DNA from: a bacterium
Lineage (GTDB): Bacteria > Patescibacteriota > Saccharimonadia > CAILAD01 > GCA-016700035
DNA: 36,735 bases
Direction of reading: 5' to 3'
Assembly: GCA_020854115.1 (NCBI GenBank)
Contig: JADZGC010000001.1
Location: forward strand, 1-36,735
The notes under the pieces were generated by a model. It was not told where the DNA came from and did not search any database. It saw only the letters and a program-made list of their open reading frames with translations. The position numbers and the translations under genes were made by a program. This document shows, in pieces, positions 1 to 36,735 of the stretch (within the stretch, counting starts at the first letter, position 1; each line of letters starts with the position of its first letter).

Positions 1-1
1 A

Positions 2-1219
2 GCGTGGGCAGCTCTGCACCATGTTGTCGTTCGACATGTGGGGCCAACAACCACAGCCTTGCAGAACAACGCACCAGACCCAGAGCTTGCTTCATTGAAG
101 GGTGAGGGAGAACTGAGAGTAAACATTTTGCTCTTGGGGGTAGGTGATGCGAATCATGCTGGAGCCGGGCTTTCCGATACGATGATGGTCGCAAGTATAG
201 ATACTAAGGCTAAGACTGTAGCCATGCTGGGTATCCCACGTGATCTGTATGTGCCAATTCCTGGGTATGGGTACGATAAAATCAATGCCGCACACGCCTA
301 TGGTGGCCCAGAACTATCGAAGAAGGTAGTTGGCACGGTGCTGGACGTACCAATTCATTATTATGCCCGCCTAGACTTCACGGGCTTCAAAAAAATTGTC
401 GATACTATGGGTGGCGTCACGATTGATGTACCCAATGATTTGTATGATAGTGAATATCCGTGTGATCGAGATCCGCGCTATGTCTGCGGGTTTTCGGTCA
501 GAGCTGGCGTACAAACCATGAACGGCGCCACAGCACTGAGGTACGTGCGCTGCCGCAAAGGTAACTGCGGCGATGACTTCGGGCGTTCTATGCGCCAAGA
601 ACAGGTGCTGGTTGCATTGCGCGAGCGGGCGTTAGCGGCGTCGACGCTTACGAACCCAATGAAGCTGGCAGCGATGATTGATACGCTAGGTGCACATACG
701 CAGACTGACCTGCAGACTGAGGAGCTGCAGAATCTGGCTACCATCCTACATGATGTGAAGTCGGATGATATTGTGACAAAAGTCATAGATATTGATACAA
801 CACAACTTGTACACACTGCGAATATCGGTGGCGCTAGTGTTGTGGTGCCAAAGCTAGGATCAGGTAAATTTGCTGACATTCAGGCATTTGCACACAAGTT
901 GTTTGCAGATCACTACATAGTTCAGGAACAGGCTCGAGTGATTGTGCGAGATGCTTCAGGCCGGGGGAGTGGCGAGACAGTCCGGACATTACTTGAAAGC
1001 TATAATTACGCGGTCAAGCAGGTGCAAGTCGTGCCTGCGCAGTCTGAGCTGGCAGTGCGTTTGCTTGATGCGTCAAACGGAGCCAAGCCATTTACGCGTA
1101 AATATCTCGAAAATCGCTTCCTAATATCCGCCGTACCCGATAGCGCGACGAGTGCGGATGCTGATATCATAGTAGAAATCGGGGGGTCCTATGGGACGAC
1201 GAATCAAACGAGTCGGTAA
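2..1219 (+). CDS. LytR-CpsA-Psr (LCP) family cell-wall polymer ligase, 5' truncated by window edge
   Basis: The frame is open to the left edge, so the true start and the usual N-terminal membrane anchor lie outside the window; an in-frame GTG at 38 is not a convincing start. The LCP core is seen in LLLGVGD, SDTMMVASID, IPRDLYVPIPG, the KINAAHAYGG stretch, and the later YVRCRKG and DFGRSMRQEQVL stretches that hold conserved Arg and Asp residues. A C-terminal LytR_C-like domain follows (about the last 110 residues, from ARVIVRDASGRG onward). LCP proteins transfer lipid-linked polymers such as teichoic acids or capsule onto peptidoglycan outside the membrane. The last 29 bases overlap the next gene, which suggests coupled translation. 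Family assignment is firm; the polymer attached is unknown. Confidence 0.9.
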   Translation, partial: AWAALHHVVVRHVGPTTTALQNNAPDPELASLKGEGELRVNILLLGVGDANHAGAGLSDTMMVASIDTKAKTVAMLGIPRDLYVPIPGYGYDKINAAHAYGGPELSKKVVGTVLDVPIHYYARLDFTGFKKIVDTMGGVTIDVPNDLYDSEYPCDRDPRYVCGFSVRAGVQTMNGATALRYVRCRKGNCGDDFGRSMRQEQVLVALRERALAASTLTNPMKLAAMIDTLGAHTQTDLQTEELQNLATILHDVKSDDIVTKVIDIDTTQLVHTANIGGASVVVPKLGSGKFADIQAFAHKLFADHYIVQEQARVIVRDASGRGSGETVRTLLESYNYAVKQVQVVPAQSELAVRLLDASNGAKPFTRKYLENRFLISAVPDSATSADADIIVEIGGSYGTTNQTSR

Positions 1220-2003
1220 GAATCGTACCGCTCGACATAAACCAAGACTAATACTCGCTCAGCGCACATTGATTGCGCATATTTTTTTACTGGCGCTGGC
1301 TTTGGCTTTTGGGCTGCTGCGGCAAGCATGGCCGGTGGCTATCCTCATGTCGTCGCTAGTCACACTTTGGACTGTACGCCGCTTACTCTTACACAGGACA
1401 CTCCTCGTTATCTTGACTCGTGCTCTGGAGCCACTTCTGATTGTTGGTATTGCGATCGCGTATGTTGTGCTACTTGAGGATATCTTTCAGACCAGTCTAG
1501 CTGTACGATCCGTAGTCTTGGCGATTGCGATGATCTGGCAAGTACGTTTTTTGCTTGTGCAGTTTGACCCGAATCGCAGTGTCGACCAAAGCCTTCACAG
1601 TTTGTTCTCAGTCGTGTTCGTGCATACTATAGCAGGATTGTGGCTCATCCAAGTACCTGAATTGCTTTGGCTGGTAATGTTGCTTGTTTGGGTGGCTCAG
1701 TATGTACTGGCGCACTTCTGGCTTGAGCGATTGGGATTTCACAATTCATTCGTTGCCTCGATCTGGGCACTTGTGTCGGTTGAATTAGTATGGGTCTCTA
1801 GCTTTGCTATCACGGTATATAATCCAGTACAGCCTTGGGGAGTTCTGCTGACTCGATCGAGCTTGATGATCCTGGTCTTGGCATATGCTTGGGGGTTCAT
1901 GTTGCAACTGCATAGCCGCCGCAGGCTCTCAAAAGCTCTGGTGCTTGAGTATGGTATGATGTGCACAATCGCACTCATCGCGCTACTTGTGATGCCAATA
2001 TAG
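1191..2003 (+). CDS. Polytopic membrane protein of unknown function
   Basis: This 270-residue protein starts at an ATG inside the 3' end of the LCP gene. The N-terminus is strongly basic (GRRIKRVGKNRTARHKPR) and is followed by about eight hydrophobic segments, for example around residues 27-55, 70-95, 100-120, 135-170, 180-205, 215-240 and 250-270. The basic start suggests the N-terminus is in the cytoplasm by the positive-inside rule. I see no catalytic motif or recognised family signature. Its position between an LCP ligase and an HtrA protease, in a tight same-strand run, suggests an envelope role, but that is inference only. Confidence 0.75.
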   Translation: MGRRIKRVGKNRTARHKPRLILAQRTLIAHIFLLALALAFGLLRQAWPVAILMSSLVTLWTVRRLLLHRTLLVILTRALEPLLIVGIAIAYVVLLEDIFQTSLAVRSVVLAIAMIWQVRFLLVQFDPNRSVDQSLHSLFSVVFVHTIAGLWLIQVPELLWLVMLLVWVAQYVLAHFWLERLGFHNSFVASIWALVSVELVWVSSFAITVYNPVQPWGVLLTRSSLMILVLAYAWGFMLQLHSRRRLSKALVLEYGMMCTIALIALLVMPI

Positions 2004-2039
2004 TGATAAATTAATCGAAACCCTTGGAGGGAGTGATAG

Positions 2040-3203
2040 ATGGAATCCAAAGACATGCAGCCTGTGCTGCCAGTGAAGTCGAAGCCGGTGCGCAAACCGA
2101 AATCAACCAAGCCATCATTAGTAATGATGGCACTGATCTCATTTCTGTCAGGTGTACTGGGAGCTGGTTTGTATGGGTATGCCACGAAGTCAACACCAGT
2201 AGCAAATCTCGTAGCTCAAAATAAGCAAGTTACCCTCCAAGAAAACTCGGCAACAATAGACTTGGTTAAAAAGGTGAGCCCGAGTGTCGTCAGTATTACG
2301 ACCAGCAGTGCGGTGCGCAGTATCTTTGGTCTCAACCAGTCTCAACAGGGTGCTGGCACGGGAATTATCGTTACCAGTGACGGCTTGATACTTACCAACA
2401 AGCATGTCGTCGAGGGAGCGAGTTCATTTACAGTCACGACTACTGATGGCAGGCAATACACGGGCAAGCTCATTGCAACCGATCCTGCTAACGACGTGGC
2501 GTTTTTGCGCGTTGAAGCAAGTGGGCTGCAGGCAGCTGAGCTGGGTGATAGCGACAAGGTAGAGGTCGGACAGCGTGTGGTTGCGATCGGTAACGCTCTG
2601 GGTCAGTTTGCAAACACCGTTACTACCGGTGTCATATCTGGCAAAAGTCGGCCGATCGAAGCATCTGATGGTTCTGGTGGTATGGAGCAGCTGACGAATC
2701 TCTTCCAGACTGATGCAGCAATTAACCCAGGCAACTCTGGTGGTCCGTTACTGAATATCGAAGGACAGGTGATCGGTATCAATACGGCGATCGCTGGTCA
2801 GAATGCACAGAATATCGGGTTTGCGATTCCGATTAATGAAGTTAAAACCACACTTGACACTGTTAAGACGACCGGCAAGATCGAGCGCCCATATCTTGGT
2901 GTGCGCTATGTGATGCTCACACAGGCTTTTGCAGAGCGAAACAATCTCCCGGTTAAGGAAGGCGCACTGCTGCGTGGCGATGACCAAACTCTTGCGGTTG
3001 TGTCGGGTAGCCCGGCGCAAAAGGCTGGTTTGCGCGAGGGTGACATTATTACCAAGATTGGCGATAAGGACGTCAACACAAAGACCCCGCTATCCAATGT
3101 GGTGGTGCAATTTAAGGTTGGGCAGACGGTGGATGTAAAGTACTACCGGGATGGTAATGAGCAGACAGCGAAAGTGACTTTTGAGGTTAGTCCGGCGAAT
3201 TAG
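2040..3203 (+). CDS. htrA: HtrA/DegP-type membrane-anchored serine protease with C-terminal PDZ domain
   Basis: The 387-residue protein has a short Lys/Pro-rich cytosolic tail, one transmembrane segment (about residues 28-48), a trypsin-like domain and a C-terminal PDZ domain (about 285-385). The catalytic triad is visible: His122 in TNKHVVEGA, Asp152 in DPANDVAFLRV and Ser233 in INPGNSGGPLLN. The PDZ part shows SGSPAQKAGLREGDIITKIG. The start is fixed by a strong Shine-Dalgarno GGAGGG at 2026-2031. HtrA enzymes degrade or refold misfolded exported proteins at the outer face of the membrane. It is the last gene of the LCP-membrane protein-HtrA run and its 3' end overlaps that of prmC by 17 bases, tail to tail. 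Confidence 0.93.
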   Translation: MESKDMQPVLPVKSKPVRKPKSTKPSLVMMALISFLSGVLGAGLYGYATKSTPVANLVAQNKQVTLQENSATIDLVKKVSPSVVSITTSSAVRSIFGLNQSQQGAGTGIIVTSDGLILTNKHVVEGASSFTVTTTDGRQYTGKLIATDPANDVAFLRVEASGLQAAELGDSDKVEVGQRVVAIGNALGQFANTVTTGVISGKSRPIEASDGSGGMEQLTNLFQTDAAINPGNSGGPLLNIEGQVIGINTAIAGQNAQNIGFAIPINEVKTTLDTVKTTGKIERPYLGVRYVMLTQAFAERNNLPVKEGALLRGDDQTLAVVSGSPAQKAGLREGDIITKIGDKDVNTKTPLSNVVVQFKVGQTVDVKYYRDGNEQTAKVTFEVSPAN

Positions 3204-4023
3204 TCTTAGTCGCCCGTTGTAGGCCGAGGATGAAATAATCCTGGAAGATAGGCTTCATGTCGACCGTCTGGGCGAGTGTTATGAGGGCTGGTTGTTGCCA
3301 GGGATCAGACTCGATCCAGAGCTGAGTCTGATCGTGTGCATGGCCGGGGAGTTGATCGAAAAACTTCCGGTATAGATCGAGGCCGTCATCGGCGCCACCA
3401 AAAAGTGCGACATCAGGCTCAGCTTGGACTTCGGGTAGCAGGTCCATCGAGCGCGTGACATACGGGAGATTTGCAACGATGATGTCGAATACATCCTCGA
3501 CAGATTCTAAGAGATCTGATTCTATAAAGGTAATCTCATAATTCTTACCTAGTAGTCGTTGGGCGTTTTCTCGTGCGAGCTCGAGCGCATCCTTCGATAT
3601 TTCGCTGGCAGTTACGATGATGTCTGGTCGATGATATTTTAAGGCTATAGCCATTGCTCCCGAACCGGTGCCGACATCGAGGGTGCGAGCGGCGCGTGGG
3701 GCTCGCTTGATGACTTGGTCGACAACTGTCTCGGTTTCGACTCGTGGTGTAAGTACACGCGCATCAATTTTGAAATCAAGGCTGGCAAATTCTCGTGTAC
3801 CTAGCACGTAGCTTAATGGTTGTCGCTGGGCGCGTTTTTGAACAAGCGAAGTAGTCAATCGCAATTGCTCTTGAGTCAATGAATCATATTCGTGCGCAAG
3901 CAGCCAAGCTCGATCCTGTTGCAAGACGTGGGCGAGGATGAGCTCAGTGTCGGTTCGTGCGCCTGAGATCTCGGCTTGTGCGAGCACCTCAGTTGCTTGC
4001 TGAATTGCTTCTTTAATAGTCAT
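3187..4023 (-). CDS. prmC: Release factor glutamine N5-methyltransferase PrmC
   Basis: PrmC methylates the Gln of the GGQ motif in class I release factors using S-adenosylmethionine. The 278-residue protein has an N-terminal helical domain (about 1-75, with TREFASLDFKIDARVLTPR leading into the catalytic part). The SAM-binding motif I is LDVGTGSG (Asp116-Gly122), and the catalytic tetrapeptide is NLPY (175-178) where most family members have NPPY. The catalytic Asn is kept. Its ATG overlaps the prfA stop by one base (TAATG), so enzyme and substrate are translationally coupled, the classic prfA-prmC arrangement. Length is normal for the family. Confidence 0.93.
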   Translation of the reverse strand: MTIKEAIQQATEVLAQAEISGARTDTELILAHVLQQDRAWLLAHEYDSLTQEQLRLTTSLVQKRAQRQPLSYVLGTREFASLDFKIDARVLTPRVETETVVDQVIKRAPRAARTLDVGTGSGAMAIALKYHRPDIIVTASEISKDALELARENAQRLLGKNYEITFIESDLLESVEDVFDIIVANLPYVTRSMDLLPEVQAEPDVALFGGADDGLDLYRKFFDQLPGHAHDQTQLWIESDPWQQPALITLAQTVDMKPIFQDYFILGLQRATKTNSPD

Positions 4024-5084
4024 TATTTTTGGCTGTCGAGCGCTCGCTCGATATCGGCTTCTTTGAGGGCTGCGTGATGTTCGTCGATTTCACCATCCAT
4101 AAAGCGCGTAAGCCCGTGCGTAGTGAAGCCGATACGATGATCGGTGATGCGATCCTGAGGGAAATTGTAGGTCCGGATCTTCTCTGATCGATCCCCTGTA
4201 CCAATTTGGCTCAAACGAACATCCCCAAGTTCTTGACGGCGCTTTTCTTCTTCGAGGGCAAGCAAGCGTGAGCGAAGGACAGCTAGGGCTTTGGCACGGT
4301 TTTTGATCTGACTTTTTTCATCCTGACAGGTCACCACAATGCCAGTTGGGAGGTGGGTCAGGCGTACGGCTGAGTCGGTTGTGTTGACGCTCTGGCCGCC
4401 ATTCCCACTCGAACGATAGACGTCGACGCGAATCTCGTTGTCGGCGATCTCGATCTCGGTCTCCTCAGCTTCCGGAAGTACTGCGACGGTGACGGTCGAG
4501 GTGTGGATGCGACCCTGAGACTCGGTAGCTGGCACGCGCTGGACACGATGTACACCAGATTCGTACTTGAATTTTCCATAGGCATTCGGTCCGCTGGCTT
4601 CAAAGATGACTTCTTTGTATCCACCGACTTCATTTGGGCTATCTGAGAGCATGGTGAGCTTAAGGCCGTGAGTTTCGGCAAAACGAGCGTACAGGCGAGC
4701 TAACTCTCCGGCGAAGAGCGAACTCTCATCACCGCCAGCTCCGGCGCGGATTTCAATAATGGCGGTCTTAGCGTCGTGTGGGTCGGTTGGTACAAGTGCG
4801 AGTCTAACCTTATTCTGTAATTCCACGAGTCGCGCCTCCAACTCAAGGATTTCTTCCTTGGCGAGTGTCCCCATCTCGGCGTCGCCGATGAGGCCACGGG
4901 CTTCTTCGAGCTCTAGTTCGGTTTTTTGGACAGCTTCAAACAACGAGAGTTTATCAGTGAGCTCACGTTGTTCATTCACCAAGGCCCCGGCTCGGGAGCT
5001 GGCATATATCTCTGGCTTGGCGAGCTCGATTGCGAGTTCGTCTAGGCGGGCTTTGGTCTTGTCGATAACGGCTTGGTCTATCAT
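4023..5084 (-). CDS. prfA: Peptide chain release factor 1 (UAA/UAG)
   Basis: RF1 reads UAA and UAG stop codons and triggers hydrolysis of peptidyl-tRNA in the ribosome. In this 353-residue protein the peptidyl hydrolysis loop is [17 protein letters not shown] with GGQ at 229-231. The stop-codon reading tripeptide is PAT (185-187), the RF1 type PxT rather than the SPF of RF2. The N-terminal domain is a helical coiled coil. It lies immediately upstream of prmC, whose product modifies the GGQ glutamine, and downstream of rpmE on the same strand. A possible -10 (TACAAT on the minus strand) lies 13 bases before the ATG. Confidence 0.96.
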
Positions 5085-5119
5085 AGTCTTACCCTTGATT
5101 GTATCAGGTTATACGCGAA

Positions 5120-5143
5120 ACGACGCCCATGATGTGGCGTCGC
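5120..5143 (-). terminator. GC-rich hairpin between rpmE and prfA
   Basis: On the minus strand GCGACGCC pairs with GGGCGTCG around a short loop and is followed only by TTT. It may be a weak terminator or a processing signal after rpmE. A possible prfA promoter lies just downstream. Confidence 0.45.
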
Positions 5144-5161
5144 ATGCATGTTATCTAGTAG

Positions 5162-5506
5162 TTATTTATCAGTTTGTGGAGCTTCGGCTGGAGCGTCAAC
5201 AGTTTCGGCCTTGAGCTCTTTTTTGATATCGGCAAGTGTAGCCTTGGTCTTGGCAGCCTTCTCAGTCTTAGCTTTCTTCGGGGCAGTAGTCTTCTGGATG
5301 CTAGCTGACTTCTTACGCAGTGCCTCAAAGCGATCGACACGACCTGCGGTGTCGACGAGCTTCTGCTTACCGGTATAAAATGGGTGACAATTTGAGCAGA
5401 TTTCGACCGTGATTTCTGGCACGGTAGAGTGGCTCATAAAAGTTGTCTCACAACCGAGGCAGGTTACCTTGGTCTCAACCCAATCTGGATGGATATTGGC
5501 TTTCAT
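5162..5506 (-). CDS. rpmE: 50S ribosomal protein L31 (zinc-binding form) with a Lys/Ala-rich C-terminal extension
   Basis: The L31 core is clear: MKANIHPDW, then TCLGCETTF and [13 protein letters not shown], then the [13 protein letters not shown] stretch. Two CxxC-type pairs (CLGC and CSNC) mark the zinc-containing form. L31 bridges the ribosomal subunits. The core ends near residue 70 and is followed by about 40 residues rich in Lys, Ala, Glu and Thr, longer than a typical 66-70 residue L31. A longer open frame exists upstream, but the ATG at 5504-5506 matches the family N-terminus and sits just downstream of a near-consensus promoter, so I chose it. It is transcribed divergently from the SPFH gene. 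Confidence 0.93.
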
Positions 5507-5515
5507 AACCCGACC

Positions 5516-5544
5516 ATGATACCAGATAGTGACAAGTCGGTCAA
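5516..5544 (-). promoter_or_regulatory. rpmE promoter (TTGACC-17-TATCAT)
   Basis: On the minus strand the -35 box TTGACC (5539-5544) and the -10 box TATCAT (5516-5521) are 17 bases apart. The -10 ends 9 bases before the rpmE ATG, so the transcript would start at or within two or three bases of the start codon. Confidence 0.7.
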
Positions 5545-5558
5545 CGGTAGTGTATGGT
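5529..5558 (+). promoter_or_regulatory. Possible SPFH gene promoter overlapping the rpmE promoter
   Basis: GTGACA at 5529-5534 and TATGGT at 5553-5558 are 18 bases apart on the plus strand. The two divergent promoters share the same 30 bp, so only one polymerase could occupy the site at a time. The plus-strand match is weak. Confidence 0.4.
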
Positions 5559-5583
5559 GAGACCATTAATGGGAGTACATCTG

Positions 5584-6363
5584 ATGGATCTGATCATGAT
5601 TTTAGGTATTATCGCGCTGGTTATTATTATTGCTGGGCTAAAAATAGTGCAGCAATATGAGCGAGGAGTTGTCTTTCGTCTCGGGCGTGTGGTAGGTGAG
5701 AAGGAGCCAGGTCTCAGGATCATAATCCCGCTTATCGATCAGCTACGAAAAGTCCGCTTGCAGACGATCACTATGCCGATTGTGAGTCAAAAGATTATCA
5801 CTCGAGACAATGTGTCGATTGATGTGGCCGCGGTTGCGTACTACAAAGTCGTCGATGCCACTAAGGCTTTGGTGGCGATTGCTGACGTAGCGAGTGCAGT
5901 CAATCAGATCGCCCAGACGAGCGTGCGCAATATCGCCGGTCAATTTGTGCTCGATGAAATCCTTTCGCAGACTACGAAAATTAATGAACAGATTAAGGCA
6001 GTGATCGATCGACAGACCGAAGAATGGGGCGTGCAGGTGAGTATCGTGGAGATCAAGGACATCCAGCTGCCGGAGAGCATGCAAAGGGCGATGGCGAAGG
6101 AAGCCGAAGCCGAGCGTGAGAAGCGTGCGAAGGTGATCGCTGCAGAAGGAGAGCTTGCTGCGGTGGATAAATTGAGTCAAGCTGCCGATCAGATCGCGCA
6201 GCATCCAGTTGCGTTGCAGCTGCGTAATCTCCAGACCCTCTCGGAGATCGCAGTCGAGAAGAACTCGACCATCATCTTTCCAAATCAGTTTCTGCCGACG
6301 ACCGATGATATCAATAAATTCTTTGCACTTGAGAATATACGTATAGAGAAGCCGACGAAATAG
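5584..6363 (+). CDS. SPFH/band 7 membrane protein (stomatin/slipin-like)
   Basis: The 259-residue protein opens with one hydrophobic segment (about residues 2-22, [20 protein letters not shown]) followed directly by the band 7 signature: [27 protein letters not shown], and [35 protein letters not shown]. The C-terminal half has the long charged helix typical of the family ([22 protein letters not shown]). Such proteins oligomerise on the membrane as scaffolds and sometimes regulate membrane proteases. Three in-frame ATGs compete (5554, 5569, 5584). I chose 5584 because GGGAG at 5571-5575 is a well-spaced Shine-Dalgarno and the protein then begins at the membrane segment. No NfeD-type partner gene is beside it. 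Confidence 0.9.
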
Positions 6364-6809
6364 GCGTTTAAGCTCACTCATAAGCAATTTCTCGATCAAA
6401 AGCTCACGCGTACGAGTTGGCACAGGCAGCACGTACTGGATTGCCGTTATGCCGCAATCGATGCCCATGATAGTTATGTGATTGAGAGTATCTTCGAAGA
6501 TTGCAAGTTTTCGGTGGTAGATTGGTGTCTGAGTCACTTTATGCGAGTTGAGTTTCGTAACTGATCTTTGACGATGTGGATTTCGACGGCTCTGAGTTTA
6601 AGTTAGTGAAATTTATCGACTGTGATTGAAGGGAAGTTGATCTGTCGCAGTGTAAATTTGGAGTGAAAGAGATGGATCTAACTGGCACGAAGCTAGGTAA
6701 GATCTCCGGGTTCGAGACGCTTAGCGGTCATGAGCTTGAGTACAAGCAAGCGATTGGGTTCTTGCCACAATTCCTCCAGCAATACCATATGAAGATCAAA
6801 GAGTCTTAA
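6364..6809 (+). pseudogene. Degenerate pentapeptide-repeat protein (QnrB/MfpA-like fold), frameshifted and interrupted
   Basis: No intact long frame exists here, but two frames join into one recognisable protein. From 6364 one frame reads through ESIFEDCKFSVVDW and HFMRVEFRN to a stop at 6562. The adjacent frame from 6561 continues LIFDDVDFDGSEFKLVKFIDCD, meets a TGA at 6627, then continues in the same frame with EVDLSQCKFGVKEMDLTGTKL and ends at TAA 6807-6809. The A(D/N)LXX-like five-residue period with Phe/Leu at the centre, and a C-terminal helix ending QAIGFLPQFLQQY, are typical of pentapeptide-repeat proteins. One missing C near 6561 plus one nonsense codon would explain the damage. No start codon is visible for the first part, so the 5' end is also lost or altered. 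Confidence 0.7.
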
Positions 6810-6817
6810 TGTAATAG

Positions 6818-6846
6818 GTCCCGCGAAGCATATAGCCTCGCGGGAC
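6818..6846. terminator. Perfect 9-bp inverted repeat after the pentapeptide remnant
   Basis: GTCCCGCGA (6818-6826) and TCGCGGGAC (6838-6846) form a perfect 9-bp stem with an 11-base loop. There is no T-run on either strand, so it is a candidate terminator or transcript-end structure between two convergent units rather than a textbook intrinsic terminator. Confidence 0.5.
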
Positions 6847-6872
6847 TAATTGAAGGATAAAGAAAAAGGCGT

Positions 6873-7247
6873 CTAAGCGAGTATGAGCACAGCTTCTTGG
6901 GCGTTACCGGTGACGAGTTTGGCGAGCGCTTCCGCATCTCGCTGCCTTACAACAACTGGCCGACAGCCGGTGCGCGGAATGCGATCCCCGCACGATGAAC
7001 GGGGACGGACCAAGCTGGTGCGTATGACGCCGCTGGACGACAGCATGACACTACGCATAAAGAGGCGCCCATTGACATGATGGAAGGCCAAGACCACAGT
7101 GTGCGGCTCTGATGGGTGGGATGGCTGCATGTGTATCGTGCGGACATCTTCTTCTGTCCATGAGTCTGGTGTGAAGTGATATTGCTTCAGGGCTCGTACG
7201 GCCCACACAGGGCACTTTGCCCTGATAGCGAGCTGTTCGTCTGTCAT
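6873..7247 (-). CDS. Small protein of unknown function (124 aa)
   Basis: I do not recognise this protein. It starts with MTDEQLAIRAKCPVWAVRAL, a helix-turn-helix-like stretch at first sight, followed by a His-rich middle (HMQPSHPSEPHTVVLAFHHVNG) and a basic C-terminal half rich in Arg and Val. There is no signal peptide or membrane segment. The start is supported by AAGGTGG ending six bases before the ATG. Base composition is somewhat higher in G+C than its neighbours (58% in one 60-base row that I counted). It lies downstream of the rpf gene on the same strand but behind a terminator, so it is probably its own unit. It might be a small regulator, but that is a guess. Confidence 0.6.
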   Translation of the reverse strand: MTDEQLAIRAKCPVWAVRALKQYHFTPDSWTEEDVRTIHMQPSHPSEPHTVVLAFHHVNGRLFMRSVMLSSSGVIRTSLVRPRSSCGDRIPRTGCRPVVVRQRDAEALAKLVTGNAQEAVLILA

Positions 7248-7401
7248 ATGATTCCACCTTTTGTTCTTGTTTCGGGTATTACTCGATCTTTTGTATCGTG
7301 CCTGGCCGTAGGTGTGAGCCTGGCTTGAGTGCGAAAGAATCCCCCTATTAACCCGGGTGAAGGTTCTATTGACACCTCGATTTCTTTCGAAAAGTGCTTA
7401 T

Positions 7402-7413
7402 GTATAATTATAC
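7402..7413. other. AT-rich palindrome GTATAATTATAC in the gap upstream of the 124-aa gene
   Basis: The 270-base space between the 124-aa gene and rpf holds this perfect 12-base palindrome, which contains TATAAT on both strands, and the rpf terminator. A TTGACA at 7369-7374 is 28 bases away, too far to be its -35. On the minus strand TTGACG lies too close for normal spacing. It may be a promoter or operator for the minus-strand gene, but the match is incomplete. Confidence 0.3.
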
Positions 7414-7455
7414 GCCTCGCCGTCAAGAGGATGTGTATGGTAGCCATTGAATCAC

Positions 7456-7489
7456 AAAACCCCCAATCTCCGGAGAGAAAGGGGGCTTT
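7456..7489 (-). terminator. Terminator after the rpf-like gene (can work in both directions)
   Basis: On the minus strand AAAGCCCCC pairs with GGGGGTTTT around a loop that itself contains a TCTCCGGAGA inverted repeat. It sits 29 bases past the rpf stop. The plus strand reads as a weaker terminator ending CTTTGCTTT. Confidence 0.75.
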
Positions 7490-7518
7490 GCTTTGAACCA
7501 AGTGCTAGTTTGCTGGTC

Positions 7519-8073
7519 TTATAAAAGACCAAGCTTACGAGCACAAGCTGGCCATGGACTCCAACCACGTCGGGCTTGAGTCTCACGAGCCTTGGCATCC
7601 TGAACTTCTGGTGGAGCGAGGTCTGGTCGCGCATAGCCACCATAGTTTGCCCACGTACTCAGGTTGTACTGGTAGGCACCAAAAAAACCGTTACCGGTGT
7701 TCTTAGTATAGTCACCACCAGCTTCACAGAATCGCAACTGCGCAAAAGCGTCGTCACCGCCAATAATGACAGGTGTTCGCTTGATAGCAGTAGCAACTCG
7801 GATGGCTGCTTTCTTAGCAGCTTCAGCCTTGGCATCAGCTTCCTGCTTCGCCTTGAGGGGTTTCACAACCGCGTCGTCAAACGACGGAACGGTCGAAGCT
7901 ACCTTCAGGGGGCTGGCAGATTTGGTTGTAAAGGTGAGGGCGTGCGTGCTCGAAGCCGCAGCTTCTGCCACACGGGCAGGGAGCTGGACGGTAACCGGAG
8001 TGTGCACGACCTGAGTGGTTACCTGTAGTGTAGCTACGGCGAGAACCGCCATAGCTGTGTGGATAGTACGCAT
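7519..8073 (-). CDS. Secreted resuscitation-promoting-factor-like transglycosylase
   Basis: The 184-residue protein has an N-terminal signal-like hydrophobic stretch, an Ala/Lys-rich linker (about 65-100) and a C-terminal Rpf/transglycosylase-like domain (about 108-184). The domain shows FCEAGGDY with the catalytic Glu at 117, NTGNGFFGAYQYNLSTWANYGG, and a GWSPWPAC ending. Cys116 and Cys177 match the conserved disulfide pair. Rpf enzymes cleave peptidoglycan and are typical of Actinobacteria and Saccharibacteria. A near-consensus promoter, long leader and terminator make it a single-gene unit. There is no Shine-Dalgarno directly before this ATG: the strong AAAGGAG lies before a four-codon reading frame (ATG AAC CAG TGA) that ends 20 bases upstream. 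Confidence 0.9.
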   Translation of the reverse strand: MRTIHTAMAVLAVATLQVTTQVVHTPVTVQLPARVAEAAASSTHALTFTTKSASPLKVASTVPSFDDAVVKPLKAKQEADAKAEAAKKAAIRVATAIKRTPVIIGGDDAFAQLRFCEAGGDYTKNTGNGFFGAYQYNLSTWANYGGYARPDLAPPEVQDAKARETQARRGWSPWPACARKLGLL

Positions 8074-8244
8074 AGAATCGTGAGCGCGAGACTCACTGGT
8101 TCATTGCTCCTTTCCACCCTCCGTAGGAGTCACCGTGTGTATCATATCTGTTGCCAGAAAGGGTACGTTTATAGGGACCCTCCCAAGAAAAAAGACCCTA
8201 TCTGTCACATCTGATCTAGATACGGTCGTCAATTCCTGAGAACG
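8074..8244 (-). promoter_or_regulatory. Long structured 5' leader of the rpf-like gene with a mini-ORF
   Basis: About 170 bases separate the predicted transcription start (near 8244) from the rpf ATG. The leader holds several short inverted repeats, including CTCC/GGAG just before the Shine-Dalgarno AAAGGAG and GGGTAC-type repeats further up. The Shine-Dalgarno serves a frame of only M-N-Q. I could not match it to a known riboswitch class, including the c-di-AMP type that controls rpf genes in Actinobacteria. Confidence 0.45.
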
Positions 8245-8250
8245 GCGTGT

Positions 8251-8279
8251 ATATTACCCTATATAGGGTGTTTTGTCAA
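8251..8279 (-). promoter_or_regulatory. rpf promoter (TTGACA-17-TAATAT) with a palindrome in the spacer
   Basis: On the minus strand TTGACA (8274-8279) and TAATAT (8251-8256) are 17 bases apart, a near-consensus sigma-70 promoter. Most of the spacer is the 14-base perfect palindrome ACCCTATATAGGGT (8256-8269), a good candidate for a repressor operator because bound protein would block polymerase. Confidence 0.8.
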
Positions 8280-8313
8280 GCCCTTATGCTTATTATTCTT
8301 GTGCAACTCTGGA

Positions 8314-8342
8314 TTGACAGATTGTAACAGATAGGATAAGAT
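8314..8342 (+). promoter_or_regulatory. rpsB promoter (TTGACA-17-TAAGAT)
   Basis: TTGACA at 8314-8319 and TAAGAT at 8337-8342 are 17 bases apart. It drives rpsB-tsf and is divergent from the rpf promoter 35 bases away. Its spacer contains CAGATTGTAACAGATAGG, and a near copy lies in the opposite orientation in the rpf leader (8196-8213). Confidence 0.75.
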
Positions 8343-8346
8343 AGGC

Positions 8347-8410
8347 GAGCTAAAGTAATTAATCTTTCAGTAGCTCACAAAAAACTTCCTCCCGCTTGGG
8401 AAGAGCTACT
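8347..8410 (+). promoter_or_regulatory. rpsB leader with two mutually exclusive hairpins
   Basis: AGTAGCTC (8369-8376) can pair either backwards with GAGCTA (8347-8352, extended by AAAG/CTTT) or forwards with GAGCTACT (8403-8410, perfect 8 bp) just before the Shine-Dalgarno AAAAGGAAG. A smaller CTTCC/GGAAG hairpin lies inside the second pairing. Such switching is a common form of ribosomal-protein autoregulation, but binding by S2 is only a hypothesis. Confidence 0.45.
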
Positions 8411-8428
8411 ACGAGAAAAGGAAGCAAT

Positions 8429-9211
8429 ATGTCAATAAAAACTACGGCTCCTAAGAAGGTGTCGGCTAAAAAAACTACTGCTCCAAGTGCAAGCGCACTT
8501 CAGGAGCTCCTGCAAGCTGGTGTCCACTTTGGTCACAAGACTGAGCGCTGGCATCCAAAAATGGCCCCATTTATTCATTCAGCACGCAATGGGGTACATA
8601 TTCTTGACCTCATTCAGACGGAAACTCGCCTCAAAGAAGCCGAGAAGATCGTCGAGCAACTTACCGGACAAGGTAAGACTGTACTCTTTGTTGCTACCAA
8701 GCGTCAGGCCAAGGCTGTCGTTGAGAAGGCTGCTAAGGACGCCGGTATGCCGTACGTCACCTATCGTTGGCTTGGCGGGATGTTGACCAACTGGGAGACT
8801 ATCTCGAGTCGTATTCGTCATCTCAAGAAGCTTGAAGCGCAACGCGAGGATGGTAGCTTTGATAAGCTTACCAAGAAAGAGCGCCTCTTGCGCGACGAAG
8901 AGACCACGAAGCTCTCCAAGACATTTGGTGGCGTGCGAGATTTGACTCAATTGCCAGATGCATTGTTTATCGTTGATATCCCGCGTGAGACGATCGCGAT
9001 CAAGGAAGCGAATCACTTGAAGACCCCGGTCATTGCTATGGCTGATACGAATGCTAACCCAGAGGGTGTGCAGTACGTTATTCCTGCGAATGATGATGCA
9101 GTGAAGTCAGTTGCATTGATCACTAACCGCATCGCTCAGGCTGCAAGCAAAGGCGCTGCTGCCTATGCCGCCAAGACCAAATCAGATAAAAACGAAGAAT
9201 CGGAGGGTTAA
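8429..9211 (+). CDS. rpsB: 30S ribosomal protein S2
   Basis: S2 is seen in LLQAGVHFGHKTERWHPKM, ILDLIQTETRL, VLFVATKRQAK, YVTYRWLGGMLTNW and the PDALFIVDIPRE stretch, ending with the usual nucleotide-fold region DTNANPEGVQYVIPANDDA. The protein is 260 residues with a short Lys/Thr/Ala-rich N-terminal extension (about 24 residues). The start at 8429 follows AAAAGGAAG; a longer frame from 8396 would run through the leader hairpins and is rejected. The next gene is tsf six bases downstream, the normal rpsB-tsf pair. Confidence 0.96.
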   Translation: MSIKTTAPKKVSAKKTTAPSASALQELLQAGVHFGHKTERWHPKMAPFIHSARNGVHILDLIQTETRLKEAEKIVEQLTGQGKTVLFVATKRQAKAVVEKAAKDAGMPYVTYRWLGGMLTNWETISSRIRHLKKLEAQREDGSFDKLTKKERLLRDEETTKLSKTFGGVRDLTQLPDALFIVDIPRETIAIKEANHLKTPVIAMADTNANPEGVQYVIPANDDAVKSVALITNRIAQAASKGAAAYAAKTKSDKNEESEG

Positions 9212-9217
9212 TCACCT

Positions 9218-9802
9218 ATGTCAATCGAAGACATCAAGAAGCTACGCGAAATGACGGGGGCCGGCATGATGCAGGCCAAGGAGGCACTTACGGAAGCCAA
9301 CGGCGATATCGAGAAAGCTCAAGAAATCCTGCGCGTCAAAGGCATGGCGAAGGCAGATAAGAAGGCTGATCGTGTGGCTGGTGCTGGCATGATCGGAAGC
9401 TACGTCCATGGTGGCCGCATTGGCGTACTGGTGGAAGTGAACTGCGAGACTGACTTTGTTGTCAAGACTGAAGACTTCCAGAATCTCGTCGAAGAGCTGG
9501 CACTGCATATCGCTGCCATTAGCCCACAATACGTGAGGCGCGATGAAGTACCAGAAGAAGTGATGACAAAAGAAAAAAGTCTCTTTGAAGAAGAAGTCAA
9601 AGAGACTGGCAAGCCGGCGGAGCACGTGGGTAAGATCATCGAAGGCAAGATGGACAAGTGGCTTGCAGGCATCTGCTTGCTCGAGCAGCCATTCTATAAG
9701 GATGATTCGATGACTGTTGATGAATATGTGAAAAGCGTCATTGGTAAGCTCGGTGAGAACATCGTCGTGCGTCGCTTCACCCGCCTCGAACTCGGTCAAT
9801 AA
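9218..9802 (+). CDS. tsf: Elongation factor Ts
   Basis: EF-Ts exchanges GDP for GTP on EF-Tu. The 194-residue protein has the N-terminal UBA-like domain ([17 protein letters not shown]), followed by the KADRVAGAG linker and the conserved [10 protein letters not shown] motif that contacts EF-Tu. It is the short form with one reduced core subdomain, as in Thermus and many reduced genomes, rather than the ~280-residue E. coli form. A GGAGG sequence precedes the start. In most bacteria pyrH follows; here frr follows directly. Confidence 0.95.
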
Positions 9803-9808
9803 TCGGCG

Positions 9809-9814
9809 TACAAT
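9809..9814 (+). promoter_or_regulatory. Possible -10 box of frr, six bases before the ATG
   Basis: TACAAT ends six bases before the frr start codon, so a transcript from it would begin at about the ATG. No good -35 is visible. frr may equally be read through from tsf. Confidence 0.35.
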
Positions 9815-9820
9815 AGAAGT

Positions 9821-10378
9821 ATGCAAGAAATCCTCAAGAATACCGAAACACTGATGAAAGCCTCCATCGAGCACTTTGATGGTGAGCTCAAGAACGTCCA
9901 GGCAGGTCGCGCTCATCCTGGCTTAGTTGATTCGCTGTCAGTGAACGTCTATGGTCAAGAGATGCAGATTAAGGCTGTTGGGACGGTATCGGCACCAGAT
10001 CCAAAAACAATCCAGGTTCAAGTCTGGGATGCACAGAATGTCGCTGCAGTTGAGAAGGCAATCCGCGAAAATGAGGCTCTCGGCTTGAGTCCGGCGACTG
10101 ATGGTACGATGGTGCGAATGCAGATGCCAGCCATGACCGAAGAGCGTCGACAGAGTCTTGTAAAGCTCATCGCCGAAAAGCTCGAAGAGTGCCATATTAG
10201 CCTCCGCAATGCCCGTCATGATGGCCTGAAAGACGCAAAGAAGGGCAAGGAAGACGGCAGTATGCCTGAAGACGAGTACTTCAAGACTGAAAAGCAGCTT
10301 GATGAGCTGATTCGCAAGTATCAAGCAGATGCTCAGGAGCTGCACGATGAAAAGAAGCAAGAGCTGATGACGGTCTAA
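9821..10378 (+). CDS. frr: Ribosome recycling factor
   Basis: RRF splits the post-termination ribosome together with EF-G. The 185-residue length is standard. Hallmarks are the N-terminal helix, the FDGELKNVQAGRAHPGLVDSLSVNVYG stretch (the conserved RTGRAxP-like region), PDPKTIQVQVWD, and the C-terminal VKLIAEKLEECHISLRNARHDGL followed by a charged helix. It lies 18 bases after tsf and ends in a strong terminator. The Shine-Dalgarno is weak (GAAG), and a -10-like box lies just upstream. Confidence 0.95.
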   Translation: MQEILKNTETLMKASIEHFDGELKNVQAGRAHPGLVDSLSVNVYGQEMQIKAVGTVSAPDPKTIQVQVWDAQNVAAVEKAIRENEALGLSPATDGTMVRMQMPAMTEERRQSLVKLIAEKLEECHISLRNARHDGLKDAKKGKEDGSMPEDEYFKTEKQLDELIRKYQADAQELHDEKKQELMTV

Positions 10379-10399
10379 TACTCGACTCAAATAATACTC

Positions 10400-10426
10400 A
10401 AAAAGCCCCATATCGGGGCTTTTTTG
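10400..10426 (+). terminator. Intrinsic terminator after frr
   Basis: AAAAGCCCC pairs with GGGGCTTTT around TATC, followed by more T residues. It ends the rpsB-tsf-frr unit. Confidence 0.9.
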
Positions 10427-10433
10427 ATATGAT
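10425..10433 (+). promoter_or_regulatory. Extended -10 box (TGA-TATGAT) of the MazG-like gene
   Basis: TATGAT (10428-10433), preceded by TG one base upstream, forms an extended -10. It ends six bases before the ATG at 10440, so the mRNA would be leaderless. It overlaps the end of the frr terminator. Confidence 0.5.
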
Positions 10434-10439
10434 GCGGGT

Positions 10440-10860
10440 ATGAGTAAGCGCCGTACTTTCATATTTCAGAAGCTGGCTCGCGACAAGATCCTTGATGAAA
10501 TTATGGTAAGTGGCGACGATGTCGCGTACCACATACTTGAGCCGGAGGCTTTTGAACGGGCGGTTCGAGATACAATTGTCGAAGAGGCAATAGAGTTGCA
10601 AAAAAGCTGAGGCCCATGAAATCGATGAGGAGCTCGCTGATGTTCGTGAACTGCTTGATTTACTAGCCGAACTGCGGGGACAAACTGAGCAGATGCTTCG
10701 AGATCGGGTGACGCGAAAAAGAGATAAGCGCGGCGGCTTCGAAGCGCGCATATACATTTCGCAAGTTACAACTGATGCAGACGGTAAGTGGACCACATAT
10801 CTGGCTTCGCATCCAGATCAATATCCTGAAGTGCTCGGCTCTCCTGCAACTGAGGCATAA
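10440..10860 (+). pseudogene. MazG-like nucleotide pyrophosphohydrolase, frameshifted in an A6 run
   Basis: The first frame gives MSKRRTFIFQKLARDKILDE and ends in VEEAIELQKS at TGA 10608-10610. Dropping one A from the six-A run at 10600-10605 joins it to the next frame: EAHEIDEELADVRELLDLLAEL, then RVTRKRDKRGGFEARIYI, to TAA 10858-10860. The joined protein (about 139 aa) has the KLxRDKI, EExxEL, EELADVxE and KRxxRGGFExR pattern of phosphoribosyl-ATP pyrophosphohydrolase-like/MazG-type house-cleaning enzymes, including the metal-binding Glu/Asp residues. It is either a recently broken gene, a sequencing error in a homopolymer, or expressed by slippage on the A-run. Its end overlaps a terminator. 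Confidence 0.8.
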
Positions 10861-10875
10861 GTCTCAGTTGTTTTT
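10847..10875 (+). terminator. Intrinsic terminator overlapping the stop of the MazG-like gene
   Basis: CAACTGAG (10847-10854) pairs with CTCAGTTG (10863-10870), followed by TTTTT. The stem includes the last codons of the gene. Confidence 0.85.
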
Positions 10876-10888
10876 CATATTTTTCGTA

Positions 10889-10894
10889 TATACT
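10889..10894 (+). promoter_or_regulatory. Possible -10 box of rseP, seven bases before the ATG
   Basis: TATACT ends seven bases before the start codon, in an AT-rich stretch after the preceding terminator. No Shine-Dalgarno is present. The -35 is poor (TTGTTT at 15-base spacing). Confidence 0.4.
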
Positions 10895-10901
10895 AATACT
10901 A

Positions 10902-11984
10902 ATGATCTGGATGATTCTGCTTGTTATATTTGCCTTCTCGGCGCTGGTGATTGCGCATGAGTTTGGGCACTTTATTGTGGCCAAGCGTAATGGCATCAAG
11001 GTATATGAATTTGGCATCGGGTTTCCACCTAAGGCTTTCGGTATCAAGCGCGGTGGTACTGAGTACACTTTCAACTGGTTGCCGCTGGGTGGTTTTGTAC
11101 GTCTCGAAGGTGAGGAGAATGAAAGTAAGACGGCGTCGAGTTTTGCTACCAAGTCAGTTTGGGTAAAGACCAAAGTGCTGATGGCGGGTGTGACAATGAA
11201 TTTCGCCATCGCTTGGGTGCTACTCACGATTCTGTGTGTGGTCGGGATGGCAAACATCTTTCCGTTTGATCTACCGCGAGCTGGCAGTATACAGCCGATT
11301 GCAGCTGGACCAAATCGCCTGGTCGTGTATTCGGTTAATCCTGATTCGGCAGCAAAGGGTATTGGATTGCAGAATGGCGACGAAATCAAGCGAATTGATG
11401 GTGTGGCGCCTCAAAACGAGGAGGAATTGCGCTCAACTACTCGTGATAGGGCCGGGAAGACGGTAGATATCACGTATGTGCGCCAAGGTGAAGAAATCAC
11501 TCGATCCGCGATCTTGGGGAGTGATGCAAATAAGGGGATCCTCGGTGTCGCAGCACTCTCTCAACAGCGACAGCGGTATGAACTGTGGGTCGCGCCACTA
11601 GCTAGCTTGACTCTAATGTGGAAGACGATTGTCGTGTCGGTGCCGATGTTTTTTAGTTCGATTGCGAGTATCTTTACGACCGCAAAAGTTAATGATGGTT
11701 TAGTAGGCCCGATCGGTATTGCGGCAGCTGCACCACAGGTTATACAGTTTGGCTGGGATTATTTTGTGGCGCTGATAGCCTCGATATCACTATCGTTAGC
11801 CATCCTCAACAGTCTTCCGATTCCGGCCCTAGATGGCGGTCGACTAGCAGTGATCTTGTTGCGTCGCGCTGGTGTGCCGCTCAAGGACCATCATGAGTCA
11901 TGGGCGCATACCATTGGCTTTGTGGCACTCATGGGCCTCGGAATAATTGTGGCAATCTCCGATGTCTCACGAATCTGGCGCTAA
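10902..11984 (+). CDS. rseP: RseP-type site-2 zinc metalloprotease
   Basis: The 360-residue membrane protein carries the zinc site HEFGH (His19-His23) inside the first transmembrane segment and the second metal ligand in PALDGGRL (Asp311). A PDZ domain lies between (about 130-200, with NPDSAAKGIGLQNGDEIKRIDG). The NSLPIPALDGG and QFGWDYFVALIASISLSLAILN regions are typical of the family. Such enzymes cut transmembrane segments of substrates such as anti-sigma factors or leftover signal peptides. In most bacteria it follows uppS-cdsA-dxr; those genes are absent here. It overlaps the next gene by 23 bases. Confidence 0.95.
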   Translation: MIWMILLVIFAFSALVIAHEFGHFIVAKRNGIKVYEFGIGFPPKAFGIKRGGTEYTFNWLPLGGFVRLEGEENESKTASSFATKSVWVKTKVLMAGVTMNFAIAWVLLTILCVVGMANIFPFDLPRAGSIQPIAAGPNRLVVYSVNPDSAAKGIGLQNGDEIKRIDGVAPQNEEELRSTTRDRAGKTVDITYVRQGEEITRSAILGSDANKGILGVAALSQQRQRYELWVAPLASLTLMWKTIVVSVPMFFSSIASIFTTAKVNDGLVGPIGIAAAAPQVIQFGWDYFVALIASISLSLAILNSLPIPALDGGRLAVILLRRAGVPLKDHHESWAHTIGFVALMGLGIIVAISDVSRIWR

Positions 11985-12711
11985 AGACAACGCTCCCGTA
12001 CGGCAGAAATCTCCTTGGCGAGCGACTGATGCACTCGTCGCGTATCTGGGTCTCGTAATCGTTCCGGTGGCGATTGCTATATGGGTGTATTTCTTGGGAA
12101 GGGCTGGCATCATCTCGGATTCGCTCGGGCGGCTTTTTATTCGCGATGATCCATTTGCTTCATTGATGCAATACCTCCTGGCACTTGTCGTTGAGCTGGC
12201 CATCATTCTCGGCATCATGTGTTGGCGTAAGCTCAAGCCAACCGACCTCGGGTTAACTTCGTTTCGGTGGCATTGGGTTTTTATCGTTATAGGACTCTAT
12301 ATTCTACAAATCACTTTAGTAATCGTCGCTTTTGCGATAATCGAAGTGATAAGTCCATCCGTAAATCTTGACCAGAAGCAAGAAATACTCAGTTTTGGAC
12401 AGGCACATTGGGCGGTGGTAGCAAGCTTTGTAGCGGCGGTCGCGATAGCACCAGTTGTCGAAGAAATTATCTTCCGGGGCATTATCTTTAAGGCTTTGCA
12501 ATCTAGTTTCCCGACTTGGTTCGCGGTGATTGTTTCGGCCGCGGGCTTTGGGTGGCTACACGGGCAAATCAACGTCGGTATTTACACCTTTTTACTCGGC
12601 CTCCTGCTCACTTGGCTGTATATGCGCTCACGCAGTCTCTATCCAGGGATAATACTACATGTCCTCAATAACGCGGTGGCTTTTTGGTTTATCTTGCAGT
12701 TACCGAGTTAA
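11962..12711 (+). CDS. CPBP/Abi family intramembrane glutamic protease
   Basis: The 249-residue polytopic protein shows all three motifs of the CPBP (Rce1-like) family: EEIIFRG with Glu167-Glu168 and Arg172, GFGWLHG with His200, and HVLNNAVAFW. About seven or eight membrane segments are visible. Members are often prenyl-protein-protease-like enzymes, and some protect bacteriocin producers; the substrate here is unknown. The ATG at 11962 overlaps the rseP end, so the two membrane proteases are probably co-expressed. An in-frame TTG at 11947 is a less likely start. Confidence 0.9.
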   Translation: MSHESGAKDNAPVRQKSPWRATDALVAYLGLVIVPVAIAIWVYFLGRAGIISDSLGRLFIRDDPFASLMQYLLALVVELAIILGIMCWRKLKPTDLGLTSFRWHWVFIVIGLYILQITLVIVAFAIIEVISPSVNLDQKQEILSFGQAHWAVVASFVAAVAIAPVVEEIIFRGIIFKALQSSFPTWFAVIVSAAGFGWLHGQINVGIYTFLLGLLLTWLYMRSRSLYPGIILHVLNNAVAFWFILQLPS

Positions 12712-12739
12712 GTACCTTAGCGTCTCTCGTTACTGCAGC

Positions 12740-12768
12740 TTGAAGCTCCTCCTGATACCAGGTAGACT
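12740..12768 (+). promoter_or_regulatory. Possible mreB promoter (TTGAAG-17-TAGACT)
   Basis: The boxes are 17 bases apart. However, transcription would begin near 12775, within or after the GGAGG Shine-Dalgarno at 12769-12773, so the promoter and the ribosome site conflict. One of the two calls may be wrong. Confidence 0.35.
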
Positions 12769-12779
12769 GGAGGATAAGC

Positions 12780-13850
12780 ATGCAACTGCCCCGTCTTCCT
12801 TTTTCGCAATTTTTTGGGCGGCTGTCTCACGATATCGGTATCGACTTGGGGACGGCTAATACTTTGGTGTATTTACGGGGGAAGGGTATCATCATCAACG
12901 AGCCGAGTGTAGTGGCGATTAATATCAAGACCAAGCAAATTCTCGCGATTGGTGACGATGCGAAGCGCATGGTTGGTAAGACTCCAGCGAATATTGTAGC
13001 AAATCGACCGCTGGTTGATGGAGTGGTTTCGGATTTCGAAGTAACCGAGCAGATGCTGAAGTACTTCATTGATAAGGTGCACAAGGATAATTTCGTGCTC
13101 ATTCCTCGACCGCGCGTCGTCATTGGTATACCATCGGGCGTGACTGAGGTGGAGAAGCGAGCCGTAGAAGACGCAGCCATGAATGCTGGGGCACGTGCAG
13201 CGTATCTCATAGAAGAGCCGATGGCGGCAGCAGTTGGGGCAGGTCTGCCCGTCCATGACGCGGCTGGGAGTATGATTGTCGACATCGGTGGCGGTACGAG
13301 TGAAGTGGCGGTTATTTCGCTTGGAGGTATTGTAGCTTCGCGTTCTATTCGTATCGCTGGTGACGAGCTGACTGAGGACATTATTGCGTACGCCAAAGAA
13401 GAGTTTAATCTACAGGTCGGTGAACGTACTGCCGAAGCCATCAAGATCTCGGTTGGTTCGGCGACGGATCTGGATACAATACTTGAGGCGCCAATTCGTG
13501 GGCGAGATATCGTGACCGGACTGCCGAAGGAAGTTATTATTAACTCTGATCAAGTGCGTGTCGCACTCTCGAAATCGGTACGAGCGATTGTCAATGCTGT
13601 GAAGGATACGATCGAAGAGACGCCACCAGAACTGATCGCAGACATCATGGATAAGGGTGTATATCTAGCGGGAGGTGGTGCGTTGTTGCGTGGGCTGGAT
13701 AAATTACTTACGACCCAGACTAAGATGCCGGTGGTAATTGCCGACGACCCGTTGACGGCTGTGGCACGTGGGACAGGGGCAGTACTCGAGGATATTGATA
13801 CGTTGAAGGACGTGCTCGTGACCACGCAGTACGAAAAGACGCCGCGGTAA
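12780..13850 (+). CDS. mreB: Rod-shape determining actin homologue MreB
   Basis: MreB forms membrane-bound filaments that guide lateral wall synthesis. The 356-residue protein shows the actin-fold phosphate loops DIGIDLGTANTLVYLRGKG (from about residue 18) and IVDIGGGTSEVAVISLGG, the EEPMAAAVGAGLPV stretch and the C-terminal YLAGGGALLRGLD adenosine loop. The N-terminal MQLPRLPFSQFFGRL is amphipathic, as in MreB proteins that bind the membrane directly. GGAGG six bases upstream supports the start. It heads the mreB-mreC-mreD-PBP2 cluster. Confidence 0.96.
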   Translation: MQLPRLPFSQFFGRLSHDIGIDLGTANTLVYLRGKGIIINEPSVVAINIKTKQILAIGDDAKRMVGKTPANIVANRPLVDGVVSDFEVTEQMLKYFIDKVHKDNFVLIPRPRVVIGIPSGVTEVEKRAVEDAAMNAGARAAYLIEEPMAAAVGAGLPVHDAAGSMIVDIGGGTSEVAVISLGGIVASRSIRIAGDELTEDIIAYAKEEFNLQVGERTAEAIKISVGSATDLDTILEAPIRGRDIVTGLPKEVIINSDQVRVALSKSVRAIVNAVKDTIEETPPELIADIMDKGVYLAGGGALLRGLDKLLTTQTKMPVVIADDPLTAVARGTGAVLEDIDTLKDVLVTTQYEKTPR

Positions 13851-13872
13851 TTGGAGCGAGAAAGGAGGGCTG

Positions 13873-14667
13873 ATGCAGCGGAAGAACATTCGTCTATCAA
13901 TTATTACTGCCCTGGTTGTAGCCGCTCTGATCACGGTGCTTCAGGTTGCAGGCCTGTGGAGGCCGGTAGGTATCGTGCTCGATTCGCTTGTTACGCCGAT
14001 CAATCGTACATTGAGTGGGATATTTCGTGGTATTGGTGATGGGTGGCATACACTCACTACGCTTGGAAGGCTTTCGACAGAGAACAGGCGTCTAGAACGT
14101 CAGGCGACCGAGCAACAAGCCGAGATTAGTCGGCTCAAAGAAGTCGAGCATGAAAACGAACTTCTACGTCAACAGCTCAACTTTCAGAAGAGTCAAAGTC
14201 TATCATTAGTCGGGGCCAGTGTGACCGCTTACGAACCGGATAATATCCGTCATGCATTAGTGATTGATCGCGGGAGCAATGATGGCGTGCAGGTCGATGA
14301 GGCAGTGGTGAGCTCGGGGGTATTCATTGGTCGCGTGCAGCGGGTATTGCCACGCTCGGCAGTGATATTTTTGGTAACTGATCCGGAATTTCGAGTCCAA
14401 GCAATGAGCCAGAGTGAACGCGCGCGTGGTATTGTGCGCGGGCAGATAGGGAGCGGGTTGCGGTTTGAGCAGATTGCCCAGAGTGAAACGGTTGATCAAG
14501 GAGAAAATGTCTTGACAGCCGGCTCCGATAAAGTGCCTCGGGGGCTACTTATTGGCGGGGTTGATTCTGTCGCACAGAGTGATAATGAGGTCTTTCAGGC
14601 GGCTGGTGTATTGTCTCCACTTAATTTTGCTCGGCTTGAAGTAGTGTTTGTAGTAAAGGCCAAGTAG
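13873..14667 (+). CDS. mreC: Rod-shape determining protein MreC
   Basis: This 264-residue protein has one N-terminal transmembrane segment (about residues 7-27), a coiled coil (about 58-105, from STENRRLERQATEQQAEI to LRQQLNF), and the extracytoplasmic double beta-barrel domain, with the hallmark VIDRGSNDGVQVDEAVV and GVFIGRVQRVLPRSAVIFLVTD stretches. MreC activates PBP2 in the elongasome. A strong AAAGGAGG precedes the ATG. Spacing to mreD is zero: mreD starts directly after the mreC stop. Confidence 0.94.
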   Translation: MQRKNIRLSIITALVVAALITVLQVAGLWRPVGIVLDSLVTPINRTLSGIFRGIGDGWHTLTTLGRLSTENRRLERQATEQQAEISRLKEVEHENELLRQQLNFQKSQSLSLVGASVTAYEPDNIRHALVIDRGSNDGVQVDEAVVSSGVFIGRVQRVLPRSAVIFLVTDPEFRVQAMSQSERARGIVRGQIGSGLRFEQIAQSETVDQGENVLTAGSDKVPRGLLIGGVDSVAQSDNEVFQAAGVLSPLNFARLEVVFVVKAK

Positions 14668-15165
14668 ATGCGGCGCGTAGGGATCATGCTTCTCGCGATT
14701 CTGGTGGGGTGTTTGCACCTTACGATACATGGGCTGAGCAGCTCGGCGGTTGTGCCAAATATCATGATTATTACAATCATATCGTTCTTGCATCGTTGGT
14801 GGTTTGAGGATCTAGCAGTCTTTTCGATCACGCTTGGAGTGGTGCTTGAGATGTCATCTCTCTCCTCGACTGGTGCGCAAATTATTGCCTGTTTGTTGAT
14901 AGTTCTCATTGGTAAGGTGGTATTGCGGCAGGCTACCGAAACCAGTCAGGCGGGATTTCTAATCGTCCTTGGGGTATGTGTGACGCTCGCATACAATCTG
15001 GCCATATTTCTCACACTTTCAAGCACCAGCCTAACAAGTGGTATCACAACCGTTTTGCTGCGCAGTGGGCTGGAGTGCGTGTATAATGTACTTGGTATCG
15101 CGTTTGGGCACTATATTCTTTTTGCGGGACGCGAATCGACAGCTCAGTATAAGCTGCCGAGATAA
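14668..15165 (+). CDS. mreD: MreD-like elongasome membrane protein
   Basis: The 165-residue protein begins at the ATG immediately following the mreC TAG. It has five or six hydrophobic segments, e.g. IMLLAILVGCLHLTIHGL, VVPNIMIITIISFLH and GFLIVLGVCVTLAYNLAIFL. The assignment rests on size, topology and the conserved position between mreC and PBP2, since MreD sequences diverge widely. MreD is a membrane partner of MreC in lateral wall synthesis. Confidence 0.8.
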   Translation: MRRVGIMLLAILVGCLHLTIHGLSSSAVVPNIMIITIISFLHRWWFEDLAVFSITLGVVLEMSSLSSTGAQIIACLLIVLIGKVVLRQATETSQAGFLIVLGVCVTLAYNLAIFLTLSSTSLTSGITTVLLRSGLECVYNVLGIAFGHYILFAGRESTAQYKLPR

Positions 15166-15186
15166 TGAGTCAGGAGGGGTGTACAC

Positions 15187-17178
15187 ATCAAACGAGCAAT
15201 CTTTGGGAATACTTCGAGTCAGCTGACTCTCAAGCGGCCAGGCAATAAGCATGAGCTCGCCATTCAGGAGAGCGAGACATGGTCTCAGGCTGTTTTGCCC
15301 GGTAGTGGTGAGGCGTCTGAGTCTCGCCAGACTATGCAGTCGGGTTATATCCGTTGGTTTATTGGCGCGGTTGCGTTAGTGGGTCTAATACTGATTGGGC
15401 AATTAGCGCAATTGCAGCTCATACAGGGGGCACGCTATCAAGCACTCGCAGATGGGAATCGTGTGCGGCAAACGGTTTTGCGGGCTCCTCGCGGGGCAAT
15501 CTACGATCGTCATGGCGAACTTCTGGCGCGCAATGTTGCGAACTTCGATCTGGTTGCTGTTCCTGCACGCATGCCCAAGAAACCTCAAGATCGCCAACAA
15601 GTCTATGACGAATTGAGCCGCATCATGCAGCGTTCAACTGATGATTTGCAAAAACAGATCGAAAAAGATGGTCGACAATCACCAGCGCCGGTGCTCATTC
15701 AGCCTAATGTTGAGCGCGATGTCGCGCTGGCTATAGAGGAGCGGATGAGTAAGTTGCAAGGCGTAAATCTCGAGACAAATCCGGTACGAGAATATGTTGA
15801 TCAGGGCTACTTGGCGCATTTTCTCGGATATACAGGTCGCGTATCGGGTGATGACCTCAAGGCTCACCCTGATTATCAGCAGACTGACTATATCGGTAAG
15901 GTTGGCTTGGAGCGCGCCTATGAGTCTGATCTACGTGGCCGTGATGGCGCCGAGCAGACCGAAGTCGATGCGACCGGAAAGCCGATTAAGGTGCTGGCGA
16001 GCAAAGATTCTGCGCCAGGTAACTCTCTACGGCTCAGTATCGATTTTGGTCTTGAGAAAATAATGGCTGAGAGTCTTACGAAATATATGACAGCTGCCGG
16101 AAGTACTCGTGCTGCCGGCGTGGCCCTCAACCCACAGACAGGCGAGATCTTGGCTGTCGTCAATGTGCCCACCTACGATACGAATCTTTTCGCGAAAGGC
16201 ATCAAGCAGGAGGCGTATACGTCCCTCGTCAATAACCCCGATCGACCGCTTTTTAATAAGGTTACAGCTGGTGGGTATCCGATCGGTTCTACTATCAAAC
16301 CGCTCGTTTCGCTGGCTGCACTTCAGGAAGGGGTGATCAATAATTCGACTACCATAAATGACACCGGGAAGATTGAAGTGGTAAATATTTATGATCCTTC
16401 AATTGTCTATACCTTCAAGGGATGGAAGCCAGAAGGATTAGGGCTAGTGAATGTTTATCGAGCGATAGCGATGAGCTCGGATGTATTTTTCTATTACGTT
16501 GGTGGTGGGTATCAGGATTTTCGAGGCCTGGGGATATCACGACTTCTGAAATACTATAATTTGTTTGGCTTTGGTCAAAAGACCGGCATCGACAGCGGGG
16601 ACGAAGCTGCTGGATATGTGCCTACGCCAGAGAAGAGAAAACAGCAGACAGGAGAGGATTGGGGAACGGGAAATACATATAATATGTCGATCGGACAAGA
16701 CGATATGCGAGTCTCACCTCTGCAGTTAGCAGTAGCTATCGCAGCGATTGCGAATAATGGTAAAGTTACGCGTCCCCATATGGTGAGTGCAGTCATTGAT
16801 ACCCAAGGAAAAGTAGTACGTGAGATTAAGCCGGAAGTAGTCCGTGAGGGATTTTTGAGTCAGGCGAATATTGAAATTGTGAAACAGGGGATGCGCCAGA
16901 CGATGCTTGAGGGCACGGGCTGTTGTTCTACGAATCGCGAAGTGCCGGTGCCGGTCAGTGGCAAGACGGGTACAGCCGAAACAAGTTCGGAGGGGTATGA
17001 TGGTAAAAATCCTCGCACTAGACCGCATGCGTGGTTTGAAGCGTTTGCACCGAGTGACAATCCGGAGATTGTGGTCGTGGCTTTGGTCGAAAATTCAGGT
17101 GAAGGTGCAGAATACGCTTTGCCAGTCGTGCGTGACACTTTGAAGTGGTATTTTACGGTCGGTAAGCAGCCACGATAG
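15187..17178 (+). CDS. mrdA: Penicillin-binding protein 2 (class B PBP, elongation transpeptidase), apparent ATC start
   Basis: PBP2 cross-links peptidoglycan during rod elongation. Counted from the ATC at 15187 (663 residues), there is a transmembrane segment at about 56-76, a PBP dimer domain beginning RAPRGAIYDRHGELLARN, and the transpeptidase motifs STIK (Ser368, Lys371), SSD (430-432) and KTGTAE (Lys593). The frame opens at 15169. AGGAGGGG at 15172-15179 lies about eight bases before ATC AAA CGA, an ideal start context but for the codon. The first in-frame standard codons are CTG 15223 and TTG 15295, both without a ribosome site. It closes the mreBCD cluster; rodA is not in the window. 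Confidence 0.9.
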   Translation: MKRAIFGNTSSQLTLKRPGNKHELAIQESETWSQAVLPGSGEASESRQTMQSGYIRWFIGAVALVGLILIGQLAQLQLIQGARYQALADGNRVRQTVLRAPRGAIYDRHGELLARNVANFDLVAVPARMPKKPQDRQQVYDELSRIMQRSTDDLQKQIEKDGRQSPAPVLIQPNVERDVALAIEERMSKLQGVNLETNPVREYVDQGYLAHFLGYTGRVSGDDLKAHPDYQQTDYIGKVGLERAYESDLRGRDGAEQTEVDATGKPIKVLASKDSAPGNSLRLSIDFGLEKIMAESLTKYMTAAGSTRAAGVALNPQTGEILAVVNVPTYDTNLFAKGIKQEAYTSLVNNPDRPLFNKVTAGGYPIGSTIKPLVSLAALQEGVINNSTTINDTGKIEVVNIYDPSIVYTFKGWKPEGLGLVNVYRAIAMSSDVFFYYVGGGYQDFRGLGISRLLKYYNLFGFGQKTGIDSGDEAAGYVPTPEKRKQQTGEDWGTGNTYNMSIGQDDMRVSPLQLAVAIAAIANNGKVTRPHMVSAVIDTQGKVVREIKPEVVREGFLSQANIEIVKQGMRQTMLEGTGCCSTNREVPVPVSGKTGTAETSSEGYDGKNPRTRPHAWFEAFAPSDNPEIVVVALVENSGEGAEYALPVVRDTLKWYFTVGKQPR

Positions 17179-17206
17179 CGCTCGTGACAAACTGTCGTCA
17201 AACCCC

Positions 17207-17236
17207 TTGACCGGCAAAATATGACGCGTATATAAT
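17207..17236 (+). promoter_or_regulatory. greA promoter (TTGACC-18-TATAAT)
   Basis: TTGACC at 17207-17212 and a perfect TATAAT at 17231-17236 are 18 bases apart. Transcription would begin near 17243, leaving a 114-base leader that includes a T-rich stretch (CTTTTCTTTTTT near 17290) after a weak hairpin, possibly an attenuator. Confidence 0.8.
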
Positions 17237-17356
17237 ACGTTCCGACAAGGATTACAACCTGTGTTAATTACCGAGGCTCTTCGAGGGGCTTTTCTTTTTT
17301 GGAGGGCATAGCTCGACGGGAAGGGCAAGGTATTTCATATAAGGAGAACTACAGCC

Positions 17357-17818
17357 ATGGCAAAGAAAGAATTTTATGTTACCAAGGATGGTCTAGACAA
17401 GCTTCGAACCGAGCTCGATGATTTGGTGCAAGTACAGCGCAAGAAAATTGCAGCAGCCCTCAAAGAAGCCAAGGAATTTGGTGATCTCTCGGAGAATGCA
17501 AGCTGGGATGATGCAAAGGAGCGCCAAGCGTTTATCGAAGGCCGTATTGCTGAGATCGAGCATATTTTAAAGAACTCCGTGGAAATTGCCGAATCACATG
17601 GTGATGTTGTTTCGGTTGGTTCGACGGTACATGTAGAGCTGGAGACTGGTGAGCAGCAGTTTCAGATCGTTGGTTCGACTGAAGCTGATCCAGAATCAGG
17701 TAAGATTAGTAACGAAAGTCCGATTGGGAAGGCTCTTCTTGGGAAGAAGCCTGGTGATGAGGTAGAAGTAGACGTGCCGGCGGGTACTATGGTCTATAAG
17801 ATCAAAAAGATTGCATAA
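17357..17818 (+). CDS. greA: Transcript cleavage factor GreA
   Basis: GreA rescues backtracked RNA polymerase by stimulating transcript cleavage. The 153-residue protein has the N-terminal coiled-coil domain with the acidic tip GDLSENASWDDAKERQAF (Asp and Glu coordinate the catalytic magnesium) and the C-terminal FKBP-like domain (VGSTVHVELETGEQQFQIVGS, then SPIGKALLGKKPGDEVEV). Length is standard. AAGGAG about ten bases upstream supports the ATG. It is monocistronic between its own promoter and terminator. Confidence 0.96.
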   Translation: MAKKEFYVTKDGLDKLRTELDDLVQVQRKKIAAALKEAKEFGDLSENASWDDAKERQAFIEGRIAEIEHILKNSVEIAESHGDVVSVGSTVHVELETGEQQFQIVGSTEADPESGKISNESPIGKALLGKKPGDEVEVDVPAGTMVYKIKKIA

Positions 17819-17844
17819 AACTCACTACACAATAATCCAAGCCG

Positions 17845-17869
17845 AAGCCCGCCATTAGGCGGGCTTTCT
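17845..17869 (+). terminator. Intrinsic terminator after greA
   Basis: AAGCCCGCC pairs perfectly with GGCGGGCTT around ATTA and is followed by TTC. Confidence 0.88.
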
Positions 17870-17900
17870 GGTTCTAAACCTGATACACTAAGGAGTAACT

Positions 17901-19457
17901 ATGGAAGCACAAAACACATCGCAATATTGGCTAGATGCCATACTTGATACCGTTGAGCAGCGTGCTGCTGGTCAGCCCGTCTTAGTCTGCTCTGGGATAA
18001 CCCCTTCAGGCCCATATCACGTCGGGCATGCGCGCGAGATCCTAACCGCTGAGGCAGTGCGGCGCGGCTTAGAGTTGCGTGGTCTGGAAGCTCGACATAT
18101 GCATAATGTAGATGACTTTGACGCTTTGCGAAAACGTTACGCCTACTTACCAGAATCCTACGAACAAGAAGCCGGCAAGCCAGTGTACATTGTCCCAGCA
18201 CCGGACGGTCGTTCGGCAAGTTATGCCGAGCAATACTTTTCTGCCTACGCTGCGGCTGCCGAGAAGCTCGGTATTCCGATGGAGATATGGCGATCACATG
18301 AAGAGTATCAGGCCGGTAAGTTTGCGGAAGTCATTACGACAGCTCTTCAGCGACGTGATGACATAGCGCGCATTCTTGAAACCATCTCACATCGAGAAGT
18401 CCCGACCGATTGGCAGCCTGTGCAGATTCTTGATGCAGCGACGCAGAACTTGCGGACTGCTGAATTCCTGTCTTTTGATACTGAAGCTGGGCTAGTGGAA
18501 TATCGTTCGGCTGACGGCGCGGTGAAGCAAGCCGATATCCGAGCTGGCGAAGTGAAGCTCGATTGGCGCGTCGACTGGCCAGCTCGTTGGCATATGCTTG
18601 GCGTGACTGTCGAAGGTTTCGGTAAAGAGCACGCCACTAAGGGTGGAAGCTATGATACTGGGTCGGCGATTCAGCGCGAAGTATTCGGTACCGAGCCGCC
18701 AATTCCGGTGCCATTTAACCCCATTAATCTCAAGGGCGACACACGCAAGATGTCGAGCTCGATTGGTAATCTCGTGACTATCGATCAAGCTTTGGAATTT
18801 ATTCCGCCTGACGTGTTGCGCTACTTTGTGTTTAAGAGTATGCCATCGAAAGTGCTCGAGTTCGATCCAGGGCTAGGCATGTATAACCTCATCGATGAGT
18901 TTGCTGCGACAGAAGCAGCCGTACAGGCAGGGCTTGAAGCGCAGTTTGAGCAAGCTTGGAGGGTATCGGTTCTCGACCCATCTGATGCGACCATCTCTAC
19001 TATTCCATATTCTCACCTCGTGACAACCTATCAAGCCGCCCGACAGCAAGAAGAAGCGACGCTCGCTCTGCTCAAGAAAACACATCCAAGTCAGGTAGAG
19101 GCCGAAGGAGCGGTCATTCAGCGTGAGCTAACATACATCAAAAACTGGTTGCAAACGGAATATGCACCAGAGTCGATCAAGTTTGCGCTAGCTGATGAGC
19201 TGCCAGATGTTACTCCCACGGCTGAGGGGGCTGATTTCTTGCAGACTCTAGCGAGTGACTATCCGGAAACGCCAGAGGCAGAGGTGGTGCAGACGCTAAT
19301 TTTTGAGACTGCAAAAGCACACGATGTGCAGCCACGCGATGGGTTTAAGCTACTCTACCGGTTGTTTATTCAGAAAGATGCTGGTCCGAAGTTAGGTGGA
19401 TTCTTGGCTGACCTGGATCGTGACTTCGTTATGGCGCGCTTAAGGCGTGAGCGGTAG
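17901..19457 (+). CDS. lysS: Class I lysyl-tRNA synthetase
   Basis: The 518-residue protein belongs to the class I (archaeal-type) LysRS family, not the class II enzyme found in most bacteria. The HIGH-type signature is PSGPYHVGHARE (His40-His43) and the KMSKS loop reads KMSSS (from Lys283), inside NLKGDTRKMSSSIGN. It charges tRNA-Lys in the cytosol. AAGGAG six bases upstream supports the start. The serS gene follows nine bases downstream. Class I LysRS is common in Patescibacteria, spirochaetes and some alphaproteobacteria. Confidence 0.95.
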   Translation: MEAQNTSQYWLDAILDTVEQRAAGQPVLVCSGITPSGPYHVGHAREILTAEAVRRGLELRGLEARHMHNVDDFDALRKRYAYLPESYEQEAGKPVYIVPAPDGRSASYAEQYFSAYAAAAEKLGIPMEIWRSHEEYQAGKFAEVITTALQRRDDIARILETISHREVPTDWQPVQILDAATQNLRTAEFLSFDTEAGLVEYRSADGAVKQADIRAGEVKLDWRVDWPARWHMLGVTVEGFGKEHATKGGSYDTGSAIQREVFGTEPPIPVPFNPINLKGDTRKMSSSIGNLVTIDQALEFIPPDVLRYFVFKSMPSKVLEFDPGLGMYNLIDEFAATEAAVQAGLEAQFEQAWRVSVLDPSDATISTIPYSHLVTTYQAARQQEEATLALLKKTHPSQVEAEGAVIQRELTYIKNWLQTEYAPESIKFALADELPDVTPTAEGADFLQTLASDYPETPEAEVVQTLIFETAKAHDVQPRDGFKLLYRLFIQKDAGPKLGGFLADLDRDFVMARLRRER

Positions 19458-19460
19458 AAT
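19455..19460 (+). promoter_or_regulatory. Possible -10 box of serS, six bases before the ATG
   Basis: TAGAAT overlaps the lysS stop and ends six bases before the serS start codon, the same geometry as at frr and the MazG-like gene. No Shine-Dalgarno is seen and no clear -35. Confidence 0.35.
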
Positions 19461-19466
19461 AGTAGT

Positions 19467-20693
19467 ATGTTAGATCTGAAATACGTCCGAGAACACATAG
19501 ACGAGCTGAAACACAACGTAGAGCGGCGCGGACTGAGTGCTGACCTGGAGCGCTGGGTGAAGCTTGATGAGCGCCGGAGTGAGCTTATTCCGCAGGTTGA
19601 TGAGTTGCGAGCAGCACTCAAACTTTCTGGTAAGCCGAGCCCGGATGAGCTGGCTGATCTCCAAAAGGCCAAGACTGAGCTTACGAAGAAGCAAGAAGAA
19701 CTCCAGTATATCGAGCAGGAGTGGAAGACGCTGTGGGGAGATATCCCGAACCTGATTGCGCCAAATACGCCCGAGGGTGGAGAAGAAGCGAATCGTGAGG
19801 AGCGTCAGGGTGGCGTCAAGCCGACTGGGCTCGAGCGTTATCGCGATCACCTAGAGCTGAATGAGAAGCTAAGGTTTGTGGATTTTGAGGCGGGTGCGAA
19901 GGTTGCCGGCAGCCGGTTCTACTTCCTCAAGGGCTCTGGAGTTAAGCTGTGGCGCGCTTGCGTGTCGCTGATTAGTGACGTGATTGCCGAAGAAGGCTTC
20001 GAGCTGATGATGGTGCCGCATATGGTGAATACTCGGGTTGCTGAAGGTACTGGCTTCTTGCCACGCGGTGAGGAGCGCCAGATTTACAAGGTCGAGGGCG
20101 AAGATCTCAATCTTATCGCTACTGCTGAGCTGCCGCTTACTGGCATGTATATGGATGACATTATCGATGTCTCGCAGCCACAACTTATGGCCGGGATTTC
20201 ACCATGCTATCGGCTGGAGGGCGGGACATATGGCAAATTCTCCAAGGGTCTCTTCCGTGTGCATCAGTTTGAAAAATTAGAAATGTACGCTTATACCAGA
20301 CCAGAAGACAGCGATGCAATGCTGCAACGCATCCTCAAGCTCGAAGAAAAGATCTGTAGCTTACTCGAGATTCCATATCGTGTCATTCGTATCGCTGATG
20401 GGGATCTGTCAGCTCCGGCGTATGAGAAATATGACATCGAATATTGGAACCCTACAGATAATACATGGCGTGAACTCACGAGCTGTAGTAATTGCACCGA
20501 CTATCAGGCTCGCCGGTTGAATATCCGCTATCGATCAGATGCGGGTGATCTGGCGCACGTGCACACACTTAATGGCACTGCCATCACGAGCTCGCGCACC
20601 ATCGTGGCATTGCTCGAAAATCACCAGACCGCCGATGGCAATGTCCACATACCAGCCGTGTTACAAAAACATTATGGAAGGGAAACACTATGA
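19467..20693 (+). CDS. serS: Seryl-tRNA synthetase
   Basis: SerRS charges tRNA-Ser and tRNA-Sec. The 408-residue protein has the N-terminal coiled-coil tRNA-binding arm (about 1-105), then class II core motifs: motif 2 in GLFRVHQFEKLEMYAY, ELTSCSNCTDYQARRLNIRYR, and the closing NGTAITSSRTIVALLENHQ of motif 3. Length is close to the usual 420-430. The last four bases overlap the next gene (ATGA). Confidence 0.96.
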   Translation: MLDLKYVREHIDELKHNVERRGLSADLERWVKLDERRSELIPQVDELRAALKLSGKPSPDELADLQKAKTELTKKQEELQYIEQEWKTLWGDIPNLIAPNTPEGGEEANREERQGGVKPTGLERYRDHLELNEKLRFVDFEAGAKVAGSRFYFLKGSGVKLWRACVSLISDVIAEEGFELMMVPHMVNTRVAEGTGFLPRGEERQIYKVEGEDLNLIATAELPLTGMYMDDIIDVSQPQLMAGISPCYRLEGGTYGKFSKGLFRVHQFEKLEMYAYTRPEDSDAMLQRILKLEEKICSLLEIPYRVIRIADGDLSAPAYEKYDIEYWNPTDNTWRELTSCSNCTDYQARRLNIRYRSDAGDLAHVHTLNGTAITSSRTIVALLENHQTADGNVHIPAVLQKHYGRETL

Positions 20694-21046
20694 TCAAGAT
20701 TAACCTGACTGTACGCAAGTTCGACGCCGACAGCGAACTGAAGCGCTATATTGAGCGCAAGCTCTCAAAGCTTGATCGATATTTCCCACATTCTCATCGA
20801 CCGACTGGCATGCGCGTCGAATTGCATCGCGATGAAGCGGCTGATCCAGCTAAGCGATACTCGGGTTTAGCGCACATCTCTGTAGCCAAGCAGGAAATTG
20901 TCGCCGAGACCGCAAGCATGAATCCGCATACGGTTGTGGACATCCTCGAAGCCAAGCTCAAAGAACAAATTCGCAAATACAAGGCCAAGCACGCGCCTAA
21001 GCGTCTAAATGTACGCAAGTTCTTCCAGGCCGAAGTTACCGAATAG
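20690..21046 (+). CDS. hpf: Short ribosome hibernation promoting factor (HPF/RaiA family)
   Basis: The 118-residue protein has the beta-alpha-beta-beta-beta-alpha fold of the S30Ae family: MIKINLTVRKFDADSELKRY, then YIERKLSKLDRYFP, the E(L/M)H...AHISVAKQEIVAE strand region and a basic C-terminal helix ending HAPKRLNVRKFF. It binds the 30S decoding site in stationary phase. It is the short form without the dimerising tail. Its ATG overlaps the serS stop by four bases, so it is translated together with serS. Confidence 0.9.
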   Translation: MIKINLTVRKFDADSELKRYIERKLSKLDRYFPHSHRPTGMRVELHRDEAADPAKRYSGLAHISVAKQEIVAETASMNPHTVVDILEAKLKEQIRKYKAKHAPKRLNVRKFFQAEVTE

Positions 21047-21049
21047 ATA

Positions 21050-21077
21050 TTGACATTATTACAAAAATCTGTATAAT
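21050..21077 (+). promoter_or_regulatory. Consensus promoter (TTGACA-16-TATAAT) of the first Cys-pair gene
   Basis: Both boxes are perfect: TTGACA at 21050-21055 and TATAAT at 21072-21077. It lies directly after hpf and leaves a leader of about 95 bases before the ATG at 21180. Confidence 0.88.
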
Positions 21078-21179
21078 CATTAGGTTTGGGTACTGATCAT
21101 TTGTCATGGTCGGTATTGAGCCTTGGCATGCAATGTGTCATCAATTGACTCCACTGGTGTAAATATAAAGGATGCTGTT

Positions 21180-21515
21180 ATGCGTAATCCCACGAATAAC
21201 TCTCAGGGCGAAATCAGAATTCCTTGTCCTATATGTGGTGCAAACCCGAGTCGAAGCGTCTTCGAAATCATCCAGGGGATAGTGTCAGGGAACCTAGCTC
21301 AGGTTGAGTTTGACTGCCATATTTGCGGACGACATACGGCAGTTTGGATGTCGCCTGAAATCGAGCTCCAGCTTATGATTCTTGGCTTTTATGGCCCTGA
21401 TTGCTTGCAAAAACGAGGGCTAGATCTCGTTCACACGCCATACATCGCATGGTGTCCAGCCGGAAACAACAATCCAGAACACCTAGAGATCATGTTGCCA
21501 AGGGAACATTCCTGA
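21180..21515 (+). CDS. Small protein with two CxxC pairs (zinc-ribbon-like), function unknown
   Basis: The 111-residue protein has CPICG near residue 16 and CHICG about 33 residues later, the spacing of a single zinc ribbon formed by two Cys pairs. Beyond these it has a helical stretch (SPEIELQLMILGFYGPDCL) and a loose C-terminus with one more Cys. There is no signal peptide. I chose the ATG at 21180, which has AAAGGA eight bases upstream, over a TTG at 21123. It has its own perfect promoter and a terminator. Function unknown; a small nucleic-acid or protein-binding adaptor is possible. Confidence 0.65.
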   Translation: MRNPTNNSQGEIRIPCPICGANPSRSVFEIIQGIVSGNLAQVEFDCHICGRHTAVWMSPEIELQLMILGFYGPDCLQKRGLDLVHTPYIAWCPAGNNNPEHLEIMLPREHS

Positions 21516-21531
21516 TCGAGCAATTCAATGT

Positions 21532-21567
21532 ATCGGCTTCCCTCTATCTGTAGTGAAGCCGATTTTT
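21532..21567 (+). terminator. Intrinsic terminator after the first Cys-pair gene
   Basis: ATCGGCTTC (21532-21540) pairs perfectly with GAAGCCGAT (21554-21562), followed by TTTTT. Confidence 0.92.
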
Positions 21568-21568
21568 C

Positions 21569-21597
21569 TTGCCGACAGACATGATCGGGCGCATAAT
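21569..21597 (+). promoter_or_regulatory. Promoter of the second Cys-pair gene (TTGCCG-17-CATAAT)
   Basis: The -35 and -10 boxes are 17 bases apart and begin immediately after the preceding terminator. The predicted start is about 26 bases before the chosen TTG start codon. Confidence 0.55.
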
Positions 21598-21629
21598 ACG
21601 CAGTACGCACCTTGCTTCAAGGGGGAACG

Positions 21630-21968
21630 TTGAGATTAGTTCTGGTGACCTGTAGTGTTTGCGGTGACAAGAAAATTTGGGCGAAAGATATACAGGTACG
21701 GATTTGTGTTGAGACCGGGGAAAGCTCATATGTTCTTCGGTGTCCTACTTGCTCTGGTATTCAAGTTCGAGCTTCTGATGAGAGTGTAGATATTATCTTA
21801 ATATCTGCCGGGGCGCGTATAGACTATTGGCATAGGCCTGCAGAGCTTGATGAAGAGCACATAGGGCCGGTCATTGGTGTCGATGATCTCATTGACTTCC
21901 ATGAATTACTGGACGATCCGAATGCTCTCTGGGAAGATATCTCCCGAAATGGGCCCACACCCTATTAA
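21630..21968 (+). CDS. Zinc-ribbon protein of an actinobacterial-like conserved family, function unknown
   Basis: The 112-residue protein has CSVCG and CPTCS pairs about 35 residues apart, then a conserved-looking acidic half: [20 protein letters not shown] and [13 protein letters not shown]. From memory this layout (VTCPxCGD, a VRVC strand, RCPxC, a W-PAEL motif, then DDLLDFHxLL) matches a widespread uncharacterised actinobacterial protein family; I cannot search to confirm. The TTG at 21630 was chosen because AAGGGGGA precedes it at short spacing; a TTG at 21612 and a GTG at 21645 are alternatives. Own promoter and terminator flank it. Confidence 0.65.
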
Positions 21969-22001
21969 GCTCGTTTCTCAAAGAAGAAGCGAGCTATTTT
22001 T
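21968..22001 (+). terminator. Intrinsic terminator before secA
   Basis: AGCTCG (21968-21973) and CGAGCT (21990-21995) form the stem, followed by ATTTTTG. Confidence 0.8.
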
Positions 22002-22022
22002 GTATCTGCAAAAGATGTTTTC

Positions 22023-22031
22023 TGCTATACT
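22023..22031 (+). promoter_or_regulatory. Extended -10 box (TGC-TATACT) of secA
   Basis: TATACT at 22026-22031, preceded by TG, ends 11 bases before the secA ATG. The leader would be about five bases. No Shine-Dalgarno is visible. Confidence 0.5.
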
Positions 22032-22042
22032 TATCAGGTTAT

Positions 22043-24664
22043 ATGACAAATATATTTACACGTATTTTAGGGGATCCAAACGAGCGCGTGGTACGCAAAT
22101 TACGTGCCCGTGTGGAGCGTATTAACGCCCTTGAGGATGAGATGAGGGCTCTGTCCGACAGGCAGATGCAGGCCGAAACGAAGAAGTTTCAAGCTGAGCT
22201 TGAGTCTGGTAAGCAGCTCGATGATATCCTTGAGCGAGCGTTTGCGGTGGTGCGTGAAGCCGGGCACCGCGTCATCAAGCAACGACACTTCGACGTGCAG
22301 TTGCTCGGTGGAATCGTGCTGCACCAGGGTGGCATTGCCGAGATGCGTACCGGTGAAGGGAAGACCTTGGTGGCAACCCTGCCACTCTATCTCAACGCCC
22401 TAGAAGGTGAGGGCGCACATCTTGTAACGGTCAACGATTATCTCGCTCGTATCGGCGCTGGCTGGATGGGTCAGATATATCATTTTCTCGGACTTTCGAC
22501 GGCAGTTATTATGCACGACTCGAGCTTCGTCTATGACCCGGATTACACAGATGACACCCACGCTGACGAACGTCTGCGTCACCTGCGCCCTGTGACACGC
22601 AAGGAAGCCTACGCGGCAGATATTACCTATGGCACGAATAACGAATTTGGCTTTGATTATTTGCGTGACAACATGGTCCAGCACGTTGATCAAATGGTTC
22701 AACGCTCACTTCACTATGCGATTGTTGACGAAGTTGACTCAATTTTGATCGATGAAGCGCGCACGCCGCTCATTATCTCGCAGCCGCATGCGAAACCGAC
22801 TGACCGGTATTATCAGTTCGCAAAGATCGCCGCTAGTTTGAAGCGCGATGAGGACTACACTGTCGATGAGAAGCAGAAGGCCGTGAGTATCACCGAAGGC
22901 GGGATTACCAGAATCGAAAAAGCGCTTGGAGTTGACAATGTGTACGAAGCTGGTCGGATAGAGGATGTGCATCATATCGAGGCTGCGCTCAAGGCTGAAG
23001 CGGTGTTCCAAAAAGACCGTGACTATGTTGTGTCTGCGGATGGCGAAATAATTATTGTCGATGAATTCACCGGTCGCATGTTGCCTGGTCGTCGATATAG
23101 CGAAGGATTGCATCAGGCGATCGAGGCAAAGGAAGGTGTGGAGATCCAGCAGGAGAGTCAAACGCTGGCGACTGTGTCATTCCAGAACCTCTTCCGTCTC
23201 TACAAGAAGCTTTCAGGCATGACTGGTACTGCGGTGACCGAAGCCGAAGAATTCGGCAAGATCTATAAGCTTGACGTGACGACAATTCCAACGCACCAGC
23301 CGATGATTCGTGAGGATATGCCCGACAAGATTTACAAGACCGAGAAAGCTAAGTTCGAAGCTGTTGCTCAGGATGTGGCTGAGCGACACGCGAAAGGTCA
23401 GCCGGTACTTCTTGGTACCGTGTCGATCGAAAAGAATGAGCACTTAAGCGCTCAGCTCACGAAGGCTGGCGTGCCACATCGCGTACTGAATGCGAAGAAT
23501 AATGAGGCCGAAGCTGAGATTATCGCCGCGGCGGGTCAGAAAGGTGCTGTGACGCTTGCAACAAACATCGCTGGTCGTGGTACAGACATCGTACTCGATG
23601 ACGAGGTTGCTGAGCTGGGTGGCCTGCACGTTATCGGTACTGAGCGCCATGAGTCGCGTCGTATCGATAATCAGCTGCGTGGACGCGCTGGTCGACAGGG
23701 TGATCCTGGTTCAAGTCAATTCTATGTCTCTCTCGAAGATGATCTGATGCGCATCTTTGGTAGTGAACGTATTGGCACGATGATGGATGCATTAGGTCTG
23801 CCGGACGATACGCCGATCGAGAATCGCATGGTGTCGCGATCGCTCGAGTCGGCTCAGAAGAAGGTTGAAGGTCATAACTTCGATATCCGCAAGAACCTTG
23901 TCGAATACGACGATGTTATGAACCAGCATCGCGAGATTATGTATGCTCGTCGTCGCGCTATTCTGAAGAAAGATTCGCTTAAGGACGACATGCTACCGAT
24001 CTTCGAAGCTGAGTTTCGGGCGCTGATAGCTGGCGCAACTGATGAGCAGACTGGCATTCTGGATCTCGAGAAGTTGGCCGCGGCGGTGCGCGATGTGATC
24101 CCGCTTGAAAAAGGCTGGGAGACGAGTCAGAAGACCCGTGATCATGATGTGATCATCAAGCAGTTTATGGATATTGTTGAAGAGACCTACCGTCAGCGGT
24201 ACTTAGAGTTTGGTGACGAAGGTGTGATGGTGATCGAGCGCATGGTCTCGCTAAATACGATCGACTCGGCTTGGCTTGAACATCTCGAGGCGATGGAGCA
24301 TCTGCGAGGCGGGATTGGTTTGCGTGGGTACGCTCAGCGCGATCCACTTGTGGAGTACAAACAGGAGTCATTCCGTATGTTTGGCGAGTTGCAGCGTCGA
24401 GTTGACTCTGAGATTGCACATACATTCTTTAAGGTGCGCGTCGAGCTGGCCGCCAAGCCAGAAGAGCAGGCTATCGAGACCGAGATTACCAAAGCCGTTA
24501 AGCAGGCGGTAGATATCGCGGCATCTTCACAGTCTGATGCAAAAGTCTCGAGGGATCGGGCGCTGCGTGAGTCGGCGCGTAGCGGGCGCGAAAAGGGCGT
24601 GATCAGACGTACAACTACAAAGCCTTCATCCAAGAAGAAGCACAAGAAGAAAAAGCGTCGCTAA
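22043..24664 (+). CDS. secA: Preprotein translocase ATPase SecA
   Basis: SecA drives proteins through SecYEG using ATP. The 873-residue protein has the Walker [15 protein letters not shown] (GEGKT at 104-108), the DEAD-type Walker [20 protein letters not shown], the second nucleotide domain with [10 protein letters not shown] and [19 protein letters not shown], and the helical scaffold and wing regions. The C-terminus is a run of Lys and Arg ([10 protein letters not shown]) and lacks the usual zinc-binding Cys tail. It starts the export and surface part of the window. Confidence 0.97.
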
Positions 24665-24677
24665 ATCAGTCCAGATA

Positions 24678-24707
24678 TTGCCATTATTGATTCCGGTTAT
24701 GTATACT
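24678..24707 (+). promoter_or_regulatory. Promoter between secA and the DUF5663-like gene (TTGCCA-18-TATACT)
   Basis: TTGCCA at 24678-24683 and TATACT at 24702-24707 are 18 bases apart. It probably drives the DUF5663-like gene and the giant gene behind it. Confidence 0.65.
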
Positions 24708-24735
24708 ACATATGAAAATAATATGAGGGTACAAT

Positions 24736-25134
24736 ATGGATCAGAACGCGAATGTGCCGCAGCCGGGCCAGACGCAAGACCCTAGCGGGGCAGCACCTGT
24801 GATGCCGCAGGCGGCAACAGACGGGTCGACCAGTAACGCGCTGGAAGTATTTGCTCAGAATTTACTCATCGAGAGAGGTGTTCTTGATCTAGATGCAGAG
24901 CTCGTGGCTGGTATGAAGGCCGATATCATGCAGCGACTGGAGGTGCTCTCGACGCAAGTTATTGTCCAAGCTCTGAGCGATGTGGACACGGCTGAGTTTG
25001 AAAAAATGATTGACAATGGGGCTACGCAGCAGCAACTACAAGCTTTTGCCGAGAGTAAGATTCCAGACCTGTCGAAGCGATTAACGGAGGCCTTGCTGAG
25101 GTTTAGAACCACGTATCTTGGTGTGGTGGCGTAA
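24736..25134 (+). CDS. DUF5663-like small protein, function unknown
   Basis: The 132-residue protein has a disordered Gln/Pro/Ala-rich N-terminal third and an all-helical remainder: NALEVFAQNLLIERGVLDLD, then the DIMQRLEVLSTQVIVQAL stretch, and AEFEKMIDNGATQQQLQAF. That pattern (a FAxxLLxERG start, a short amphipathic helix ending in an E-L-E/F-E motif) fits the DUF5663 family, which I know mainly from Patescibacteria; I recall it from memory. GAGGG six bases upstream supports the ATG. It lies 16 bases before the giant gene, so the two are likely co-transcribed. Confidence 0.75.
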   Translation: MDQNANVPQPGQTQDPSGAAPVMPQAATDGSTSNALEVFAQNLLIERGVLDLDAELVAGMKADIMQRLEVLSTQVIVQALSDVDTAEFEKMIDNGATQQQLQAFAESKIPDLSKRLTEALLRFRTTYLGVVA

Positions 25135-25150
25135 TAATTCTTAAACAATC

Positions 25151-28100
25151 ATGGCAGAAACAATGATCAACAATGACGAACAGGTTCATGCTGATGAGGC
25201 TCGTGAGAGCACAGTTACTGATGAATTACGGCAGATTGTCAAAGACCAGGAGCGCCCTGACTCGAGTGCGCCAGCTGATAAGGATAGTGTCTGGGATCGC
25301 CTGAGTGGTGTAGCACAGAAGCAGCCCGGAGAGACACCCGAATCTATATTTGCATCGGCTGCCCCGGCAGACGCAACTCGATCCGAAACAAATACCACCC
25401 CTGATAGTGGGGTCACGCAGTTGGGTGTCTTACGCAACGAAACCGCTGCAGCTGAAGCAGCTCTCCAACGAGCGTTACTAAACCAAGACCATCCAGACCG
25501 AGTGAAGTTGCTACAAGACAAGGTTGAGGATTTCCAAAGACGCCTATCGGAGGCAGAAAAGAACAGCGAAGGTCAGCCCTGTACTATTCTCGGGGTTAGT
25601 CCAGAAGCTGGCGCGAGCAATACTAGTGAAGCAGCTGAGACTATTCCTACAGAGCAAGAAAACGGAGAAAAGCTCATCGATGGCGCGTGGGAAGGCACGT
25701 TTACCTTTAATGGCGTCAAAGTAGGTTGGGGCGATACGATTACTTACCAAGAAAAAGATGGCGACATTATTGAAGCAGTAGTGATTGGTTTTGTGGGTTT
25801 GCCAGGAGAAGAGCCTCAGCTTGCCTTGCGGAGTGATGCGTATAATGGTTTGCAATTCATCGTAGGTCGCGGGAATGAGTTTCGGGTAGTCAATGATCCG
25901 CCCGCAGAACCCCCAGAGGATCCTGTCGAAGGACCACCACAGCCACCAGCTCCCCCAACAACTCCACCCGGTCCACCCACCTCGGTTCCTCCTGGTCCTC
26001 CTGATGCAGTGCCACCGACCACCCCGACCGAACCTCCGACTGAGCCGAAGAATCCTCTGCTTGGCGCGACGATCGGTGTAGCCGATGTACGTGACTCGAA
26101 GTTTGCGAAGGCTCATCAAGAGGCTGAAGAAGAGCTTATGAAAGACAAGGCAGAGCTTGATGCCAAGATGGAGGCCTTTTATGACAAGCATCCTGGGGTG
26201 GCTAAGAGTACTATAGGTCGTGGACTGCTCAAGATGTACTACACGGCGCGTCATCCAGTCGAGACAGTTTGGCGCCAAAACATCATGCGTAATGCAACGG
26301 TCCAGAGCCGGCTGTATGAATTTATTAATGGCGATCGACAGGATGAGATAGCGTTTTCTGACAAGACTGCGCAAGCGACCATCGAGCGTCTTGGTGGTGG
26401 TCAAGCCGCTCGTGAAGCAGGGAGAGATGGAGAAGCGGCTACTCTGATACACGAAGGTGAGAAAGTTCAAGGTGAGACAGACCCAGCAGTGGCTGCGATG
26501 AAGAGCCAAATCGCTGATTTGTGTAAGCAATTTGCGACTGATCCAGCGATGTCACGTGAGGACTTCCTGGAAGCTAAAGAACGCATTATCGTGTCAGGCG
26601 ATTGGGATCACAAGCGGCGTGATGCCAGTGGAGAGCTCATTGTCGATACGGTCGACAACATCACTCAGTATGCTGAGACATTGCGGGCTCATTTCGAACA
26701 CACTCGAAGTATGGAGGATGTCGATGAAGCTCTGGCGACGATGAGATTCGTAACTGGCGAGGCGAAGATAGGTCCTCGTACTGAAACTGAGCTTCCTACC
26801 ACAAATCGCATCATCCAAAAACTTCAGGCTCGTGGGATTGGGGTCGTGGCAAGCGAAAAGACGCTTGCTATAGCAATCGCTGCAACAGGTGCGTTGTTGA
26901 CGCGTGGCTCTACGAGCATGGCTTCTAAGGCATTGCGGTACGGGACTCTCGGAGCTGGCGCCGGGATAGCAGGCATCGGCGCCTACATGAGGGAGAAGCG
27001 GACGGTGGCAACTGAGCGAGCTGTCACGGCCAGGCAACGTGCAACTGGTGAGCAGGGTCCTTCTGACGATACAAATCTCGAGACTGTGCCGCACCGCGAG
27101 AAACTGACTGAGACCCTGCAAGACCTCGTGCCGTCAGTAGCGATTATCAATGGTCTTGATGCAGCAATTCTCGCTTATCCAGAAGACGGGACAGCAGTAG
27201 ACAGAGCCCAACTCAACGACATGGTTGCGAAACTTGTTGAGGTACGATCACGTTTACAGTGGGGTGACTTAAATAAGCAAGACACCATTCGGTTTAGCTC
27301 AGAGGATACGATGGAAGAAGAGCGATTGGCAATCGATACAAAAGTTATTATTCTCTCCTCGCTTCTCGAGGATTACTACACTGCTCACCCAGATCTTTTG
27401 CCACCAGGATATAGCTCAATTCAAGAGGTTATCGATCAGCAGGCTAAGTTGTATAAGGAGTCACAGCTCGAAGTTGCCCAGGCGGCAGGCGATGAGAAGT
27501 TCGAGTCGTTTGCTAAGAAGCGAGCAGTTACGAAAGCTGCCCTGACTGTAGCTGGTGGAGTGGTTAGTGGGTGGTTGGTCAAAGAAGGTCTAGAGCTGGC
27601 GGATAGCAAACTGGGACTTGGCTGGTTGACAGAGACTAAAGGCACGCCACCGCGCCCAATGGAAAACTCTTCGCATGATGTTCTAGGTGTAAATTATGAT
27701 ATGCCGAAAGACTGGCGATTTGATGCTAGTCCAAATGGGAATGGTACGGCGATTTTCAATACAAAAGGTGAGCTGGTGGCGGACGGTCTGCATACAACCC
27801 CTGAAGGTGGACTCACTCCAGATAGTATAGCGCTTCTCGAGGGTAAGGGCATGAAAATCGAGACTACCTTGTCGACGGTTGCAGATGTACCGGAGCAAGT
27901 ACATCTAGACAATAACTTCATCGCTTCGCAGCAGCCTCGCATCGCTCGAGAGTGGATGAATAATAACACTACTGAGTTTGACCTAAACGAGCTGCGTGCT
28001 TATTGGCGCGTGGAGGGTGATCAATTGGTGCTTGATGCAGGCAAGATGCGCTTGGGCGGCAGCTTCCGAGATGGTCGATACGTCGATGCGCTGGCGGAAT

Positions 28101-29788
28101 TCCGCAAGGGGAATGGAAAGATGCTCTTCTCGCTTGATCGCACCCACCAGTCACAGCCAATTGCTCTCGACGTATTACCGGATGGCACCTTGCGATTGCC
28201 GGTCAATGGTCCTGAAGTTCAAACGCTATTTGATCTCAGTGGCGGTGATATCAAACTTAAGGCAGCCTTCTGGGAAGTGGGCACTGGTAACGGTGTCGCT
28301 GCTGATGGGCGTGCCAAATTTGATATTTTAGCAACCTGCGTCGGCGAAGATCGCACGACTGGGGTCGATGTACCTGTGCCTCGCACGAAGACGCTCGCCA
28401 GTACGGTGATTACTGCCATGGAGCCAGGCTCAGAAACGACGACTGTCACAGATGCGCCATGGTTCTTTGTGCCTATCCCACTGTCGCGCTTTGGTCTTGA
28501 AGCGATCCCTCCGCGGCGCGAGAGACGAGGTGAAGGCGCTACTATACGCCCTACAAATCCAGACGGCTCAGGGGCTGGACGGCGCACATTTAACCCAGCA
28601 GCTAATGACGCTCTTATACCATTGCCTCCCGCTAGCGACCCCCTGCCAGCTATTGGTAGAGGACCAATACCATTTGGTGAAATAGGACCCGGACAGGTGA
28701 CTGACCAAGATCCCTCTCCAGGCCCGCTACCTGAGATTCCACCCGTCAATCCTGCGCGAGGCGAGCTGACTACAGGAAGTGCTGCGATTGCCGAAATTCC
28801 TCCTCGAGCCGAGTCGCTTGCACGGCGGATCAACGATCGCGAAGCCGCCACTGCTACAGCTGCGGATATGATGCGACTTGCGGGCCTAAATGCGGATAGT
28901 GAAGGATTTCAGGATCTGTGCGAGCGAGTGCGAAGTGGTTTGTACTCTCAGGGCGATCTGATTGCAATGAAGGCGATGCTTGAACTAGCAGGGGCTCGGA
29001 TCGGAGCACGTTCAGATCAGGATAGCTTTGATGCTACTCGAGATATTATGGCGGCTACCGAATATTTCAATCGGCTAGAGCGTCAATTCAACGCCGAGCA
29101 AATGGATCAATTGACACTGCTCTATGATGTTGTTGATAGTGTGAAGAAATTTGATGAGCTTGGGTTCAAGCTTGAGCAGCCACAAGTTGCGTTTGGCCGA
29201 CTGGGCAACATGATCCGTAGAGTGCAGGGCGGGAAGCAGCTTAAAGCTGAAGAATATCGTTGGTTAACTGGAGTAGTGCAGATTAGCTCAGAACTAACCA
29301 TTGCGGCTTTGCACCAGACAGAGGAGCGAGTGAAGAATGCATCTCGCAGTGCGCGCGAACGGCAGCACTGGCAGGTCGAATATGCTCGACGCCGTGAACG
29401 AGTACGATCGCTGCAATCGGCTCGTGAGAATCTATTGCTTCGCCTTACGACCCTGGCAGGCGGTGGATTGGCCGCTGAGTCTACGCTGCGGCAACCGGTC
29501 TCATCCCCAGAGAACACTCCCACGGCCGATGTCCCTCAAGAAGCACCCGAGGTCCAGCCGGCACCGGTTGCGCCAGTAGGAGATACTCAGACTGAAGCAA
29601 TAACCGCAGAGGTTGCGGCATCACCAGAGCCTGATCAGCAAGCACCATCCGGTGAAACGCTCGCGCCACCACCGACTCCTCCAACCGATCAGATCCAGAT
29701 GATCGGCGGCCGACCGAATCGAGTCGTGACCGACCCTGATGGAAGAATTCGGTTTGAGCCTATCGAGGCGACCCAAGCGGCTGCATAG
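25151..29788 (+). CDS. Giant (1545 aa) multi-domain protein of unknown function
   Basis: I do not recognise a family. In order: an acidic, disordered N-terminus with a helical part (about 95-135), a small beta-rich block (about 175-250, WEGTFTFNGVKVGWGD), a long Pro-rich linker (about 255-300), and a charged helical region with basic patches (about 310-555). Next come a hydrophobic pair (about 570-612), a helical part, and a second hydrophobic segment (about 796-816). A beta-rich domain follows (about 830-1130, DWRFDASPNGNGTAIFNTKG), then another Pro/Gly-rich linker (1140-1215), a helical domain (about 1220-1450) and a Pro/Ala/Glu tail. The segments could be membrane spans placing the beta domain outside. 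No signal peptide is visible and no Shine-Dalgarno precedes the ATG. Confidence 0.8.
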   Translation: MAETMINNDEQVHADEARESTVTDELRQIVKDQERPDSSAPADKDSVWDRLSGVAQKQPGETPESIFASAAPADATRSETNTTPDSGVTQLGVLRNETAAAEAALQRALLNQDHPDRVKLLQDKVEDFQRRLSEAEKNSEGQPCTILGVSPEAGASNTSEAAETIPTEQENGEKLIDGAWEGTFTFNGVKVGWGDTITYQEKDGDIIEAVVIGFVGLPGEEPQLALRSDAYNGLQFIVGRGNEFRVVNDPPAEPPEDPVEGPPQPPAPPTTPPGPPTSVPPGPPDAVPPTTPTEPPTEPKNPLLGATIGVADVRDSKFAKAHQEAEEELMKDKAELDAKMEAFYDKHPGVAKSTIGRGLLKMYYTARHPVETVWRQNIMRNATVQSRLYEFINGDRQDEIAFSDKTAQATIERLGGGQAAREAGRDGEAATLIHEGEKVQGETDPAVAAMKSQIADLCKQFATDPAMSREDFLEAKERIIVSGDWDHKRRDASGELIVDTVDNITQYAETLRAHFEHTRSMEDVDEALATMRFVTGEAKIGPRTETELPTTNRIIQKLQARGIGVVASEKTLAIAIAATGALLTRGSTSMASKALRYGTLGAGAGIAGIGAYMREKRTVATERAVTARQRATGEQGPSDDTNLETVPHREKLTETLQDLVPSVAIINGLDAAILAYPEDGTAVDRAQLNDMVAKLVEVRSRLQWGDLNKQDTIRFSSEDTMEEERLAIDTKVIILSSLLEDYYTAHPDLLPPGYSSIQEVIDQQAKLYKESQLEVAQAAGDEKFESFAKKRAVTKAALTVAGGVVSGWLVKEGLELADSKLGLGWLTETKGTPPRPMENSSHDVLGVNYDMPKDWRFDASPNGNGTAIFNTKGELVADGLHTTPEGGLTPDSIALLEGKGMKIETTLSTVADVPEQVHLDNNFIASQQPRIAREWMNNNTTEFDLNELRAYWRVEGDQLVLDAGKMRLGGSFRDGRYVDALAEFRKGNGKMLFSLDRTHQSQPIALDVLPDGTLRLPVNGPEVQTLFDLSGGDIKLKAAFWEVGTGNGVAADGRAKFDILATCVGEDRTTGVDVPVPRTKTLASTVITAMEPGSETTTVTDAPWFFVPIPLSRFGLEAIPPRRERRGEGATIRPTNPDGSGAGRRTFNPAANDALIPLPPASDPLPAIGRGPIPFGEIGPGQVTDQDPSPGPLPEIPPVNPARGELTTGSAAIAEIPPRAESLARRINDREAATATAADMMRLAGLNADSEGFQDLCERVRSGLYSQGDLIAMKAMLELAGARIGARSDQDSFDATRDIMAATEYFNRLERQFNAEQMDQLTLLYDVVDSVKKFDELGFKLEQPQVAFGRLGNMIRRVQGGKQLKAEEYRWLTGVVQISSELTIAALHQTEERVKNASRSARERQHWQVEYARRRERVRSLQSARENLLLRLTTLAGGGLAAESTLRQPVSSPENTPTADVPQEAPEVQPAPVAPVGDTQTEAITAEVAASPEPDQQAPSGETLAPPPTPPTDQIQMIGGRPNRVVTDPDGRIRFEPIEATQAAA

Positions 29789-29810
29789 GCACTATCGCCA
29801 GATCATTTGA

Positions 29811-29839
29811 TTGACTTTTTCAGATAAATATGCTAATAT
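29811..29839 (+). promoter_or_regulatory. Promoter at the left edge of the G+C-rich island (TTGACT-17-TAATAT)
   Basis: TTGACT at 29811-29816 and TAATAT at 29834-29839 are 17 bases apart. It lies in AT-rich DNA and resembles the promoters of ordinary genes in this window, including those at 8251 and 34020. Confidence 0.8.
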
Positions 29840-29851
29840 TCGCGAGACCTA

Positions 29852-29865
29852 CCCCGATCTCGGGG
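29852..29865 (+). promoter_or_regulatory. Leader hairpin CCCCGATCTCGGGG
   Basis: A short perfect inverted repeat followed by TTT lies just after the predicted transcription start and 50 bases before the ATG. It may stabilise the 5' end or act as an attenuator. Confidence 0.4.
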
Positions 29866-29915
29866 TTTGCAGTCAACGCACCATCACATTCGAATCAACA
29901 GAAAGGGGGAGATGT

Positions 29916-31415
29916 ATGTCTCCCAAGCCCACCAGAACACATGTATTTAAGTCCCTCAAGGACTTGGACCCCGCCCTGTTCGGGGGCGAACAGGACCCTG
30001 CGCTTGCGCAGGTGATCAAGTTCTCACCACGTGCCGAGATCGAAGACGAGTCGGGCTATCCCGATTCGAGCGATCGGGACGCACAGTCGTCCGAGACAGA
30101 TGGCGAGAGCCAGCCGGAGGCGAGCGAGCCCACCGCTGACTCCAGCGCTTCCACGACCCCACGGCGCATCCTCATCAGGGATCTCTGCCAGGACCTGGTC
30201 GCCGCAGGCGTCGATGCCGACGAGGGGGTGGCGATGCTGCGCATCCGTGCGTGGTACGCCGCCAACGTCGAGAACGGCGCTGACAAGGCGATCGTTCCGG
30301 CCACCACGGCGCGCAAGGCGTTGCGGGAGGCGGTTGCCTCCTGGATCGCTGCTGCGCAGTCCACTACGGCTGAGCCCGCGGAGTCCGACACGGACGCCGA
30401 TGGGTCGAGTGATGCAGCAGCTGTTACGAACTTCTCACGCTCTCTGACGGTCGACGAGGCCAAGGAGGAGCTGATGGAGTTCATCGTCGCTGCTCGTGCT
30501 TCCGGCCAGGTCCAGCCGCTGGCAGACAAGATCTTCACGCTGGGCTTCGAGCTTGGCATGAACGAAGATCAGCTCTTCAGGATCGGCAAGAAGGACAAGG
30601 CCTATTCGCCGACTCGAGCCGAGCTCGAGAAGGACCCCGAACTCATCAAGAAGACGTGGTACTACGGTGCTGCCTTCTGGATGAGCAAGGAAGAGCGTGA
30701 GCCCGAGGAGGTCCTCGCGGACTGGTACTGGCCCGGCACCAAGCCGAAGCCGGTGCGTACCCGCGAGCCTCGGTCTCAGGAAGCGGCGTCACCCGTGCTC
30801 TCACTTCCGCCCCTGCCCGCCACGAAGCCCGATCCCGTTTCCACGGAGCCCGACAAGGATTCCGGGGACGCAGAGCCGGCTCAGGTCAGCTCGGACGCCG
30901 ATTCGCCCGTGACTGAAGTGCTCGATCCCGAGCGTCAGTTCCGGGTGCATCGCACTGGGATGATTCTCGACCGGCTCGAAGGTGAGTCGGATGAGGACTG
31001 GCAGGCTCGAACGCGCCAGGCGGTCAGGGATGCCAGGAGGGAAGCCAGGAATGGCGACCAGCCTGCGCCCAGCACCGAAGGAAGTCCGTTCTCGACCGAG
31101 AGCGCGGATGCCTCACGGGCACCGGTCAAGCGTGTGTCCAGCCTGCCGGGAGGCGGTATTCGTATCGTGCGCACTGATGGCACGACCGAGGACAAGCCGT
31201 ACGACTGGTCGGCAGAGACGGATGAGCCGGAAGGCCCCGACACTTCTGCTACCCAGTCGACCGATGCCGAATCCATGGGCGACGAGCCCGTGGGTGACGT
31301 GACGGATGTGGTCGACGATCTGGACGATGAGCTCGCTCGTATCACGCGAGATACCGAGTTCATGTTCGACCAGGGTGTCGATCCCGAGGCTGTCTTCGCG
31401 GCCCTGTTGGACTAG
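29916..31415 (+). CDS. Acidic, largely disordered protein of unknown function (499 aa)
   Basis: Unrecognised. There is no signal peptide or membrane segment, so it is probably cytosolic. Two or three compact parts are separated by Ser/Asp/Glu/Thr/Pro-rich linkers: about 85-150 (ILIRDLCQDLVAAGVDADEG, a helical domain), about 185-285 (TVDEAKEELMEFIVAARASG through MNEDQLFRIGKKDKAYSPT and KKTWYYGAAFWMSKEER), and about 350-395 (RQFRVHRTGMILDRLEGE). The last 35 residues are acidic and helical. The ATG at 29916 has AAAGGGGGA upstream; an open frame extends further 5' from a TTG but includes the promoter. Its own promoter and terminator flank it. Confidence 0.75.
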   Translation: MSPKPTRTHVFKSLKDLDPALFGGEQDPALAQVIKFSPRAEIEDESGYPDSSDRDAQSSETDGESQPEASEPTADSSASTTPRRILIRDLCQDLVAAGVDADEGVAMLRIRAWYAANVENGADKAIVPATTARKALREAVASWIAAAQSTTAEPAESDTDADGSSDAAAVTNFSRSLTVDEAKEELMEFIVAARASGQVQPLADKIFTLGFELGMNEDQLFRIGKKDKAYSPTRAELEKDPELIKKTWYYGAAFWMSKEEREPEEVLADWYWPGTKPKPVRTREPRSQEAASPVLSLPPLPATKPDPVSTEPDKDSGDAEPAQVSSDADSPVTEVLDPERQFRVHRTGMILDRLEGESDEDWQARTRQAVRDARREARNGDQPAPSTEGSPFSTESADASRAPVKRVSSLPGGGIRIVRTDGTTEDKPYDWSAETDEPEGPDTSATQSTDAESMGDEPVGDVTDVVDDLDDELARITRDTEFMFDQGVDPEAVFAALLD

Positions 31416-31422
31416 ATGGTGT

Positions 31423-31463
31423 ACCCCTGGTAGAGCTTCGGCTTTACCAGGGGTGTTTTATTT
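31423..31463 (+). terminator. Strong intrinsic terminator after the acidic gene
   Basis: ACCCCTGGTA (31423-31432) pairs with TACCAGGGGT (31445-31454); the stem continues through GAGC/GCT to a TTCG tetraloop and is followed by GTTTTATTTT. Confidence 0.93.
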
Positions 31464-31511
31464 TCTTGATCAAACTTGACTCAATTATTGTCAGCACATG
31501 ACCATAGGGGC

Positions 31512-31540
31512 TTGATTTTTTTGTCAAATTATGATAACAT
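31512..31540 (+). promoter_or_regulatory. Promoter of the coiled-coil membrane protein gene (TTGATT-17-TAACAT)
   Basis: Both boxes lie in an AT-rich stretch 17 bases apart. The leader to the ATG at 31698 is about 150 bases and contains no obvious gene. Confidence 0.6.
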
Positions 31541-31697
31541 GCACGCAACTCCTTCTCATAGGTGGAGTGAACCTACTATCTATTCAGTTGAGCTATAGGC
31601 AGCAGAGTTGTGTTTAGAGCTCTACGCGCATCAGATCGATGTACGTGGAGCCTGAACACAACCAACCAACTAACCCGACCCACAGGAGGTCACCGAC

Positions 31698-32708
<1,011 letters not shown>

Positions 32709-32715
32709 TCATCTC

Positions 32716-32758
32716 GGTGGTGGGGTCCTTCTTGGACCCCACCACCGCCTACTTTTTT
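32716..32758 (+). terminator. Strong intrinsic terminator after the coiled-coil gene
   Basis: GGTGGTGGGGTCC (32716-32728) pairs perfectly over 13 bp with GGACCCCACCACC (32734-32746), followed by GCCTAC and a run of T. Confidence 0.95.
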
Positions 32759-32871
32759 CATAATCGTTATGGTTTTATACCGCACAGCACCTCGGTGGTG
32801 TCCGGTACCCGAACCTGAACCTGAACAACCCGCTCCTCGCGAGAGGGGCCCGAGTCTCGAGGAGAGACATC

Positions 32872-33906
32872 ATGCAACGGAGATTCTTCTTCGCAGGACC
32901 GTTGATTCTGCTCGCCGCAGCAATCCTGCTGTGGGCGACCCCCACCCTCACCCGGGTCATCGCGGACCCAGGTCCGGATAGCACGACGACCACCGTCCCG
33001 ACGGCACCTCCGAGCGGAGACACTTGCGCCACCACGGTGCACTTCTTCGCTCAGGACGTCGGTGGCCACAAGTTCGGCCCAGCCGTGACCGAAGAGGTAA
33101 ACGCGGCTCAGGCCGACTTGCGGAACCGACTCTGCAGCGACCCCGCTCTGGCTGTGGCGTTGCAGGAGGACGTCTCCGACACCTTCTCGTCTCCGGACGA
33201 GCGGGTCGACAAGACGGCTGCATTGGTCCAGAACCCGGACGCCTGGCGTCTGACGGTCCTGGCGGTCACCAACGCCGTGGCGCAGGGAAACCCCCGCGTC
33301 GAGACGATGTCGGGGTCGTACAAGACCCTGTACATGGTGACGGAAGGTCGGCAGATCCCGGAGGTGTTCAATGCCTCCCCGGACAAGCCGAGCTTCGGGG
33401 TGCTGCGGTTCGACACGCCCCAGGGTGTGAAGAATCTCAAGCTGGACTGTGGATTCCAGCCGGTGGAGCAATCGTTCCCTCCGGCTGTTCCTCCTCGGAC
33501 CCAGCCTCCTTCCCCGAGGCAGCCCAAGCAGCCGCCGAAGCCCCCGACCACGGTGACTCCACCCACCACGGCTCCGCCGACGGTGACCACCCAGCCTCCT
33601 GCCACGACCGTGCCGCCGTCTCCGACGACGACTTGGAAGTGCGATAAGGGCTGGAAGCTCGTCGGGGGTCAGTGGGTCTGCGGTACCGGCGGTGACGTCG
33701 GCACTCCGCCGTACCAGCCACCGTCGACTCTCCCGCCGACCCCGGGCTTCAACCCGGCAACGACGGTTCCGGGGTCGACGATCCCACCAGGGGCCACCCC
33801 ACCGGTGAGCTTCGCCCCCACCCCGCCTCCCGAGGCGCCGGTGACGACCGACCCGCCGGCACAGGGTGATCCCTGTCAGTCGGCCAGTCCGCCTGCCTTC
33901 TGCTAG
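32872..33906 (+). CDS. Exported Cys- and Pro/Thr-rich protein of unknown function (344 aa)
   Basis: Unrecognised. A basic start and a hydrophobic core (about residues 5-22) form a signal peptide or membrane anchor. A Thr/Pro linker follows, then a folded domain (about 50-200) starting GDTCATTVHFFAQDVGGHKF and ending VKNLKLDCGFQPVEQ, with Cys near both ends. The rest is a long Pro/Thr-rich stretch interrupted by a small module WKCDKGWKLVGGQWVCG with two Cys, and ends in DPCQSASPPAFC. Paired Cys suggest disulfides outside the membrane. GAGGAG nine bases upstream supports the ATG. It ends in a strong terminator. Confidence 0.8.
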   Translation: MQRRFFFAGPLILLAAAILLWATPTLTRVIADPGPDSTTTTVPTAPPSGDTCATTVHFFAQDVGGHKFGPAVTEEVNAAQADLRNRLCSDPALAVALQEDVSDTFSSPDERVDKTAALVQNPDAWRLTVLAVTNAVAQGNPRVETMSGSYKTLYMVTEGRQIPEVFNASPDKPSFGVLRFDTPQGVKNLKLDCGFQPVEQSFPPAVPPRTQPPSPRQPKQPPKPPTTVTPPTTAPPTVTTQPPATTVPPSPTTTWKCDKGWKLVGGQWVCGTGGDVGTPPYQPPSTLPPTPGFNPATTVPGSTIPPGATPPVSFAPTPPPEAPVTTDPPAQGDPCQSASPPAFC

Positions 33907-33953
33907 AATAGGGGGCTTGTCCTCCTCACTCGGTAGTAGTTCAGGTTCCATCC

Positions 33954-33990
33954 GGGGCCGAGCGCGTATGCGCTCGGCCCCTCTTCTTTA
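33954..33990 (+). terminator. Strong intrinsic terminator at the right edge of the island
   Basis: GGGGCCGAGCGC (33954-33965) and GCGCTCGGCCCC (33970-33981) form a perfect 12-bp stem with a GTAT loop, followed by TCTTCTTTA. Confidence 0.93.
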
Positions 33991-34019
33991 CTTATCGGTA
34001 GATCATAATACGAAAGTCA

Positions 34020-34048
34020 TTGACAAATATGCTTATGTATGATAATAT
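34020..34048 (+). promoter_or_regulatory. Promoter 1 of the LPXTG surface protein gene (TTGACA-17-TAATAT)
   Basis: TTGACA at 34020-34025 and TAATAT at 34043-34048 are 17 bases apart, a near-consensus promoter about 140 bases before the start codon. Confidence 0.85.
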
Positions 34049-34124
34049 CTATGAGTCATACGCCATCTGGTGGAGCGACCTTTCACAGCTTATATGAGAA
34101 GTGGAATACGCTATTCTTACGTCA

Positions 34125-34153
34125 TTGACGGTACTGCAAATATATTACATAAC
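34125..34153 (+). promoter_or_regulatory. Possible promoter 2 of the LPXTG gene (TTGACG-17-CATAAC)
   Basis: TTGACG at 34125-34130 and CATAAC at 34148-34153 are 17 bases apart, with a further AT-rich stretch between. It is weaker than the upstream promoter and may give a second, shorter leader of about 36 bases. Confidence 0.4.
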
Positions 34154-34196
34154 ATAAGCACTTTCGAGCTCATTGCTCAGAAGAAAGGAGTCTTCT

Positions 34197-35393
34197 ATGA
34201 CTATGCTTACAAAAGTTCGCAATATTGCCTTGGCTGCTGGATTGGCTTTGCTTCCACTCGCTGCGCACGCTACTGACACGGTTCGTCTCGAATCACGTCT
34301 CGGTGTAGCAAACGCTTCTGCGGGTGAGCAAATGTACAATGCAAGCACCACTGCAAAGACCGACGAAACTGTTCAGGTTCAGTTGTGGTATCACAACATG
34401 GAAAACCCAGACAGCAATAAGGTCGCTCAAAATCTCAAAGCCAAGCTTCAGCTTCCGACTGCCGCTGGCAAAACCCAAAACATCAACGGTACAATCAGTG
34501 CCGACAACGGTAATACCGTAAACACCAACGCTACTGTCAATCTGACCCCAGAAAACAGCCGTCTCGAAATGGTCCCTGGCACCGCTATGTGGCGCCACAA
34601 CAAAGGCACTAACGAGCAGCCAAACTGGGTGACTGAAGGCCTTACGCCAGCTCAGGAGCAAGCGCTCTTGAATGGTGGTGTGGTTCTCGAGAATGCAAAG
34701 CCATGCTTTAACTTCGAGGCAACCCTCACCGTGAAGCTGCGCGTCAAGACTGACATCGTAGGTATCAGCAAGCAAGTGCGTGTACTTGGTCAAAAAGACT
34801 GGGTAACCGAAAACACTGCTAAGTCTGGTGACACACTCGAATATCGTATTAAATTCCAAAACGGTGGCAACACTGTACTCAAAGACGTTCAGATTGCTGA
34901 CACCCTTCCTGCAAACGTAACCTACGTAGCTGGTAGCACCAAGCTCGCGAATGGCAACCATCCTGATGGTGTGGCTGTCTCTGACAACCTCACAAAGGGT
35001 GGCATCAATGTCGGCGATTATGCTCCAGGTGCAGTCGGATATGTCATGTATCAGGTGAAGATTGCTAGTGATCTTAAACCAGGTAGCTATGACCTCAAGA
35101 ACGTTGCAGGCGTGAAAGTTGGCGAACAAATGAAATTTGCCGAGGCTCACACCAAGGTAACCGTTGAAGGTCCTAAGGAATGTAAGCCGGGTATTCCAGT
35201 AGGCGATAGCCGCTGTAATCCTACTCCTCCAACTCCAACCACACCGGTAACGGGTGGGACTGGCACGAGTTTGCCAGAGACTGGTCTTGAAGGGGCTGCA
35301 GCAGGTCTGCTCGGTACGACCGGTTTGACCTATGCTGGCTACTTCTACCGCCGAAGCCGCAAGGCTTTGACGAGCGCACTTCGAAACCAATAA
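34197..35393 (+). CDS. LPXTG surface protein with a DUF11-type repeat domain
   Basis: The 398-residue protein has a signal peptide (MTMLTKVRNIALAAGLALLPLAAHA), an N-terminal beta-rich region (about 25-210) and a DUF11-like immunoglobulin-fold domain (about 215-325) with SGDTLEYRIKFQNGGNTVL, DVQIADTLPANVTYV and a closing EAHTKVTVEG. A Pro/Thr/Gly linker is followed by a sortase sorting signal: LPETG (359-363), a hydrophobic span and a basic tail RRSRKALTSALRNQ. It should be anchored to the wall or exported to the cell surface. The ATG at 34197 has AAAGGAG at good spacing; an upstream ATG frame from 34173 includes that site. No sortase lies in this window. Confidence 0.9.
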   Translation: MTMLTKVRNIALAAGLALLPLAAHATDTVRLESRLGVANASAGEQMYNASTTAKTDETVQVQLWYHNMENPDSNKVAQNLKAKLQLPTAAGKTQNINGTISADNGNTVNTNATVNLTPENSRLEMVPGTAMWRHNKGTNEQPNWVTEGLTPAQEQALLNGGVVLENAKPCFNFEATLTVKLRVKTDIVGISKQVRVLGQKDWVTENTAKSGDTLEYRIKFQNGGNTVLKDVQIADTLPANVTYVAGSTKLANGNHPDGVAVSDNLTKGGINVGDYAPGAVGYVMYQVKIASDLKPGSYDLKNVAGVKVGEQMKFAEAHTKVTVEGPKECKPGIPVGDSRCNPTPPTPTTPVTGGTGTSLPETGLEGAAAGLLGTTGLTYAGYFYRRSRKALTSALRNQ

Positions 35394-35427
35394 GCTCGGT
35401 GAATTATCGCCTCATGTGAGGTGTACC

Positions 35428-35466
35428 AAAAAGGCCTGAAGAGCATCTGCTCGAACGGCCTTTTTG
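35428..35466 (+). terminator. Intrinsic terminator after the LPXTG gene
   Basis: AAAAAGGCC (35428-35436) pairs with GGCCTTTTT (35457-35465). An inner GAGCA/TGCTC hairpin lies within the loop. Confidence 0.92.
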
Positions 35467-35477
35467 TGTATTTGAGG

Positions 35478-35483
35478 TATAAT
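35478..35483 (+). promoter_or_regulatory. -10 box of prfB (TATAAT)
   Basis: A perfect TATAAT lies 27 bases before the prfB ATG. The -35 would fall in the terminator and is unclear. No Shine-Dalgarno precedes the start codon. Confidence 0.5.
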
Positions 35484-35510
35484 ACAATCTTAATAAAGTA
35501 CTGCACAGAC

Positions 35511-36596
35511 ATGAAACCAATTATTGAAGAACTGAGTAATTTGCTTGAGCAAGTCCAAGCTGCCAAGGAGCAGTTGCATTTGCAGTCCGAGCAAAAAGTA
35601 CTCGAAGAGCTCGAGGCTCGGATGAACGCGTCCGATTTTTGGTCTGACCAAGGCGAGGCGCAGCGGGTGAGTCGTGAGGCGGCGCTCCTGCGTAAATTTA
35701 TTGAAAGCTGGGACATTATCGAAGAATCACTCAAGACTAATCTCGAGCTGGCGGAAATGTCGGATGACACGTTACTCGATACCTTTCGCGAAACGACCGA
35801 CAGCATGGCGGAGTCAGTGCGCAATATGATGCTAACGGTGAAATTGTCTGGCAGATACGACAAGTCACCTGCGATCGTGCAGATTTCAGCCGGTGTGGGC
35901 GGTACTGATGCGCAAGATTGGGCCGAGATGCTGCTGACGATGTATACCCGTGCAGCCGAGAAGCTCGATCTCCAGGCTACACTAGTTGATATCTCGCGTG
36001 GTGAAGAAGCTGGCATCAAATCTGCGACTCTCGAGATCAGCGGCCCCTACGCCTATGGCAAGCTGAAGAGCGAGAAGGGCGTGCATAGATTAGTGCGTCT
36101 CAGTCCATTCAATAGTGATAATTTGCGTCAAACGAGCTTCGCGCTCGTAGATGTCGTGCCAGAGATTCCGATGGAAGAAGCCCACCTTGATGAAAAAGAC
36201 TTGAGAATCGATGTATTCCGCGCTGGCGGGCATGGTGGCCAAAGCGTGAATACGACTGACTCGGCAGTGCGCATTACCCACATCCCAACCGGTATTGTGG
36301 TGAGTATTCAAAATGAGCGCTCGCAGCTGAAGAATAAGGCGAAAGCGATGAGCATTCTCGCCGCACGCTTGGCTGAACTCGCACGCGAACAACATCTCGA
36401 TTCGATCGCTGACTTGCGAGGCAAGATTACCTCCGCAGACTGGGGTCAACAGATCAGATCATATGTGCTGCATCCGTATCAAAAGGTCAAAGATCATCGG
36501 ACCGACTACGAGACAAGCGACACTGAAGGGGTGCTCTCAGGCGAGATAGAACCCTTTATAGAAGCTTATTTGACGAAACAAATCCGTAAAGTATAG
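35511..36596 (+). CDS. prfB: Peptide chain release factor 2 (UAA/UGA)
   Basis: RF2 reads UAA and UGA. The 361-residue protein has the RF2-type stop-reading motif SPF (198-200, in HRLVRLSPFNSDNL) and GGQ at 242-244 ([18 protein letters not shown]). The N-terminus is the usual coiled coil. The frame is continuous from the ATG at 35511, so the programmed +1 frameshift found in many bacterial prfB genes is absent. A longer frame from 35421 is rejected because it crosses the terminator. Presence of RF2 argues against UGA recoding. Confidence 0.95.
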   Translation: MKPIIEELSNLLEQVQAAKEQLHLQSEQKVLEELEARMNASDFWSDQGEAQRVSREAALLRKFIESWDIIEESLKTNLELAEMSDDTLLDTFRETTDSMAESVRNMMLTVKLSGRYDKSPAIVQISAGVGGTDAQDWAEMLLTMYTRAAEKLDLQATLVDISRGEEAGIKSATLEISGPYAYGKLKSEKGVHRLVRLSPFNSDNLRQTSFALVDVVPEIPMEEAHLDEKDLRIDVFRAGGHGGQSVNTTDSAVRITHIPTGIVVSIQNERSQLKNKAKAMSILAARLAELAREQHLDSIADLRGKITSADWGQQIRSYVLHPYQKVKDHRTDYETSDTEGVLSGEIEPFIEAYLTKQIRKV

Positions 36597-36609
36597 CATA
36601 CATGTATCT

Positions 36610-36735
36610 ATGCCACGCGAGGGTGAACAATTTCTTCATAGCAAAGACGACAAGCTGCATCGTAGCCTCCCGGTTGAGCTCGAGCAGATACGACGAGCTC
36701 GCGCATCGCACGATCAAGAATATGTTGTAGATACC
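36610..36735 (+). CDS. Start of an unknown protein, cut by the right window edge
   Basis: Forty-two codons from an ATG 13 bases after prfB stay open to the edge. The visible part is hydrophilic: MPREGEQFLHSKDDKLHRS, then PVELEQIRRARASHDQEYVV. There is no signal peptide or membrane segment. I do not recognise it. No clear Shine-Dalgarno precedes it; the close spacing suggests it is read through from prfB. Confidence 0.5.
   Translation, partial: MPREGEQFLHSKDDKLHRSLPVELEQIRRARASHDQEYVVDT

What the first reader, a model, noticed from the sequence alone, without database searches (positions are those of the whole stretch)
29850..33990. Three-gene G+C-rich island encoding a possible cytosol-membrane-exterior system
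The sequence shows three unrecognised genes with strong G/C bias (70% in one counted row against 52-55% in nearby genes). Each has its own AT-rich promoter with 17-base spacing and a strong terminator (perfect 12- and 13-bp stems on two of them). The products are an acidic soluble protein, a coiled-coil protein with two membrane spans and an Ala/Pro tail, and an exported Cys/Pro/Thr-rich protein. Together they could form a structure crossing the envelope. Neat single-gene units with local-type promoters mean the genes are probably expressed in this organism. Actinobacterial origin is a guess from base use.
Basis: partly seen in the sequence, partly recalled or inferred. Interest (0 to 1): 0.75.

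Follow-up and report, generated by a model that had tools for sequence, protein, structure and literature searches.

The report
Exchangeable-head surface protein of Saccharibacteria
The G+C-rich genes are not a stray import but a conserved envelope locus of the Saccharibacteria, whose exported protein keeps its tail while its head domain is repeatedly replaced, which makes it a candidate for the unknown protein with which these tiny bacteria grip their host cells.

Summary
The actinobacterial-import reading fails. Genes 2 and 3 lie at the same place in relatives, directly 5' of a near-universal Ig-like, sortase-type surface gene (274/295 Saccharimonadia), and the gene in the gene-3 slot is more G+C-rich than that neighbour in 26/27 and 29/29 loci.

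Gene 3 carries an undescribed domain found in 56/393 Saccharimonadia. It is modelled with confidence (pLDDT 94.5) and has no solved relative. The slot protein is modular. Relatives keep its tail (59% identity; tail profile E 1e-9 to 1e-23) but carry other heads, and within one genus the head type changes at least five times on the tree of the neighbouring surface protein.

Best reading: an envelope complex in which membrane-anchored gene 2 and exported gene 3 work with the surface protein, the head contacting the host bacterium. Locus and modularity are shown; the adhesive function is inferred. Gene 1 is lineage-specific, not shown to belong. Why the coding stays G+C-rich is unexplained.

The parts
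29811..29839 (+). sigma-70-type promoter of gene 1 (TTGACT, 17, TAATAT)
   Evidence: 9 of 12 matches; 5 such sites in the region against 0.8 in shuffles
29916..31415 (+). gene 1 (isl1): 499-aa acidic, mostly disordered soluble protein; lineage-specific, membership of the system not shown
   Evidence: no Pfam/NCBIfam/PHROG relative
31421..31456 (+). terminator of gene 1
   Evidence: z -6.3
31607..31662 (+). long hairpin in the 5' leader of gene 2, role unknown
   Evidence: z -4.4 for the leader 31560-31700; found once in the 523-kb sample
31698..32708 (+). gene 2 (isl2): cytosolic coiled coil, two membrane spans, Ala/Pro tail (N-in, C-in by charge)
   Evidence: same architecture at the same place in relatives; sequence homology of the window copy only weak (E 0.037)
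32715..32747 (+). terminator of gene 2
   Evidence: z -7.4
32872..33906 (+). gene 3 (isl3): exported slot protein, N-terminal signal/span (residues 5-23), head domain, Pro/Thr-rich tail
   Evidence: homologues in 7 of 16 other genomes of the order
33013..33483 (+). head domain of gene 3 (residues 48-204): four helices then a beta sheet, no known relative
   Evidence: model pLDDT 94.5, pTM 0.90; PDB best E 0.3; 56 of 393 Saccharimonadia
33954..33981 (+). terminator of gene 3
   Evidence: z -4.7
34020..34048 (+). promoter of the surface-protein gene (TTGACA, 17, TAATAT)
   Evidence: 10 of 12 matches
34197..35393 (+). constant partner: DUF11-type Ig-like surface protein ending in an LPETG sorting signal, span and basic tail; codon use as in highly expressed genes
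   Evidence: family in 274 of 295 Saccharimonadia; CAI at 99th percentile

Best explanation
The island is part of an old, vertically kept envelope locus of the class Saccharimonadia. Gene 3 encodes an exported protein made of a signal/membrane segment, a folded head and a long Pro/Thr-rich tail. Gene 2 encodes a coiled coil held on the inner face of the membrane by a two-span hairpin. The next gene encodes the abundant-type Ig-like surface protein with a sortase signal. Shown: the gene order, the constant tail with exchangeable heads, the pairing with the surface gene, and the G+C-rich coding. Inferred: the tail ties the head to the cell envelope or to the surface protein, gene 2 links this to the cytoplasm, and the head is displayed outwards and contacts the host bacterium (or a host-derived ligand), so that exchanging heads changes what the cell can hold on to. 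Gene 1 is an extra, lineage-specific cytosolic protein whose part is not shown.
For: Synteny: isl3 homologues in 7 of 16 other genomes of the order, next to the surface gene/prfB even where that block is inverted. All 27 loci examined have the surface-type gene directly 3'. The domain is class-wide and absent from the rest of the phylum sample (10 of 380, all same class). Modularity: G013/G014 keep the tail (136 bits against a best shuffle of 47.8) with an unrelated head. In family f7, slot proteins without the isl3 domain share the tail: the profile of isl3-domain tails matches ten of eleven of them at E 1e-9 to 1e-23. Within one genus there are at least 5 head changes on the surface-protein tree, with supported sister pairs that differ. 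Fold: pLDDT 94.5, no PDB relative. Surface protein: nearest solved folds are Gram-positive adhesins and pilins (PrgB, AgI/II, MSCRAMM); four sortases in the genome; CAI 99th percentile. Literature: unidentified close-range adhesins are postulated in N. lyticus (PMC12206443), and adhesin-like surface proteins are essential in S. epibionticum (PMC10633639).
Against: No functional data. No physical interaction shown between any two of the proteins. The head has no match to a binding fold. Most of the tail is low-complexity, although its similarity far exceeds shuffled sequence. Head families are called unrelated by sequence and profile, but alternative head A has a collinear 'EL...NPV...A' stretch and could be a very distant relative; its structure was not predicted. 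Genes 2 and 3 are separated by a terminator in the window, so they are not one simple operon.
Confidence: 0.5

Rival explanations
1. Structural or maturation factor: genes 2 and 3 help export, fold or anchor the abundant surface protein (a coat or S-layer-like layer), and head variation follows variation of that layer rather than of the host.
For: Constant pairing with the surface gene; surface gene has highly-expressed codon use.
Against: Head type changes while the surface protein stays closely related (sister pairs L182/L185, L171/L187, L172/L193), which a dedicated chaperone would not be expected to do.
Confidence: 0.25
2. Antagonism or defence: the heads are effectors, inhibitors or phage-receptor decoys, and their turnover reflects an arms race with phages or rivals.
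For: Exchangeable domains beside constant parts are typical of such systems (general knowledge); no relatives outside the class were found.
Against: One copy per locus, no linked immunity-type gene seen, no viral or phage relative, no toxin family match.
Confidence: 0.12
3. Secretion accessory: in family f7 a protein with a large exported part and about seven spans follows the surface gene, so the locus could belong to a secretion apparatus.
For: Downstream 809-1655-aa proteins with about seven C-terminal spans in family f7 loci.
Against: No VirB6/TrbL or other secretion family match; absent from the window's order, where prfB follows or flanks.
Confidence: 0.09
4. Recent import from a high-G+C (actinobacterial) host.
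For: Codon use looks foreign: Lys AAG only, Phe TTC 97%, CGG and CCC used freely.
Against: Synteny and concordant pairing across genera, class-wide G+C excess of the slot, no relatives outside the class, local-type signals and A+T-rich gaps between genes.
Confidence: 0.04

Closest known systems
Sortase-anchored Gram-positive adhesins and pilins (PrgB, antigen I/II, MSCRAMMs)
   Same: The surface partner has Ig-like domains, an LPETG signal and Foldseek matches to these; sortases are present.
   Different: The slot protein itself has no sorting signal, no sequence match and no fold match to them; its head is a new alpha/beta domain.
Proteins with exchangeable binding domains, such as phage receptor-binding proteins or polymorphic toxins (general knowledge)
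   Same: A constant part with repeatedly replaced domains at one chromosomal place.
   Different: Here the N-terminal head varies and the C-terminal tail is constant; no phage genes, no immunity gene, single copy beside housekeeping genes.
Type IV pili of Saccharibacteria (T4P-1, T4P-2; PMC12206443)
   Same: Proposed to act in host recognition; a further close-range adhesin is postulated there.
   Different: No pilin or pilus-assembly gene recognised in this locus.
Essential adhesin-like envelope proteins of Southlakia epibionticum (VCBS, dockerin, FN3 proteins; PMC10633639)
   Same: Exported proteins of an epibiont thought to act on the host surface.
   Different: None of those domains is found here.

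Membership tests
Sortase-anchored surface protein (for 34197-35393) | C-terminal LPxTG, hydrophobic span, basic tail | tested here: met
   SLPETG...YRRSRK; conserved in most relatives
Sortase-anchored surface protein (for 34197-35393) | sortase encoded in the genome | tested here: met
   4 matches over cut-off in the window's genome, 17 of 17 genomes of the order
DUF11 repeat proteins (for 34197-35393) | match above curated cut-off | tested here: met
   PF01345 30.7 bits against 24.6; TIGR01451 48.5 against 24
Sortase-anchored adhesin (for gene 3) | LPxTG sorting signal | tested here: not met
   C-terminus ...SASPPAFC; relatives end ...SPPTAP or ...GGPPD
Sortase-anchored adhesin (for gene 3) | Ig-like or other known adhesin fold | tested here: not met
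   no PDB match at E 0.001 or better
Host-contact adhesin (for gene 3) | binds host bacterium | not testable with these tools
   needs a binding assay
Host-contact adhesin (for gene 3) | exported | tested here: inconclusive
   N-terminal hydrophobic segment in the complete members read and covarying cysteines in the head: predicted, not shown
Recent horizontal import from Actinobacteria | homologues in Actinobacteria and absence from relatives' syntenic site | tested here: not met
   no relatives outside the class; syntenic

The most novel reading that the evidence does not exclude
The slot protein is the class-wide, polymorphic host-recognition protein of Saccharibacteria: heads of unrelated fold are exchanged by recombination onto a constant tail docked to the major surface protein, so that this one locus sets which bacterium the epibiont can colonise; and its coding is held G+C-rich by an unknown selection.
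Probability: 0.28. Interest if true: 0.92.

Novelty: new variant of a known kind. Interest (0 to 1): 0.7.

Why it matters
How Saccharibacteria pick and hold a host cell is open. Type IV pili act at long range, and unidentified close-range adhesins are assumed (PMC12206443). A near-universal surface protein with a neighbour whose head domain is swapped within a genus gives a specific, testable candidate, a new protein fold, and a locus in which head type could be compared with host. The persistent G+C-rich coding in a gene slot of genomes of medium G+C also warns against reading such islands as imports.

Tried and rejected
Relatives in phages and plasmids by tblastn: isl2 and isl1 against phages, isl1 and isl3 against plasmids, none. 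isl1 in genome contigs and in the order: none. isl3 in viral contigs: none. Recent import rejected (see rivals). Translational optimisation as the cause of the G+C excess rejected: CAI of genes 1-3 against rpoB/rpoC/rpsB/tsf is at the 42nd-77th percentile, the surface gene at the 99th. Low complexity as the cause rejected: the 1545-aa low-complexity neighbour is not G+C-rich in codons. A regional mutation bias is unlikely because the gaps between gene 3 and the surface gene are A+T-rich (0.30-0.46 in most loci). Homology of isl1 with acidic genes in relatives: not shown. Homology of the alternative heads with the isl3 domain: not shown. A secretion-system role from the downstream seven-span protein: no family match. 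The 5'-leader hairpin of gene 2 is not a repeat in the sampled genome. Literature searches for S-layer, sortase or codon-usage work on Saccharibacteria gave nothing on this locus.

Full report
Setting. The window is a whole 36.7-kb contig of a 790-kb, 21-contig genome of Saccharibacteria type; relatives found in named records include Saccharibacteria MAGs. The finding lies between secA / a DUF5663-like gene (24736-25134) / a 1545-aa gene (25151-29788) on one side and a DUF11-type LPETG surface gene (34197-35393) / prfB on the other.

Observation. Genes 1-3 have G+C 0.642, 0.677 and 0.675 against 0.499 for 295 ORFs in a 523-kb sample of the same genome. About half of the excess comes from amino-acid composition and half from synonymous codons; two-fold GC3 is 0.76-0.88 against 0.47. 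Lys uses AAG only, Phe TTC 97%, Ile ATC 91%; CGG and CCC, rare in rpoB/rpoC/rpsB/tsf, are common. The three terminators are strong. The scan supports promoters for gene 1 and for the surface gene only.

Synteny. A tblastn of neighbours against loci of the order placed isl3 homologues (about 41-42% identity) between secA and prfB in G002 and G009. They are beside the surface gene in G003, G004, G007, G008 and G010, where the block is inverted relative to prfB. Upstream of each lies a gene with a coiled coil, two membrane spans and an Ala/Pro-rich or polar tail. Those copies are homologous to each other (leave-one-out E 1e-59 to 2e-2); the window copy is only weakly tied by sequence (E 0.037, best in the window with 11 members). 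In G006 the slot is filled by other G+C-rich proteins of similar kind (a three-span protein; an exported Pro/Thr-rich one). Gene 1 has no homologue; acidic genes occupy similar places in several relatives. Trees of isl3 and prfB give the same three pairs of genomes.

Spread. A profile of the isl3 head finds 56 of 393 Saccharimonadia genomes in 19 of 153 genera, and in a phylum-wide sample only members of this class. Of 27 loci examined, all have a surface-type gene directly downstream, most with a recognisable LPxTG-like ending. The isl3-type gene has higher G+C than the surface gene in 26 of 27 (mean +0.115, p 3e-8) and than other ORFs in 26 of 26; the gap to the surface gene is A+T-rich in most.

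Head and tail. In G013 and G014 the slot protein keeps the Cys/Gly/Pro tail of the G002/G009 protein (59% over 111 aa, 136 bits against a best shuffle of 47.8) but has an unrelated head. The surface family is in 274 of 295 genomes. For the 30 best surface loci, 29 had a readable upstream gene: 17 with the isl3 domain, 12 without (in L179 the locus is too short to cover the head), all 29 more G+C-rich than the surface gene (p 4e-9). In the family f7 loci the tails ending ...GEAWGGPPD are shared across head types: a profile of isl3-domain tails hits ten of the eleven others at E 2e-9 to 2e-23. Two alternative heads are seen (A: L173-175, 177, 180, 181, 185, 187; B: L176, L193). Profile comparison does not relate the heads, and Pfam has none of them. 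The loci used for the count are from one genus; on the tree of the surface protein the head label changes at least five times, with supported sister pairs that differ. The surface protein may itself recombine, so this counts exchanges relative to the neighbouring gene, not relative to the species tree.

Structure. The isl3 head is predicted at pLDDT 94.5, pTM 0.90: four longer helices then a six-stranded beta part. Foldseek against the PDB and BFVD gives nothing at E 0.001 or better (best 0.3 and 0.16). AlphaFold DB was not available, so 'new fold' means new among solved and viral structures. A pair of cysteines (in 'AExKC' and 'RFxC') is present together in five order members and absent together in three, which suggests a disulphide outside the cytoplasm (inference). 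The surface protein is mostly beta in the well-predicted part, with Foldseek matches to PrgB Ig domains, AgI/II C-terminal domains, MSCRAMMs and pilins at E 1e-8 to 1e-5 but low whole-chain TM. Four sortases are encoded.

Mechanism. Shown: a conserved neighbourhood, a slot protein predicted to be exported with constant tail and variable head, a membrane coiled-coil neighbour, an abundant-type surface neighbour. Inferred: tail docks, head is displayed, head binds the host bacterium. That would fit the close-range adhesins postulated for N. lyticus (PMC12206443) and the essential envelope proteins listed for S. epibionticum (PMC10633639). I put the adhesin reading at about 0.5, a layer-building role at 0.25.

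Unexplained. Why the slot genes keep G+C-rich, un-optimised codons over class-level divergence while their spacers and the surface gene do not. Import, expression level, low complexity and regional mutation bias each fail a test above. Other single G+C-rich ORFans in this genome suggest a wider phenomenon.

Noticed in passing
window 31607-31662: A long imperfect hairpin in the 5' leader of gene 2; leaders of the equivalent gene in G003, G007 and G008 also fold into hairpins after a terminator, with different sequences.
   Followed up: partly
L054:3025-4068, L049:15427-16686, L046:9389-10009, L055:15585-16175, L051:3083-3803: Other G+C-rich (GC3 0.67-0.85) ORFan genes scattered in the same genome, several with a membrane span; the L054 one is a lipoprotein-like protein with an HELGH motif.
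   Followed up: no
L144:11874-15011, L145:4718-8392, L147:5554-10521, L148:5495-9061: In family f7 the surface gene is followed by a small protein and an 809-1655-aa protein with a signal, a large exported part and about seven C-terminal spans, no family match.
   Followed up: partly
window 25151-29788 and 24736-25134: A large low-complexity protein and a DUF5663-like small protein precede the locus and recur in that order or the reverse in relatives.
   Followed up: no
L126:621-2780, L129:2096-4270, L130:2489-4639: A histidine-kinase-like protein with 8-9 spans lies close to the locus in several genera.
   Followed up: no
L064:2476-7683: The G009 counterpart of the 1545-aa gene appears to carry a glycosyltransferase-like C-terminal part absent from the window copy (read by eye from the sequence; no Pfam match).
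   Followed up: no
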